A stretch of DNA of 64,000 nt, from NCBI GenBank assembly GCA_001874305.1, contig MPCU01000005.1, positions 327,923 through 391,922 on the forward strand, given 5' to 3'. The translations under genes and the position numbers were made by a program. The notes below the pieces were generated by a model. That model was given only the letters and a program-made list of their open reading frames with translations. It did not search any database and was not told where the DNA came from. Of this stretch, positions 1-64,000 are shown one piece after another; position 1 is the stretch's first letter, and each line of letters starts with the position of its first letter. The DNA is from Bacteriovorax sp. MedPE-SWde. GTDB taxonomy: Bacteria; Bdellovibrionota; Bacteriovoracia; Bacteriovoracales; Bacteriovoracaceae.

Positions 1-687
1 TAATCTTACTGAAGAGTAGAACTTAAGAGCGTTACCACCAGTAGTAGTCTCTGGGTTTCCAAACATAACACCAATTTTCATACGAAGTTGGTTAATAAAG
101 ATTACTGTTGTATTTGATCTATTGATTGAGCCAGTTAATTTTCTAAGTGCTTGTGACATTAGTCTTGCTTGTAGACCCATGTGAGAATCACCCATGTCAC
201 CTTCAAGCTCAGCTCTTGGAGTAAGGGCAGCAACAGAGTCAACGATTAGAAGGTCTACAGCACCAGATCTAACTAGCATATCTGTAATTTCTAAAGCTTG
301 TTCACCACTGTCTGGTTGTGAAATTAATGTGTTTGGAATATCTACACCTAAGTTTGATGCGTATCCTGTATCTAGTGCGTGTTCTGCATCGATGAATGCA
401 ACAGTACCGCCAGCTTTTTGACATTCTGCTGCGATGTGAAGAGTTAAAGTTGTTTTACCAGATGACTCTGGTCCATAGATTTCTATGATTCTTCCTTGAG
501 GTACACCACCCACACCAAGAGCAAGGTCTAGTCCAAGACAGCTCGTTGAGATTGATGGAATCTTGTCAGATGTTTTTTCACCATCAAGCTTCATGATTGC
601 ACCTTTACCAAATTGCTTTTCAATTGTTGAAAGGGCTAGGTCTAATGCTTTTGCTTTGTTCTTAGATTCTGTAGTGCTTGTTGTCAT
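1..687 (-). CDS. recA: RecA recombinase, partial (C-terminus lies beyond window start)
   Basis: Reverse-strand translation from ATG at 687: [34 protein letters not shown]...[13 protein letters not shown] (Walker A)...[10 protein letters not shown]; open to window edge. Not listed as a minus ORF in the track. Confidence 0.95.
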
Positions 688-774
688 AGGAAGTTCCCCT
701 TAATTTCTGTTGTAACTATAATTGTTAGCATTTCTAATATTCATATACCAATGCAAAATCGGGCAGACTTTTTA

Positions 775-792
775 ATTCCAACCCGTTGGAAT
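775..792. promoter_or_regulatory. Perfect dyad ATTCCAAC-CC-GTTGGAAT upstream of recA (possible operator)
   Basis: 8-bp inverted repeat with 2-nt spacer, about 88 bp upstream of recA ATG. Confidence 0.45.
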
Positions 793-865
793 AATGAAGC
801 GTAAAGTCATACGAGATCATTAATTGATTTGGTAATTAATATTTTTAGCGTAAGTTATGCGTAAG

Positions 866-1357
866 TCAAGAGAAATTTTCTAACAGTTTAAATGTAAGAA
901 GATAGAAGCCTCCGGCCAGTAATCCAGCAATAACGTCGTCAAATAACGTCCCAAAGGCTGTTTCCATCTTATCAAAGTAGCTAACAGGCCATGGTTTAAG
1001 AATATCAAAGACTCTAAACCATGCGAAGCTGACTAAGAAATGCGTAAGTTCGTTACTTTGTAAAAAAAGTACGGCAATCCACATCCCAACGACTTCATCT
1101 ATTACAATCCACTTTGGATCATGCACACCAAGTCTCTTTTCGACCCTTTTTATAATAAAGACACTTATGACTGACAGTGTCACTAAAAAAGGAATGAATA
1201 AGAAAAATGGAGGATTCATTTGACCTAGAAAATAAAGGGGAAGTAGAATAGCTAAGCTTCCCATAGTTCCTGGAGCATAAGGCGATAAGCCTGAACCTAG
1301 GAAAGTAAGAAAGAATATTTCAGGGTCTTTTATTGAGATCTTTTTATCTTTTGTCAT
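866..1357 (-). CDS. pgpA: Phosphatidylglycerophosphatase A family
   Basis: GSGLSPYAPGTMGSLAILLP, DPKWIVIDEVVGMW, FDILKPWPVSYFD motifs typical of PgpA. Confidence 0.85.
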   Translation of the reverse strand: MTKDKKISIKDPEIFFLTFLGSGLSPYAPGTMGSLAILLPLYFLGQMNPPFFLFIPFLVTLSVISVFIIKRVEKRLGVHDPKWIVIDEVVGMWIAVLFLQSNELTHFLVSFAWFRVFDILKPWPVSYFDKMETAFGTLFDDVIAGLLAGGFYLLTFKLLENFS

Positions 1358-1401
1358 TTGGGAACTTTAACTTAACCGAACAGAATTAAAAAGAAATAAC
1401 C

Positions 1402-2649
1402 ATGTCGAGACCAGAATATTTAAAGAACTATACATTTGATTGGGAATTATTTGATGTCGTTGTAGGTGGAAAATCTGCACTTGATACGAAGTTTCTAATT
1501 TCACAAATTTATAACCAAGATCAGGTGACTGCTTTTTTACGTGGTTACGGATTAGATCCAAATGATCCAATCAGTAGAGCGGAGCTTTTTGGTAATTTTC
1601 AAGAAGCAATGCAGTTTATAAAAAGATACTTCCTTAAAGAGGGGAGTGCAGACGGTCTTGATTTAACTATACCAAGTCGTCTCTATACAATTGTAGACGT
1701 AAGAGATTTATTTCTTATGGCCGCAGGTAGTTCTGAGTACGAACAAGAAGAAAAAATTTGGGCCGAAATTATTTTAAAGATAATGCATACAATTTTGCAT
1801 GTTGATAAAGATCTTCGTTCAAATTACTTCAGTGTTATTCAGACTCAAATCTTTGATAGATACTACAGGTATCTTCATCGTGATGCTGAGAATAATTTAT
1901 TCTTAAAGTTTGAAGACAACTTAATTCCTCTTGTAGACTTTGAGACGAAGTCTAAGAAGACAAGAGATAGTGTTATCATTAAGTTACTTCACAAAGCTGA
2001 GAATGTTGCGGAAGAGCTCTTTGATAGAGTAGGTATCAGAATTGTTACAAAGACAAAGTTTGATTGCCTAAGAGTTGTTAAATTTCTAATAGAACAAAAT
2101 ATCGTTGTTCCTCATAATATTAAACCAAGTCGTTCTGTGAATACGATTATTGATCTCGGAAAATTTCGTCAAAAATATAAGAACGTATTAAAGATGTCTT
2201 TGCGTAATGATCTCTCTGAAGATCGCTTTCTGGCCGCAATTAATAGAGAGCTTACAGAGTGTGGTTTTGAAACCGAAGGACCATCTGATAGGAATGACCA
2301 TACTAATAGTCGCTATAGATCAATTCAATTCACCAGCAGACAACTGATTAGATATAAGAACCCTTTCCTAAAAGAATTTATGGATATTAGGAAGTCTGCT
2401 AAGGAAGAAAGTGAAAGTGAACTTGCTAGTAAAATTCTAGCACTAGATTCTTCATTGATTGCTAGAGATATTAGATTCTTCTATCCATATGAAATCCAAG
2501 TCGTTGATGAAGAGTCTCATCTCGAAAATACTCAAGGGGAAGCCTCTCACCAAGAGTATAAAAGAGCTCAGAAGAACTCAGCGATGAACAGAGTCTTTGG
2601 GGAATTGTTAGCTTGTAAAGAATCAAACGAGTCGTCTGACAAAGCTTAA
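1402..2649 (+). CDS. Hypothetical protein (TIGR04552-like length/context not verified)
   Basis: Long ORF of 415 aa; no family recognised by eye. Confidence 0.7.
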   Translation: MSRPEYLKNYTFDWELFDVVVGGKSALDTKFLISQIYNQDQVTAFLRGYGLDPNDPISRAELFGNFQEAMQFIKRYFLKEGSADGLDLTIPSRLYTIVDVRDLFLMAAGSSEYEQEEKIWAEIILKIMHTILHVDKDLRSNYFSVIQTQIFDRYYRYLHRDAENNLFLKFEDNLIPLVDFETKSKKTRDSVIIKLLHKAENVAEELFDRVGIRIVTKTKFDCLRVVKFLIEQNIVVPHNIKPSRSVNTIIDLGKFRQKYKNVLKMSLRNDLSEDRFLAAINRELTECGFETEGPSDRNDHTNSRYRSIQFTSRQLIRYKNPFLKEFMDIRKSAKEESESELASKILALDSSLIARDIRFFYPYEIQVVDEESHLENTQGEASHQEYKRAQKNSAMNRVFGELLACKESNESSDKA

Positions 2650-3519
2650 GCTTCTTTCATTTATTGATTCAGGAAAGTCCACTTGTGGAACATGACTTCC
2701 ATCCTTCACTATATATAGGGTTGAGTGTTTAAGATACTTCTTTAAAATTCTTTGGAGATAGTTTGGAATAATCTTATCTTTATCTCCACCAATGATTAAA
2801 GAAGGAGTATCGATATTTTCAAGGTCATTTATAATTGTATGATTCTTCATTTCAGTGAGTAAGTGAAAAAAAATGTCAGAAGGTAGTTCACCAATTTTCT
2901 TCATGTAGTATTCTACAAATGAACTCTTTGTTTTACTGGTATTAAAACCGCCCTTCCATACAAAGAATCGTGCGACTGGATTCTTGTGAGAATTCTTCCA
3001 GATATAATCGTAAAGATCTCCGAGATGTTCTTGTACTTGGTGAAGTAAAGGTTCAGAAATATCCATGATATTAGAATCAAACATTACATCTTGAGGTGGG
3101 AAGACCGTTCCTGAAATAAGTATCATTCCCTTTAACTTACTAGGGTACATTCTTGAAAACTCGAGAGTGACATTTACACCCATACTATGTCCGAACATAA
3201 TTGTCTTAGTGATATTTAAACTTTCCAAAAGAGAGTTGATATCATTAGAAATATTAGTGAAAGTACAACTTTTAACACCACTCGTGGAGACAGATTCGTA
3301 ATGGCATCTGTAGTCGTGGATGAGAACTTTGAACCCTTGTTCATGAAAGTAATCAATTTGTAACATGAAATGTTCGACGTTACAGACAAGTCCGTAATTA
3401 AAAACTAAAACGGTATCAGTATTTTTAACATCCTCAGGTGAGAAATTTATTTTATAATGTATTTTTGTATTCTCATCAGAATTAAAATAATGTGCCTTAC
3501 TCTTCCAAAACATTTGCAT
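2623..3519 (-). CDS. Alpha/beta hydrolase
   Basis: GHSMGVN nucleophile elbow, catalytic-type GGDKDKIIP and DGSHVPQ; start trimmed to internal Met (ORF track start 3582 overlaps upstream gene). Confidence 0.8.
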   Translation of the reverse strand: MQMFWKSKAHYFNSDENTKIHYKINFSPEDVKNTDTVLVFNYGLVCNVEHFMLQIDYFHEQGFKVLIHDYRCHYESVSTSGVKSCTFTNISNDINSLLESLNITKTIMFGHSMGVNVTLEFSRMYPSKLKGMILISGTVFPPQDVMFDSNIMDISEPLLHQVQEHLGDLYDYIWKNSHKNPVARFFVWKGGFNTSKTKSSFVEYYMKKIGELPSDIFFHLLTEMKNHTIINDLENIDTPSLIIGGDKDKIIPNYLQRILKKYLKHSTLYIVKDGSHVPQVDFPESINERSLSFVRRLV

Positions 3520-3931
3520 CCTTACTTGCCTGGTAAATAAACTCTTCTTCCAGACTCGATATGAGTTTCGCAAGCTCGACATCTGTTATTTCTAGATTTT
3601 CAAGGTGCTTATAATATTCATTTGAATCAAGCAGAGACTCATCAGAGTATTGAATAATCTTAAACTTACTTGCACCAATAGTGATTGTATCGTTAGTTTT
3701 AATTACTATTGTTCCTGAGACTTTCTTATCATTTAGTAGAAAAGAATATTGTGACTCTATAATAAGACCTCTTTTAGAGATTCTTAAAAGAGCATGTTCT
3801 CTTTGAATACTTTGATCATTAAAAACAATATTGTTTTTTAAGCTCCTTCCAATCGTAATATGATGGAAAAAGAGCTCAATAACTCCAAGGCTTAATAAAT
3901 CAGGAGAATCTATAACTTCTAACTTAATCAT
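3497..3931 (-). CDS. FHA domain protein
   Basis: ITIGRSLKNNIVFNDQSIQREHALL...INDTITIGASKFKI-type FHA pattern. Confidence 0.75.
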   Translation of the reverse strand: MIKLEVIDSPDLLSLGVIELFFHHITIGRSLKNNIVFNDQSIQREHALLRISKRGLIIESQYSFLLNDKKVSGTIVIKTNDTITIGASKFKIIQYSDESLLDSNEYYKHLENLEITDVELAKLISSLEEEFIYQASKDANVLEE

Positions 3932-3956
3932 GAATTTATTTTAGGTTAGTTTTAAC

Positions 3957-6047
3957 TTAAATTGTAGTGAGAATCTTTTCATCATCTACGATATTGTTGT
4001 AGTAGGGGGTAAGGCTTTCAAGCAGTGGTAAATCTTTAATTACTTTATAGAGAATTTCCTGATGAATTAAGACATTTGATATTCTCTTTTGAGTCATGAC
4101 CCCTGATTGCTCAGCTCCAAATAGGTCACCTTCTCCTCTAATTTTAAGGTCTTCTTCGGCGATTTTGAATCCGTCACTATTTTTCTCAATTACTTGAAGT
4201 CTATGCATTGTCTCTGGCTGTAAAACTCTGTCTGTTACGAGGAAGCAAAATCCCGGCTTGTCACCCCTTCCCACACGTCCTCTCATTTGATGAAGAGAGC
4301 TTAGCCCAAATCTTTCTGGATTTAAAATACCCATAATAGTTGAGTTTATAACATTGATACCAACTTCAATAACAGATGTTGCAACAAGAATATCAATTTT
4401 GTGTTCAGTAAAATCCTTAAAGGTCTGGCTTTTTTCATGGGCCTTCATCTGTCCATGCAAAGGAGAAACTCTATAGTTCGGGAAGAAGTGACGAAACCTT
4501 TTTAGTGTAAGCTCAAGGTCTATCATATTTTGGTCAGGAGTTTCAGTTATGGCCGGGACTATTATATAGGCCTGTTCTCCCATTTCAATTCTAGCTTTTA
4601 TAAAGCCTAAGAACTTATCAAAATTCTCTGGAGTTACAATTCGCGTCTTGGCGCCTTTTCTTCCTTTAGGCATTGATTTAATAATCGAAATATCAAGATC
4701 ACCGTATTGTGTAAGACTGAGAGATCTGGGTATTGGAGTCGCAGACATTATAAGACAGTGAGAACCTATACCTTTTCTTACAAGTTTTAACCTTTGCTCA
4801 ACACCGAATTTATGTTGTTCATCAATAATTGATAAACCGAGATCATTAAAAATAACACTATCTTGGAAAAGTGAATGAGTACCGATTATAAGGTCTACTC
4901 TTCCTTCTTCTAGGTCTTCTAAGAGAGACTTTTTTTCACTACTACTTGTACTACCAAGTAAGAGTCTTATTCTAATATCACTAGGTAGAATCTCTGCGAT
5001 GCTCTCAAAGTGTTGAAGAGCTAGAGATTCTGTCGGACACATTAATGCCACTTGTTTGTTCTTCTTAATTGTTAGAAAACTTGCAATTACTGCAACGGTT
5101 GTTTTTCCACAACCAACGTCACCTTGAACTAGTCTCATCATGGGAGATCCAGTTTTAAAGTCAGTTACTATATCAGAAAGGGTAGTCTTTTGATCTTCCG
5201 TTAGTTCGTAAGGATAAAGTGAGAATGAATCCTTTAACTCGGAGTCATTTATAGTAATTGAGAGACCCTCAATGGACTTTCTGGTCTGTTTTCTATAATT
5301 AACTTTAACCTGATCATTGAAAAATTCTTCATATATTAGACGATCCATTGCTCGATTAAATTCATCTTCGCTCCACTTAGATGACTCAACCTTTCCATGT
5401 AAATAGCGAAAAGACTCTGCTCGAGAGAGTAGCTTGTTCTTGCTAATTAGTTCTACAGGGAGGTTTTCTTGGATACTATCCCAAAAATCATTAGGGATTC
5501 TATCTATAACTTTCTTGAAGTGGTTTGTGCTTACAGTTGCCACTGTTGGATATTGAATCTTTAGTCCCGATTCTCCATTGAATAGCTCCGGTGAATTAAA
5601 GTCTGGATTTGCAATTTGCTTTGTCCCGTTAAATTCACTGACAACTCCAAGAAACTCTATTTCATCAAGAGACTCAATTTTACTTCTTACTGAGCCATAA
5701 CAATTAAATAATTTAAGAGTTAGTAGCTGTGAAGAGAGCTTATCTTGTACATTAACAGATAGATTAAAGAGAGATGCCCTGCCTTTTCCACTTGCTCTAA
5801 AGTTGGGTTTGGTTTGGACGGATATAACTTTTCCAATACCACGAAAGTAACTGCCAATATTTGAAAACTTAAATGAATTTACTTCGGGGAGACGTACAAT
5901 CTTTTTAGGGAGGACCCATAACAGGTCCTCGATTGTATTAATATTGGCACTATTGAGTTTTTCTACAGTCTTAGAACTTTTCTTGTAGAGATCGTTAATT
6001 GAACTTGTAAGCAGTAGCTTATTTGTACTCAAACGATTCAACCTCAT
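3957..6047 (-). CDS. recG: ATP-dependent DNA helicase RecG
   Basis: LVQGDVGCGKTTVA, DEQHKFGVEQR, SATPIPRSL, QMRGRVGRGDKPGFC motifs. Confidence 0.95.
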   Translation of the reverse strand: MRLNRLSTNKLLLTSSINDLYKKSSKTVEKLNSANINTIEDLLWVLPKKIVRLPEVNSFKFSNIGSYFRGIGKVISVQTKPNFRASGKGRASLFNLSVNVQDKLSSQLLTLKLFNCYGSVRSKIESLDEIEFLGVVSEFNGTKQIANPDFNSPELFNGESGLKIQYPTVATVSTNHFKKVIDRIPNDFWDSIQENLPVELISKNKLLSRAESFRYLHGKVESSKWSEDEFNRAMDRLIYEEFFNDQVKVNYRKQTRKSIEGLSITINDSELKDSFSLYPYELTEDQKTTLSDIVTDFKTGSPMMRLVQGDVGCGKTTVAVIASFLTIKKNKQVALMCPTESLALQHFESIAEILPSDIRIRLLLGSTSSSEKKSLLEDLEEGRVDLIIGTHSLFQDSVIFNDLGLSIIDEQHKFGVEQRLKLVRKGIGSHCLIMSATPIPRSLSLTQYGDLDISIIKSMPKGRKGAKTRIVTPENFDKFLGFIKARIEMGEQAYIIVPAITETPDQNMIDLELTLKRFRHFFPNYRVSPLHGQMKAHEKSQTFKDFTEHKIDILVATSVIEVGINVINSTIMGILNPERFGLSSLHQMRGRVGRGDKPGFCFLVTDRVLQPETMHRLQVIEKNSDGFKIAEEDLKIRGEGDLFGAEQSGVMTQKRISNVLIHQEILYKVIKDLPLLESLTPYYNNIVDDEKILTTI

Positions 6048-6492
6048 ATTCTATATCGCCCTTAGGAGCTCTAACTATAACAGCGTCACCTTCTTCTTTT
6101 CCAATAAGAGATTTTCCAAGAGGACTATTGTAAGAAACTTTTCCTATTTTCATATCAGATTCAGATTCTCCAACAATTTGGTATGTATGTGATTCATCTG
6201 TATCTACATTTAGAATTGTTACAGTTGCTCCAAAAACTATTTTATCAGAAGTAACTGTTGAAGGATCAATTACATTTGATGTTGCAACGATACCTTGAAG
6301 TTGACTGACTCTACCTTCTACTTGAGACTGTTTCTCTTTAGCTGCATGATACTCAGCATTTTCTTTTAAGTCACCTAGCTCTCTAGCTTCACCAATTGTT
6401 ACTCTTAGCTCTTCTCTTACTACTTTAATAAGGTGATCAAGCTCAGTTAGAACCTTATCGTAACCTTCTTTTGTAATTGGATTATCATTCAT
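6019..6492 (-). CDS. greA: Transcription elongation factor GreA
   Basis: EARELGDLKENAEYHAAKEKQ and SPLGKSLIGKEEGD. Confidence 0.95.
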   Translation of the reverse strand: MNDNPITKEGYDKVLTELDHLIKVVREELRVTIGEARELGDLKENAEYHAAKEKQSQVEGRVSQLQGIVATSNVIDPSTVTSDKIVFGATVTILNVDTDESHTYQIVGESESDMKIGKVSYNSPLGKSLIGKEEGDAVIVRAPKGDIEYEVESFEYK

Positions 6493-6503
6493 AATTTATT
6501 CCT

Positions 6504-6803
6504 TTAAAATTTAAATAATGCATTAGCTGCATTTACGAGATCATCCTTGTCTGTACCATTATTTCCACTACCTTTGAGTATGAAATAATCACAGAAATTA
6601 GACTTCTCTTTTTCGACGATTCTGTCTGCACTACTTTCTCTGCATTCATTATATGCGCTTTGGTCATAGAACTTACACATTTTACAACAGTGAAGACTTG
6701 CATAGCAATATGGACATTCTTCGTTGCGAAGTATTTTTTGCTCCGCGGTAAGGTCGAGATCCTTATGGCAACTATGGCATTGAATTTTTGTCGAAAGGTC
6801 CAC
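6504..6803 (-). CDS. Hypothetical cysteine-rich (zinc-ribbon-like) protein
   Basis: CHSCHKD...CPYCYASLHCCKMCKFYD cysteine pairs. Confidence 0.65.
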   Translation of the reverse strand: MDLSTKIQCHSCHKDLDLTAEQKILRNEECPYCYASLHCCKMCKFYDQSAYNECRESSADRIVEKEKSNFCDYFILKGSGNNGTDKDDLVNAANALFKF

Positions 6804-7310
6804 TTAAAAACTCCACTGCTTCCCTAAGTATGCCCCGGGTTGAACTTGACCATTACTGTCGGTCTTGAGGAAAATCTTAGGAAAATTTCTTTTATTGTAT
6901 TCTTCAATCGCTTTATTTAAGTACTGTTCATTAGCACTTTCGATAGTCTTTGTAATGAGAAAGTTAATGAGAAGTGTTGAAGCACCTGCTATTAGGAGTC
7001 CTTTTCTATTTTTGTCACTTGAATTAACAATAAAAGCACTAAGGACAAGCCCTGTTCCAATAGATCCTATTACGGCCGGTCGCCACTTGTTCTCTGATGT
7101 CGATTGATATTGCTTAAGATACTTATATGCCTTTTCATCTTTTTCTAGATGAAACTTTAGTCCCTCTCCCTTTCTCGTTGAGCTTGGATCGACAAGAACT
7201 TCCTGCTGATTAATTATAGCAATTCGACTACATGCTTCATAACTGTGAGCTGTAAGTGAAAGTAGGGTAAGGAAAGCGATAAACATTGTTTTCATAACTA
7301 TTTCTACCAT
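6804..7310 (-). CDS. Hypothetical secreted/membrane protein
   Basis: N-terminal signal-like segment and two hydrophobic stretches. Confidence 0.6.
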   Translation of the reverse strand: MVEIVMKTMFIAFLTLLSLTAHSYEACSRIAIINQQEVLVDPSSTRKGEGLKFHLEKDEKAYKYLKQYQSTSENKWRPAVIGSIGTGLVLSAFIVNSSDKNRKGLLIAGASTLLINFLITKTIESANEQYLNKAIEEYNKRNFPKIFLKTDSNGQVQPGAYLGKQWSF

Positions 7311-7376
7311 TATTGGCTGTGTTTTTCAAAATAGATGTTCGTGATAGAATTAATAGATAATTAACGGTGGAAATTT

Positions 7377-9098
7377 ATGGGCTTAATAAGTACTGGTTTT
7401 AAAATAACTAAAACGATTAGAAATATCGGTCGATTACGTGAGATAGCAACTGTCTTCGCAAAACATGGTTTTGATGAAGTTATTTCTCAAGGTGTTCTTG
7501 CTAAAATCCCTGGATTTGTTTTACCAAAATCTACAAAGAATAAAATAAAAGATGAATTAGAAAAGAAAGAAGAAAGTTCTTGGGGGGGAATATTAGGGTA
7601 TCGCCTCAGGCTTTGTTTTGAAGAGCTAGGTCCAGCCTTCGTAAAGTTCGGTCAGTTGTTATCTTCTCGAGAAGATATCTTTGATGAAGATTTCATCACT
7701 CAGATGCAAATGCTCAGGGATAAAGTTAGTCCGCTTCCTTTTTCGGACGTAAAGGACTCTGTTGAAGAGTCTTTAGGTCATAAGGTAGAGGACTTATTTG
7801 AATTTGTTACAGATAAACCAATTGGAACCGCTTCTATTGGCCTTGTTTATGCGGCAAAGCTAAAAACGGGTGAATCTGTAGTATTAAAAGTAAAAAGGCC
7901 TGGAATAGAAAAGTTAATTGAAACAGATCTCTCGATTTTATTATTTATGGCAACTCAGTCTGAGAGAGCTGGTGATGAAGTTAAGTACTTGGGTCCTTCA
8001 AAAGTTATTGAAGACTTCGCAGTCTCTCTGCAAAATGAGCTAAATTTTAATATTGAAGCTCTAAACTGTGAAAGACTGCAAAAAATAATAGAAAAGTATG
8101 ATGAGGAAGAGCTCTTCTATCTGCCCAAGATCTATAAAGAGCATACCTCAGATGACCTTCTTGTGATGGAATTGATTGATGGGATTCCTTTTAGTGACAA
8201 GAACAGAATTAATGAAAAAATAGATGAACTAGAAGATAAGTTAAATAAGAGTGTTCATATTTTTTTAAAGACATTCTTAAATGAAGGTTTTTTCCACGCT
8301 GACTTACATGGTGGAAATTTCTTTTATACTAAAGATGAGAAAATTGCTCTTATTGACTTTGGTCTAGTAGGGAGTTTGAGTAGATCAGGTCGTCAAAATT
8401 TCTTAGCAATAATATATTCATTACTTACTTACAATTTTGAAAGCTTAGTTTATGAGTTTCTAGATGTAGCAGAATATGAAGGAGTCCCTGATGTTGATAA
8501 GCTTATCTCAGATATCAAATACTCTTTAGGTCCATATATTGGCCTAACAGTTCAGCAGACGAACTTTACGGTTGTTTTCAGATCAATTGTGAGAACACTT
8601 CGTGAACATCAAATACTCTTACCAAGAGAGTGGTTTATTGTATTTAGAGCAATGATGACTCTTGATGGAGTAGGTAAGTCACTTGGAATGGATTTTGATC
8701 TCTTTAAAATCCTCGAAAAAGACGTACATGGCTTAATTAAAGAAAATTTTAAAAAAGAAGCATTTGTTGAAGATGCATTATGGGTTGGAAGGGATATTCT
8801 ATCTTCTTCTCGTATGATGCCTAGACACCTAAGGTGGTTCTTTAAAGAATGGTCAAAGAATAACTATGCCTTTGAAGTTAAACACCAAGGACATGAAACA
8901 GCCTTTGAAAAGCTCTCTTCAGCTGTATACTTCTTAGGTATATGTATGATTGCTAGTGTACTCTTCTTTGCTGGCTTAAATATGGTTGATCCTGTAATTC
9001 TACAAAGTGGATACTTTAGACAGGTTCCAATCGTAACCTATATCCTTTGGTTTATGTCGTTCACTCTTGTTATGTTTGGGCTAAGAAAAAGAATTTAG
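7377..9098 (+). CDS. ABC1/UbiB-family atypical kinase
   Basis: LGPAFVKFGQLLSSREDIF, KPIGTASIGLVYAAKLKTGESVVLKVKRPGI, FFHADLHGGNFF, LIDFGLVG. Confidence 0.92.
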   Translation: MGLISTGFKITKTIRNIGRLREIATVFAKHGFDEVISQGVLAKIPGFVLPKSTKNKIKDELEKKEESSWGGILGYRLRLCFEELGPAFVKFGQLLSSREDIFDEDFITQMQMLRDKVSPLPFSDVKDSVEESLGHKVEDLFEFVTDKPIGTASIGLVYAAKLKTGESVVLKVKRPGIEKLIETDLSILLFMATQSERAGDEVKYLGPSKVIEDFAVSLQNELNFNIEALNCERLQKIIEKYDEEELFYLPKIYKEHTSDDLLVMELIDGIPFSDKNRINEKIDELEDKLNKSVHIFLKTFLNEGFFHADLHGGNFFYTKDEKIALIDFGLVGSLSRSGRQNFLAIIYSLLTYNFESLVYEFLDVAEYEGVPDVDKLISDIKYSLGPYIGLTVQQTNFTVVFRSIVRTLREHQILLPREWFIVFRAMMTLDGVGKSLGMDFDLFKILEKDVHGLIKENFKKEAFVEDALWVGRDILSSSRMMPRHLRWFFKEWSKNNYAFEVKHQGHETAFEKLSSAVYFLGICMIASVLFFAGLNMVDPVILQSGYFRQVPIVTYILWFMSFTLVMFGLRKRI

Positions 9099-9108
9099 CC
9101 CTATTGTC

Positions 9109-10137
9109 CTAGATACTATCGAGTCCTGGTATAAAGAACCAATTTCCGTAAGGAGCAAATTCTTGTGCCGGGGTCGGACCAAATATAAATGCTAAGAATT
9201 CATCAGTAGATAGAGTGAAGTTTTCATCTTTAAAACTAAAGAAAATTTTCGATGACTCAATATCATTAATGATGAGGTCATTAGAAAAAATTCCACTAAT
9301 AAATTTTTTGAAAAGCTCTAGGTTTCCAATTTTAAGTATGCCTATATAAAGAGACTGTACTGATGTCATATAGGAAAGGTGCTTTTCTGGTAGCCAAACT
9401 TTATATTCACTAAACTTTTTAAGCATGTCTTGGTCATTGAAGAATGAACATTCATGTATGACACCTGTGAGATCAAACCCTTTGTTTATAAAGAAGTAAT
9501 TAGTAATTTCATTACCATTTCTTTCTATATATATATCCGTAGTTTTAATATTGCTTAGTGTATCCCAGTTTCGTGGAGATCTCTTTGGAGTAATATAGTC
9601 ATTATGGTTATGCTTATATAGCTTATGAAGATTTTTAATATCTGACTCAGATAAATCTTTTAACTTATACTTTTTAAATCCAATAGTATTAAAGTAGTCT
9701 TCATTTTCTTCTTTAGCTCCTAGTTGAATAACGGAGCCAAATTCATAGAATTCGTACTTTCTGTATAGTGCTGCCTTATCACTCCATAAAATGAAGAAGG
9801 AGCACTTCTTTGAATACCTTTGGAGAACATAATTAAATAATTCTTTAAAGTGGCCCTTGCCTCTATGCTCTTGTGAAACAGCAACTCCACCAATGAGAGC
9901 AACTAAGGTAGTGGTTTCACCCTTATAAAACTCTCTGAGGTTAATGCCAATATGAGCAACGACAGTATCGCCATCAATAAGAATGTGATTATGCTTATGA
10001 TTAGATGGATCTAGTAAGCTGTAGAAGTCATTTTCAAACGAATGACCTGGGGGATAGTTAAATGATGCCTCTATTAAAGAGAGAGTCTCATTATAGAGTT
10101 CAGGTTTTTCAGCAAGGGTCGTTTGTATAATGGCCAT
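9109..10137 (-). CDS. GNAT-family N-acetyltransferase
   Basis: ALIGGVAVSQEHRGKGHFKELFNYVLQ acetyl-CoA binding motif. Confidence 0.8.
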   Translation of the reverse strand: MAIIQTTLAEKPELYNETLSLIEASFNYPPGHSFENDFYSLLDPSNHKHNHILIDGDTVVAHIGINLREFYKGETTTLVALIGGVAVSQEHRGKGHFKELFNYVLQRYSKKCSFFILWSDKAALYRKYEFYEFGSVIQLGAKEENEDYFNTIGFKKYKLKDLSESDIKNLHKLYKHNHNDYITPKRSPRNWDTLSNIKTTDIYIERNGNEITNYFFINKGFDLTGVIHECSFFNDQDMLKKFSEYKVWLPEKHLSYMTSVQSLYIGILKIGNLELFKKFISGIFSNDLIINDIESSKIFFSFKDENFTLSTDEFLAFIFGPTPAQEFAPYGNWFFIPGLDSI

Positions 10138-10329
10138 TTTCCTATCTTTATTAGTTAGTAGTTGGGTTAAATAATTACTTTAACTATTTTTTAAAAATGT
10201 TTAATTATTTTACACTTTTTTTCTAATGACTATAAAAGTCAACTCAGAACGCAGTATTCTTACTTTAATATCAATAGGTTATGGCACACTAGGCAAAATA
10301 CTCCTGTCTAAAGATTGTGCGATTTTTTA

Positions 10330-10356
10330 TAAAGTTTCCAGAATCTGGGGCGATAA
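10330..10356 (+). promoter_or_regulatory. Sigma-28 (FliA-type) promoter of first flagellin gene
   Basis: TAAAGTTT-N11-GGCGATAA versus consensus TAAAGTTT-N11-GCCGATAA. Confidence 0.85.
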
Positions 10357-10371
10357 GACCTATGTAACTGC

Positions 10372-10390
10372 TACTGGAAGGTGTCCAGTA
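10372..10390 (+). promoter_or_regulatory. 5' UTR hairpin of flagellin mRNA
   Basis: TACTGGA-aggtg-TCCAGTA perfect 7-bp stem just downstream of predicted start site. Confidence 0.5.
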
Positions 10391-10443
10391 AAAGTTGTGC
10401 GATAGGAAGGAATCTTGTCGTAACCCGAATCTAGGAGGATGTA

Positions 10444-11292
10444 ATGGGATTAAGAATTAACACCAATGTAGCCTCGCTTAACGCTCAAAGAAATTTGAGG
10501 GGTACGCGTATTGGTATGCAACAATCACTTGAGAAATTGTCTTCAGGACAAAGAATCAACAGAGCTGGCGACGACGCTGCCGGTTTAGCAATCTCAGAAA
10601 ATTTAAAAGCACAAATTAGAGGGCTTGGACAAGCTGAAAGAAATGCTGAAGATGGTATTTCACTTGTTCAGATCGCTGAAGGTGCACTTGGAGAAGTATC
10701 GAATATCTTAATTAGATTAAGAGAACTCTCTGTACAAGCCGCTTCTGATACTATTGGTGGAACTGAAAGAAAATTCCTTAATGTTGAATTTGAGCAATTA
10801 ACGTCGGAAATCGACCGTATTGCCAACTCAACGGAATTTAACAGAGTTCCTCTATTAAATGGTACAGGTGCAGTTTTTGATATTCAAATTGGGACTAGAA
10901 ATGACCCTATATCAGACCGTTTAACATTTGACGCTTCATCTGCGGATGTAAACGTTGCGGCCCTAGGTCTTAACCTTGCTTCAGTAGCAGATAAGATCTC
11001 GGCACAGAACTCTCTGTCATCTATTGACCAAGCGATTGTTTCTGTATCTGGTATTAGAGCGGACTTTGGTGCCCTTCAAAACAGATTACAGTCTACGATC
11101 AACAACATTGCGACAAGTATTGAGAACCTCTCAGCTGCCAACTCGCGTGTTAGAGACACTGATATTGCATCAGAGACAGCTAACTTAACAAAACAAAACA
11201 TATTAATGCAAGCCGGTACTTCAGTGTTAGCGCAAGCGAACTCAAGTACAAAGTCTGCCTTAAGTCTCATTCAATCAGCGTCTCAGGGTTAA
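10444..11292 (+). CDS. Flagellin
   Basis: MGLRINTNVASLNAQRNL...SSGQRINRAGDDAAGLAISENLKAQIRGL; C-term AANSRVRDTDIASETANLTKQNIL. Confidence 0.97.
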   Translation: MGLRINTNVASLNAQRNLRGTRIGMQQSLEKLSSGQRINRAGDDAAGLAISENLKAQIRGLGQAERNAEDGISLVQIAEGALGEVSNILIRLRELSVQAASDTIGGTERKFLNVEFEQLTSEIDRIANSTEFNRVPLLNGTGAVFDIQIGTRNDPISDRLTFDASSADVNVAALGLNLASVADKISAQNSLSSIDQAIVSVSGIRADFGALQNRLQSTINNIATSIENLSAANSRVRDTDIASETANLTKQNILMQAGTSVLAQANSSTKSALSLIQSASQG

Positions 11293-11582
11293 GCCCCCTT
11301 AGACGTCTGATTAATGGACTAAGACAAATTTTTAAACGGAAAATTAGGAGCAATTAATATGTTTACTACTGAATAGAGCTTTAAAAAGTATGATGCGACT
11401 GCAAACGCTGATTACTCTAAAACCAAATATATCAAGAGGAAACAGAGAAATTGGTTTATCTCGAGTAGTGACTTATTGAATGAATTGAGAACTTAATATT
11501 AATAATTGAATGGCTTTCGTATACACGGATGTATGCGGTCAAACGAAACAGGAGGTTTGGAATGTTTGAAGGGGACTAAAAA

Positions 11583-12419
11583 ATGGGCTTAAGAGTAAAT
11601 ACTAATGTTTCGTCGTTATCGGCACAAAGAACATTATCACAAACTAATAGAAGAATTAGCGATAACCTTAGAAAGTTATCGTCAGGTGAACGTATAACAA
11701 GAGCGGGGGATGACGCCGCAGGTCTGGCAATCAGTGAAAACTTGAAAGCACAGATTAGAGGAATGAGACAAGCAAAGAGAAACGCAAATGATGCTATCTC
11801 TCTCATTCAAACAGCTGAAGGTGGATTAAGTGAAGTATCGAACATCGTCATTAGGCTTAGGGAACTCGCAGTACAGTCTGCCAACGACACGTTGGGAGCA
11901 CAGGAAAGAAAATTTTCTGATATCGAGTTTCAGAACCTTAAAGAAGAGATCGATAGAATCGCACGATCAGCTGAATTTAACGGGATTAAACTCCTTGATG
12001 GAACAGGTGGCAGACTTGAATTCCAAGTTGGTATCAAAAATGATCCGATCCTTGATCGACTCACTTATGATGGCACAGGGTCAGATGCAACACTTGCTTC
12101 ACTTGGGATTTCCGCTGAAACAATCGCTTCTAAAGAAGGAGCGCAGGGCACACTTAAGAAACTCGACGATGCGTTGGTTCAAATCAACGGTACTAGAGCA
12201 ACAATGGGTGCACTACAAAACAGACTTACTTCCACTGTTAATAACCTTGGTGTGAGCGATGAAAACTTAAGTGCCGCAAATTCGCGAATTAGAGATGTTG
12301 ATATTGCAGATGAAACTGCAAAAATGACTAAAAACAACATCCTAGTTAAAGCTGGTACGTCTGTATTATCACAGGCAAATGCCGCTCCGAACGTAGCACT
12401 GCAGTTATTACAAGGATAA
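11583..12419 (+). CDS. Flagellin (second copy)
   Basis: MGLRVNTNVSSLSAQRTL...GERITRAGDDAAGLAISENLKAQIRGM; C-term AANSRIRDVDIADETAKMTKNNIL. Confidence 0.97.
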   Translation: MGLRVNTNVSSLSAQRTLSQTNRRISDNLRKLSSGERITRAGDDAAGLAISENLKAQIRGMRQAKRNANDAISLIQTAEGGLSEVSNIVIRLRELAVQSANDTLGAQERKFSDIEFQNLKEEIDRIARSAEFNGIKLLDGTGGRLEFQVGIKNDPILDRLTYDGTGSDATLASLGISAETIASKEGAQGTLKKLDDALVQINGTRATMGALQNRLTSTVNNLGVSDENLSAANSRIRDVDIADETAKMTKNNILVKAGTSVLSQANAAPNVALQLLQG

Positions 12420-12430
12420 ATCAATTTCTC

Positions 12431-12463
12431 GGTGACCATAGCTTTGAATGAAGCATGGTCACC
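12431..12463 (+). terminator. Hairpin downstream of flagellin 2 (probable terminator)
   Basis: GGTGACCAT...ATGGTCACC 9-bp stem with inner GCTT/AAGC; weak T-rich tail. Confidence 0.5.
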
Positions 12464-12515
12464 TCCTCTTATTTTCCCAATACCAAATACTTCCAAAAAA
12501 AATTAAAATATAAAA

Positions 12516-13520
12516 ATGAGTAATGAAAATACGGTCTTAGCACCTAAGAAGAAAACAATTCTCATTTTTGGTATATCGTCGTTTGTTGGTTCAAGCCTAG
12601 CTGAATTCTTCAAAAGAGATTATCGTGTCGTGGGAACATATAATGATCATCCAATATCAATTCCAGGAATATTAACTCTACCTTGTGATGTTTTAGTTAA
12701 GGAAGAGGTTCAGTTAATTCTCTTTTCAACAAGGCCTGATATAACGATCTATGCGGCCGGAATGTCTTCTATTATTGACTGTGCGCTTGAAGAGAAGAAA
12801 GCAGAAGCCCTGAATACAAGTGGTCTTTTTAATGTGACTGAATACTGTCAAAGGTACAAGTCACAGATAGTTTATATTTCTTCCAATTTTGTATTTTCTG
12901 GAGAAGATAAGAGTTATCTTGAAATGGATATCCCTGATCCAAACACTAGTTATGGGAGAACACAGGCTTCAGCCGAATTCTATATTCAAAAATCATCTCT
13001 GAATTACCTAGTATTTAGGGTTTGTCGTTTATACGGCAGACATATATTACCCGACGGTCAGACTTGGTTTGAAAAGTTTCAAAAATATATTAATGGAAGA
13101 GAGAATATGACTGTTGATGATTATATTAACGTCGGCTTTCTCGATGTGAGTTATATTGCTCTAATTATGAAGATTTGCTTTGAAAAAAATGTTCAAAATA
13201 GACTCTTTCAAGTTAGCTCAAACGATAAGCTTACGTTCTATGACTTCGCAAAAACATATGCCAAAGTTTTTGGGGAGAGTGATCATATGATTTCGAAAGG
13301 AAGATGGTCATATCCTGTTATGGCATCGGCCCACTCAAATGCTGCTAGTGCAGATAATAAACTACACTTTAAAATGGATGTATCAAACGTAGAAGGTTTT
13401 CTAAATATAAAGCTTCCTACGGTAGAGGAGTCATTAGAATTTACTTTTAGAAGGTATAAAGGTGTGAAGAAAGTTGGTGGGCGCCAGTCTAGTCAAGGTG
13501 ACGCCATCTCGTTTATCTAG
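12516..13520 (+). CDS. NAD-dependent epimerase/dehydratase, RmlD-like
   Basis: IFGISSFVGSSLAEFF, YISSNFVFSGEDKSYLE, YGRTQASAE pattern. Confidence 0.75.
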   Translation: MSNENTVLAPKKKTILIFGISSFVGSSLAEFFKRDYRVVGTYNDHPISIPGILTLPCDVLVKEEVQLILFSTRPDITIYAAGMSSIIDCALEEKKAEALNTSGLFNVTEYCQRYKSQIVYISSNFVFSGEDKSYLEMDIPDPNTSYGRTQASAEFYIQKSSLNYLVFRVCRLYGRHILPDGQTWFEKFQKYINGRENMTVDDYINVGFLDVSYIALIMKICFEKNVQNRLFQVSSNDKLTFYDFAKTYAKVFGESDHMISKGRWSYPVMASAHSNAASADNKLHFKMDVSNVEGFLNIKLPTVEESLEFTFRRYKGVKKVGGRQSSQGDAISFI

Positions 13521-13526
13521 TGTTTT

Positions 13527-14063
13527 TTATCTCGCTGAAAGTTTAATGAACTCAGCGAGGTAGTGCTTAACTAGAGCATCACTATCAACATCTTCGTTAC
13601 CAAATTTCCAAGCAATTTTATTAAATGGACCTATGTGAGCACGAATTTCGTGAGTTGCTGTCTCTCCATGGGATTGACTCTCATTAACTCTAGCACTGAA
13701 GACATCTTTACCATTAGATAGAAAACCAATACTGATAAGGTCATCAGCTCTTCTTGCAAAAATTAATCTTAATGAATTTCTATAGAGCATAAAGTCGTTA
13801 ATAGTATTCGCTATTTTGAATATCTTTATAGTACTTCCAGAGTCTTCACCACGGTATTGGTTAAATTTATGAGTGTAGATCTCGAATAAATCTCGAACTT
13901 GATTCATAAAGTTAATTGATGACTCTTCAAGTTGGTAAGAAGGGTTAAGGTGATCGTTGAAATTAACAATACCCGACTCTTCCATATTGATTTCCTCAAG
14001 AGCGAGGTTCTCAATCCATTTTGTCGATACTTCCGTTGTACTATCTTGTTTAATGATATCCAT
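13527..14063 (-). CDS. Hypothetical protein
   Basis: 178-aa ORF; no family recognised. Confidence 0.65.
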   Translation of the reverse strand: MDIIKQDSTTEVSTKWIENLALEEINMEESGIVNFNDHLNPSYQLEESSINFMNQVRDLFEIYTHKFNQYRGEDSGSTIKIFKIANTINDFMLYRNSLRLIFARRADDLISIGFLSNGKDVFSARVNESQSHGETATHEIRAHIGPFNKIAWKFGNEDVDSDALVKHYLAEFIKLSAR

Positions 14064-14103
14064 ACTTTAATGATGAAGAAAATTGTGGGGTATGTCAATG
14101 TGC

Positions 14104-14231
14104 CCGCGCTCAAAACACGAGAGTGTTTTGACGTCGGAGCTCTGGATGCGTCACGTAGTGATGCTGAACAGCCTGCAGGTTACCGTCATGCACTTGTGTC
14201 ACCACAGTGACATTAATGCATGGGCGGAGAC
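14104..14231 (-). repeat. Structured intergenic repeat, copy A (long form)
   Basis: Reverse strand reads TCCGCCCATGCA..TGTCACTGTGGTGACAC..ACGGTA..GAGCTCCGACGTCAAAACACTCTCGTGTTTTG; same ordered blocks as 44321-44413. Confidence 0.75.
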
Positions 14232-14407
14232 CATCTAGTTCATATAAAAAATCAGAGTGAAGTTTAAAAAGAAAAGTAAGGAGTCTCATAGCCAGCAGTT
14301 TGAAAGTCTCCGCCCGTCATACGACAGGTGGATGTAGTAGATAATCACTTTAGGCTTCTCACTAATTCATGAGCTTGCTCACCATGACCAGGGACCGCTT
14401 CCTTTCT

Positions 14408-14446
14408 AAAAAATGTAGGGCAAAGAACTTTGTTTTGCCAACTACA
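14408..14446 (-). terminator. Minus-strand intrinsic terminator or attenuator
   Basis: Reverse strand TGTAG-TT-GGCAAA-acaaagttc-TTTGCC-CTACA followed by TTTTTT. Confidence 0.55.
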
Positions 14447-14459
14447 AGACTCACATACA

Positions 14460-14489
14460 ATTATACCTGACAGTGCGTTCTGGCAACAA
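14460..14489 (-). promoter_or_regulatory. Possible minus-strand sigma-70 promoter
   Basis: TATAAT at 14465-14460 with TTGTTG (18-nt spacer) or TTGCCA (15-nt spacer). Confidence 0.4.
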
Positions 14490-14552
14490 GTAGGAAAAAG
14501 TCATTGTAATTAGGTAATGATAGCGAAATTACAGCTACTTACAGTGAAATAC

Positions 14553-14580
14553 TTGAAAAAATAATGTGGCGTGTTATAAT
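14553..14580 (+). promoter_or_regulatory. Sigma-70-type promoter upstream of Flp pilin
   Basis: TTGAAA-N16-TATAAT. Confidence 0.55.
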
Positions 14581-14666
14581 TTTCTTACGAAAAGCTAAAG
14601 ATTCTGGACATTCTTTACGATAGGTAATGCAGACTCCAGTTTATTAGGGTTTAAGAGGAGAATAAC

Positions 14667-14849
14667 ATGAATAAGTTTTTAGAGTTTCTCAGAGATGAAG
14701 AAGGACAGACTTCGACTGAGTACATTCTATTAGTAGCAGTAGCAGCAATGCTTGTTTTCAAGTTCAAAGGTGTAGCTGATGCGCAAATTACTAAGTTAAC
14801 GGAAGGTGTTTTTGGGAAGGCCCAAGGAATTCTTGACGAGATTAAGTAA
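14667..14849 (+). CDS. Flp-family type IVb pilin
   Basis: DEEGQTSTEYILLVAVAAMLVF prepilin cleavage/hydrophobic motif. Confidence 0.85.
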   Translation: MNKFLEFLRDEEGQTSTEYILLVAVAAMLVFKFKGVADAQITKLTEGVFGKAQGILDEIK

Positions 14850-14910
14850 GTCCAATGGGAAAAAACTACTCTGAACAGCCTGCTACTACATACTAATGTA
14901 GAATGGTCGT

Positions 14911-15123
14911 ATGCGCGATCAAAATGCAGGGCAGGCCCTCATCGAATACCTTTTCATATTTGCACTGTTTTCGAGTTTAGCCTTAGGTGTCGCTAAAGGT
15001 GTCGGAACATACTCTAATGATGTATTTAAAAGTTTTGCCTTCATGCTCACGCAAGAGTTGTCGACTGGTTACTGTAATAGTAATGGCTGCTGGCATAATG
15101 CTTACGAAAATGGAGTAAAGTAA
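14911..15123 (+). CDS. Flp-like pseudopilin
   Basis: GQALIEYLFIFALFSSLALGV after short charged leader. Confidence 0.65.
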   Translation: MRDQNAGQALIEYLFIFALFSSLALGVAKGVGTYSNDVFKSFAFMLTQELSTGYCNSNGCWHNAYENGVK

Positions 15124-15124
15124 T

Positions 15125-15634
15125 ATGCCTTTACTCGTTTATATCTATATCGCAATTCAATTGCTAACTGTCGCCTATATCGATGTACAATCAAAGAAAA
15201 TATCTAATAAATGGCCAATAGCTAATATCTTTCTCTATGGTCTATTAGTTCTATTATTACCCCAGTATTACAACTTTAATTTTGAGACCTTTGTATGGCC
15301 TATTGGTTTCTTCGTGGCCGGTTTTCTATTATTCCTAACGAAAGTTATGGGTGGTGGAGACTCGAAATACTTGGCTTCATTCTATTTACTTGTCCCTGTT
15401 AAATTTCATGAAGAGGCCTTTATGTCTTTAGCGGTCGCGACTTTATTTGTCGGAGGCTCCGTTTTTCTAAGAAATATTCTAAAAAATGCTGATCTCATAA
15501 TTCAGGCATATCGCGATAGAAATATCGCCGCTATAAGAAGTGTATTTGGAAAAAAGTTTTCCTTTGCACCAGTTATCTTTATCTCATGGATGTGGTTTGG
15601 ATGGACAATAAGAAAATTCCTCGTTTTCTTTTAG
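15125..15634 (+). CDS. Prepilin peptidase, CpaA/TadV type
   Basis: AYIDVQSKKISNKWP and KVMGGGDSKYLASF (aspartate and GGGD motifs of A24 peptidases). Confidence 0.88.
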   Translation: MPLLVYIYIAIQLLTVAYIDVQSKKISNKWPIANIFLYGLLVLLLPQYYNFNFETFVWPIGFFVAGFLLFLTKVMGGGDSKYLASFYLLVPVKFHEEAFMSLAVATLFVGGSVFLRNILKNADLIIQAYRDRNIAAIRSVFGKKFSFAPVIFISWMWFGWTIRKFLVFF

Positions 15635-15924
15635 GAAGAAGCGGGCAATCAACAGTTGAATATATAATGCTACTTGTGGTTATCATGAGCTTAGGATTAC
15701 TTGTGTTCAAAAGTGCCGCCTTTAAGAATGTATTAGGGCCAAATTCATCAATGTTTGCAGCGATGGCCAAAAAAATGGAATTTTCTTATCGCTACGGCCA
15801 TAATGGAACAGATGATACCTTTAGAGATAGCGGTAACGATTATAAAACTCCCGAGCATGATGCTTATAGGAATAAAGATGATGGACGATCAAGGTTCTTT
15901 GCACCGACATCCAAGTATGAATAA
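15601..15924 (+). CDS. Flp-like pseudopilin
   Basis: SGQSTVEYIMLLVVIMSLGLLVF; overlaps the peptidase 3' end; alternative start 15586. Confidence 0.7.
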   Translation: MDNKKIPRFLLGRSGQSTVEYIMLLVVIMSLGLLVFKSAAFKNVLGPNSSMFAAMAKKMEFSYRYGHNGTDDTFRDSGNDYKTPEHDAYRNKDDGRSRFFAPTSKYE

Positions 15925-16426
15925 CGAAGAGGGGCAGTCTACGATAGAATTTCTATCTACATTTGCTTTCGCATTCTCACTTGTTTTTCTATTTATAAAA
16001 ATTGCTATGAATTTTACTAATGGGTATCTGATTCAATACGCAAACTTCATGGCATCTCGAGCGTACCTAGTTAGAGATACCAATCAAACACCAAACTCTG
16101 TGTATACAGCGTCTTTAACACGAGCAAGAGAAGTATTTAATCAATATAAAGTGCCGGTCTTTATGCCAAGCTTTGGTGGGCAAGTTCAAGCGAACTCACC
16201 TTCAAGCGGTGTACTAAGTTTCTATGTAGGGACTTATGTTGACTATGATGAGAGATTCTCTTTATCACGTTTAATGGGTGGAGCAGCACCTCTTGAATTT
16301 AGGGCCGAGTCTTTCTTAGGTAAAGCACCTGTGAGAAGAGAGTGTTCACTTAGAGTGTGTAAAGCTTTTGAAATGGCCGGCGGGAATTGTACGGCCTATA
16401 CAACGGCATTTGATAATGGATGCTAG
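15917..16426 (+). CDS. TadE/TadG-like pseudopilin
   Basis: MNNEEGQSTIEFLSTFAFAFSLVFLF; ATG at 15917 overlaps upstream stop; ORF-track start 15755 is probably too early. Confidence 0.72.
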   Translation: MNNEEGQSTIEFLSTFAFAFSLVFLFIKIAMNFTNGYLIQYANFMASRAYLVRDTNQTPNSVYTASLTRAREVFNQYKVPVFMPSFGGQVQANSPSSGVLSFYVGTYVDYDERFSLSRLMGGAAPLEFRAESFLGKAPVRRECSLRVCKAFEMAGGNCTAYTTAFDNGC

Positions 16427-16954
16427 ATGAGAAATGAAATAATAGACAATATTGAAAATGAAGAAGGACAAGCGATATTTGAATTCGTTGTTTTTCTTCC
16501 TGTGATGCTCTACCTTCTCGTTATGATTATCCAAGTAGGAAACTCGGTTAATGCTTCAATCAATCAACAAAAAGCAACTCGTGGGTATGCATTTTATCTC
16601 TTAAAGGGAAACTCTCTAGGTAACAGACTCATGGATTTTACGGCATATGAAGGAAGTGCAGATGCATTAACTGAAGTCTCTTCGTTCATTGTAGGTTGGC
16701 GTCTAGAGCAAGATAGTGGTGGTAGAAACTCATATGCTTCATACTATCAGCTACCTGAACTTCCTTGGGTTGGAGGCGATCCTGTCGACTGTAGAGATCC
16801 AACAGACCCTGGAGAAGGTAAGTCTGGTTGTATTAAAATATTTACCATGTTTGGTGTATGTGGAGAAACATATACTATGCATGAAGATGGATTCTTTAAG
16901 GCCGACTATCCTGGTTCTCAAGCAGGTTTCCAGAAGAACTGTAACTTTAGATAA
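16427..16954 (+). CDS. TadE-like pseudopilin
   Basis: NEEGQAIFEFVVFLPVMLYLLVMI. Confidence 0.75.
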   Translation: MRNEIIDNIENEEGQAIFEFVVFLPVMLYLLVMIIQVGNSVNASINQQKATRGYAFYLLKGNSLGNRLMDFTAYEGSADALTEVSSFIVGWRLEQDSGGRNSYASYYQLPELPWVGGDPVDCRDPTDPGEGKSGCIKIFTMFGVCGETYTMHEDGFFKADYPGSQAGFQKNCNFR

Positions 16955-17047
16955 GAAGAGCTGTCCCTTTTTTCCTACACGAATATAAATATCTGATTTT
17001 TGGTAAAATAATCCTAATAGTTAAGTGTTAAATTAGGGTAATTATTT

Positions 17048-17857
17048 ATGAACACACGAGCATTTACGTTAGCTTTGGTTATTGCAGGTTTTGCAATGTT
17101 TATGGTCTTCACATATGTAGAAGATCAAAAGACTAGTTTGATAAAGAAGTACGGTTCTATGAGTTCTGTTGTTGTTGCAAAACAAAACATCTCTGAATAC
17201 GAACTTATTGATGACTCCAAGGTAACTATTATATCACTCCCGCAAAAATTCTTATCTCCAGGTAGTTTTAAAACTATGAAAGAGGTTGAAAATACAGTTG
17301 CGACAGTTCCAATTCTAAAAGGCGAGCAGATTACAAAACCTAGGATTACTTATCCTGGAGAAAGTACTGGTTTATCGCGTGAAGTATCTGTTGGGAAAAG
17401 GGCCTTAGCAATTTCTATTGATGAAAGTCAGGCGGTATCAAAGCTGATAAAGCCTGGTGATAGAGTCGATGTTCTTGCTGCAATTGATTACACGTCAGGA
17501 CGTAAGCACATGCAGAAGATAGCAACGATATTACAAGATGTAAGAGTTCTATCAACAGGTATGAGTATCTCAAATAACCTACCTCTAATTGGTTTGAAAA
17601 CACCTCAGGTAATTAAAAAGATGAAGCTTAATACATATAGTAACTACAATACAGTTACTCTTGAGCTAGATCCATTTCAGGTTCAAAAGATTGTCCATCT
17701 GTTAACTTTTGCGGCCTATAAACCATATCTTTCTCTAAGAAATATTAATGACAAAGACACGGTAAGAATCGAAGGAACAAAGCTTTACGACATCTTAAGT
17801 GATAAAGATCAATCAGAAGCAAAATCATATTTCGCAGATAAATATAAAAAGAAATAG
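17048..17857 (+). CDS. cpaB: Flp pilus assembly protein CpaB/RcpC
   Basis: SAF-like VVVAKQNISEYELIDDSKVTI...KRALAISIDESQAVSKLIKPGDRVDVLA. Confidence 0.88.
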   Translation: MNTRAFTLALVIAGFAMFMVFTYVEDQKTSLIKKYGSMSSVVVAKQNISEYELIDDSKVTIISLPQKFLSPGSFKTMKEVENTVATVPILKGEQITKPRITYPGESTGLSREVSVGKRALAISIDESQAVSKLIKPGDRVDVLAAIDYTSGRKHMQKIATILQDVRVLSTGMSISNNLPLIGLKTPQVIKKMKLNTYSNYNTVTLELDPFQVQKIVHLLTFAAYKPYLSLRNINDKDTVRIEGTKLYDILSDKDQSEAKSYFADKYKKK

Positions 17858-17864
17858 AGAATAA

Positions 17865-19352
17865 ATGAAACTGATAATGACAAAAATTTTATTAATTACT
17901 TTTTTTAGCTTCTTTGCAAGTGCTCAACAGGCGCAAATAAAAGAAACGAAAATAGAAGTGATTCTTGGTATTGATAAAATTATGAAAGTTGATTTTGTCC
18001 CATATACAAGGGCGCAAATCGCGGATGAGTCTGTTGTTGGTATTCAGTTTATACCACAGAAAAGGGAAATTACCTTAAAGGGTAAGAAGCCTGGTCGTTC
18101 TTCAGTAACTGTTAGAGATAAGAAAGGTAATGTTCGTCAGAGATACCTTGTCAATGTAACTGCAACTGAGAAATCTAAAATTATCAGAGAACTCAATGAG
18201 TTAATCGGTGATGTCGAAGGAATAAACGTTGGACTAAAAGGTGGAAAAGTCTATGTCGGTGGAAAAATTATTGTTCCTGGTGACATTGGTAAAGTTGTAA
18301 TTATCTTAGAAGACTATAAAGAAGTATTAAACTTAATTGAAGTATCTCCTCAAACATATCAAATCATTGCAAGAAAAATGCAAGAAGGAATGAGAAGGAA
18401 TAACCTTCGAGATGTAACAGTAAGGTTCTTTAATAATTCTTATATCCTTGAAGGTATTGTTAATAGTGATGCTGAAAAAGATCTCGGGTTCAAAATAGCT
18501 GCCGCATACTTACCAGATAGAATTGAAAGTCTTGCAAGAAGAGCTGATGCTGTTCAACGACCAAGTAGAGAAGAAATTATAAAAAACTTTGTTGTTGTAA
18601 ATAGAAAACAAGCTCCGCCTCCAGCGGATAAGTTAATTAAGGTTACAACACAATTCGTAGAACTCTCTAAAGACTATAGTAAGATTTTTGGTTTTAAATG
18701 GTCACCAACTCTTGGTGGAGATGGTGGAGCTATTTCTTTTGGTAAAAACTCAAGTGGTGGCGTAACAACTAACTCAAGTGGAACTTTATCAGGAACAATT
18801 TCGAACTTATTTCCTAAGCTTAATTCTGCAAAAGCTGCGGGGTACGCTAGAGTTGTTCAGTCAGGTGTCCTAATTATCAAAGATAAGAAATCTGGAAAGT
18901 TAAATAAAGGTTCCACAAAAAATACTCAGTTAGGAACTGGAGAGTTCGCACAACCTACATCTATAAAGGCCGGTTTTGGTCTTGAAATTAGACCTACGAT
19001 ATTACAAGAAGAAAAAATTAATCTAGAAGTAACTCTCAATGTAGATACAGCTGTCGGAACAGATACTTTAAATAACGTTATAAAAACTGAACTTATAATT
19101 AAGTCTAGAGAATCAGCAGTTGTTGGTGGGGTTTCCGTAAGTAAAAGTACAACTGAATATGATAAAGATCCACCAGGTGGTGCTGATACAGTAGATGCAG
19201 AAAGTGGATTTCCTCTTTTTTCTTTTGTTAGGTCAAAAGAAGTTACAAAGAGTAAAGAGCAGTTTGTTGTTTTTATAACCCCTGAGATTATTGACAATGC
19301 ATCATCAGGAACAGAAGAAATTAAAAGAAAGTTTAGAAGGAGAGGGCGCTAG
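17865..19352 (+). CDS. cpaC: Secretin CpaC/RcpA
   Basis: N-terminal BON/SAF-like region; FVELSKDYSKIFGFKWSP; secretin-like GFGLEIRPTI...ESAVVGGVSV...FVVFITPEII. Confidence 0.88.
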   Translation: MKLIMTKILLITFFSFFASAQQAQIKETKIEVILGIDKIMKVDFVPYTRAQIADESVVGIQFIPQKREITLKGKKPGRSSVTVRDKKGNVRQRYLVNVTATEKSKIIRELNELIGDVEGINVGLKGGKVYVGGKIIVPGDIGKVVIILEDYKEVLNLIEVSPQTYQIIARKMQEGMRRNNLRDVTVRFFNNSYILEGIVNSDAEKDLGFKIAAAYLPDRIESLARRADAVQRPSREEIIKNFVVVNRKQAPPPADKLIKVTTQFVELSKDYSKIFGFKWSPTLGGDGGAISFGKNSSGGVTTNSSGTLSGTISNLFPKLNSAKAAGYARVVQSGVLIIKDKKSGKLNKGSTKNTQLGTGEFAQPTSIKAGFGLEIRPTILQEEKINLEVTLNVDTAVGTDTLNNVIKTELIIKSRESAVVGGVSVSKSTTEYDKDPPGGADTVDAESGFPLFSFVRSKEVTKSKEQFVVFITPEIIDNASSGTEEIKRKFRRRGR

Positions 19353-21574
19353 TGGCCGAAGGACATATAATTACCGTAATTGGTGGTAAAGGTGGGGTTG
19401 GAAAATCTCAAGTTGCTGCTAACCTTGCTTTTGCATTTACGCAAGAGACAAGAGGAAAATCTCTTCTGTTAGACTTTGATCAAAAAGCTAGTGGAGATCA
19501 AAATTTAATTACTGGTATAAAAACAAAGAAGAACCTTAAAGACTTACTAAGTTTTGGTGGTGCAATTGATCCTCGATCTATGCAGCAGTTCTTAAATCCA
19601 CATCCTGCAGGAGTTAGCTATATTGGTCTTCCAAATGACCCAACAGCTACTGAAGGAATTGATGCTGAAGCATCAGGTAAAATATTAAAAGCTGTAACAA
19701 ATATGTTTCCAGTTACAGTAATTGATGCTGGAAATGAATTAACTCCTCTTGCTTGTAAGGCGCTTGAATTTTCAACTCTAATATTAGTTGTCGTAACACC
19801 CGATCTTCTTGCAATTAATCAAACGAAGAGACTTGTCTCTGAATTAACAACAATGATGTTTCCTAAAGAAATGATTCACTTTGTTTTTAATCAGGCCCAA
19901 AAAGGTCACCCTGTAACTCCTGATATTGCTGGGAAGTCTCTTGGTAGGCCAGTATTGGCCTCTATTTTAAAAGATGATCAAACTTGTGCACTTGCTCTGA
20001 ATCAGAGAAAGCCGGCGCTGTTAGTTGCTAAAGCAAGTAATTTTTCTAAAGGCGTTACAGAAGTAACGAGAAAGATCGTTCAAAAGAGTTTACTAAAACA
20101 ACTCGCTAAACTTAATAAACCATCTGATATTGGAAGTAAGAAAGATTCTGGTGGAGACGCAAAAACAGGAAATGCCTGGAGAGATCTAAAGGTTCGAATT
20201 CATAAAGGTCTTGTTGAAGAAATGGATCTTAGCAAGGAAGATGATAACGATCCCAAAGCTAAAATAATTTTAAAAGAGAAGACTAAGAAATTAGTTGTAG
20301 ATCTTTTAAATAAAGAAGATACGAAATCAATTCTAAAAAGTCGTGAAGACATGAATAGAATTGTTAAAGAAATTATTGATGAAGCACTTGGTTTAGGTCC
20401 TTTAGAAGACTTACTCTCTGATAAAACTGTTTCTGAAATTATGGTAGTTGGCCCTGAAAAAATATACTTTGAGCAGGGTGGTAAAATTAAGAAGTCAGAA
20501 ATTATATTCACCAACGATAGACAGGTTCTCAATGTAATTGAAAGAATTGTTGCACCTGTTGGTAGAAGAATTGATGAGAAAACTCCTTATGTAGATGCAA
20601 GGTTACACGATGGATCGAGAGTTCATGCAATTGTACCGCCATCTGCAATTGATGGTTGTTGTATAACCATTAGAAAATTCCCAGAAGAAAGATTAACTTA
20701 TAAGAACCTTGTAAGCTTTGGTTCATTAACTCAGAATATGGCCGACTTCTTAAGAATTGCGGTTGAGGGACATAAGAATATTATTGTTTCCGGTGGTACC
20801 GGTTCAGGTAAGACAACTCTAATTAATATCCTTGGTGGTTTCATTCAAGCTAATGAACGTATCATTACATGTGAAGACTCGGCCGAGCTAAACTTCCCTC
20901 AAGACCATATAGTTAGGCTTGAGACGAGACCTCCTTCACTGGAAGGGGATGGTGAAATCGATATTCGTTGTCTTGTTAAGCAATGTCTAAGAATGAGACC
21001 TGATAGAATTGTTGTTGGTGAGTGTCGTGGTGGTGAAACACTTGATATGTTACAAGCAATGGGGACTGGGCATGATGGTTCATTAACAACAGTCCACTCT
21101 AATAATCCACGTGAGTGTATTGGCCGAATTGAAACACTTGTACAGTATGCAGGTGCGGGACTTACACCTAAAGCAATTAGGGAAATGATTGCTAGTGCGG
21201 TTCATATGATTATTCAGCAATCTCGTCTTGATGATGGTTCACGTCGAGTAACACATATTACTGAAATTGGTGGTATTCAAGGTGAGGTCGTAACACTTCA
21301 AGATATCTTTCTCTTTGTTCAAAAGGGAATTGATAAGAGTGGTAAAATTATTGGTGAATTCCAGGCAACTGGATTTATTCCAAAGTTCATCGAGACGCTA
21401 GAAAAGAAAGGTTACAATATTCCTAGAGGACTATTTAGTAATGCTGCCCCTGCTGCAGCTCCGGCCGCTAAAAAGGCCGCTCCTCCTGCAGGCGGAAAGA
21501 AGCTTCCTCCTGGAGCGAAGCCTAGACCGCGTCCACCAGGTGCTGGTGGTAAAAAACCACCGGGAAAGGGTTAG
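19352..21574 (+). CDS. Fused TadZ/CpaE (MinD-like ATPase) - TadA/CpaF (secretion ATPase)
   Basis: GTG start; N-term TVIGGKGGVGKSQVAANLAFAF; C-term IIVSGGTGSGKTTLINILGG and MRPDRIVVGECRGGETLDMLQAMGTGHDGSLTTVHSN in one continuous ORF; Ala/Pro/Lys-rich tail. Confidence 0.92.
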   Translation: MAEGHIITVIGGKGGVGKSQVAANLAFAFTQETRGKSLLLDFDQKASGDQNLITGIKTKKNLKDLLSFGGAIDPRSMQQFLNPHPAGVSYIGLPNDPTATEGIDAEASGKILKAVTNMFPVTVIDAGNELTPLACKALEFSTLILVVVTPDLLAINQTKRLVSELTTMMFPKEMIHFVFNQAQKGHPVTPDIAGKSLGRPVLASILKDDQTCALALNQRKPALLVAKASNFSKGVTEVTRKIVQKSLLKQLAKLNKPSDIGSKKDSGGDAKTGNAWRDLKVRIHKGLVEEMDLSKEDDNDPKAKIILKEKTKKLVVDLLNKEDTKSILKSREDMNRIVKEIIDEALGLGPLEDLLSDKTVSEIMVVGPEKIYFEQGGKIKKSEIIFTNDRQVLNVIERIVAPVGRRIDEKTPYVDARLHDGSRVHAIVPPSAIDGCCITIRKFPEERLTYKNLVSFGSLTQNMADFLRIAVEGHKNIIVSGGTGSGKTTLINILGGFIQANERIITCEDSAELNFPQDHIVRLETRPPSLEGDGEIDIRCLVKQCLRMRPDRIVVGECRGGETLDMLQAMGTGHDGSLTTVHSNNPRECIGRIETLVQYAGAGLTPKAIREMIASAVHMIIQQSRLDDGSRRVTHITEIGGIQGEVVTLQDIFLFVQKGIDKSGKIIGEFQATGFIPKFIETLEKKGYNIPRGLFSNAAPAAAPAAKKAAPPAGGKKLPPGAKPRPRPPGAGGKKPPGKG

Positions 21575-21582
21575 GAGAATAG

Positions 21583-22473
21583 ATGTCTTTTTTTATTGAA
21601 TTAATAGGATTTAACGGAATGGTTGGGCTATTAGGCCTAGTCATTTTTATATTCTGTTATAAATACTCAATTGGTATTTTTGAATTTGTAGAAAGACAAA
21701 CTTTAGGAACTCGTACTTATATTATGGAGAAGCTTGAACTTCTCTTTATAGAAATACCTCCAGAGAAAATTACTTATATGTTACTTGGAGTTTCCGTTGG
21801 TGCGGGCTCTCTTGTTTTTCTTATTTTTGGAATTATGAGTAAGTGGCTAATTGGTTTTATCCTTGGAGTATTTGTAGCATTTATTGGATTTAAGATTCCC
21901 AAGCCAATAGTTGATTATATGGTTAATAAGCGTATTAAGGCTTATCAAAATCAAATGGTTGATGGGCTTCAGTTATTGGCCAATGGTCTAAGGGCAGGTT
22001 TATCTGTTCCACAATCAATTGGGATGGTCGTAGATGAAATGCCATCTCCTATATCTCAAGAATTTAGTGTAATGCTACAGCAAAATAGAATTGGAGTACC
22101 CCTAGAAGAGTGTTTTGATAACCTTGCAACAAGAATTCCTACTCAGGATAATGATATGTTCGTAAGTGCCATTAATATTCTACGTGAAACCGGTGGTAAT
22201 CTTGCTGAAGTATTCGATACAATTGTTTCTGTAATTAGAGAAAGAGTACGCCTTGCTCAAAAAGTAGAAACTGCGACTGCTCAGGGTAAATTCCAGGGAA
22301 TGGTAATTGCCTTTATGCCTTTTGCCATTTTAATCATGTATGGTCTAAGTGATCCTGACTCAATCAAGAGAATGTTCTCCCATCCTTTAGGAATTATCCT
22401 CGTTATAGTAGCGACGATTCTTGATATTATAGGGACTTATATTATTTTTCAGATAGTAAAAATAAAAGAGTAA
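21583..22473 (+). CDS. TadB-like pilus assembly membrane protein (T2SSF domain)
   Basis: DGLQLLANGLRAGLSVPQSIGMVVDEMPSPISQEF...ILRETGGNLAEVFDTIVSVIRER. Confidence 0.85.
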   Translation: MSFFIELIGFNGMVGLLGLVIFIFCYKYSIGIFEFVERQTLGTRTYIMEKLELLFIEIPPEKITYMLLGVSVGAGSLVFLIFGIMSKWLIGFILGVFVAFIGFKIPKPIVDYMVNKRIKAYQNQMVDGLQLLANGLRAGLSVPQSIGMVVDEMPSPISQEFSVMLQQNRIGVPLEECFDNLATRIPTQDNDMFVSAINILRETGGNLAEVFDTIVSVIRERVRLAQKVETATAQGKFQGMVIAFMPFAILIMYGLSDPDSIKRMFSHPLGIILVIVATILDIIGTYIIFQIVKIKE

Positions 22474-22482
22474 GTTTTTCCT

Positions 22483-22508
22483 TAAATATTTTCAAATAAT
22501 ACCGATAA
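22483..22508 (+). promoter_or_regulatory. Sigma-28-like promoter upstream of RHS/YD protein
   Basis: TAAA-N14-ACCGATAA. Confidence 0.55.
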
Positions 22509-22550
22509 ACAATTGAGAACTAGAAAAAGTAGAGCAAAAAAGGATTGTAA

Positions 22551-24182
22551 GTGATGAAAATTTTAAAGACTCTCGTTCTATTAGCAATGGTTGTGACGAG
22601 CACACATGCAGGTGTAAACCTGAAAAACGGTAACTTCTATATCACGTATACTGATATTGTAGTTCCTGGTGGCGGACACGATCTTGTTATCGAAAGAACG
22701 TACAACTCAAGATCACCTGAAAAAGGTTGGTTTGGTTATGGTTGGGGATCAGACTATGAGACTCATTTATCAGTATCAGCTGACGGTTCAGTAGTAGTCC
22801 ATGAAAATGGATCTGGTGCAATGACGAGATTTACGCCAAGAAAAGCAGTAAATGCTGAATCTGCCGCGAAGAAAATTGTCGATGCAATGAGAAAGAAAAC
22901 TTCGGTTTCTACTCAGGTAGCAAGCTCTCTTATTAAGAAGCTGACTAACGATGCTGAATTAAGACAAGCTTACGCTAAGAGATTTAACGTAAAAGCTTCA
23001 CTAGCTGCAGGAACAGAGTTGTTCTCAAATGTTAGAGGTCTTCAAAAAGTTGTTAAGACTAAGAATGGTTTCATCAGAAAGTATAATGATGGTAGAGAAC
23101 ATCAGTTCAATGAATCAGGAAAGCTAACAAGAGTTAAAGATAAGAATGGTTACCTTGTAAAACTTGAATACAAGAGTGGTATCCTTAAGTCTTTAAAAGA
23201 TTCAATGGCAAAGCAAGTATTCTTTGATTGGTACCCAGATGGGAAGATCAAGAGTGTTGAGTCTGGTGCTGGTAAGAAAACATTTTATAAGTATGATCAA
23301 GGTGAAAACCTAGTTGAAGCTAAAGATGTTGCTGGTAACTCATTTAACTATAGCTACGATTTTAATCACAATATGGTTGGGATTAAGTATAAAGACGGTT
23401 CTTCAATGAAGATTGCTTATACTAAGAAAACTCAATTTGTAGACATGATTACAAAGAAGAGTGGCGAAACTGTTAAGTATAAGTATGAGTCTAATCCTAA
23501 AAACTCTGAGTATCATTACTGGACTTTAGTAGCTAAGAAAAACCCAGCTGGTAAAGAAATCACTAATAGATATGAGTATGAGATTAAAAAGAAACCAGAT
23601 GGTTCTCACTACACTTACAGAATCCTTACAGTTGTAAATAATGTAAAAACAGAAACAATCTATACTGAATGTTGTTCTCTTCCAAAGCAAATTAAAAGAG
23701 GAAAGCATGTTACAAACTTTGAGTATAATAAGAAAGGTCTTCTGACTAAGAAGTACTCTTCAAGAGGTGACTTCGTTCAACTGAAGTACCATAAGAAGTT
23801 TAATAAGATTACTAAAGTTGTTAATAAGACAGGTTGGACTAACTTTGAATATGACAAGAAAGGTAATCTTAAGCGTGCCGAAAATGCAAAAGGTATGTCA
23901 GTACTACTGATTTATGATAGCAAAGGTAGAATCGCTAAAATGATGGATATCAACAAGAAGACTAAGAAGAAAAGAGCTCTAAGCTTCATCTATAACGCTC
24001 AAGGGAAACCTGTTGAGATCGCTATGGCAAAAGTTGGTAAAATCAATGTTAAGTATGACAACTACGGTGAAATCCTAAAAGTAGAGTCAAAGTCTGGACA
24101 CAGAATGGCACTACAAGTTACTCAGGCCTTCCAATCACTACTAGCGATTGTTAAGCCAGCAGGAGTTAACTTAAATATGTAA
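22551..24182 (+). CDS. Secreted RHS/YD-repeat protein
   Basis: Signal peptide; VPGGGHDLVIERTYNSRSPEKGWFGYGWGSDYE (DUF6531/RHS N-terminal) and repeated YD-type units. Confidence 0.85.
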   Translation: MMKILKTLVLLAMVVTSTHAGVNLKNGNFYITYTDIVVPGGGHDLVIERTYNSRSPEKGWFGYGWGSDYETHLSVSADGSVVVHENGSGAMTRFTPRKAVNAESAAKKIVDAMRKKTSVSTQVASSLIKKLTNDAELRQAYAKRFNVKASLAAGTELFSNVRGLQKVVKTKNGFIRKYNDGREHQFNESGKLTRVKDKNGYLVKLEYKSGILKSLKDSMAKQVFFDWYPDGKIKSVESGAGKKTFYKYDQGENLVEAKDVAGNSFNYSYDFNHNMVGIKYKDGSSMKIAYTKKTQFVDMITKKSGETVKYKYESNPKNSEYHYWTLVAKKNPAGKEITNRYEYEIKKKPDGSHYTYRILTVVNNVKTETIYTECCSLPKQIKRGKHVTNFEYNKKGLLTKKYSSRGDFVQLKYHKKFNKITKVVNKTGWTNFEYDKKGNLKRAENAKGMSVLLIYDSKGRIAKMMDINKKTKKKRALSFIYNAQGKPVEIAMAKVGKINVKYDNYGEILKVESKSGHRMALQVTQAFQSLLAIVKPAGVNLNM

Positions 24183-24195
24183 GCCAAGTATAATT

Positions 24196-24230
24196 GGCGC
24201 GCTAAATACCTGAATCAGCTATTTAGCGCC
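24196..24230 (+). terminator. Hairpin after RHS-like gene (probable terminator)
   Basis: GGCG-c-GCTAAATA...TATTTAGCGCC stem, AT-rich tail. Confidence 0.55.
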
Positions 24231-24284
24231 ATTATTTGGTGAAATATTGAGAAGCAAGTAGAATTAAATTATTAGGAGATAAAG

Positions 24285-24482
24285 ATGAAAAAATTATTTA
24301 AAACACTTCTAGTATGCGGATTTGCTCTAACAGCTCTCTCTGCCGATATGAAGGAAGGGAAGACTGGTTGCGAAGATGGCTTTACTGTAGATTGTAAGAA
24401 GAACCCTGAGCTATGTAAGGGTACAGAAGCATCTAAAACTGAAGAAAAAGATACAGACGCAGACTCAAAAGAAAGAGGTTAA
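24285..24482 (+). CDS. Small secreted protein, SKERG family member 1
   Basis: Signal peptide MKKLFKTLLVCGFALTALSA; KTGCED; C-terminal SKERG; RBS aggag. Confidence 0.75.
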   Translation: MKKLFKTLLVCGFALTALSADMKEGKTGCEDGFTVDCKKNPELCKGTEASKTEEKDTDADSKERG

Positions 24483-24504
24483 TCACTTAACTCTATATTT
24501 TATA

Positions 24505-24536
24505 AAGGCTCATCTTAATGATGGGCCTTTTTTTTT
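24505..24536 (+). terminator. Intrinsic terminator
   Basis: AAGGCtCATC-ttaa-GATGgGCCTT followed by T-run. Confidence 0.9.
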
Positions 24537-24605
24537 GAATAAATTACAAGAAACTCATAAATAAATTATCTCGTGCTATAACTCGTTCATCTATTTTTGG
24601 AGGAA

Positions 24606-24995
24606 CGAATGAAGAGCTTATCTAAATTGCTAATTATATTAGCTATTACAAAGTCTATTTTTGCCCAATCAGGTTATGGATTCTACTTTATTACGGATTG
24701 TGACAACTCATATGAAGAGCAGTATGGCAGTTATTGTCTTGCTGTCGTTAGTAACGTGGCCCGCTTTGACGATTGTTCACCTGGACGCTTAGGTGGCTGT
24801 CAAAAAACTCTATTTGGTATGGATGTAGAAGATAGATATTCTTCTAAATTCAATCCAATGGATACGAGAATGAAGTTGAAAGACTCATTTTCTAAAGCTC
24901 GTAAAGAAAGGGCTAGAAAGATTAAAGACTATAAATCTAAGAGCAACTATACGGTTAAAAGAATGTACGTTGGTGAATATTTTGAGGGGAACTAA
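24606..24995 (+). CDS. Hypothetical secreted protein
   Basis: Signal-like N-term MKSLSKLLIILAITKSIFAQS; several Cys in mature part; start could also be 24597/24609. Confidence 0.6.
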   Translation, partial: RMKSLSKLLIILAITKSIFAQSGYGFYFITDCDNSYEEQYGSYCLAVVSNVARFDDCSPGRLGGCQKTLFGMDVEDRYSSKFNPMDTRMKLKDSFSKARKERARKIKDYKSKSNYTVKRMYVGEYFEGN

Positions 24996-24996
24996 G

Positions 24997-25527
24997 ATGT
25001 TAAAATTATTGAAAACTGGAATGGTTGTCGCCGTAAGCTTAGGTGCGTTTGCAGCTCCAACTCTTTCAGAGACAGCAGACTGGCTAAAAAAGAAAACAAT
25101 TGAAATGAGTGATTTCCGCTATATACACTCATATGGGAATGAATATGATAATTATAAGGCGATTATCTTCATAGATGCAGAGAACTGTAGTGTAGATCTT
25201 CTAGAGCGCTATAAAGTTGATGCAGAAGGGGTTTATAACGAATTCGATGAATATGTAGATTATAAGAGCTTTGAGAAGATTTCCAGTTTCAACCTTTCTA
25301 AAGTTGATAGTGTTTACCAAGACGAAGATACTATATACCTATCTTCTGACCTAAAAGCCTTCGATCGCACGGTTAAAATATGGCATAAGCGTTCGAGTTC
25401 TTACCAAGAAAATGTTCGTAAGATAAATTTTGGTGCCTTAGATAGCTCTTACGCTGAAAGATATGCAAAGGCCCTTAGGCATGCGATTGGACTTTGCGCA
25501 GAGGATGAAACAGACGAGCCATTCTAA
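24997..25527 (+). CDS. Hypothetical secreted protein
   Basis: MLKLLKTGMVVAVSLGAFAAPTLS signal-like; start 24997 after stop of upstream gene with gaggggaac RBS. Confidence 0.65.
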   Translation: MLKLLKTGMVVAVSLGAFAAPTLSETADWLKKKTIEMSDFRYIHSYGNEYDNYKAIIFIDAENCSVDLLERYKVDAEGVYNEFDEYVDYKSFEKISSFNLSKVDSVYQDEDTIYLSSDLKAFDRTVKIWHKRSSSYQENVRKINFGALDSSYAERYAKALRHAIGLCAEDETDEPF

Positions 25528-25626
25528 AAATGTGACTAATAATTCAACAATGTTTGAAAGTTATTCAATTTCCTCATAGAATCCAATGTAAAAACAGTAT
25601 GTTATGAGTGTGGAGGCTTTCAAATA

Positions 25627-25643
25627 TTGGCACACCCCTTGCT
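25627..25643 (+). promoter_or_regulatory. Sigma-54 promoter of SKERG peptide 2
   Basis: TTGGCACACCCCTTGCT: GG-N10-GC spacing and match to TGGCACG-N4-TTGCW. Confidence 0.8.
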
Positions 25644-25683
25644 TATATATAAGTAGAAACAATAACAACACAGGGGAAAAATT

Positions 25684-25866
25684 ATGAAAAAACTAGCACT
25701 ACTAACACTTGTACTTATGAGCTTTACAAACGCATTTGCAATGTCTGAATCAAAGACAAAATGTGAGGACGCTAACCAGGTATCAGCATACCAAGAGCAA
25801 ATTAAAGATGTTAACGTTCAAAGTGAAGGCCAAGAAGTAAAATCAGGTTCAAAAGAAAGAGGTTAA
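25684..25866 (+). CDS. Small secreted protein, SKERG family member 2
   Basis: MKKLALLTLVLMSFTNAFA signal peptide; MSESKTKCED; C-terminal SKERG; RBS cagggg. Confidence 0.78.
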   Translation: MKKLALLTLVLMSFTNAFAMSESKTKCEDANQVSAYQEQIKDVNVQSEGQEVKSGSKERG

Positions 25867-25885
25867 TTCCTCAACAAAATATCAC

Positions 25886-25918
25886 AAGGCCACCTTCTAT
25901 AGGTGGCCTTTTTTTTTG
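25886..25918 (+). terminator. Intrinsic terminator
   Basis: AAGGCCACCT-tcta-taGGTGGCCTT followed by T9. Confidence 0.93.
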
Positions 25919-25966
25919 CTTTTACAAATATATATTCGGCCCTAAGATATAATCTAGGGGAATATA

Positions 25967-27337
25967 ATGGATAAAATCACAGAGGCCGTTCAGCTTCAAA
26001 ACGACACTATTAAATCTAATAAACTACTTGATATCTCAAAGCGAATCGAGCTTCTTTTAAAGCTTAAAGAGGTGATTTGCGACAATGAACAGAGAATTGT
26101 TGATGCTCTTAAGGCAGATCTTAATAAACCTGTTTTTGAGTCATATATCAGTGAAATTGACTTTGTTGTTCACGAAATTGACCTAGCAATTTCTAATATT
26201 AGAAAGTGGGCAAAACCCCAAAAGGTTGGTAGCCCACTAACTTTCTTCCCTGTTAAAAGCTATATTTATAAGGAACCTTACGGGAAAGTATTAATTATTT
26301 CTCCCTGGAATTACCCATTTCAGTTATTACTAGATCCACTTGTCGGAGCTATTGCAGCTGGAAATACAGCAATACTTAAGCCCTCTGAAATGGCCCCTAG
26401 CACCGCTAAAGTGATAACAGAGCTAATAGAGAGTAAAATAGATAAGAAGTATATTGCTGTGGTTAACGGTGGAGTGGAAGAGACGACCGCCCTTTTAGAG
26501 CAAAGGTTTGATTATATCTTTTATACAGGTAACGGACATGTCGCCCGTATCGTTATGGCGGCTGCTGCTAAACATTTAACACCAGTGACATTAGAGTTAG
26601 GTGGTAAAAGTCCTTGTGTAGTTCTCAATAAAGATTTGGACTTAAGCGCTAAGAGGATCGTTTGGGGGAAGTTTTTTAATGCTGGTCAGACCTGTGTTGC
26701 TCCTGACTACGTCCTTATTACACCAGAAGCAAAAGATACATTTGTTAAGGCCTGCGAGAAATGGATCAGCTACTTCTATGGTAAAGACGTAAAATCTTCA
26801 TCTGACTATGGACGTATAATTAATGAAAGACACTTTGATAGACTCAACTCCTACATTGAGGGAAGCGAGCCCTTGACTGGAGGAATTGTTGATAAGTCCG
26901 AAAAATATATTTCACCGACACTCGTAAGCGCTGATAGTAAAAGCTCTATTATGCAGGATGAGATATTTGGGCCAATACTTCCAATCGTTGAAATAAGTGA
27001 TCTAAGTGAAGCGATATCTTTTATTAGGACTAACGAAAAGCCATTGGCCAGTTACGCTTTCTTAGATGAAGCCTCTGAGAAAGATCGTTTTGTATCTGAA
27101 GTGTCTTCAGGTGGAATGGTAATAAACGATACGATTGTTCATCTTTCTAACCCTAAACTGCCATTTGGTGGAGTTGGTGAGAGCGGTATAGGCGGTTATC
27201 ACGGTAAATACTCATTTGAGCTCTTTTCACACTCTAAGTCTGTTATGAAGAGGTCTTTTCTATTTGAAAACTCTCTAAGATATCCTCCCTATCAAGGGAA
27301 GCTAGACCTAATAAGAAAGATAATGTCTATTCTTTAG
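25967..27337 (+). CDS. Aldehyde dehydrogenase family protein
   Basis: ISPWNYPFQLLLDPLVGAIAAGNTAILKPSE; VTLELGGKSPCVV; FNAGQTCVAPDYVL. Confidence 0.95.
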   Translation: MDKITEAVQLQNDTIKSNKLLDISKRIELLLKLKEVICDNEQRIVDALKADLNKPVFESYISEIDFVVHEIDLAISNIRKWAKPQKVGSPLTFFPVKSYIYKEPYGKVLIISPWNYPFQLLLDPLVGAIAAGNTAILKPSEMAPSTAKVITELIESKIDKKYIAVVNGGVEETTALLEQRFDYIFYTGNGHVARIVMAAAAKHLTPVTLELGGKSPCVVLNKDLDLSAKRIVWGKFFNAGQTCVAPDYVLITPEAKDTFVKACEKWISYFYGKDVKSSSDYGRIINERHFDRLNSYIEGSEPLTGGIVDKSEKYISPTLVSADSKSSIMQDEIFGPILPIVEISDLSEAISFIRTNEKPLASYAFLDEASEKDRFVSEVSSGGMVINDTIVHLSNPKLPFGGVGESGIGGYHGKYSFELFSHSKSVMKRSFLFENSLRYPPYQGKLDLIRKIMSIL

Positions 27338-27407
27338 ACAGTTTCAAGGCATGTATAAAATAAATACAGGGCATGCCTTCTAACTCCCTAATAAGTGATG
27401 AACTTAC

Positions 27408-27424
27408 TTGGCACGACTTGTGCA
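27408..27424 (+). promoter_or_regulatory. Sigma-54 promoter of small secreted protein 3
   Basis: TTGGCACGACTTGTGCA: GG-N10-GC spacing. Confidence 0.75.
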
Positions 27425-27464
27425 ATAGTAATAGTAAGAAAAACTAATCGCAATTGGGGGCGAC

Positions 27465-27662
27465 ATGAAAATTTTAATTTTAGGATTACTACTTACAACA
27501 GCAACAAATGTACTAGCGCTATCTGAATCAAAGACAGATGCAGCAATGGATTCACAATGTCTTCATAAGAAATTTTATGCTGATATGGATGAAATTGACT
27601 CGAAGTTAGCAGCTGCTGAAAAGAAGCTAGAAGAACTAGAAGGTGCAACTACTACTAGATAA
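27465..27662 (+). CDS. Small secreted protein sharing SESKT motif
   Basis: MKILILGLLLTTATNVLA signal peptide then LSESKT; C-terminal short coiled-coil-like segment. Confidence 0.7.
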   Translation: MKILILGLLLTTATNVLALSESKTDAAMDSQCLHKKFYADMDEIDSKLAAAEKKLEELEGATTTR

Positions 27663-27682
27663 GTATCATAAGATTATATTTT

Positions 27683-28030
27683 CTAATGATGCGTTTGCTG
27701 AAGAATCCTTAAAAGGGCCTCTCTCTCTTGTGGAGTGTAGCTATCTTTTGGATGGGAATCAACTGAGTGAGCAGAGGACTTCTTTCCTGCTGAAGTTGTT
27801 GATTTAATCTTGTCTTCTTTAATAGATGTATTATTAACTAATTTATCACCAATACGTTTAGTTTCAGTGATGCTATTTGATATTGCCCCACGGATAGAAC
27901 TGAAAATTTGCTTCGTATATGGTTTTGCTAAATCATTAGCATAGTTAAAAACCACTTTGTTCTCAGAAACTGGAATACTTAAAATAACGAAACTTAGTGA
28001 AAAATAGATTAGAAATTTAATCACAAACAT
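27683..28030 (-). CDS. Hypothetical secreted/membrane-anchored protein
   Basis: N-terminal hydrophobic segment; adjacent to response regulator. Confidence 0.55.
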   Translation of the reverse strand: MFVIKFLIYFSLSFVILSIPVSENKVVFNYANDLAKPYTKQIFSSIRGAISNSITETKRIGDKLVNNTSIKEDKIKSTTSAGKKSSAHSVDSHPKDSYTPQEREALLRILQQTHH

Positions 28031-28449
28031 TAACTTGCCTCTTTAACAATCTCGTATTCAACTTTCTCAATTGATTTAATTAAATCTTCTTCTTGAAAAG
28101 GTTTAGTGAGGAAATCTGTCGCACCTGTAGAAATAGATTCAATAACAACACTTTCAAGATCTAGAGTAGACATCATTATGATATGCGGCTCTTTCACATT
28201 CTCTTTAATGTGTGTAGCTAGCTCTAGACCACTAACTTCTGGCATAACTACATCTAGTAAGAATACATTGGCACCAGTTGTAAAGGCCTGTTGAATTCCT
28301 TGTTCTGCACTACTTGCTTGACCAACGACATTGAATCCTTCTTTTTCAAGAATATTAACAATGGTTCTTCTTGAGAGATCTGAATCATCAACAACAAGAA
28401 TTTTAACTAGGTCACTTCGTTTTGCTTTATTTATATTTTCTACAGTCAT
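28030..28449 (-). CDS. CheY-like response regulator
   Basis: ILVVDDSDLSRRTIVNIL, VFLLDVVMPEVSGLEL, ATDFLTKPF. Confidence 0.92.
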   Translation of the reverse strand: MTVENINKAKRSDLVKILVVDDSDLSRRTIVNILEKEGFNVVGQASSAEQGIQQAFTTGANVFLLDVVMPEVSGLELATHIKENVKEPHIIMMSTLDLESVVIESISTGATDFLTKPFQEEDLIKSIEKVEYEIVKEAS

Positions 28450-28474
28450 AATGATATTTTAATTGAGTTAGAGG

Positions 28475-28508
28475 TAAAAAAAAAGGGGATCGATATGATC
28501 CCCCTTTC
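28475..28508 (-). terminator. Terminator of lon (minus strand)
   Basis: Reverse strand aagGGGGATC-atatc-GATCCCCtt followed by T-run. Confidence 0.8.
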
Positions 28509-28511
28509 GTA

Positions 28512-30998
28512 TTAAGCCGCTACCGGTGGTAGGTCTGAATTCTTTTTCTTTTCTTGAGCTTTTTCCTCAAACTTTCTTGAGTGGGTTTCTTTCTTATATT
28601 CTTTCCAGTCAATAAGAGCGATATCAAGAACTTCATCGATTGTTTTAACCGGAATGAAGTTTATCTTCTTTCTATATTCTTCAGGAATATCTTCCATATC
28701 TTTTTTGTTCTTCCATGGAATCACAATCGTTTCAATTCCCATTCTCATGGCAGCAAGAGCTTTCTCTTTTAGGCCACCAATTGGTAGAACCTTTCCTGTA
28801 AGAGTAATTTCTCCAGTCATTGCAACATCCTTACTTACAGATACTCCTGTACATAAAGATACTAGAGCAGTTGCTAGAGTGATACCTGCAGATGGACCAT
28901 CTTTAGGAGTTGCACCCGCTGGTAGGTGAATATGAAATTCATTATTCTCAAAAAGTTCTTCATCAATACCTAAATACTGAGCTCTACTTCTGATATAACC
29001 AATTGCTGTTTGCGCAGACTCTTTCATTACATCACCAAGTTGTCCGGTAAGAGTAAGTCCTCTTCCTTTCATTTTAGTCGTTTCGATATAAAGAACAGCT
29101 CCACCATGTGATGACCAAGCAAGTCCTGTTGATACACCAACTTCATCATGCTCTTTTTGATCGTCTTTAGTAAATATCGGTGGCCCTAAAAACTTAAGAA
29201 CATTATCTCTAACGATATGAGTTTTATCAGCTTCACCTTTTGCAATTTTCATAGCTACTTTTCTACAAAGAGAACCAATTCTTCTTTCTAGATTTCTAAG
29301 TCCTGCTTCTGAAGTATAGTGCTCAATAACACTTGATACACCTTCATCAGTAAACTGGATATGATCATCAGTAATTCCATTTTCACCCATTTGCTTAGGG
29401 ATAATGTATCTCTTACTAATTTCAACTTTCTCTTCTCTTGTATAACCAGAAAGATTGATTACTTCCATTCTATCTCTAAGAGGTCCTGGAATATTTTCTA
29501 GAACATTTGAAGTTGCAATAAACATAACGTTTGATAAATCAAATGGTACGTTTAAATAGTGATCTCTAAATTCAACATTCTGCTCAGGATCTAGTACTTC
29601 TAGAAGAGCTGATGATGGATCACCTTTATAGTCACTGCTTAGCTTATCGATTTCATCAAGAAGAACAACAGGATTATTTGTTTTAGCTTGCTTAAGAGCT
29701 TGAATGAATCTACCTGGCATAGCACCAACGTAAGTTCTTCTGTGTCCTCTAATTTCTGCTTCGTCTTTTAGTCCACCGAGTGAAATTCTTACGAATTCTC
29801 TACCTGTGGCACGAGCAATGGACTTTCCAAGAGATGTTTTACCAACACCTGGTGGCCCTTGAAAGCATAGGATAGGTCCTTTCATGTCATCACCTTTAAG
29901 TTGTCTAACCGCAAGGTGCTCAAGAATTCTTTCTTTAACTTTTTTAAGATCAAAATGATCTTCATCTAGAATCTCAAGAGATTTATCTAGATCAATATGT
30001 TCTTTAGATGCTGTCGACCAAGGTAGATCAGTCATCCATTCCATGTAATTTCTCATAATGCTTGATTCTGAAGAATCAGGGTGCATTTTTTCAAGTCTTT
30101 GAAGTTGTTTTGAAACTTCCTTCTCAACTTCTTCTGGCATATTGGCTTCTTTGATTTTATTTCTAAATTCAGTGAACTCATCCTGGGCTTCAGTTGTTTC
30201 ACCTGCTCCGCCACCGGCCATACTATTTTCATCGCCAAGTTCTGACTTGATAGCCTTAATTTGCTCTCTAAGAAAGTACTCTTTTTGAGTCTTAGACATT
30301 TCGCCTTTTGCAGCAGTTTTAATTTTCTGTTGCATTGAGAGAATTTCAAGCTCACGATTTAATATGTCACTTATTCTATGTAGTCTTTCAACTGGATCAA
30401 GTGTCTCTAGAATAACTTGGGCTTCACTTACGTGAAGATTTAAGTTTGATGCCACAAGATCTGCGAGTCTACCTGGATCAGTAATATCTTCAAGAACCAT
30501 TAGGATGTCTGGAGAAAGAACTTTCCCTAATTGAATAACTTTTTCAAGTTGTTCTTTAATTGTTCTCATTAATGCATTGGTTGCAATGCTATCTTGGCTT
30601 AACTCTACATCTTCAACTTTAACAGTCTTAGTCATAAAGAATGGCTCAGTTTGCTTGAAGTCAATTATCTTGGCCTTCGATAAACCTTGTACAAGAATTT
30701 TGATTCTTCCATCAGGAAGCTTTCTCATTCTCATAATCATTGCAACAGTTCCAAGATCAAAAATCTCTGAAGGTTCTGGATGCTCTGCCACAATATCTTT
30801 TTGACTAGAAAGTAGAATCATTCTGTCAGTATGATTAATTGCATGATCAACAGCTTTTATAGATGCTTCTCTTCCGACAAATAATGGAAGTATCATGAAT
30901 GGGTAAATGACAAGATCTCGTATTGGTAGGAGAGGGAGTTCTTCCTTAAATTCAATGTTATCACCCTCGTAATTTGTCACCATATTTATTTCCTCCAC
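28512..30998 (-). CDS. lon: ATP-dependent protease Lon
   Basis: GPPGVGKTSLGKSIARA, DEIDKLSSDYKGDP, catalytic PKDGPSAGI. Confidence 0.97.
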   Translation of the reverse strand: MEEINMVTNYEGDNIEFKEELPLLPIRDLVIYPFMILPLFVGREASIKAVDHAINHTDRMILLSSQKDIVAEHPEPSEIFDLGTVAMIMRMRKLPDGRIKILVQGLSKAKIIDFKQTEPFFMTKTVKVEDVELSQDSIATNALMRTIKEQLEKVIQLGKVLSPDILMVLEDITDPGRLADLVASNLNLHVSEAQVILETLDPVERLHRISDILNRELEILSMQQKIKTAAKGEMSKTQKEYFLREQIKAIKSELGDENSMAGGGAGETTEAQDEFTEFRNKIKEANMPEEVEKEVSKQLQRLEKMHPDSSESSIMRNYMEWMTDLPWSTASKEHIDLDKSLEILDEDHFDLKKVKERILEHLAVRQLKGDDMKGPILCFQGPPGVGKTSLGKSIARATGREFVRISLGGLKDEAEIRGHRRTYVGAMPGRFIQALKQAKTNNPVVLLDEIDKLSSDYKGDPSSALLEVLDPEQNVEFRDHYLNVPFDLSNVMFIATSNVLENIPGPLRDRMEVINLSGYTREEKVEISKRYIIPKQMGENGITDDHIQFTDEGVSSVIEHYTSEAGLRNLERRIGSLCRKVAMKIAKGEADKTHIVRDNVLKFLGPPIFTKDDQKEHDEVGVSTGLAWSSHGGAVLYIETTKMKGRGLTLTGQLGDVMKESAQTAIGYIRSRAQYLGIDEELFENNEFHIHLPAGATPKDGPSAGITLATALVSLCTGVSVSKDVAMTGEITLTGKVLPIGGLKEKALAAMRMGIETIVIPWKNKKDMEDIPEEYRKKINFIPVKTIDEVLDIALIDWKEYKKETHSRKFEEKAQEKKKNSDLPPVAA

Positions 30999-31211
30999 AT
31001 GTAGCGCACTAATGGCACAGCTTTCATGTTTATATTCGGGAAAAAAACAAAACTCTTTAAAGATTTTTTAATAAAATTCGCTTTTTATGGCCCGAAAGTA
31101 ATTGAATTCTTTAGTTGGTTTTCGGTAAAATGCTGTAATTGCAATCTGAGAGCTATGATTGTAAAAACATAGTGAAATACTTTTTAATGTTAAAGAAATA
31201 ATGGAGTTTTT

Positions 31212-32591
31212 ATGTCTAATAAAATAGCTGTGGTAATACTTGCCGCTGGAAAAGGTACAAGATTAAAAATGGATATTCCAAAACCTCTTGCGCCTCTTCA
31301 TAATAGGGTTTTATTAGATTATGTTCTTGAGGCCGTTGATGGACTTGGAGATATTCACCTTATTACTGGTCACCAGAACGAAGTTGTTGAAGGACATGTT
31401 AATACTGTTTGGCCTAGCTTAGGCGCTAAATACATTCTTCAAAAAGAACAGCTTGGAACAGGGCATGCCGTAAGAACATACTTTGAGTCAAATGAGCAAG
31501 CGGATGACTATGACTACACACTTGTTATGTGTGCAGACACTCCATTACTTACCAAAGAGATTTTACTAGAGCTTAAAGATGAGATGGAGAAAGGACCAGA
31601 TGCCGTTGCAGCAACATTTGAAGAGCAAGTACCATTTGGCTATGGAAGAATAATTAGAGCCGAGCACGGTTTTACAATCGTAGAAGAAAAAGATGCTTCA
31701 GATGAAGAAAGACTAATTAAAGAAGTAAACTCAGGTCTTTATATTTTTAAAACTCAGTACTTAAAGAATCATATCTTTAATATTGATAGTAATAATAAGG
31801 CAGGTGAGTTTTACCTGACTGATACATTTAAAGAGGATGCCAATGTTAAGGCACATCTCTATGCCGACAAATCATACTTTATGGGTGTTAACGACCTCTA
31901 TCAATTAGCGCGTACGGAAAGAAACTTAATTCAAAGAAATATTAAGAACCTTCTCATTTCTGGTGTTAGGATCCTTGATCCCTCACATACATATATTCAT
32001 GCTAAAGAAATAGGGATAGGCTCAGTAATCTATCCAAATGTTCATATTGATGTTAATTCGAAAATTGGTTCAAACGTTACCATTGAGCCAGGGTGCTTTA
32101 TTACAAACTCTAAAATTGAAGACGGTGCTGTGATTAAGGCAAATACTTATATTACAGACTCTGTCGTTGGAAAGAATGTAAAGATTGGTCCAATGGCACA
32201 CCTTAGACCAGGTTCTGAAATTGGAGACGGCTCTAAACTTGGAAACTTTGTAGAAATTAAAAAGTCTGTGGTTGGAGAGAATACTAGTATCAGTCATTTA
32301 AGCTACTTAGGTGATGCAGAAGTTGGAAATGATGTAAATATTGGCTGTGGCTTTATTACATGTAACTACGATGGAGCCAATAAACATAAGACTATAATTG
32401 GTGACGGATCATTTATTGGTTCTGATACACAGATGATAGCACCGATTAATATTGGAAAAGAATGTTACGTTGCTAGTGGCTCGACTATTAATAAGAGTAT
32501 GGTTGATGGGTCATTCGCTGTTGCCAGAGGGCGTCAAACGACGAAAGAAGGAATGGCAAAGAGATTCATAAAGAAAAAAGATAAGAAGTAA
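31212..32591 (+). CDS. glmU: Bifunctional N-acetylglucosamine-1-phosphate uridyltransferase/acetyltransferase
   Basis: VILAAGKGTRLKMDIPKPL; left-handed beta-helix repeats; GDGSFIGSDTQMIAPINIG. Confidence 0.93.
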   Translation: MSNKIAVVILAAGKGTRLKMDIPKPLAPLHNRVLLDYVLEAVDGLGDIHLITGHQNEVVEGHVNTVWPSLGAKYILQKEQLGTGHAVRTYFESNEQADDYDYTLVMCADTPLLTKEILLELKDEMEKGPDAVAATFEEQVPFGYGRIIRAEHGFTIVEEKDASDEERLIKEVNSGLYIFKTQYLKNHIFNIDSNNKAGEFYLTDTFKEDANVKAHLYADKSYFMGVNDLYQLARTERNLIQRNIKNLLISGVRILDPSHTYIHAKEIGIGSVIYPNVHIDVNSKIGSNVTIEPGCFITNSKIEDGAVIKANTYITDSVVGKNVKIGPMAHLRPGSEIGDGSKLGNFVEIKKSVVGENTSISHLSYLGDAEVGNDVNIGCGFITCNYDGANKHKTIIGDGSFIGSDTQMIAPINIGKECYVASGSTINKSMVDGSFAVARGRQTTKEGMAKRFIKKKDKK

Positions 32592-32672
32592 CCCCTCAAA
32601 AGTTGGAAATTCTCTTGTCCAAGTGATATCTTCTTAAGGATTTTATTTAATATAATACCCTAAGGAATGACT

Positions 32673-34502
32673 ATGTGCGGAATAGTAGGTCACTTGGGTC
32701 CACAGAATTCTGTGGACGTAGTTTTAGAAGGTCTTAAGAGACTTGAATATAGAGGATATGACTCAGCAGGTGTGAGTTTTATCTCTTCAGATAACAATCT
32801 TAAAATTTATAAGAAGAAAGGTAAGATACAAAACCTTATAGATGAACTTGCTGATAAAGAAATTCATGCAAGGTCATCAATTGGCCACACTCGTTGGGCA
32901 ACACATGGTGGAGTAACAGATAACAATGCTCACCCACATGTTTGTGAAGATATGGGGATTGCAATGGTTCATAATGGAATCATTGAGAATGCTGGTGAGT
33001 TAAGAGAATTCTTAATTGGAGAAGGGGTAAAGTTTAAATCTGAAACTGACTCTGAGACTTTCTTAGGTCTTCTCATCTATAACGTAAAACAAGGTAAAGA
33101 AATCAAAGAGGCCGTTATCGAATCTTTTAAGAAGATCGAAGGTTTCTCTGCATTTGTAGTTTTAAATAAAGAAACTTCAGAAATATTCTCCATTAAAAAT
33201 GGAGCGCCACTTGTTTGTGGAATGAACGAAGTTAATTCAGAAGTATTAGTATCTTCAGATCCATATGCTTTAGCAGGAATTGCTAATAAGATATACTTTC
33301 CAGAAGATCAGGTCCTCTGTCACCTAAGTGCGGGGAATGCTAACCTTTTAAACTTCTACGAACTTGATGGTTCAAAATCTACAAGATACATATCTAAGAG
33401 TCAGAGTATGGATCATAACCCAGCTGAGAAAGGTGAATTTGAGCATTTCATGCTTAAGGAAATCTATGAACAGCCAGAGTTAATTAGGTCCCTAACTCAG
33501 TTTTACTTTCAAGGTGAAGGTAAAGAGAGTCTTGAGCAAGCAGTAGATCTACCAAGGACTAATCTTCATGTTACGGCATGTGGAACTGCCTATTATGCAG
33601 GACTTGTAATCAAAGATTTCTTTGAACAAATTAATAGAATTCCTTGTCGCCCAGAGGTTGCAAGTGAGTTTAGATATAGAGATCCAATTCTCAATAAAGA
33701 TGACCTTGCTCTTTTTATCAGTCAATCTGGTGAAACAGCTGACACGCTTGCGGCCCAGGAGCTTTGCAAGAAGACAGGTATGAAAACTCTTTCAATTGTT
33801 AATACAGAAGGTTCTACTCTGTTTAGAGACTGTAATGTTAATCTGTTGATTAGAGCAGGAATGGAAATTGGTGTTGCATCGACAAAGGCATTCACTCAAC
33901 AAGTTTTAACAGGAAGAACACTGAGTGCAGTAATTGCAAACGGTGGAATGGATGACAATCTTAAAAATAGTCTCGCAACTAAGTACTCGCTTCTTGCAGA
34001 AAGAATAGAAGAGTTATTAGAGAGATCTGATGAAATAAGAACTGTTGCTGGTGAAATTTACAGAAAACAAGGATTCTTTTATACAGGTCGTGGAGTTTAT
34101 TTTCCAATTGCTCTTGAAGGAGCTCTTAAACTTAAAGAAATCGCTTATGTTCACGCTGAAGGTTATGCGGCCGGAGAGCTTAAGCATGGACCAATTGCTC
34201 TTATTGATGAAGAGAAGGTTAATGTTGCATTAGTTGGACCAGAGCTTTATGAAAAGACTGTTTCTAATATTCAAGAGATCAAAGCAAGAAAAGGAATTAT
34301 TGTAGTTGTTGGTCCTCAAGGAAAGAAAGACCTTGAAGAGATCGCTGATTACTATATCCCAATTAACTTTGATGGACTTGAGGAACTAAGTCCTCTTTAT
34401 ATAAATGTTGTTAATCAATTACTTGCTTATCATATTGCAAAGTTCCTAGGGACTGATATTGATAAACCAAGAAACTTAGCAAAATCAGTTACAGTAGAAT
34501 AA
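32673..34502 (+). CDS. glmS: Glutamine-fructose-6-phosphate aminotransferase
   Basis: MCGIVGHLG Cys1 Ntn; SSIGHTRWATHGG; SIS domains; C-term DKPRNLAKSVTVE. Confidence 0.97.
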   Translation: MCGIVGHLGPQNSVDVVLEGLKRLEYRGYDSAGVSFISSDNNLKIYKKKGKIQNLIDELADKEIHARSSIGHTRWATHGGVTDNNAHPHVCEDMGIAMVHNGIIENAGELREFLIGEGVKFKSETDSETFLGLLIYNVKQGKEIKEAVIESFKKIEGFSAFVVLNKETSEIFSIKNGAPLVCGMNEVNSEVLVSSDPYALAGIANKIYFPEDQVLCHLSAGNANLLNFYELDGSKSTRYISKSQSMDHNPAEKGEFEHFMLKEIYEQPELIRSLTQFYFQGEGKESLEQAVDLPRTNLHVTACGTAYYAGLVIKDFFEQINRIPCRPEVASEFRYRDPILNKDDLALFISQSGETADTLAAQELCKKTGMKTLSIVNTEGSTLFRDCNVNLLIRAGMEIGVASTKAFTQQVLTGRTLSAVIANGGMDDNLKNSLATKYSLLAERIEELLERSDEIRTVAGEIYRKQGFFYTGRGVYFPIALEGALKLKEIAYVHAEGYAAGELKHGPIALIDEEKVNVALVGPELYEKTVSNIQEIKARKGIIVVVGPQGKKDLEEIADYYIPINFDGLEELSPLYINVVNQLLAYHIAKFLGTDIDKPRNLAKSVTVE

Positions 34503-34512
34503 TCGGAACTAA

Positions 34513-36741
34513 ATGAACTTAGATCACTTAAACTTACAACAAAAAGAAGCTGTCCAAAATACTGACGGGCCAATGATGATTTTGGCCGGTGCAGGTTCTG
34601 GAAAAACAAGAACACTTGTAACGAGAATTACATATCTTCTTGAAGAAAAGCACGTGAGTCCTTTTCAGCTTCTTGCTTTGACGTTCTCTAATAAGGCGGC
34701 AAAGGAAATGAGAGACAGGATCTCTCGAACTGTAAGCTGTGATGCTGGAGCACTACAAGTTACGACATTCCACTCTTTTTGTGCACGCTCATTAAGAAAT
34801 GAAGCTCAGTACTTAGGGCTAAGTAAGAACTTCACTATTTACGACACAAGTGAGCAAAAGGCAGTTGTAAAAAAAATCCTCTCAAGAAGAGGTATTAATA
34901 TAAAAGAAGTTTCTCCATTTGAAGTTATGTACTTCATTGAAGACTTAAAGAATCATGGGCACTACCCAGATAGAGATATTTCAGAAAAAGATTATGAAGT
35001 AGAAAAGGATGATCCTTTCTACGATATGTATCTTGAATACGAAAGAGAGCTACACAAGGCGAATGCTACGGACTTTGGTGGTTTAATAACAGCTGTTATT
35101 CAACTCTATGAGCTCTTCCCAGACGTATTAAAAAGATATCAAGAAAGATTCAAATACCTCTTAGTTGATGAGTACCAAGATACAAACCGAGCTCAGTTTG
35201 ATCTCGTTACGAAGCTTGCGAAGTTAAATAAGAATATCTGTGTTGTTGGAGATGAAGATCAATCGATCTATTCTTGGCGTGGTGCGGATATTAGAAATAT
35301 ATTAGATTTTGAAAGTGTATATAAAGACGCCCAAATTCTAAAACTAGAGCAAAACTACAGATCGTCAAAGAATATCATTGATGCTGCCGGAGCTGTTATC
35401 TCGAGAAATACTCAGCGTAAAGGTAAAGACATGTGGACAGATAATCCTGAAGGGGAGTCCATTGAAATTGTAGAATGTCATAATGATAAAGAAGAAGCTC
35501 AATTTGTTGCAGAAGGTATGAAAGAACTTGCAGCAGGTGGAGAGTCTTATGATGAAATGGCCGTGTTCTATAGAACAAACTCTCAATCGAGATTATTAGA
35601 AGATGCCTTAAGAACTGCAAATATTCCATATCGTGTAATTGGTGGAATTAAGTTCTACGAAAGAAAAGAAATAAAAGACCTCTTGGCCTATATAAGAGTT
35701 GTCGTTAATGACAAAGACTCTCTTGCTATTAGTCGAATTATCAATGTACCTGCAAGGGGAATAGGTGCAACGACGCTTAGAAAAGTAGAGGAAGAGGCAG
35801 TTAAGACAGAATCTACACTTTGGGAAGTTATTCAAAGAATTGTAGATAACCCTGAAGACTTCAAACATATAAGATTAACAGCGAGAGTAAAGTCAGCACT
35901 ATCGCACTTCACTCAAATTATTTTGGACGCTAAACAAGCGAACGAAAATAAAGATTCTCAGCAAGACATTTTTGAAAAGTTACTTCATGAATCAGGGTAC
36001 TGGGAAATGTTAAGAGCTGCTAAAGATTACGAATCTGAAGCAAGAATGGAGAACCTCCAAGAACTAGGTACGGCAATCACTCAATTTGAAGAAGCAAATG
36101 AGGGAACTGACCTTGGTGGATTCCTTGAAACAATAACTCTTGATAATTCAGTAGTTGCTGAAGATGAAGAAACTGCCAACCAGGGAGAGGTATCTCTTAT
36201 GACAATTCATGGCTCTAAAGGGCTTGAGTTTCATTATGTATACCTGACTGGAACAGAAGAGAATGTATTTCCAAGTTATAAGAGTATGGAAGATGGTGAT
36301 ACAGCAATAGAAGAAGAAAGAAGACTCTTCTATGTCGCTATGACTAGAGCTATGAAACGTCTCTATATTACTTTCGCTCAAGGAAGAATGCTCTTTGGAC
36401 AATTAAGGTTCAATGGTCATAGTCGTTTTATTCAAGAAATACCAAATAAGTACTATATGTGGCGTAAGCTAGGTGGTGGAACTCAAGCAAATACTTCTAA
36501 AGATGATTGGGATGACTTTGCTGACCCTGACTTTGATGAAGGCCCTGTTTATAGCATTTCTACCGCGCCAGCTCCTAAAACTGCATTTCCAAAAGGATCT
36601 AAAGTTGTTCACTCTCTTTATGGAGAAGGAAAGATTTTAGCTTCGGAAGGGCCAAGTGGAGATGAGCGAGTCACAATAATGTTCAAAGATGGCGCACGTA
36701 AGAAGTTTATGGCGAAGTTTGCCCCATTAACGCTAATATAG
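34513..36741 (+). CDS. UvrD/PcrA-family DNA helicase
   Basis: ILAGAGSGKTRTLVTRI, VDEYQDTN, VGDEDQSIYSWRGAD, MTIHGSKGLEF, YVAMTRA. Confidence 0.95.
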   Translation: MNLDHLNLQQKEAVQNTDGPMMILAGAGSGKTRTLVTRITYLLEEKHVSPFQLLALTFSNKAAKEMRDRISRTVSCDAGALQVTTFHSFCARSLRNEAQYLGLSKNFTIYDTSEQKAVVKKILSRRGINIKEVSPFEVMYFIEDLKNHGHYPDRDISEKDYEVEKDDPFYDMYLEYERELHKANATDFGGLITAVIQLYELFPDVLKRYQERFKYLLVDEYQDTNRAQFDLVTKLAKLNKNICVVGDEDQSIYSWRGADIRNILDFESVYKDAQILKLEQNYRSSKNIIDAAGAVISRNTQRKGKDMWTDNPEGESIEIVECHNDKEEAQFVAEGMKELAAGGESYDEMAVFYRTNSQSRLLEDALRTANIPYRVIGGIKFYERKEIKDLLAYIRVVVNDKDSLAISRIINVPARGIGATTLRKVEEEAVKTESTLWEVIQRIVDNPEDFKHIRLTARVKSALSHFTQIILDAKQANENKDSQQDIFEKLLHESGYWEMLRAAKDYESEARMENLQELGTAITQFEEANEGTDLGGFLETITLDNSVVAEDEETANQGEVSLMTIHGSKGLEFHYVYLTGTEENVFPSYKSMEDGDTAIEEERRLFYVAMTRAMKRLYITFAQGRMLFGQLRFNGHSRFIQEIPNKYYMWRKLGGGTQANTSKDDWDDFADPDFDEGPVYSISTAPAPKTAFPKGSKVVHSLYGEGKILASEGPSGDERVTIMFKDGARKKFMAKFAPLTLI

Positions 36742-36834
36742 CCCACTAGTTTTTCATTTCTAAATCCATGATAATAGTAAGGATATTCAAAATAATATCC
36801 AATGTATGAAGTCTGCTATTGTCAGGGAGGACGA

Positions 36835-39126
36835 GTGAAGACGAAATCACCATTAAAGATAATTTTAATCACGGCATTTGTCCTCATCGTTATTTTAGGT
36901 GGAGGATTATTTGTAGCTTCAAAGAAGTTAAAGCCTGAAGAAATGAAGAAAATGATGATTACCCAACTCGAAACGGCGATTCCTAACTCTAAAGTTAAAA
37001 CGACGGCGCTAGACTTTTCTCTTGGATTTAATTCATCTGTAGATATTAAAGGTGTAGATATAACTTATGCTGGTAAGAGATCATATCCATTAGTATCTAT
37101 TGAAACATTAAAACTAAAAATACCTCTATGGTCATTAATTTTTGGCGGTGGAAAAGTTGAAGTCGTTTTAGATTCTCCTAAGGTTAATTATATTGAATTT
37201 AGAAAAGGTTCCAACTGGGAAAGGGCATTAGAACAAAACAAAAAGAGAAAAACTGTAAGAGGTAACAAATCTAGTAATAAACCTAAGAAAAATACAAAAC
37301 CTAATACAGCAGAAAATAAAGAGGATAGTGTATTAATCCCTTCTCTATTCGCTAGCAGCGAAATAAATATCAGTGTTTTAAATTTAAATCTAGATTATTC
37401 ATTAAGAGATAAAACCAATGGAAAAATAGAAGTAGAGAAGTTTCTCTTAAAGGATGTTGGAGTAAAATCTACAACAGCATTTGAATTAAAGTCTAAACTT
37501 GATGTCTTAAAGAATACTCCTAACCATACAAGAATGAATTTATTACTTATCGGAGAATCTAATCTCTATGATTGGTTTGATAAAAATGAAGTGACTTTAA
37601 ACACAAAGTTAATCTTACAAAATATAAAGAATCCAGCTCTTCGAAAAGAAGTATCAAAAGTTGCGCTAAATTCTAAGATTAAATACTCTAAGGCCGGAGC
37701 TTTATCAGTTGTATATACAATAATGCTTGAGGAGTCTGAGATATCAAAAGGTGTCGTTGAGGGACAAAAGGGTGCAATAGTCTTAAAAGACTTGGAGATA
37801 TCTTTAGGACTAAAAGATGTGGCTTCATATGTAATCGACCCTTCTGTTATTCCTATTACTTTGAGTGGGGAAGAGAAGCTTTCACTAAAGGGTAAAGTAA
37901 ATCTTGGCAAGAAAGTAACTCCAACATTAAAATTTAATATAAAACCGGCGCTTACTATTAAACAGGGTAATATTGAAGTTAAATCACTATTATCTGGAGA
38001 GACAACTAGAAATGGATTAATACTAAATCTTGAAAATGAGCTTCTATCTGGTCATGCAAATATTGATACACATATAAAAACTAACTGGACACCAGAGAGC
38101 TTTAAGAAAATGAAGCCCATAATAATGAATGTCGATGTTAGAGATCTAAAAGTAACTCCGGAGATATTCGCTCAAGAGCAAAACACAGCAAAAAATGACA
38201 AAACTAAAGAAGATAGTAATTCTAAAAATATCAATAACAAGAAAGATAAAAAGACAAAAGCTAGTCCTGTAACAGCTCTTGCTGCAGTACCCCTTAGGGC
38301 CAATGTAAATATAGAGAATGTTGATCTAGCAGGTGCAAAGCTTGCAGGTGGAATCAATCTAAAAGTTGGAAAAACAAGCGCTAAACTTTCAACATCAGGG
38401 TTGGTATTGGATAAAGGTGAAATAACTGTTCGAGATAGTATTAGAATTAGTCGAGGACTATTAAGACATGACTTCGAAGCTTCACTACTTAATGTAGATC
38501 TTAGTAGTCTCAATGGATTTGTTCCTAAAGGAGCAATCGAGGGACTAAGTGGAAGTAATACAGGTAAGGTTAGTGGTCATCTTCTTGGAGAAAAATACTT
38601 TGCTAAGGCAAACTTTAAATTAAGTGATGGGAAACTATCAAAATTAAATTTAGAGAATTATGTTTCAGGACTTATTGATAAACTTGGATCAATTGGTAAG
38701 AAGGTACCGACTAAGAAGCTAAAAATAAATGGAGAGTTTAAAACACTTCAACTTAAGGGCTCATTTGATAATAAGAGACACTCTTTTGAAAAGGTTTTAT
38801 TTAAGGCAAAGGATAACAAAGTTATAATTAGTGGTGCCGGAAATGTTTATCCTCTTGGTCCAAAAAACAGTCAGTTAAAGGTAAACCTAAATATAAAAGA
38901 TCCTAAAATAGGTGCATCTCTAAAAAAAGAAATTGGAACAACAGTTTTCCCAATGCTTCTTAAAGGGCCTGGTTATGTTTTAAACCCAGACTATGCCTAC
39001 ACAATCAAAAAAGTTTCAAAGAAGGCAGTTAAAACACAGGCCAAGAAAGAAGTTAAGAAACAAATAAAGAAAATATTCAAAGATAATAAGAAAATGAAGA
39101 AAATGTTTAAAGGGCTTTTTAAATAA
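36835..39126 (+). CDS. AsmA-like membrane protein
   Basis: N-terminal TM, long beta-rich sequence, C-terminal LKINGEFKTLQLKGSF-type region; GTG start chosen. Confidence 0.7.
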   Translation: MKTKSPLKIILITAFVLIVILGGGLFVASKKLKPEEMKKMMITQLETAIPNSKVKTTALDFSLGFNSSVDIKGVDITYAGKRSYPLVSIETLKLKIPLWSLIFGGGKVEVVLDSPKVNYIEFRKGSNWERALEQNKKRKTVRGNKSSNKPKKNTKPNTAENKEDSVLIPSLFASSEINISVLNLNLDYSLRDKTNGKIEVEKFLLKDVGVKSTTAFELKSKLDVLKNTPNHTRMNLLLIGESNLYDWFDKNEVTLNTKLILQNIKNPALRKEVSKVALNSKIKYSKAGALSVVYTIMLEESEISKGVVEGQKGAIVLKDLEISLGLKDVASYVIDPSVIPITLSGEEKLSLKGKVNLGKKVTPTLKFNIKPALTIKQGNIEVKSLLSGETTRNGLILNLENELLSGHANIDTHIKTNWTPESFKKMKPIIMNVDVRDLKVTPEIFAQEQNTAKNDKTKEDSNSKNINNKKDKKTKASPVTALAAVPLRANVNIENVDLAGAKLAGGINLKVGKTSAKLSTSGLVLDKGEITVRDSIRISRGLLRHDFEASLLNVDLSSLNGFVPKGAIEGLSGSNTGKVSGHLLGEKYFAKANFKLSDGKLSKLNLENYVSGLIDKLGSIGKKVPTKKLKINGEFKTLQLKGSFDNKRHSFEKVLFKAKDNKVIISGAGNVYPLGPKNSQLKVNLNIKDPKIGASLKKEIGTTVFPMLLKGPGYVLNPDYAYTIKKVSKKAVKTQAKKEVKKQIKKIFKDNKKMKKMFKGLFK

Positions 39127-40040
39127 TGAAAGAAGTAAGAGCATCAATTGATATTGGATCTAATAGTACATTGCTATTAATAATGAATAGTAATACACGA
39201 GAGATTCTTGAAGAACACTCGACTATTACAAGCCTAGGAAAGGACCTTGATAAGAATGGTATTTTTTTAGATACCACAATGGAATCAACATATAACGCAC
39301 TTAAAAGTTATTGCGAGATTTGTAATAAGTATAAAATTGAAGCAACTGAAATAATTGCAACTGCTACAGAAGCGTCTCGAGTTGCGACTAATGCCAGTAT
39401 TTTCTTTACTAAAGTTAAGAAAGAACTAGGGCTTACTATTCAAATAATTACAGGGGCCGGTGAAGCATATTACACCGCCTTCGGAATAGCTGAGATGCTA
39501 CAAAGCTCTAGTGATAAGAGTGCAGTTATCATGGATGTTGGAGGAGCTTCAACAGAACTTATAAGTATTAGCTTAGATAATTTTGAAATTAAGGAATCTG
39601 TATCACTACCAGTAGGATCTGTTAGAACTACTGATTGGATAAATGAGGGAATTGCTGATAATAAATTCTCTGATGCTTTCAAATCCATAGACTTTAGTGC
39701 TTATAAAAATCAGAAAGTAATTTGTGTCGCAGGAACTATGACAACCTTGGCACTTATGATGGCCAATTCAAAGAACTTTGATAGAGATAGTATTAATACG
39801 TTAAAGAAGACCTTCTCTGAATATGTAAGTTTCTTAAAAGATATACACTCATTATCGATTGAAGAATTAGAAAGAAATAATCCATTCTTAGGTAAAAGGG
39901 CCTTCTCTATTAAGGGAGGAGCATCTTGTGCTAAGCGAGTCTTAGAAAGTATTGATGCTACTGATCTCGTATTTTCTACATATGGACTAAGATATGGAAC
40001 ATTATTAAGTGGAGCTATAGATGAAACCTACCTCGTATGA
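39126..40040 (+). CDS. Ppx/GppA phosphatase family protein
   Basis: RASIDIGSNSTLLLI; ATEASRVATNA; IITGAGEAYYTAFG; VIMDVGGASTEL. Confidence 0.88.
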   Translation: MKEVRASIDIGSNSTLLLIMNSNTREILEEHSTITSLGKDLDKNGIFLDTTMESTYNALKSYCEICNKYKIEATEIIATATEASRVATNASIFFTKVKKELGLTIQIITGAGEAYYTAFGIAEMLQSSSDKSAVIMDVGGASTELISISLDNFEIKESVSLPVGSVRTTDWINEGIADNKFSDAFKSIDFSAYKNQKVICVAGTMTTLALMMANSKNFDRDSINTLKKTFSEYVSFLKDIHSLSIEELERNNPFLGKRAFSIKGGASCAKRVLESIDATDLVFSTYGLRYGTLLSGAIDETYLV

Positions 40041-40467
40041 ACCTGTAAGACTAAATGCTGGTGATGTTCTTTTTAAGGAAAATGAAAAAGGAAATCATAT
40101 TTACATTGTCCAAGGTGGAGAAGTCATAACAGTTAAAGAAAATAATGGTCGATATCTGCCTACAGGTCTTCATCGTGAAGGAGACTTTGTAGGTGCTGTA
40201 CACGGTATTGGCGGTGGTAAGTATAGTGAAAATGCTATTGCTAGAACTAACTGTACTGTCGTTTCTTTACCAATTGATGATATTGAAAAGGTTATTGATG
40301 AATGTCCAAGTTGGATAAGACACCTAATGGGGACTATTGTTGATAGGCTTGACCACAGCTTGAAATTTTTAAATGAACATAAGATAATGGAAGATCTAAC
40401 GGAGTATGACGAAGCATATACATCTGAAGATGAAGCATTATATAGAAAAAAATTAAAGGAAGCCTAA
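40021..40467 (+). CDS. Cyclic nucleotide-binding domain protein
   Basis: AGDVLFKENEKGNHIYIVQGGEVITVKE...REGDFVGAV...NCTVVSLP cNMP-binding fold pattern. Confidence 0.78.
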   Translation: MKPTSYEPVRLNAGDVLFKENEKGNHIYIVQGGEVITVKENNGRYLPTGLHREGDFVGAVHGIGGGKYSENAIARTNCTVVSLPIDDIEKVIDECPSWIRHLMGTIVDRLDHSLKFLNEHKIMEDLTEYDEAYTSEDEALYRKKLKEA

Positions 40468-40857
40468 GTGAAGAAGATAATCACATTAATAATTATATGT
40501 TTAAGTGTTGTTTCATGTACTCCGCAGAAAAAGAGCTCATGGCACATGGGAAAAGATTCAAATTCTAATGGTGTAAGAGATGATATCGAGACTTGGATAG
40601 GGGAGCGTTTTAAAGATGAGCTTCCTGTTCAAAAGGCCATGCTAAAGCTGGCCAGTATTGATCCGGCACTATGTGAATTTAAATATCATCTTGGTTGTTT
40701 AAGGCAAGTTACTAATGATGCTTTAATTATTCAGTTAGAATTAATGGAGAAGACACTAGATACTCCACAGAGGCGAGCAGCTTTCGACCAAAGAATTACA
40801 AAGTGTAAGACTAAGGATGATCGCTACTTAAACCTAAAGTGTGATTTTAAATTATAG
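40468..40857 (+). CDS. Hypothetical lipoprotein
   Basis: GTG start; lipobox-like LSVVSC. Confidence 0.65.
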   Translation: MKKIITLIIICLSVVSCTPQKKSSWHMGKDSNSNGVRDDIETWIGERFKDELPVQKAMLKLASIDPALCEFKYHLGCLRQVTNDALIIQLELMEKTLDTPQRRAAFDQRITKCKTKDDRYLNLKCDFKL

Positions 40858-41286
40858 AGAAATTCTACCGCGGTTATTTAGAGCAACAATAGTGTCACTT
40901 ACTCTTTTTTGAGCACGTGTTACGTCACGCTCTTCGTTTCCGCCCAGGTTCTTTGTTAGATAAGTATATGCCTCTTCCGCATACTCTCTAGGACATGACT
41001 GAAGCATCTTTCTTTGAAACTCTGCAGGGGCAGTTTTAAGTGCTACTCCCATAATTGGACCTTTTACAAATTGAATAATTTGCGCAAGATCGACTTGATC
41101 TAATGAATAGATAGTTTCGAAAGTAATACTTTCTGCATATAACTCTTTAGCTAGGGATGGATTTCTCATTCTGACATTTTTTAATAGAGTTGCTCTCTCT
41201 TTAGCCGTCATAAACTTTAACATCTCAATTATTTGAGCCTTTCCGTTAATAAAGATTCCATTTTCAGCGTTAGCGTTATTTTCCAT
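40852..41286 (-). CDS. Hypothetical protein
   Basis: 144-aa ORF. Confidence 0.6.
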   Translation of the reverse strand: MENNANAENGIFINGKAQIIEMLKFMTAKERATLLKNVRMRNPSLAKELYAESITFETIYSLDQVDLAQIIQFVKGPIMGVALKTAPAEFQRKMLQSCPREYAEEAYTYLTKNLGGNEERDVTRAQKRVSDTIVALNNRGRISL

Positions 41287-41305
41287 GAGATACTTCCTTG
41301 TGTGA

Positions 41306-41725
41306 CTAAACGTCCCACTTCATTTTTTCTTTGATATACTTCTGTCTCGCAGTCTCTAATGTGTCTTTATGAGATTTTACGAGTTCATTGATTTCGTTGT
41401 CTTGAGATTTTTTTACTTCAGCTACTTGATCTTCATGAGTGAGCTTAAGATTTGAAACTTCTTCAGATAGTCTTTCTTTTTCAGTCTTTAAAGACATTCC
41501 ATGCTTATTTCTAACGAGAGTTAACTTTTGCTCAATATCATTCTTAAGAGACTTTATCTTAGAGTCGTAGTCTTTTCTCATTCGAGTCATAGTTTGCTTA
41601 TGACCACTCTCTTCAGTTTGAAATTCTCGTTTGTGCTCATTACGAAGCTTCTGGAGCTCAAAATAATGTTTCTTATTTTGTCTCTCTTGATGTCTTTGAG
41701 CTTTAATTTGGTTAATATCAGACAT
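41306..41725 (-). CDS. Hypothetical coiled-coil protein
   Basis: Highly charged heptad-like sequence. Confidence 0.6.
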   Translation of the reverse strand: MSDINQIKAQRHQERQNKKHYFELQKLRNEHKREFQTEESGHKQTMTRMRKDYDSKIKSLKNDIEQKLTLVRNKHGMSLKTEKERLSEEVSNLKLTHEDQVAEVKKSQDNEINELVKSHKDTLETARQKYIKEKMKWDV

Positions 41726-41811
41726 GTTTGGCCTCTAGATTTTGACGTGATACTCGTTACGTCCTAATATATTTTAGCGAATAGGTTTAAATTGATCCAA
41801 GGGAGGAAAAA

Positions 41812-42996
41812 ATGTCCTTAAATAAAGGTCCACGCGTATTTTTAGTACATGGAAAACGAACACCATTTGGTAAGTTTGGAGGCTCTTTAAAGGATGTAAC
41901 TCCTGTAGATTTAGCTGTTTATGCTGCCAAAGCTACTCTGGAAGAATCAGGGATCAGACCTGAGCAAATAGATCAAGTAATATTAGGAAATGTTGTACCT
42001 TCTTCAACTGACACTCTTTATGGTGGAAGACATCTTGCTTTAAAGCTTGGCTGTCCAGAAAAAACACCAGGTCTTGTACTTAATAGACTTTGTGGGTCTG
42101 GTATTCAGTCAATTTTAGATGCAATGAGATTAGTTAAGTTAGGTGAGGCAAATTGTGTCTTGGCCGGTGGTACAGAAAATATGTCAATGGTTCCTCACTT
42201 AACTTACGGTGGAAGATTTGGAACAAAGTACGGATCGTTGAAGAATGTAGATATGCTTCTTGATTCCTTAACTGATCAACTAAGCCAAACACCTATGGGG
42301 GTGACTGCGGAAAACCTTGGTGAGAAATTCTCTATCACACGTGAAGAAAGTGATGAGTTCTCTTGCCGCTCACATCAAAAAGCATCAAAGGCCTACGAAG
42401 AGGGACTACTTCAAGATGAAATAGTAGAGATAGAATTAAAAAGAGGTTCTGTTTCTAAAGATGAACATCTCAGAGATAATATCTCTATTGAAGATATGAA
42501 AAAGCTAAGAACTTCATTCAAAAAGGATGGACTAGTTACTCCAGGTTCTGCCTCTGGTATAGTGGATGGTGCAGCAACTGTAATTGTTGCTAGTGAAGAC
42601 TTTGTTAAAGAAAATAACTTAACACCGTTGGCAGAATTAGTTGATGGTCATGTAGTTGGAGTTGATCCTTCTATTATGGGTATTGGACCTTCTCCAGCCG
42701 TTGAGGAATTGATGAAAAGAAATAATCTTGATTTCAGTGGAGTAGATCTCGTTGAAATTAATGAAGCATTCTCAGCACAAACTCTATCTTGTTTAAAGGA
42801 TATGAATCTACCTGAAGATAAGTTAAATGTTTGGGGAGGAGCTGTTGCTCTTGGACACCCATTAGCTGCTTCTGGAACAAGAATAACTCTTACTTTAGCA
42901 AGACAGCTAAAACATTATAAAAAGAATGTCGGTATTGCTTCTGCATGCATCGGTGGCGGTCAAGGAATCGCAATTCTTATTAAAGCAGTAAAATAA
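41812..42996 (+). CDS. Acetyl-CoA acetyltransferase (thiolase)
   Basis: NRLCGSGIQSILDA, VEINEAFSAQT, GGAVALGHPLAASGTRI, ASACIGGGQG. Confidence 0.95.
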   Translation: MSLNKGPRVFLVHGKRTPFGKFGGSLKDVTPVDLAVYAAKATLEESGIRPEQIDQVILGNVVPSSTDTLYGGRHLALKLGCPEKTPGLVLNRLCGSGIQSILDAMRLVKLGEANCVLAGGTENMSMVPHLTYGGRFGTKYGSLKNVDMLLDSLTDQLSQTPMGVTAENLGEKFSITREESDEFSCRSHQKASKAYEEGLLQDEIVEIELKRGSVSKDEHLRDNISIEDMKKLRTSFKKDGLVTPGSASGIVDGAATVIVASEDFVKENNLTPLAELVDGHVVGVDPSIMGIGPSPAVEELMKRNNLDFSGVDLVEINEAFSAQTLSCLKDMNLPEDKLNVWGGAVALGHPLAASGTRITLTLARQLKHYKKNVGIASACIGGGQGIAILIKAVK

Positions 42997-42997
42997 T

Positions 42998-44308
42998 ATG
43001 AGTGAGAAGATTACATATTCAGAAAGAGATCTCTTATATTTTAGGCAATGGTTATGTCTTGATATGAAGAGTGTTACTTGGCAAGGAAAGTACACCGAAG
43101 ACTTTGAGAAGTTTTGGCAAACTTTCTTTCTTCCAGGTATATCATTATCTGAAATGTCTAAACGTTTTGTATATGCATCACAAAGAGCACAGGTAGGGCC
43201 AATAGGTTCGTGGTTTCTTTGGTTAAGAGATAAATTTATCTGCTATACATTTATTGAGAAAGATATTTCACTCTCTCTTCTATGCCGTGAATTATCTCTT
43301 CCAACTTCAGTGGTGGCGAGGGTTATTAGAAACTTCTTCGTTGACGTTTTTCCTCACCATGAAGATTTCTTTAATGAGAGCCTCTTAGTAACAAGCCCAA
43401 TTTCAAAGAATATATCTATCACTGCAAAGAAACTTGTTAGTGAAATAGATGAAGAGATTAATTTCTCAGGAAGTCATGATGAGGAAATCATGACTTCGAT
43501 GGAAGTTACACTATATGATGACTGGTCAATATTCTTAGAGAGAATGCATGTCGACTTTGTTGGTAAAGCACTTGATTTAAGCCAGGTTGATAGTAAGGAT
43601 ACTTTTAAACGAAATATTCAAACAGTTGCAAATGTTGTTGCAGTTTTAGGAGTTTCGTTATTCCTAGTCTGGGCGATAGAGTTTGGAAATAAAAAATATG
43701 AAAAGTATCTATCTGAAAAGATTTCAATTTATGAGCCACAGTTTCGGTGGGAAGATAAAGGCCTAAAATTTACTGATTCAGAAAATTCTGCAAAATTAGC
43801 TGCAAACTTTGAGCTTGATGTCGAGGATATTGAAAAAGTTGATGATACTGAAAACTACCTCGGTGAATCTTTAGAAGATGAAGAAAGGATTGGGGTAGAG
43901 TCAGAGGTTGTTCTAACTTCTCTTGATACCTTGCCTAAAGACTTCAATGTTGCAGATAGTGAAACTTCAAAATTTGAGGAAGATGTTGTGAGTGGCTATC
44001 GAGATAGTCGCTATGGTAACACAAAAGTTTATCGAGTTATGATGAGATCTAGTGATACTAGAGGTGCTCGAGGAAAGTTAACAACACTGCTAGATAGATA
44101 CGGAATCACTCAGGTTGATAATGTAAAACCGGGACTTTCTGTTCCTGGTGGCTTCTATTATAACCTTTACGTACCAAGAACATATCTAAAAGAGTTTATG
44201 GCCCAAGTACAAGAAGTTGATAAGGCCGTCATCTACGAGTCACGAACTCGAACTCGAAGAAATCCACCAGGGAAAAACAAGGTTTTTATTTGGGTTAAGT
44301 CTATTTAG
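42998..44308 (+). CDS. Hypothetical membrane protein
   Basis: Central TM segment VVAVLGVSLFLVWAIEFG, periplasmic C-terminal domain. Confidence 0.6.
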   Translation: MSEKITYSERDLLYFRQWLCLDMKSVTWQGKYTEDFEKFWQTFFLPGISLSEMSKRFVYASQRAQVGPIGSWFLWLRDKFICYTFIEKDISLSLLCRELSLPTSVVARVIRNFFVDVFPHHEDFFNESLLVTSPISKNISITAKKLVSEIDEEINFSGSHDEEIMTSMEVTLYDDWSIFLERMHVDFVGKALDLSQVDSKDTFKRNIQTVANVVAVLGVSLFLVWAIEFGNKKYEKYLSEKISIYEPQFRWEDKGLKFTDSENSAKLAANFELDVEDIEKVDDTENYLGESLEDEERIGVESEVVLTSLDTLPKDFNVADSETSKFEEDVVSGYRDSRYGNTKVYRVMMRSSDTRGARGKLTTLLDRYGITQVDNVKPGLSVPGGFYYNLYVPRTYLKEFMAQVQEVDKAVIYESRTRTRRNPPGKNKVFIWVKSI

Positions 44309-44320
44309 GATATAAACAAA

Positions 44321-44413
44321 GGCTGTCCGCCCATGCAGAGATGTCACTGTGGTGACACTCTTCACAACGGTAGAGCTCCGACATCAAAACACTTACGTGT
44401 TTTGCTGCGGATC
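44321..44413 (+). repeat. Structured intergenic repeat, copy B (short form)
   Basis: TCCGCCCATGCA..TGTCACTGTGGTGACAC..ACGGTA..GAGCTCCGACATCAAAACACTTACGTGTTTTG; opposite orientation to copy A at 14104-14231. Confidence 0.75.
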
Positions 44414-45023
44414 ACATCTGACCATCAGGAATTTCAAAAAGAGTTTTAACTTTTCTAAGAAGAGTATGAGTTCTACCTAAGAACCACCACTGTCTAACAA
44501 AACCAATTAGCATTGATACAGCAAATCCATAAACAACTCCAGAGTGAGTAGTCTTTTGTACCATATTCGTATCATGTGCCCCACCAAGTAAGAATGCAAT
44601 CATACCAAGGATAAGCATTAGGATAGTCCATGGAACTGTTTGTCTTTTGGCAAGGTCGGCTTCGTGAACAAATCTCTTAACCTTAGCTTTATAAGGTGTA
44701 AGGTCTTCAGGTGGGTTTTCAAATAGTTCATGTAGGTTTTGCTCTGAACCAATAATCATCGCAATATTATTAACTAGACGAGAAACACCTATAAAGTAGA
44801 ACATTACAAATGCTTGAGCAAAAATAGTATATATAAATGTAGGGATGGCCAATTTAATGTGGCTTAAGCTGAAATCAATAAATCCTAAAGCGACACATGT
44901 AGTCAGAGTTAGTGCTAGAACCATGATTAAAATCAATGAGCGTAATAGATAGGCCATAATTTTCTCTTTGTTGTTTCGGATTATATTGTCATACATCCTG
45001 AGATTTGCTAAATGTGAGGACAT
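44412..45023 (-). CDS. Hypothetical multi-pass membrane protein
   Basis: Four hydrophobic segments; likely start at internal Met (MAYLLRS...). Confidence 0.6.
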   Translation of the reverse strand: MSSHLANLRMYDNIIRNNKEKIMAYLLRSLILIMVLALTLTTCVALGFIDFSLSHIKLAIPTFIYTIFAQAFVMFYFIGVSRLVNNIAMIIGSEQNLHELFENPPEDLTPYKAKVKRFVHEADLAKRQTVPWTILMLILGMIAFLLGGAHDTNMVQKTTHSGVVYGFAVSMLIGFVRQWWFLGRTHTLLRKVKTLFEIPDGQM

Positions 45024-45060
45024 ACTAGTTTATTCAATCCCAAAAAGGCAATGCTTAGTC

Positions 45061-45933
45061 ATGAGTGATAACGGAAAAAACCCATCAAAGATCGATAAAA
45101 AAATATTAGACAACCCATTTTTGGGATCTCTAGTTGTACCAGTTGCAATTGTTCTTGTAGGAGCATTGATTATTTTTGGTGTAACGAAAATGATTTCAAC
45201 TGATCATTCTTACAAAGATCTTGTAAGAGAAATGAAATCTAAAACCTTCGGAAACAAGTGGGTAGCGGCTCTTGAGCTTTCAAAAGTAATCGCTGCAAAC
45301 AAAGTTCCACCAGAAGAAGTTCCATGGTTAATTGATAACATGACTGAAACTTATAACAATACTATAGATCATAGAACTAGAGACTTTATAGTTGTTGCAG
45401 TTGGTGCACTAAAAAATGAAAGAGGACTTAAGCTAATAAAAAGAGCACTGAGTGATCCAGATAAGAATGTGAGATTTCATGCAGTTGTTTCTTTAGGAAA
45501 TATGCCTAAATCAATTATCTTTAACTGGAGACCAGTTGAGAAATTTCTTGAATCAGATGATTATGGAATAGTTCAAGCGGCAACTTTAGTTCTTGCGACG
45601 CACAAAGTGAGAACATCAGAAGAAAAAATAGTAAAGCTATTAGATAGTAAATTGGGATATGGCGTTAGGTACGCAGCGGCAACAGCTCTGATTCAATTTG
45701 AAAATGACTTGGCCCTAAGCGTAATCGATGAAATCCTGCTACTAGAGCAGACTTCACTTGATGGAAGACTGAAAGTTGAGGAGCTGAGAGGCCTTAAATT
45801 TAACATTTTAACTGCAGCACGCGGTACAAAATGGGTTAAGCTCACAGCGTCAATTGAGAAGATGCTTGCTAAAGAAAAAGATATTAAAGTGATTGCACAC
45901 GGAAAGGAAGTTTTAAATCTGTTGAAAAAGTGA
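45061..45933 (+). CDS. HEAT-repeat-like membrane-anchored protein
   Basis: N-terminal TM then DPDKNVRFHAVVSLGNM..., YGVRYAAATALIQFEND repeats; start at 45061. Confidence 0.65.
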   Translation: MSDNGKNPSKIDKKILDNPFLGSLVVPVAIVLVGALIIFGVTKMISTDHSYKDLVREMKSKTFGNKWVAALELSKVIAANKVPPEEVPWLIDNMTETYNNTIDHRTRDFIVVAVGALKNERGLKLIKRALSDPDKNVRFHAVVSLGNMPKSIIFNWRPVEKFLESDDYGIVQAATLVLATHKVRTSEEKIVKLLDSKLGYGVRYAAATALIQFENDLALSVIDEILLLEQTSLDGRLKVEELRGLKFNILTAARGTKWVKLTASIEKMLAKEKDIKVIAHGKEVLNLLKK

Positions 45934-45984
45934 TAGAGTCCGAGCATAATTTTAATGATTTAAAAAATTTAACTTACATATTAT

Positions 45985-46011
45985 ACAATATGAGTCATGC
46001 GCTCATATTGT
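45985..46011. promoter_or_regulatory. Perfect 10-bp dyad upstream of Rieske/cyt b operon
   Basis: ACAATATGAG-tcatgcg-CTCATATTGT, about 47 bp before ATG at 46058. Confidence 0.45.
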
Positions 46012-46057
46012 TTAGACTATTTTGGAAACAAAATATTTGTGATTAAGAGGAAGAAAA

Positions 46058-46561
46058 ATGTCAGATGAATCTAAAAAGCAACTGAATAGACGCGAGTTTT
46101 TCAGTTTCATCACTGTCGGTTGGGTTGCCTTTACTTCAGCGGTTGCGGGACTTTGTAGTTTAGCATTCCGTTTCAGTTACCCAAACGTTACGTTTGATCC
46201 AGAGATGGATTTTATTGCTGGTCTACCAAGAGACTATGAAGAAGGCGTTGATGAGCGTTGGAAGAATGGTTTTGGTGTTTGGATGGTTAAGCAGGAAGGT
46301 AAGCTTGTAGCACTATCTAATATTTGTACACACCTTGGTTGTGTTCCAAACTGGCTACCAGCGGAATTAAAGTTTAAGTGTCCTTGTCACGGTTCTGGTT
46401 ACTACATGAATGGTATTAACTTTGAAGGGCCTGCTCCAAGACCACTTGAAAGATACAAGATAACATTGACTCCTACTGGAAAAATCAAAGTTGATAAAAC
46501 TAAGATCTACCGTTACGAAAAAGGTCAATGGGAACACCCTGATTCATTCTTATCAGTTTAA
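46058..46561 (+). CDS. Rieske iron-sulfur protein
   Basis: CTHLGCVPNW...CPCHGSGY cluster-binding motifs. Confidence 0.95.
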   Translation: MSDESKKQLNRREFFSFITVGWVAFTSAVAGLCSLAFRFSYPNVTFDPEMDFIAGLPRDYEEGVDERWKNGFGVWMVKQEGKLVALSNICTHLGCVPNWLPAELKFKCPCHGSGYYMNGINFEGPAPRPLERYKITLTPTGKIKVDKTKIYRYEKGQWEHPDSFLSV

Positions 46562-46586
46562 TTAAAATATATAATAGAGGTTAGAA

Positions 46587-47369
46587 ATGGCTAAAAAAGG
46601 TGTAGCTGACTACATTAGAGAAACACAAGTTTGGAAGTCTATATTTAGACATGGACCTCCGACTGATGCAAGAAACAGAGCTTCTGTTGTTGCTGGTAAC
46701 GTATTTCTTCACCTTCACCCAATTAAGTTGAAGCGCTCAGGTGTTCAACTTGGATATACATGGTGTATGGGTGGATTAACATTCTTTATCTTCCTTGCTC
46801 TTACGGTAACTGGTCTTCTGTTAATGTTCTATTACAGACCAACTGCTGAATATGCATACAATGATATCATTGCACTTAAAGAGCACGTGCCTTTAGGGAT
46901 AATGAGAGAGATTCATAGATGGGGTGCCCATGCCATGGTTATTACCGTGTGGCTTCACATGTTCCGTGTCTTTATGACTGGTTCATATAAACCACCTAGA
47001 GAGTTTAACTGGGGTGTTGGTGTTGTTCTTCTAATTTTAACACTATTACTATCATTTACAGGTTACCTACTTCCATGGGATCAGCTTGCAATTTGGGCCA
47101 TCGCCGTTGGTTCGAACATGGCAAAAGCAACTCCATTTATGGGGCATGGTGGTCCTGGTGCTGCTTTAGCACAAATTGGTGACTTCGTTATGGTTTCTGA
47201 TAAAAACGATGTTCGTTTCCAACTACTTGGTGGACGTTTCGTTGGTGAGCCTGCGCTATTACGTTTCTACATTCTTCACTGTGTATTTATTCCACTAGTT
47301 GTTGGTGTACTTATAGCAGTTCACTTTTGGAGAGTTAGAAAAGATGGTGGGATTTCAGCACCTCTTTAA
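46587..47369 (+). CDS. Cytochrome b N-terminal half (b6-like)
   Basis: [38 protein letters not shown]. Confidence 0.93.
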
Positions 47370-47414
47370 GATAGCTAATTTGAGACGGATTTTAGGTTAA
47401 GAAGGATATTAGGA

Positions 47415-48491
47415 ATGAAAGAGTTTATTAACTACATGGCAGACCCGATTAGGTCATTCCCTTTAATGACTATCATGTACATTCTAATGATGAAGTACTA
47501 CAGAATTATCGGAACCAAAAAGTTTGCAGTAGGGGCACTAGCTGTGCTTCTTCCTATTGTGACGTGGTTTTGTCTTGATGATAACTTTAGAGCGATTATA
47601 ATGTGGCCGGATAATATTCCGATCAACATTATTATTATACTTATTGGTTGGTTAACTTGGTATTCACTTTATCGTTGTGCTCAAAATGATGAGCGTATCG
47701 AAAGAGGTGAATGTCCAATAGAAGCTACGCCAGAAAACAGAGAAAAGGTATGGACGTGGCCTAACCTAGTTTACACAGAACTTATGTGTATGATTGGTGT
47801 TGTGGTTTTCCTTGTTGTTTGGGCAATTGTTTTCAAGGCCCCTCTTGAGGAACCAGCAAACCCTACTTGGGCACCAAACCCAGCCAAAGCACCATGGTAC
47901 TTTCTTGGTCTACAAGAAATGCTTGTATACTTTGATCCTTGGATGGCCGGTGTTGTTCTTCCTGGAATTATCGTTGTTGGTTTAATGGCGATTCCATATA
48001 TCGATACAAACCCTAAAGGGAATGGTTACTTCACAATTAAAGAGAGACCTCTTGCAATGTGGATGTTCATGTATGGTTGGTTAGTTCTTTGGATCTATCT
48101 AATTATTGTTGGAACGTTCTTGAGGGGGCCAAACTGGACATTCTATGGACCTTTTGAGTTCTGGGACTTCCACAAGGTTGTATCTGAATACAACGTAAAC
48201 TTGTCTGAGTTTATGTGGATTAAGTGGCTTAATATGCCAATGCCACAGAATATCGTTGTTAGAGAAATTCTAGGGATTATTTTAACAGTGATCTATGTGT
48301 GTGTGCTTCCTGTGCTTTCTGCTAAAAGTAAGTGGGGACAAAAGATTATCGCTAACACTGGGCAAATTAGATATTACATCTTTATCTTTCTTCTACTTGG
48401 TATGACTTCATTACCAATTAAGATGGTTTTAAGATGGCTATTCTCTCTGAAGTACATTATTGCACTTCCAGAGTGGGAACTAAACTTATAA
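47415..48491 (+). CDS. Cytochrome b C-terminal half (subunit IV-like)
   Basis: NPAKAPWYFLGLQEMLVYFDPWMAG (PEWY-region equivalent). Confidence 0.88.
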   Translation: MKEFINYMADPIRSFPLMTIMYILMMKYYRIIGTKKFAVGALAVLLPIVTWFCLDDNFRAIIMWPDNIPINIIIILIGWLTWYSLYRCAQNDERIERGECPIEATPENREKVWTWPNLVYTELMCMIGVVVFLVVWAIVFKAPLEEPANPTWAPNPAKAPWYFLGLQEMLVYFDPWMAGVVLPGIIVVGLMAIPYIDTNPKGNGYFTIKERPLAMWMFMYGWLVLWIYLIIVGTFLRGPNWTFYGPFEFWDFHKVVSEYNVNLSEFMWIKWLNMPMPQNIVVREILGIILTVIYVCVLPVLSAKSKWGQKIIANTGQIRYYIFIFLLLGMTSLPIKMVLRWLFSLKYIIALPEWELNL

Positions 48492-48513
48492 GAGTTAAAA
48501 GAGGAATATAGCA

Positions 48514-51351
48514 ATGGCAAAAAAACATGAGCCTGGTATGGCCTATGACATGAACAAGCTGCATAAAGTATTCGCGTTCTTCTCGCTAGTACTACTTATG
48601 TCTACGGTTTGGGTATTCTTAGATGATTACATTAGACCTTGGAAAGCTGTTCAGATTGAAGCGATGAAAATTGAAAAGCAAAAGATTGCTGAAGAAATCG
48701 CAGCTGAAGAGAAAGTTATTTCGAAAGAAAAGCTGGAAATTCTTGAGAAGCAACTTAAAGATGCTAATCAGAATGTATCTAAGAGAAGTAAGGATCTTAC
48801 TGAGCTTAATGGTAAACTTCAGGTTCTACTACGAGACATTAAAGATGAGACGATTGTAAACGGTCGACTTAACGGTGATGTTGCAGCTCTTACTTTTAAG
48901 TGGGAAGGTGCTCTTTCTCATGGTGCTAGTTATGCTCCTGATCTTTTTAAGAAGCTTAAGAAGAATAAGGCCCTATTTGCAATTTCTAAAGATAAGATGA
49001 AAACCCTTAAGGGGAAAGAAAAGAAAATAAGAAGAAAGATTTCTGATATTAAGAGCGATGTTACGAAAACTGAGAAAGAAATTGCTTCTATTCTTGGGAA
49101 GAGAAAACTTCTTCAAGGTGCATTTGATAAAAAGAAGATTACACCAATTTTCGCTATTAGAAATGCTCCATTCTTAGACTTTCTAGATCCAACAGTAAAA
49201 ATTAAGCAGATCGTTCTTCCTAATATTACTGATGATAGATACTTTCAACATGTACCAAAAGTTGATAGATGTATCACTTGTCATACATTCATTGATCAAA
49301 AAGGTTATGAAGATCAGCCGAACCCACATAAGACTCACCCTAAGCTAGACCTTATGGTTGGTGCTACAGGGAAGCACCCAATGAAGCAATTTGGTTGTAC
49401 TTCTTGTCATGGTGGTGAAGGTCACAGAGTTACTGACTTCAATTCTCCTGCGCATACACCTGCTTCAAAAGAACAGGCTGCAGAATGGGCGAAGAAATAC
49501 AATTGGCATGCTCCTCACAAGGTTCCTATCGTACAGTTTAAGCAAGGTATGGCAGAAGCCGGTTGTGTTAAGTGTCACGAAGGTGTTCAGTATCTACCAG
49601 GTGCAACAGTACTTAATGAAGGTAGAAGAAATATTGAGAAGTTCGGTTGTTATGCTTGTCACAAAATCGAAGGTTGGGAACATAAGCGTAAGCCAGGTCC
49701 TAGCTTAGAGAAAATTGCTTCAAAGGTTTCAAAGAAGTTCTTTAAGAACTGGGTATGGGATCCAAAAGCATTTAATAAGCATGCGAAGATGCCATCATTC
49801 TTTAATCAAATGAATAATGGAAAACTTGAGCATCAAGTTAAAAACATTGCTGAAGTAAATGCAATTACTGAATTTGTATATGCACAATCAGAAAAGTATA
49901 AGCCTTTTATGAGATACACTGGTGGTAATAAAGCTAGAGGTAAAGGTCTTGTAAAAGAACTTGGTTGTATGTCATGTCACGGTGTTGCTGACTTCCCAAT
50001 TGAGTCTAAGAAAGTTGATGCTTTTAAAGGTCCATTCTTAACAGGAATTGGTTCTAAAATTAAAAGTAAAGACTGGATGGTATCTTGGTTAAAGAAACCA
50101 TCTCACTATCAAGAAGATACAATTATGCCATCTTTCAGACTTTCTGATAGAGAAGCAAATGATATCACTGCTTACTTATTAAGTAGTAAGAATGAAAAAT
50201 TCGATAAGCTTAACTTTGAGCCAATGAATGAAAAAGCAAGAGACGAAATTCTTGTAACTTACTTCTCAGCATTCGATACTATTGAAGTAGCTAAGAAGAA
50301 GCTTGCAAGTATGACAAGTCATGAAAGAACAATGGAGCTTGGTAAGAGATCTGTTGGGAAATATGGTTGTTACTCTTGTCACTCAATCAAAGGTTTTGAA
50401 GGAAGAGCACCAATTGGTCCTGAACTTACAAAAGTTGGTTCTAAGCCATTAACTCAATTTGGTTTTGGTCATGAGTATGACGTAGAACATTCAAGAGATG
50501 GATGGATTACTGCTCACCTACAAAGTCCAAGAAGATGGGATAATGGAACAGATAGACCATTTAAAGACCTTTTAAGAATGCCTAACTTTGATATGTCAGA
50601 GAAAGATGCAAAATCAATTACTGTTGCTCTTCTTGGACAAGTATCAGATAGCGTACCTCTAAAAGGTGTTAAGAGACTGAATAAGCACGAAGCTGTTGTG
50701 GCCGAAGGTATGAAAGTTGCTGTTAAATTTAACTGTATTGGTTGTCACCAGATTGATGGAATGTTCGGAGACTTATTAAATGTTTACGAAGATGATGTTA
50801 ATGAAGGTCCACCAAGACTAGTTGGTCAAGGTCATAGAGTTCAAGCTGATTGGTTCCATTATTTCTTAAATAATGTATATGAAATCAGACCTTGGTTAAA
50901 AGTTAGAATGCCTTCATTTAATATGACGAATGAGGAAAGAAATAAGCTTGTTGCTCTATTCCAAAATAAGTCTGAAGTGAATACTTTTGAAGAAGTTCAC
51001 CAGGTTGTTGCATGGGAAAGAGGTGAAAAGAGAGCTGCTAAGAAACTATTTAAGCAATTAGACTGTGTTTCTTGTCACGCTGCTGAGTATACAAATGACG
51101 AGCCAACAGCTCCAAACCTTAAGTATGCAAGAAGAAGACTACGTCCAAGTTGGATTGAAAAATGGCTAGCTGCTCCAGATCAGATTTTACCTGGAACAAC
51201 AATGCCTTCATTCTGGATGGATGGGGAAGCTGCTGACCCAGATATCTTAGGCGGAGATGCTAAGAAGCAAATCAAAGCACTGACTAAGCTATTAATGGAA
51301 GAAGGGCATAACTTTTATTCACCAAAGCATAAGAAAACTAGAAGTAAGTAG
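48514..51351 (+). CDS. Multiheme cytochrome c with eight CXXCH motifs and N-terminal TM/coiled coil
   Basis: CITCH, CTSCH, CVKCH, CYACH, CMSCH, CYSCH, CIGCH, CVSCH; repeated W...P...MPxF axial-Met units. Confidence 0.93.
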   Translation: MAKKHEPGMAYDMNKLHKVFAFFSLVLLMSTVWVFLDDYIRPWKAVQIEAMKIEKQKIAEEIAAEEKVISKEKLEILEKQLKDANQNVSKRSKDLTELNGKLQVLLRDIKDETIVNGRLNGDVAALTFKWEGALSHGASYAPDLFKKLKKNKALFAISKDKMKTLKGKEKKIRRKISDIKSDVTKTEKEIASILGKRKLLQGAFDKKKITPIFAIRNAPFLDFLDPTVKIKQIVLPNITDDRYFQHVPKVDRCITCHTFIDQKGYEDQPNPHKTHPKLDLMVGATGKHPMKQFGCTSCHGGEGHRVTDFNSPAHTPASKEQAAEWAKKYNWHAPHKVPIVQFKQGMAEAGCVKCHEGVQYLPGATVLNEGRRNIEKFGCYACHKIEGWEHKRKPGPSLEKIASKVSKKFFKNWVWDPKAFNKHAKMPSFFNQMNNGKLEHQVKNIAEVNAITEFVYAQSEKYKPFMRYTGGNKARGKGLVKELGCMSCHGVADFPIESKKVDAFKGPFLTGIGSKIKSKDWMVSWLKKPSHYQEDTIMPSFRLSDREANDITAYLLSSKNEKFDKLNFEPMNEKARDEILVTYFSAFDTIEVAKKKLASMTSHERTMELGKRSVGKYGCYSCHSIKGFEGRAPIGPELTKVGSKPLTQFGFGHEYDVEHSRDGWITAHLQSPRRWDNGTDRPFKDLLRMPNFDMSEKDAKSITVALLGQVSDSVPLKGVKRLNKHEAVVAEGMKVAVKFNCIGCHQIDGMFGDLLNVYEDDVNEGPPRLVGQGHRVQADWFHYFLNNVYEIRPWLKVRMPSFNMTNEERNKLVALFQNKSEVNTFEEVHQVVAWERGEKRAAKKLFKQLDCVSCHAAEYTNDEPTAPNLKYARRRLRPSWIEKWLAAPDQILPGTTMPSFWMDGEAADPDILGGDAKKQIKALTKLLMEEGHNFYSPKHKKTRSK

Positions 51352-51362
51352 GGAGAGAGACT

Positions 51363-52013
51363 ATGGCAGGACAAACTACTACAAAAAACTTAGTACATGA
51401 CGGAGTAATCGCTTATCCTGATGATCCGGAATTTGGAAAAGCGAGTCCAAGTAAAATTGGAATGTGGTTATTTCTTGGAACGGATGCAATGTCGTTCTCG
51501 GGATTACTACTGGCATATGCTGTATTAAGAGCAACTGCTCCAGCAACAAATCCTTGGCCTGTTCCAGAACATGCTCTTGGAGGTGTTTTCCTTTCAGGTA
51601 TTATGACATTTATTCTTATCTGTTCTTCAGTATCAATGGTTATGACTATTGATGCATGTAAGAGAAGAGATAAGCAGGGAATAAGAAACTGGCTTCTTGC
51701 TACAATCATTGGAGGGGCAATCTTCCTAGGTATTCAAGTTTATGAGTATATTCACTTGATGACTGATTTGGGGATGACATTTTCTACATATGAGCATGGG
51801 AATAATTTATTCTCAGCAACATTCTTCTCTATTACGGGATTTCACGGACTTCACGTTCTTTCAGGTGTTCTCTATCTTTGCTGGATGTATAAACTAGCAC
51901 TAGAAGGAAGATTTGATAAAGGTGACTATGGGATGCTTGAGATCGTTGGTCTCTTCTGGCACTTTGTCGACCTTGTTTGGATCCTTGTTTTCACGTTTAT
52001 TTATTTAGTATAA
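51363..52013 (+). CDS. Cytochrome c oxidase subunit III-like
   Basis: KIGMWLFLGTDAMSFSGLL...TGFHGLHVLSGVLYL...GLFWHFVDLVWILVF. Confidence 0.9.
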   Translation: MAGQTTTKNLVHDGVIAYPDDPEFGKASPSKIGMWLFLGTDAMSFSGLLLAYAVLRATAPATNPWPVPEHALGGVFLSGIMTFILICSSVSMVMTIDACKRRDKQGIRNWLLATIIGGAIFLGIQVYEYIHLMTDLGMTFSTYEHGNNLFSATFFSITGFHGLHVLSGVLYLCWMYKLALEGRFDKGDYGMLEIVGLFWHFVDLVWILVFTFIYLV

Positions 52014-52024
52014 GTATTTAATAG

Positions 52025-52049
52025 GCCCTCGAAAGAGGGCTTTTTTTTT
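52025..52049 (+). terminator. Intrinsic terminator
   Basis: GCCCTC-GAAA-GAGGGC then T9. Confidence 0.95.
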
Positions 52050-52075
52050 GCCTGTTTTTGAGCTAAAAGAATCAT

Positions 52076-52306
52076 ATGAAAGCTCTATACGTATTACTCC
52101 TAATTTTATTCACCGACTTTGTAATGGCCTGTCCTGGTTGTGCTGGATCAATGAATAACCCAAAAGATGCAAGACTAGTTTGGATCTTAATTATCTTTAT
52201 TATTTTGATCTATATTCCTTTTTATATTCTATATAGAACAATCATAAAAAATAGAAATCTCAATAATACTGGACCTGCACCACAAGTGGTTAATGAAAAT
52301 GAGTAA
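52076..52306 (+). CDS. Small membrane protein with CPGCAG motif
   Basis: Signal-like N-term, CPGCAGS, TM segment; adjacent to DUF420 protein. Confidence 0.65.
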   Translation: MKALYVLLLILFTDFVMACPGCAGSMNNPKDARLVWILIIFIILIYIPFYILYRTIIKNRNLNNTGPAPQVVNENE

Positions 52307-52838
52307 GGTAGAAAATAAGAAGAACTTTGCTTATACGGCGATATTTGCTCTAAGTTTTGTTATCGTACTCTTTCTAGTGTGGTTTATTTATTTTAAACCA
52401 GCATCAACTGCAATATATGATTGGGTAGAGTATCTTCCATTTGTAAATGCAGGATTAAATTCACTTTGTGCTACATTCTTAGTTTTAGGATACTACTTTG
52501 TTAAAGTAAAAAAAGTTGAACTACATATAAAATGTATGTCTTCTGCAACGGTGACTTCAGGACTCTTCTTGGTAAGTTATCTTCTATATCATCACTACCA
52601 TGGTGATACGAAATTCATTGGGCAGGGCCTAATTCGTCCAACCTACTTTTTTATTTTAATTACTCATATCATTTTATCTGTAGCAATGGTTCCAATGGTT
52701 TTTATAACACTATGGAATGCATTCACTAACAAAGTTGAAAAGCATAAGAAATGGGCAAGAGTAACGCTACCAGTTTGGCTCTATGTTTCTGTAACAGGTG
52801 TTTTGATTGTTGCGATATTAAAGAACTTTAATTACTAA
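52293..52838 (+). CDS. DUF420/CtaM-like membrane protein
   Basis: LPFVNAGLNSLCATFLVLGYYFVKVKKVELHIKCM; YHHYHGDTKF; HIILSVAMVPMVFITLWNAF. Confidence 0.82.
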   Translation: MKMSKVENKKNFAYTAIFALSFVIVLFLVWFIYFKPASTAIYDWVEYLPFVNAGLNSLCATFLVLGYYFVKVKKVELHIKCMSSATVTSGLFLVSYLLYHHYHGDTKFIGQGLIRPTYFFILITHIILSVAMVPMVFITLWNAFTNKVEKHKKWARVTLPVWLYVSVTGVLIVAILKNFNY

Positions 52839-52854
52839 GAAAGAAGTGGTGATC

Positions 52855-53670
52855 CTATTGAGGATCACCTTTATTTAATCTTGTTTTTGGTAGAAGTATT
52901 GTGTGTGGCTTAACTGTCACTTTTTCACCAACAACAACGTCTCCCATAATAGAAGCTTTTAGCCCTACCGTTGCCCCTCTTTTTATTTTAACAGAAGCAA
53001 GAACTAGAAACCCTCCTTGAGCATAGTGTCCAAAGATAGTTGCTGAGCCCCCAATTGTGACGTAGTCTTCAAGTTCAATCATACATGGATCAGAGATATT
53101 AGATGTATTAATGACACAGCCTTTTCCAATCTTCATTCCCATCATTCTATAGAACATAATATTTAATGGTGTAGGCGTAATAAAATCTAAGATAGTGTAC
53201 CTAACAAGTTGAACTAAAGCATTGTGGTAATACCAAGGAATAGTTTGAACTGAGTACCAGTTTCCACGCCAGTTCTTCATCTTTATAGGCATGAGCTTAT
53301 TAAGAAATGGCACAACTAAAATGAGAACGAGACCGTAAGTTCCATAAGAAAGAACTAAGGAGAATGCCATAAGAAATGCATGCAGAAGACCGTGATATTC
53401 ATTAGTCACTTGATACATACTAGTCGTAATTAAATAACCGGGTGTGAGAGAAACACTTAGAGCAATAAGGTATGCAATCGCCGCTGGTACAATTGCACAA
53501 ACAAATGCAGCACCTTTAAACTTTCTTAAGAAAACTTCGAATGCACCTAGAATCCCTGTGAGATCTGATTCGGTAGATGTTACATCAACAAAGGCCTTCT
53601 TCTTTTCACCTTCACCGTCCTTTGTTAGGTGAGGAAGGTCTTCCATATCTTTATCTTTTTTCTTAACCAT
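52855..53670 (-). CDS. Membrane protein with left-handed beta-helix acyltransferase-like domain
   Basis: KIGKGCVINTSNISDPCMIELEDYVTIGGSATIFGHYAQGG...VKIKRGATVGLKASIMGDVVVGEKVTV. Confidence 0.7.
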   Translation of the reverse strand: MVKKKDKDMEDLPHLTKDGEGEKKKAFVDVTSTESDLTGILGAFEVFLRKFKGAAFVCAIVPAAIAYLIALSVSLTPGYLITTSMYQVTNEYHGLLHAFLMAFSLVLSYGTYGLVLILVVPFLNKLMPIKMKNWRGNWYSVQTIPWYYHNALVQLVRYTILDFITPTPLNIMFYRMMGMKIGKGCVINTSNISDPCMIELEDYVTIGGSATIFGHYAQGGFLVLASVKIKRGATVGLKASIMGDVVVGEKVTVKPHTILLPKTRLNKGDPQ

Positions 53671-53673
53671 AAC

Positions 53674-54768
53674 TTATCCTCTATAACTAAAATTCATCTG
53701 CTCTTTAAGCTTTGCAGGCAAGACTGGAAGCTTAGATCTTGGAATTAAAAATGTCGAGAGATTAAATAGGTCCATAAAGACTCTATTATTTTCTGCCGCA
53801 CTCTTTAGGTACTTGTGACCAGATGATCCACCAGTTCCAATTTTTGTTCCAAGCATTCTGTGGGCCATGATAGCGTGGCGATATCTCCAAGTTGTGAAAA
53901 GCTCATCTATATCCATAAGGTTTTCTAAGATAACAAAAGGGAGAAATAGGATCGGCTCGTCTCTATAGAGAAGAATAAAGAGAGCGTTTAAAGTCGCTTT
54001 TTGCGACAATCTTCTTTCGCCTTTCTCTTTTAATCCATTGTGAATACTCTCTTCAAAGAGAGTTGCAAATGTCATTCTCGTACCATTGAGATTAGCTAAT
54101 TGCATTTCAAGCGCTTTCTCAGAGAGAGTGGCCTTATTATCTTGAATCGTAATCTCATCTCCACAAAGCATATCATCAACAGTCGACTGATATTCTCCCC
54201 AGAAATCAAACTCATCAGTGAAAGTGAATGGCATCCTTTCAAGCCAATCCTCAAGAAGTCCTATAAGAGAAGGGGTTTTCTCCATTTCAAGAAGTCTATC
54301 TTGGTCATCTTTTTGAAGTCTTCCTAGAAAGTACTCTCTATCAACTTCTTTTCTTTGATCAGTCCTAAGTCCCATTAGAATTTCAATTTCTCTAAACTGG
54401 ACACTTTGAAAACCAGATGCAGGAACAAGAAGGTCTCTAAACTCTAGAAAGTCCATCGGAGTCATTGTTTCCATAACGTCGAGTTGATCAATAAGAATGG
54501 ATTGGATCTTTTTTATTCTCTCTAATCTATGAACAACAGTTGAAAGCTCAGATTCCATAATTTTCTTTTGATCAAAAACATCCTTCATAGAATGAAGTTC
54601 GTGAAGAATTTGTTTGAACCATAATTCATATACTTGATGGACAATAATAAACAATGTTTCATCATGTGCTTCATTGCCAATTTTTTTTGATTTTGGGTGT
54701 TGAGAATCCAGTAGCTTATTAAGCTCTAGGTAGTCACCATAGTAGACAGGCTCATTTATATTATGCAT
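53674..54768 (-). CDS. Tryptophan 2,3-dioxygenase family
   Basis: YGDYLELNKLLDSQHPKS, HDETLFIIVHQVYELWFKQILHEL, GFQSVQFREIE, GTGGSSGHKYLKSA. Confidence 0.93.
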   Translation of the reverse strand: MHNINEPVYYGDYLELNKLLDSQHPKSKKIGNEAHDETLFIIVHQVYELWFKQILHELHSMKDVFDQKKIMESELSTVVHRLERIKKIQSILIDQLDVMETMTPMDFLEFRDLLVPASGFQSVQFREIEILMGLRTDQRKEVDREYFLGRLQKDDQDRLLEMEKTPSLIGLLEDWLERMPFTFTDEFDFWGEYQSTVDDMLCGDEITIQDNKATLSEKALEMQLANLNGTRMTFATLFEESIHNGLKEKGERRLSQKATLNALFILLYRDEPILFLPFVILENLMDIDELFTTWRYRHAIMAHRMLGTKIGTGGSSGHKYLKSAAENNRVFMDLFNLSTFLIPRSKLPVLPAKLKEQMNFSYRG

Positions 54769-54831
54769 ATTGTATCCCAGTTAATGTCATCGAAATTTAA
54801 ACTAGTTTATATCTTTAATAAGGCTTTTGAA

Positions 54832-55797
54832 ATGGTTAATGCCAAGCAACAGAAATATCAGAAATCACTTATGATTGTTCTTGTAACAGTATTTGCTTTA
54901 ATTGCAATTGGTGGGTTAGTTAGAAGTACTGGCTCAGGTATGGGGTGCCCAGATTGGCCAAAGTGTTTTGGGCAGTTGATTCCACCGACTGATATCTCTC
55001 AACTACCGGCAGACTATAAAGAAAGGTACGCTGTTGCTAATAGAACTATTGCAGACTTTTCGGCAGTTCATACGTGGATTGAGTATATAAATAGATTGTT
55101 TGGAGTTTGGACAGGAATAGCTGTTTTAATTCTGAGTTACTTTTCGTTCTCGTATAAGAGTGAGAAGCCAAATATTTTCTGGGGTAGTCAGCTTGCACTT
55201 TTTCTAGTTATTCTAAATGGTTGGCTTGGCTCAAAGGTTGTCGCGACTCACTTATCTCCTGGGATAATAACATTGCATATGGTGTTAGCGATTCTGCTAA
55301 TATTTGTTTTACAGCACTTAAAACACCTAACTTACGGTGTTGAGTTCATATCAAATAATCCTAACGTAAAAAAATATAAGAATATTTTATGGCTTATTTT
55401 AATCATGTCTTTCTTACAAGTCGTTCTAGGTACTCAAGTTAGAGAGCAAATAGATCACATCACTAATAACGAGCCTAATTTGGCCAAATCTAACTGGCTT
55501 GGAAGATTAGATTATGTTTTCTATATCCATAGATCATTCTCGGCAGCGCTTCTTATCGGAATATTCTATGTCTTAAGAAAACTTGTTGAAGAATTTAAAG
55601 AGAATGCTCTAATTCAAAAACTATCGATGTCGATTGCTTTGATATTAATTGCTGAGATTGCGGCAGGCGTTATTTTGGCTTATTTTTCTTTTCCAGCTAT
55701 TGTGCAACCTCTTCATTTATTGCTGGCAGTATTCTTAGTAAGTTATCTATATGAACTTATTGTAGTACTTTCAAAAAGAGAACTAGAGAAGGCTTAG
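54832..55797 (+). CDS. ctaA: Heme A synthase (CtaA)
   Basis: GGLVRSTGSGMGCPDWPKCFGQLIPP; HTWIEYINRLFG; start chosen at 54832. Confidence 0.9.
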   Translation: MVNAKQQKYQKSLMIVLVTVFALIAIGGLVRSTGSGMGCPDWPKCFGQLIPPTDISQLPADYKERYAVANRTIADFSAVHTWIEYINRLFGVWTGIAVLILSYFSFSYKSEKPNIFWGSQLALFLVILNGWLGSKVVATHLSPGIITLHMVLAILLIFVLQHLKHLTYGVEFISNNPNVKKYKNILWLILIMSFLQVVLGTQVREQIDHITNNEPNLAKSNWLGRLDYVFYIHRSFSAALLIGIFYVLRKLVEEFKENALIQKLSMSIALILIAEIAAGVILAYFSFPAIVQPLHLLLAVFLVSYLYELIVVLSKRELEKA

Positions 55798-55857
55798 TAT
55801 TTGCCGAATGAATTCATGAAAGGTATAACGCAACTCTAATTTAAATGGAAGAATACC

Positions 55858-57630
55858 GTGTTGAGAACAGCTGCAGCGATTAATATCGTTCTAACTTTTG
55901 TTTTAATAATTCTTGGTTCAATAGTTCAGTCTAGCTCGTCTGCTTTAGACTGTTTGACCTGGCCAGTTTGCTATTCAGCTAAAGAGGCCATTGAAGTATC
56001 AAGTTATCCAATGCTTCACCGTCTCTTCGCATTCTTCGTTATCCTTATAAATATCTTTCTCTATTTTAAAATAAAGAAAACTGGGGATAAGCGCATAAAA
56101 TATATGAAGTTTGGACTACTAATCCTTTTAGTCCAATCTGTCTTAGGCGCATTAAGCGTACTTTATAAGTTTCCAACGATAATGAGTGTCTTTCATTTAT
56201 TTTTAAGTATCACTTACATTGTTGCTTTCGCTCACTTTGTATTTCCTGAAAAGAATTATATGAAGTTTGATGTGCAAGACTATAAGCCGAAGGCAAAAGA
56301 TCTCATTAGTATAATCATCGCTCTAATTACTGGTCAGTTCATTTTGGGTGGAATAATTAAACATACGATTGCTAGACCTCTATGCTTTGCTGGACAGGGT
56401 GTGAAGCTCTTATGTGAAAAGAGTGTTGAGTCTGCTTCATACTGGCCAGAGACACTTGCTGGAAAGTTTCAAGTTCTACACTTTTATAATGGAATAGCTA
56501 TTTTTGTAATGATTCTTGTCTTTGGGATCTATATATCTAAAATGGCGAAGTCGATTTTAGAATTTAAAAGAAAGAGATGGATTACATTAATCCTTTCTCT
56601 TGGTTTATTTACGATACTCCACGGTCTTGGAATTAATCGATTATTACTCGTAAATAATTCTAATATTCCAAGTATCCTACACCTTATTTATGGAACACTG
56701 ATCTTTGTTACCTGCTTTGGTTTAAGAGATTGGTTTATAAAAACAGAAATAGAAACGTTTGGGAGAGTTATTCCAACAACATTAGGTGATATGTTGGAAC
56801 TTACAAAACCAAAGCTCGGGTCACTCGTTATTGCAACGGTCGTCTCAGGTATCCTATTAACTGGAAAGTTCATTGATTTCTTCTATTTATCGTTTGCGCT
56901 ATTTCTTACAACACTTGTTGTTGCCTCTGCGACAACTTTAAACTGTTGGATGGAAAAAGATGTTGATTCACTAATGGAGAGAACAAAAGATAGAGCTCTT
57001 CCTTCTGGAAGGTTAAAGCCAATCGTTGCCCTTATTCAGGGGATAGTGTTAATCGCAATATCTATTCCACTACTCGTAATTTATGTGAATGTAGATACTG
57101 CTATATTAGGGTTTGTCGCATTTGCATTATACCTATTTGCCTATACTCCTATGAAGAGTAAGAGTCCTTTGGCCTTGTATGTAGGTGCAATTCCTGGTGC
57201 GATTCCTCCTGTTATGGGGAGAACTATTGTAGTTGGTCATATTGACCCATTTGGTTGGATATTATTCGCTATTTTATTTGTATGGCAACTTCCACACTTC
57301 ATGGCGATATCTATTTATCATAATGATGACTATATGACTGGTGGCATCAAAGTTTATTCTCATGTATTAAGCGAAAAAGTTTTAAAAATATTGATTGTGT
57401 TGCTAACGGTATTGTTGCTCGGTATTTCAGTGCTTCCATACTTTTATCAGCTCTCGTCATTTAACTATTTAATAGCTTCAAGCGTTCTTGGAGGGCTTTT
57501 TGTCCTACAAAGTTTGTTTGGTTTTTTCACTAAAACAGAGGAGCAATACATAGTTTGGGCGCGTCAATACTTTATTGGATCAATCATCTACTTGCCATTA
57601 CTCATGGCGGCAATGATTTTCCTTAGCTAA
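55858..57630 (+). CDS. CtaA-like / CtaB (protoheme IX farnesyltransferase) fusion
   Basis: N-term LIILGSIVQSSSSALDCLTWPVCY...HRLFAFFVI (CtaA-like); C-term LTKPKLGSLVIATVVSG...NCWMEKDVDSLMERTKDRALPSGRL (CtaB); GTG start. Confidence 0.88.
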   Translation: MLRTAAAINIVLTFVLIILGSIVQSSSSALDCLTWPVCYSAKEAIEVSSYPMLHRLFAFFVILINIFLYFKIKKTGDKRIKYMKFGLLILLVQSVLGALSVLYKFPTIMSVFHLFLSITYIVAFAHFVFPEKNYMKFDVQDYKPKAKDLISIIIALITGQFILGGIIKHTIARPLCFAGQGVKLLCEKSVESASYWPETLAGKFQVLHFYNGIAIFVMILVFGIYISKMAKSILEFKRKRWITLILSLGLFTILHGLGINRLLLVNNSNIPSILHLIYGTLIFVTCFGLRDWFIKTEIETFGRVIPTTLGDMLELTKPKLGSLVIATVVSGILLTGKFIDFFYLSFALFLTTLVVASATTLNCWMEKDVDSLMERTKDRALPSGRLKPIVALIQGIVLIAISIPLLVIYVNVDTAILGFVAFALYLFAYTPMKSKSPLALYVGAIPGAIPPVMGRTIVVGHIDPFGWILFAILFVWQLPHFMAISIYHNDDYMTGGIKVYSHVLSEKVLKILIVLLTVLLLGISVLPYFYQLSSFNYLIASSVLGGLFVLQSLFGFFTKTEEQYIVWARQYFIGSIIYLPLLMAAMIFLS

Positions 57631-57717
57631 ATCGTGGTAAATGTATTAAAAAGAAGTTAAAATCTGTAACTGAACAAATTGCTTATTTATATAATTTCAA
57701 TAGAAGGGAAGGTTCTA

Positions 57718-58527
57718 ATGGGATTTATTACACCTATTTTATCCGCTAGTACTGCGCGAGCTGCCAGTACGACAATGAGTCTTTGGGAAAGTATGAAACC
57801 ACCTGAAGATATTTCCGTTCATGGTAACCTAATTGATTGGTTATTTGGGTACACTACCTACATGAACATCTTTTTCTTTGCACTTGTATGTGCAGGGCTT
57901 TTTGGTTTTTCTTGGTTCTATCGAGCTTCGAAGCACCCTAAGGCTTACTACACGTACGGTAATAAGAAGATTCACGTTATTGTTGCGACAATCATTGGTC
58001 TATCAGTATTTATTGGTATTGATATGAACATTACAAGAATGTCTAACGATGACTATGTTGGCGTTTTCGCGAATTGGCCGACGGAGAAAGAGAATCCTGT
58101 GAAGATTCAAGCGCTTGGTCAGCAATGGGCATGGCACTTTAGATACGCAGGGAAAGACAATCTTTTCAATACGGAAGATGATGTTGTTCAACTGAATGAC
58201 CTTCGTTTACCAATTGGGAGAAAGGTTGTTATTCAAGTTCTTTCGAAAGATGTTATTCACTCGCTCTATTTTCCAAATGCTAGAAGAAAGGTTGATGCAA
58301 TTCCTGGTCGTTTAACACGTCTTTGGTTTCAACCAACTAAGGCAGGTAACTGGGATATAGCATGTGCCGAAATGTGTGGAACTTACCACTACAGAATGAA
58401 AGCACACTTAACAACATACTCTCAAGAAGACTATGCTGCTTGGCTAGCTGAAGCTGGTGAAAAAGCACTTCAAGAGAATGACATTGAAAACCCTGAGTTA
58501 TTCTGGGGTTGGAAATGGCAATGGTAA
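57718..58527 (+). CDS. coxB: Cytochrome c oxidase subunit II
   Basis: QWAWHFRYAGKDN; DVIHSLYFPNARRKVDAIPGR; CAEMCGTYHYRM CuA motif. Confidence 0.93.
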   Translation: MGFITPILSASTARAASTTMSLWESMKPPEDISVHGNLIDWLFGYTTYMNIFFFALVCAGLFGFSWFYRASKHPKAYYTYGNKKIHVIVATIIGLSVFIGIDMNITRMSNDDYVGVFANWPTEKENPVKIQALGQQWAWHFRYAGKDNLFNTEDDVVQLNDLRLPIGRKVVIQVLSKDVIHSLYFPNARRKVDAIPGRLTRLWFQPTKAGNWDIACAEMCGTYHYRMKAHLTTYSQEDYAAWLAEAGEKALQENDIENPELFWGWKWQW

Positions 58528-58551
58528 TTAGTTAATTTAGGAGTATATAAA

Positions 58552-60279
58552 ATGGCGTTTTTTGAACAGCACATTCACTCAGAGCCAAAGACTTTCTTAT
58601 CGAAGTATGTATTTTCTTTCGATCATAAAGTAATTGGTAAGCAATTTCTCTGGTACGGAATTTTATTTCTAGGTATCGGTGGAATTATGGCACTAATGAT
58701 TCGTTGGACACTTGCCTTTCCAGGTCAAGCGTTCCCAGTTATTGGTAACTTATTATTTCCTGAGACTGGAGGAGTAGTTCCACCAGACACGTACGCGATG
58801 CTTTTTACTATGCACGGTACGATCATGATTTTCTACGCAATCACACCTATTTTGATTGGGGCATTTGGTAACTTCCTTATACCTCTTCAGATTGGTGCGA
58901 GAGATATGGTTTTCCCTCTACTTAATATGCTTTCTTTTTGGCTAGCATTTATTTCAGGGGTAATTCTTATGGCCTCTCTGTGTATCCCTCTTGGTGCCGC
59001 GGCTGGTGGTTGGACATCTTATCCAACACTATCAACGCTGATCGGTTCTCCTGGAGCAGGACAAACACTTTGGACTTTAGCTTTATTTATTCTCGGAATC
59101 TCTTCTACAATGGGTGCTGTAAACTACATCACAACTATCATTGTTCTTAGAGCTCCAGGTATGGGTTACTTTGATATGCCTCTTGCAGTTTGGGGTCTAG
59201 GTCTTACAGCAATCTTAAACGCTATTTTCCTACCAGTTCTTGGTGCAGGTCTTCTATTACTTATCTTTGATAGAGTATTTGGAACGACGTTCTTCCTTGC
59301 GGGGGCAGCGGCCACTTCTGGTACTGGGGATCCAATATTGTTCCAGCACGTTTTCTGGATCTTTGGTCACCCTGAAGTATATATTCTAATTCTTCCAGCA
59401 TGGGGAATTACATCTGACTTACTTTCGTTCTTCGCAAGAAAGCCAGCATTTGGTGCAAAAGCTACAGCTCTTGCAATGACTTCAATTACAATCCTTTCAA
59501 CGGTTGTTTATGGTCACCATATGTATACGACTCAAATGAGTCCACTGCTTACTCAGTCATTCATGACTCTTACTATGACAATTTCTATCCCGTCGGCAAT
59601 TTTCTTTGCTAACTGGCTTGGAACTCTTTGGAAAGGATCTATTAAGTTCCCAACTCCAATGGTTTTCTCTTTAGGGGTTGTATTTGTATTTGGTCTTGGT
59701 GGTTTAACTGGTCTCTATCTAGCGACAGTTACAACAGACCTTTACTTACATGATACTTACTTTGTTGTTGGACACTTCCATTACACAATGGCCGCTTCAG
59801 TTCTGCTTGGTGGATACGCAGCTATTTATTTTTGGATGCCAAAAATGTTTGGAAAGATGCTGAATGAGACTTTAGGTCACATCCACTTCTGGCTAACATT
59901 CATTGGATTAAATGGTGTTTTCATGGGAATGATGATCGTTGGATATGCAGGTATGCATAGACGTCTTTATAACCCATTTGTATATGACTTCTTAGAAAGA
60001 CTGATTCCACTTAACACTTTTGTTACTTATTCAGCTCTTCTAATGGGTGTTGCACAGTTCTTCTTTGTGGCTAACTTTATCCACACAGTATTCTTCAAGA
60101 AAGAAAAAGCTACTGACAACCCTTGGGAAGTTGGAACATTAGAGTGGACTGTTCCTTCACCGGCTCCAGTTTATAACTTTAAGGAAATTCCAGTTGTAAA
60201 ATGTGGACCACACGAATTTGGTAACCCAAATTTAACAGGTGACAGAGACTACCAATTTCAAACTGAAGAATTGGTTTAG
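58552..60279 (+). CDS. coxA: Cytochrome c oxidase subunit I
   Basis: FTMHGTIMIFYAITP, HVFWIFGHPEVYILILPAWGI, VYGHHMYTTQM, HDTYFVVGHFHYTM. Confidence 0.97.
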   Translation: MAFFEQHIHSEPKTFLSKYVFSFDHKVIGKQFLWYGILFLGIGGIMALMIRWTLAFPGQAFPVIGNLLFPETGGVVPPDTYAMLFTMHGTIMIFYAITPILIGAFGNFLIPLQIGARDMVFPLLNMLSFWLAFISGVILMASLCIPLGAAAGGWTSYPTLSTLIGSPGAGQTLWTLALFILGISSTMGAVNYITTIIVLRAPGMGYFDMPLAVWGLGLTAILNAIFLPVLGAGLLLLIFDRVFGTTFFLAGAAATSGTGDPILFQHVFWIFGHPEVYILILPAWGITSDLLSFFARKPAFGAKATALAMTSITILSTVVYGHHMYTTQMSPLLTQSFMTLTMTISIPSAIFFANWLGTLWKGSIKFPTPMVFSLGVVFVFGLGGLTGLYLATVTTDLYLHDTYFVVGHFHYTMAASVLLGGYAAIYFWMPKMFGKMLNETLGHIHFWLTFIGLNGVFMGMMIVGYAGMHRRLYNPFVYDFLERLIPLNTFVTYSALLMGVAQFFFVANFIHTVFFKKEKATDNPWEVGTLEWTVPSPAPVYNFKEIPVVKCGPHEFGNPNLTGDRDYQFQTEELV

Positions 60280-60299
60280 TAATAGGAATTTAATAAAAA

Positions 60300-60881
60300 A
60301 TGAATAATGCAATTGAAGTAAATAATATTGAAGGAAGAAAGGCAGTGTCGTCAATTGGTATGACGGTATTGCTTGTGTCCTTTGCTATGCTCTTTGCGAC
60401 GTTGCTTCTTGGATATGTTGTGTTCAGACTGACTAATGATGTTTGGCCACCGATGGGATTAAAGAGAATACCTCTTACTCTTCCAACGATAAGTACTTTT
60501 ATCATTGGTGTGAGCTCATTGTTTTTCTATAATTTTGAAAAAGCATTCAATAGAAACAACCTCAAAATGATGAGACTTCAATTTGGACTGACACTTCTTA
60601 TGGGTGTTTGTTTCATGCTTGTTCAGTTTGAGCTATGGAGTTCAATGAAAGAGTTGGGACTATATGTCTCAGGTGGAGCTTATCCTTCACTTTTTTTCTC
60701 TCTGACTTGGATCCACGCAGCCCACATTGTTATGGCCCTAATTTCTCTCTTCTTTCTTGTTCCGACTTTGTCGACTGGATTTAGAGAAGATCGAATTACT
60801 TGGGTTATGAATGTTGGAAAGTTTTGGCACTTTCTTGGGCTAATTTGGCTTGTAATGTATATCGTAATGTTTGTTTATTAA
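60300..60881 (+). CDS. coxC: Cytochrome c oxidase subunit III
   Basis: Five-TM COX3-like; LTWIHAAHIVMALISLF...VGKFWHFLGLIWLVMYIVMF. Confidence 0.85.
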   Translation: MNNAIEVNNIEGRKAVSSIGMTVLLVSFAMLFATLLLGYVVFRLTNDVWPPMGLKRIPLTLPTISTFIIGVSSLFFYNFEKAFNRNNLKMMRLQFGLTLLMGVCFMLVQFELWSSMKELGLYVSGGAYPSLFFSLTWIHAAHIVMALISLFFLVPTLSTGFREDRITWVMNVGKFWHFLGLIWLVMYIVMFVY

Positions 60882-60892
60882 TGAGGATAACT

Positions 60893-61765
60893 ATGAAAAA
60901 AACGTGGCTAACTTTAGCATCTATGTTGGTTCTTTTAAGTTTCGTTTCTTGTTCGGAAAGTCACTTCAGAGAAGATAAAATCTTTGCTGGTGGACTCTAT
61001 GTTAAGAAAATTGATCTTAATAAGGGAAAGCAAATTTACACGGAATACTGTATGCCTTGTCACGGTGTTGACGGTGATGGAAAAGGTGTAGCATCTAAGG
61101 CGATGAAAGTACCACCAAGAGATTTTACTCAAGGTGTATTTAAATTCGGTGAAGTTGTTGCTGGTGAGCTTCCTCACGATAAGCACCTTTATACAATCTT
61201 AGAAAAAGGGCTTCACGGGACAGCAATGCTTCCATGGGACTTAACTGAAAAACAAATGTATCAAGTTGTTCAGTATATCAAAACTTTTGCTCCTCAAGTT
61301 TGGGAAGGAAAAGATAAGACACTAGGTGAGCAAATCGTAATGACTAAGAACCCTTACGGTCCAGCACACAGGCAAGCAGCTATCGAAGCAGGTAAGAAAG
61401 TTTACCACGGAGATGCAGCATGTTGGTCTTGTCACAAAGCTTATGTTCCAGCTAAAGAGTTAGCAAAACTTTCAGGTATGTCTGTCTCAGACATAGATGA
61501 AGATGCTTATAAAACTAAGCTTCAAGAAACAGAATGGGGATATAAGAGTCTTCCACCTGATTTCACATGGAATACAGTTAGAAGTGCTGAAACAGTTGAA
61601 GAGCTATTTATTAGACTTTCAGCAGGTGTTGGCGGAACTGCTATGCCTAGTTGGAAAGAGACTGTTACAGATGAGCAAATCTGGGCATTATCTCACTATG
61701 TAAAATACTTAATGGATTTAAAAGATTCTCCTGAACGTAAAGAGTTCATGAGAAACCTTAAGTAG
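60893..61765 (+). CDS. Cytochrome c lipoprotein with two CXXCH motifs
   Basis: Lipobox FVSC; CMPCHGVDGDGKG and CWSCHKAY; start at 60893. Confidence 0.88.
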   Translation: MKKTWLTLASMLVLLSFVSCSESHFREDKIFAGGLYVKKIDLNKGKQIYTEYCMPCHGVDGDGKGVASKAMKVPPRDFTQGVFKFGEVVAGELPHDKHLYTILEKGLHGTAMLPWDLTEKQMYQVVQYIKTFAPQVWEGKDKTLGEQIVMTKNPYGPAHRQAAIEAGKKVYHGDAACWSCHKAYVPAKELAKLSGMSVSDIDEDAYKTKLQETEWGYKSLPPDFTWNTVRSAETVEELFIRLSAGVGGTAMPSWKETVTDEQIWALSHYVKYLMDLKDSPERKEFMRNLK

Positions 61766-61777
61766 ATAGAGGAATCA

Positions 61778-62464
61778 ATGGCAACTGTTGGTGTAAAACG
61801 TTCAAATACATTCATTGAGAAATTAGTTTCTAGTAAACTATTTTGGATTGTATTCGTACTTTTTACATTCTCTTACCCGATCATAAGATCAGTTAATAGA
61901 AAGTTGCCACCACCTTTACCAGTTATAAAAAAGCTCCCTGAGTTTGCTCTTCTTAATGGTTTCAATAAACCATATGGAACTAAAGAACTACATGGGAAAG
62001 CTTATATTGCTAACTTTATTTTTACGACTTGCCCTTCATCTTGTTTAAGACTTTCCAAAGAAATGGAAAAGATTCAAAAAAGAATAAGAGGAATGGGACA
62101 AAAGGTTGCTTTAGTTTCTTTCACGGTTGACCCTTTAACGGATAAACCTGCAGTACTATATAAGTACGCTAGAAAGAGAAGAGCTAACCCACATATTTGG
62201 ACATTTCTAACTGGTGAAAAAGAGGCCATGAAGAAAATCATTATCGATGGTTTCGAAGTTCCAATGGGTGAGAGAGAAGAGTCCGAAATGATGTTAGAGG
62301 GTGAGACGATAACAATGTTTGATATTGCTCACACAGAGAAGTTTGCACTTGTTGATTATAATGGAAATGTCCGCGGATATTATGATTCTACTAGAGATGG
62401 GATCAACCAATTAATGATCGATATAGGTTTATTAATGAATAGAAAAGAATTTGCGAAAAATTAA
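61778..62464 (+). CDS. SCO1/SenC-family copper chaperone
   Basis: YIANFIFTTCPSSCLRLSKEM; ALVSFTVDPLTDKP; His in DIAHTEKFALVD. Confidence 0.92.
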   Translation: MATVGVKRSNTFIEKLVSSKLFWIVFVLFTFSYPIIRSVNRKLPPPLPVIKKLPEFALLNGFNKPYGTKELHGKAYIANFIFTTCPSSCLRLSKEMEKIQKRIRGMGQKVALVSFTVDPLTDKPAVLYKYARKRRANPHIWTFLTGEKEAMKKIIIDGFEVPMGEREESEMMLEGETITMFDIAHTEKFALVDYNGNVRGYYDSTRDGINQLMIDIGLLMNRKEFAKN

Positions 62465-62480
62465 TCGTAAGGAGAGTCAT

Positions 62481-62765
62481 ATGTCAGAAACTGCTCATCA
62501 CAGTCACAAAAAACTTTATATTGGTGTTTTCTTTGCTCTAGCGATCCTTACAGGACTTGAGCTTTTAATCCCAGGACTTGAAGGTGTTTCATACATTATG
62601 AAAGCAAGTTCACTAACTGGACTAGCATTTGGTAAGGCCTTTTTGGTTGCTTACTTCTATATGCACTTAAACGAAGAAAAAGGTTGGCTAAAATTTATCG
62701 CAGCGATTCCGTGTTCAGCAGGGATTTACGCAGCGGTAGTTATTTTAGAGTCAATGTATAGATAG
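62481..62765 (+). CDS. Cytochrome c oxidase subunit IV-like
   Basis: Three hydrophobic segments, KAFLVAYFYMHLNEEKGW; start 62481. Confidence 0.8.
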   Translation: MSETAHHSHKKLYIGVFFALAILTGLELLIPGLEGVSYIMKASSLTGLAFGKAFLVAYFYMHLNEEKGWLKFIAAIPCSAGIYAAVVILESMYR

Positions 62766-62788
62766 AACACATTTCTAGGGAGAGGAAG

Positions 62789-62959
62789 ATGTCTGAAAAT
62801 ACACAAGTTCAAAAAACAACTGTAACAGAGAACCTACAACCACTGAAAGGTGGTCAACCGCAGTATGAAACTTGGTGGTTAATTGTAGGACTTATTGTTG
62901 GTCTTATAATACTAAAGACATTCATCTACATAAAAGACAAAAAAAGACATGGAAAATAA
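62789..62959 (+). CDS. Small single-TM protein at end of cox operon (not in ORF track)
   Basis: MSENTQVQKTTVTENLQPLKGGQPQYETWWLIVGLIVGLIILKTFIYIKDKKRHGK; RBS agggagagg; precedes terminator. Confidence 0.6.
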   Translation: MSENTQVQKTTVTENLQPLKGGQPQYETWWLIVGLIVGLIILKTFIYIKDKKRHGK

Positions 62960-62961
62960 AA

Positions 62962-62993
62962 AAAGCGGGATTTAAACATCCCGCTTTTTTTTT
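62962..62993 (+). terminator. Intrinsic terminator (bidirectional)
   Basis: AAAGCGGGA-tttaaaca-TCCCGCTTT + T-run. Confidence 0.93.
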
Positions 62994-63579
62994 ACTCTAT
63001 ATATTCAACTGAAATTATCTTATCGCCCTGACTTATCTTATCTAAAACTTCAATCCCATCAATAACTTGCCCAAAAACAGTGTACTTTTCATCGAGCTGT
63101 GGAAGAGTTCCTAAAGATATATAAAATTGTGAGTCCGCACTATCCATATCTGACATACTTCGCGCCATCGCAAGAGTTCCTCTTATATGTTGGAGAGAAT
63201 TAAACTCAGATTTTAATTTGTTTCCAGAACCACCCTTGCCAGTACCTGTAGGATCACCTGTTTGAATAATAAAGTTTGGAATCACACGATGAAAGCTCAA
63301 ACCATCATAAAATCCAGTGGTTACAAGCTTAATTACTCTGGTTACAGTATTAGGTGCACTCTTGGGATAGTATTTAAAAGTGATGTTTCCATGTACTGTT
63401 TTTATGACAGATAGAGATGACGAAAGCCCGTTCCTGTCGGTCTTTAGCTCATTTGCTAACACGTCATTTTTAATCTTTTTCTGCTCAGTTTCTGTACTAA
63501 TTTCGCTATTAAAACATGAACTTAAAAGAAAGAAAGAGAGAAATAAATAAAATGAATGTGTTTTTATAGTTTTTTCCAT
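62992..63579 (-). CDS. Peptidyl-prolyl cis-trans isomerase, cyclophilin type
   Basis: GLSFHRVIPNFIIQTGDPTGTGKGGSG; SQFYISLGTLPQLDEKYTVFGQVIDG; lipobox LLSSC. Confidence 0.93.
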   Translation of the reverse strand: MEKTIKTHSFYLFLSFFLLSSCFNSEISTETEQKKIKNDVLANELKTDRNGLSSSLSVIKTVHGNITFKYYPKSAPNTVTRVIKLVTTGFYDGLSFHRVIPNFIIQTGDPTGTGKGGSGNKLKSEFNSLQHIRGTLAMARSMSDMDSADSQFYISLGTLPQLDEKYTVFGQVIDGIEVLDKISQGDKIISVEYIE

Positions 63580-63670
63580 AGCCGTTATTGTTGCGCATTG
63601 TGTGTTTTAGCTATTATCGAGAAAAAATGCAAAAAAATCAAAAAAAAAGTACTTTTATTAAAAAAGAGTA

Positions 63671-63699
63671 TTGACAGAATTAATAAGAAAACATAAATT
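63671..63699 (+). promoter_or_regulatory. Sigma-70 promoter for tRNA-Ala/rRNA leader
   Basis: TTGACA-N17-TAAATT with A-rich upstream region. Confidence 0.75.
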
Positions 63700-63750
63700 C
63701 CTTTTCACATTAAGAAATGAACAAAACGTTTCGAGACGAAATGCAAGCTT

Positions 63751-63826
63751 GGGGGTGTAGCTCAGTTGGGAGAGCACTTGCTTTGCACGCAAGGGGTCGC
63801 AGGTTCGACTCCTGTCATCTCCACCA
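63751..63826 (+). tRNA. tRNA-Ala (anticodon TGC)
   Basis: GGGGGTGTAGCTCAGTTGGGAGAGCACTTGCTTTGCACGCAAGGGGTCGCAGGTTCGACTCCTGTCATCTCCACCA; cloverleaf, G3:U70, encoded CCA. Confidence 0.97.
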
Positions 63827-63838
63827 TTTTGCTTCGTC

Positions 63839-63888
63839 GCTCTTTAAAATTCGAATAGATAGTTAAAGTTTTGAAACCTTCGGGTTTC
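63839..63888 (+). promoter_or_regulatory. rRNA-operon leader with boxA-like element and UUCG hairpin
   Basis: GCTCTTTAAAAT resembles boxA; GAAACC-TTCG-GGTTTC hairpin. Confidence 0.5.
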
Positions 63889-64000
63889 GAATCATGATGA
63901 GAAAATCCAAAGATGATTAAGATTGTAAAGATCTGACGTAAATGAATCGGTTGCAGTTGTTTAACAGTTGTTGTCAATCTAGTCAGATGCCATTCTTGAA

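Follow-up and report, generated by a model that had tools for sequence, protein, structure and literature searches.

The window, by which we mean the whole 64,000-nt stretch of DNA analysed, holds two copies (A and B) of a two-hairpin element that we consider probably to be a non-autonomous, REP/MITE-like mobile DNA repeat of the Bacteriovoracales. As far as we found, this two-hairpin family is unnamed in the literature and is neither an Rfam RNA nor a RAYT REP, and its sequence distribution suggests that it has apparently spread through predatory Bacteriovoracales genomes as a miniature mobile element. The assignment is carried by a two-arm fold that is retained as DNA, by insertion sites that are empty in relatives and by an exact, one-sided docking of the element at gene and RNA-gene boundaries.

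Copies A and B and the family fold

A covariance model built from eight copies detects A and B, and only these, in the window. Copy A, the long form, spans 14100..14228 on the minus strand (129 nt; 79.3 bits, E 3e-19), and copy B, the short form, spans 44326..44411 on the plus strand within a model match of 44326-44414 (92.8 bits, E 8e-23). The initial annotation had located both copies correctly to a few bases, and on re-reading of the sequence all of its named blocks were found in the order and on the strands claimed, including the perfect stems TGTCAC-TGTG-GTGACA and CAAAACAC-NNNN-GTGTTTTG with differing tetraloops, the flanking stems that compensate between the copies, and the extra third hairpin of A. 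Arm 1 of A (14183..14228, minus strand) reads CCG-CCC-ATGCA, the hairpin TGTCAC-TGTG-GTGACA, and TGCAT-GA-CGG, as defined by sequence, ssDNA folding and helix counts over 28 copies, and arm 2 (14102..14140, minus strand) reads GC(t)CCG..CGTCAAAACAC-TCTC-GTGTTTTGAGCG..CGGGC, as defined by sequence, folding and covariation in relatives. Alignment of 40-odd copies showed that the intervening linker of A (14141..14182, minus strand) is expanded by the extra small hairpin (GCATCAC-TAC-GTGACGC region), whereas in most copies it consists of TAAA alone; owing to this extra stretch A is longer than B by 40 nt. Sequence and ssDNA folding place arm 1 of B, with its outer stem AGAG/CTCT, at 44326..44370 and its arm 2 at 44375..44411, both on the plus strand. 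The element is richer in G+C than its surroundings, as had been claimed (0.54 for A and 0.51 for B versus 0.364 for the window), and both copies fold as ssDNA far better than shuffled sequences (z -3.75 for A and -5.04 for B).

Just upstream of copy A is a 6S RNA (SsrS) gene (14279..14453, minus strand; Rfam RF00013, 60.6 bits), and downstream of it is an open frame of 178 aa (13527..14063, minus strand) with no Pfam match. The 6S RNA gene is conserved beside this same downstream gene in two relatives (G001 and G003) in which the element is absent. A promoter scan identified the promoter-like TTGACA-17-CATCAT of the 178-aa gene at 14070..14098 (minus strand), in a downstream flank that matches the element-less relative G002. 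Its first hexamer begins 2 nt past the model match of A and ~4 nt past arm 2; as read from the sequence, copy A docks on this promoter-like site of the neighbouring gene and leaves it unbroken. Copy B follows a gene of 436 aa (42998..44308, plus strand), whose stop codon lies 17 nt before the element, and its 3' end is directly adjoined by the stop codon (44412-44414) of a convergent gene of 203 aa (44412..45023, minus strand), which is kept in 6/6 same-genus relatives, each lacking the element at that place.

When 48 copies were lined up they resolved into two separate arms joined by a TAAA linker. Arm 1 consists of CCG-CCC-AYGC, a variable hairpin and GCRY-RA-CGG, with a nearly invariant CCG/CGG foot and a conserved CCC/RA internal loop, and arm 2 consists of GCGAC-CG-TCAAAATGC-loop-GCATTTTG-ACG-T-GTCGC in most genera and of GC(t)CCG..CGGGC in the genus of the window. 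Some copies carry an additional hairpin, located in the linker in A and in arm 2 in the copies at mutM. DNA folding returned the two-arm structure for A, B and a third copy, L068 (z -3.8 to -5.4), with less favorable folding of the L009 copy (z -1.7). For arm 2, a sequence-only alignment of 15 copies had 94.6% of its cells paired and double changes at 9/15 pairs, amounting to 30 double-change cells compared with 9.3 after shuffling and at most 13 in slid controls; for arm 1 in 28 copies, 86.7% of cells were paired, with 30 double-change cells compared with 14.4 after shuffling and at most 10 in slid controls. The two-arm fold is thus strongly supported by comparative counts, which show that pairing is kept while the sequence drifts, and the pattern is well beyond chance given the covariation and the further copies in this genome and its relatives. 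A first consensus that paired the two ends of the unit (CCGC/GCGG) was dropped, as the larger set shows CCG/CGG and GCGAC/GTCGC arms. Two variant units were observed. In one (L066 11931-12020, minus strand) arm 1 has lost its CCC/AA internal loop to complete pairing (CCGCCCATGC..GCATGGGCGG), which looks as though one side had served as the template for the other. The second is a solitary arm 1, with arm 2 absent, beside a 378-aa tyrosine recombinase (PF00589; L072 6822-8123).

The composition of the paired positions bears on whether this structure is maintained in DNA or in RNA. G-U pairs account for 1/212 pairs in arm 2 and 7/479 in both arms, compared with 18/175 in tRNAs from the same loci and 14/59 in the adjacent 6S RNA, and pair changes run from one Watson-Crick pair to another. 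The depletion relative to tRNAs (Fisher p 4e-6 for arm 2 and 2e-6 for both arms) is clear in direction, although the p values are rough because the reference structures were predicted by minimum energy and the copies share ancestry. Such depletion points to selection, or copying, as DNA rather than RNA: folding of the strand as DNA, or templating of one half on the other, would leave hardly any G-U pairs, which in an RNA would be unusual, and the sequences accordingly favour a DNA-level structure. The element offers a clear case in which G-U absence separates DNA-level from RNA-level structure.

The initial annotation had left the choice between a structured RNA and a REP/MITE-like mobile unit, and we weighed the possibility that the element is a structured small RNA or 3'-UTR element whose hairpins work at the RNA level, for instance by stabilising mRNA 3' ends or providing processing sites right after stop codons. 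The structure is indeed strong and conserved, 14/28 convergent copies, taken on the strand of the gene, start right behind its stop codon, and copy A lies on the same strand as the 6S RNA gene that precedes it. These observations are set against the near-absence of G-U pairs and against sites that are empty in relatives and share no conserved neighbour gene. Furthermore, promoter and terminator scans found no such site around B and, around A, only the TTGACA-17-CATCAT of the neighbouring gene downstream on its strand; strict and permissive Rfam searches of A, B and 15 other loci returned no family matching the element above the gathering threshold, the only matches nearby being 6S RNA, tRNAs and cobalamin riboswitches. 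We consider an RNA function improbable on this balance, and the RNA half of the proposal is not supported, synteny being mostly absent as well, while the mobile half is supported by the dispersal of at least eight copies through this genome, the occurrence of others in related genera, empty sites and tandem arrays. The annotation had recognised no named family, in agreement with Rfam; searches of the genome and its relatives turned up further copies in both, and the grounds it had given for refutation (two copies alone, none in relatives, or an Rfam match) did not arise.

Dispersal, insertion and one-sided docking

Within the 3.76-Mb genome (15 contigs), blastn with copy A found 7 places covering at least 5 copies, and the covariance model found 8 copies, at C15:99464, C11:372248 (B), C11:181025, C11:342022 (A), C10:399308, C10:395151, C10:196499 and C14:213821, the last of which is degenerate with arm 1 alone recognisable. 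The element was present in 13/59 genomes of the family sample and in 15/192 genomes of the phylum sample, every one of the latter in the window's own family, at 1 to 8 copies per genome; this low copy number counts against the REP-family reading. An exact-pattern search across 85,462 species returned 14 stretches, in records assigned to Bacteriovoracaceae, Halobacteriovoraceae, Halobacteriovorax, Bacteriovoracales, 'Oligoflexia bacterium' and 'Bdellovibrionota bacterium' and in no others, and a narrower genome pattern with the arm-1 loop fixed to the form of this genus gave no hits. No element was detected in phages (INPHARED) or plasmids (PLSDB) by blastn, or in viral contigs (IMG/VR) by exact pattern. 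The element is usable as a lineage marker for Bacteriovoracales genomes.

Comparison with relatives exposes the sites before insertion. At the B site, G005, G004, G001 and G003 have the two flanking genes side by side with no element between them, and G002 and G006 show an element-free right flank, so that the site is empty in 6/6 same-genus relatives. At the A site, the 6S RNA gene directly neighbours the downstream gene in G001 and G003, again with no element in between, and the right flank in G002 is likewise element-free. The C10:196499 site is empty in G004, the C15:99464 site is empty in G004 and others, and the ssb site is filled in this genome (G000) and G005 only. No flanking gene family is common to unrelated copies. 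Because the contexts are unrelated and the four tested sites are empty in relatives, we conclude that the units have inserted, and have done so after the relatives diverged. A few copies, in contrast, are old and have been passed on vertically (ssb in G000/G005, a tRNA-Arg site in G008/G076 and a riboswitch site in G016/G083), and the retention of these sequences could reflect a host function. No transposase or integrase consistently accompanies the copies, and the case for mobility therefore comes from the empty sites and not from an enzyme. Terminal inverted repeats are absent, the ends TCCGCC.. and ..GTCGCA not being inverted copies of one another, and most copies have no direct repeats at their ends of the kind that a target-site duplication would leave.

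The insertions are positioned with respect to one end of the element, which reads ..GTCGCA or ..CGGGCA on the 3' side. The stop codon of a convergent gene lies at most 5 nt from this end in 14/28 copies, compared with 1.4 expected for random placement in the same gaps (P 1.8e-13), gene ends here being taken from open frames of 100 aa or more rather than from curated annotations; the 14 include the G005 orthologue of the ssb copy, leaving 13 that are independent. On the 5' side the corresponding count is 1/40 versus 1.6 expected, that is, no bias. The stop position at B, C10:196499 and ssb is identical in element-less relatives, which means that the gene is not truncated. The same 3' end abuts the D-stem of tRNA-Thr, tRNA-Ser and tRNA-Arg (L053, L050 and L075) and the T-stem side of tRNA-Arg (L030 and L048), and in these tRNA-docked copies the unit lies between direct repeats of the tRNA end (12-37 nt in L030, L048, L053 and L050; 13 nt in L075). 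Further boundaries abutted by this 3' end are the mutM start codon, in the mutM copies, and, in a cobalamin riboswitch, the 3' core AAGCCCGAAGACCTGCC. REPs are known near the 3' ends of genes, where they supply TAG stop codons (PMC3733652), so nearness in itself is not new; the new feature, as far as the sequences can be read, is the exact one-sided docking, tRNA stems included.

Tandem arrays and the edges of integrated DNA

Two species of one genus have a cobalamin riboswitch whose 5' part and 3' core are separated by 3 or 4 tandem units (L033 1146-1620 and L035 1501-2034, both minus strand; 3' core GAAGACCTGCC). The match to the riboswitch model extends into the first unit, and we take the 3' core to be this segment from the known riboswitch consensus. 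Within each species the units have been homogenised, but those of one species differ from those of the other.

In this genome a 4-kb stretch at the 3' end of ssb (L065 5152-9415, in G000:C10) lies between 165-nt direct repeats, each consisting of a terminator, the element and the last bases of ssb. Next to mutM in G161, 5.6 kb are enclosed by a 234-nt direct repeat that includes the element, and in G151 a 10.5-kb integrated island at the mutM start (L202 376-11788, in G151:C3) is bounded by exact 17-nt core repeats ATGCCCGAATTACCAGA, one of the two mutM-start copies of which carries the element alongside; a PF00589 tyrosine integrase (9606-10886) of this island adjoins mutM. Given the direct repeats and cores that bracket the ssb and mutM stretches, the element sometimes marks the edge of integrated DNA, whether as cause or by coincidence. 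The ssb stretch was also seen to carry a RAYT, a DUF7878 protein and small unknown proteins, the open frames of the G151 island cargo include one of 1,039 aa, and G189 has an integrase-like match just upstream of mutM. The element as an ancestral mutM leader was rejected, since 30 mutM loci of the family lack it.

These arrangements raise the possibility that the element is the flank of integrative islands, its 3' end serving as a tyrosine-recombinase attachment core and solitary copies being scars or passengers. The exact repetition of the G151 core 10.5 kb away with PF00589 adjacent, the element-containing repeats around the ssb and G161 mutM stretches, and the docking at tRNA ends, which are typical attachment sites, would all fit such an origin. 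Most copies, including A and B, nevertheless have no island, the G151 core repeat excludes the element on one side, so that the element may simply predate the island, no single integrase occurs with the copies, and the targets are very varied. An island flank is, in our view, an unlikely account of the family as a whole.

Relation to known repeats and candidate mobilising enzymes

MITEs such as Correia/NEMIS or ERIC are interspersed, intergenic, hairpin-forming units of ~100-130 bp, and the element resembles them in size, hairpins, dispersal and intergenic location but lacks the terminal inverted repeats of an IS and shows no regular TA duplication. Integron attC sites are recombination-type hairpins conserved in structure and sited after stop codons. 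An attC-like identity would account for an imperfect hairpin whose shape is conserved more than its sequence and which directly follows stop codons; the element, however, has no end core boxes (no RYYYAAC/GTTRRRY boxes at the ends of the 40-odd copies inspected), no integron integrase scored above the TIGR02249 cut-off in 24 genomes (0/24), cassette arrays are lacking, and the genes on either side are resident ones, the site being empty in relatives, rather than cassettes. An integron system was consequently rejected, and an attC-like site is a weak proposal with scarcely any probability left to it.

GTAG REPs and REPINs are non-autonomous and extragenic, and their termini often give flanking ORFs a TAG stop codon (PMC3116915, PMC3733652). 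The element is likewise a non-autonomous palindromic repeat located outside genes but has no GTAG/GTRG tag at the arm feet, the consensus arms starting with CCGCC.. and GCGAC../GCTCCG.., and it does not sit beside RAYT genes. The CGTC REPs described by Di Nocera et al. (2013) are short intergenic palindromes that prefer convergent or unidirectional gaps near ORF 3' ends, and the class, including Neisseria dRS3, often forms dimers with no dedicated transposase found (PMC3733652); dRS3 is itself an integration site for filamentous prophage (PMC3898611). Our element is extragenic, near ORF 3' ends and without a dedicated transposase, and its arm 2 often has CGTC at the foot of the inner stem. This CGTC is present in about half of 26 arms, where it is mostly paired, and G11-C35 covaries to A-T, whereas the CGTC REPs have an unpaired CGTC (or TGTC/CCTC) tag on an 8-9-bp stem with a 4-5-nt loop, followed by an unpaired tail, mostly CCA, in place of which the element ends in GTCGCA or CGGGCA. 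It also differs in joining two unlike arms in one ~90-150-nt unit with conserved CCG-CCC and TAAAGC, in having few copies, and in docking one-sidedly and exactly. The element is closest to, and works like, the CGTC-type transposase-less repeats, and because it lacks their tag and tail we do not file it as a member of that class.

What moves palindromic repeats without a known transposase, such as the CGTC class, is an open problem, and here the empty-site insertions, fixed docking end, tandem arrays and target-end direct repeats together make the chemistry of the joint readable from sequence. We infer that the element would be mobilised in trans while single-stranded, its arms folding and being recognised by their shape by a putative DNA-processing enzyme. 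The 3' end of the element (..GTCGCA or ..CGGGCA) would be joined beside a gene or RNA-gene boundary, allowing the host gene to survive, and after a stop codon the hairpins would become part of the 3' untranslated region of the gene, with possible secondary effects on mRNA stability or termination. Candidate mobilising enzymes are a non-RAYT Y1/HUH enzyme or a tyrosine recombinase. A more far-reaching and rather speculative reading, to which we give a minor share of belief, is that the family represents a new class of ssDNA recombination site or miniature element, a shape-recognised two-hairpin unit whose fixed end is joined exactly at functional boundaries by a putative Bacteriovoracales enzyme; equally tentatively, those boundaries would comprise stop codons, the mutM start codon, tRNA D- and T-stems and the cobalamin riboswitch 3' core.

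RAYTs appear unlikely as the mobilising enzyme on the basis of their genomic positions. The proposal that the element is the REP of local RAYT (Y1/IS200-like) transposases draws on the abundance of RAYT genes, which occur in 29/40 genomes of the family, and on one RAYT locus that lies between two copies in this genome. That locus is, however, the only one of 33 with the element within the ~1.5 kb searched on each side, and its RAYT is directly flanked by a different palindromic repeat (GGTGCCATGC..). Together with the missing GTAG/GTRG feet, these results largely refute a RAYT-REP identity, which we regard as very unlikely, and RAYT was rejected as the mobilising partner. The Y1/RAYT gene (L065 6550-7191, in G000:C10) has the second repeat at 6400-6560 and 7150-7260. 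This second palindromic family (GGTGCCATGCACYTTTGGTTTCGC..GCGAAACCAAAAG..GCATGGCAC) was observed at L065 and also at L066, L018, L059, L022 and L115, and by its position it is probably the REP of the L065 RAYT. One copy of the second family occupies the gap at the B site in G003.
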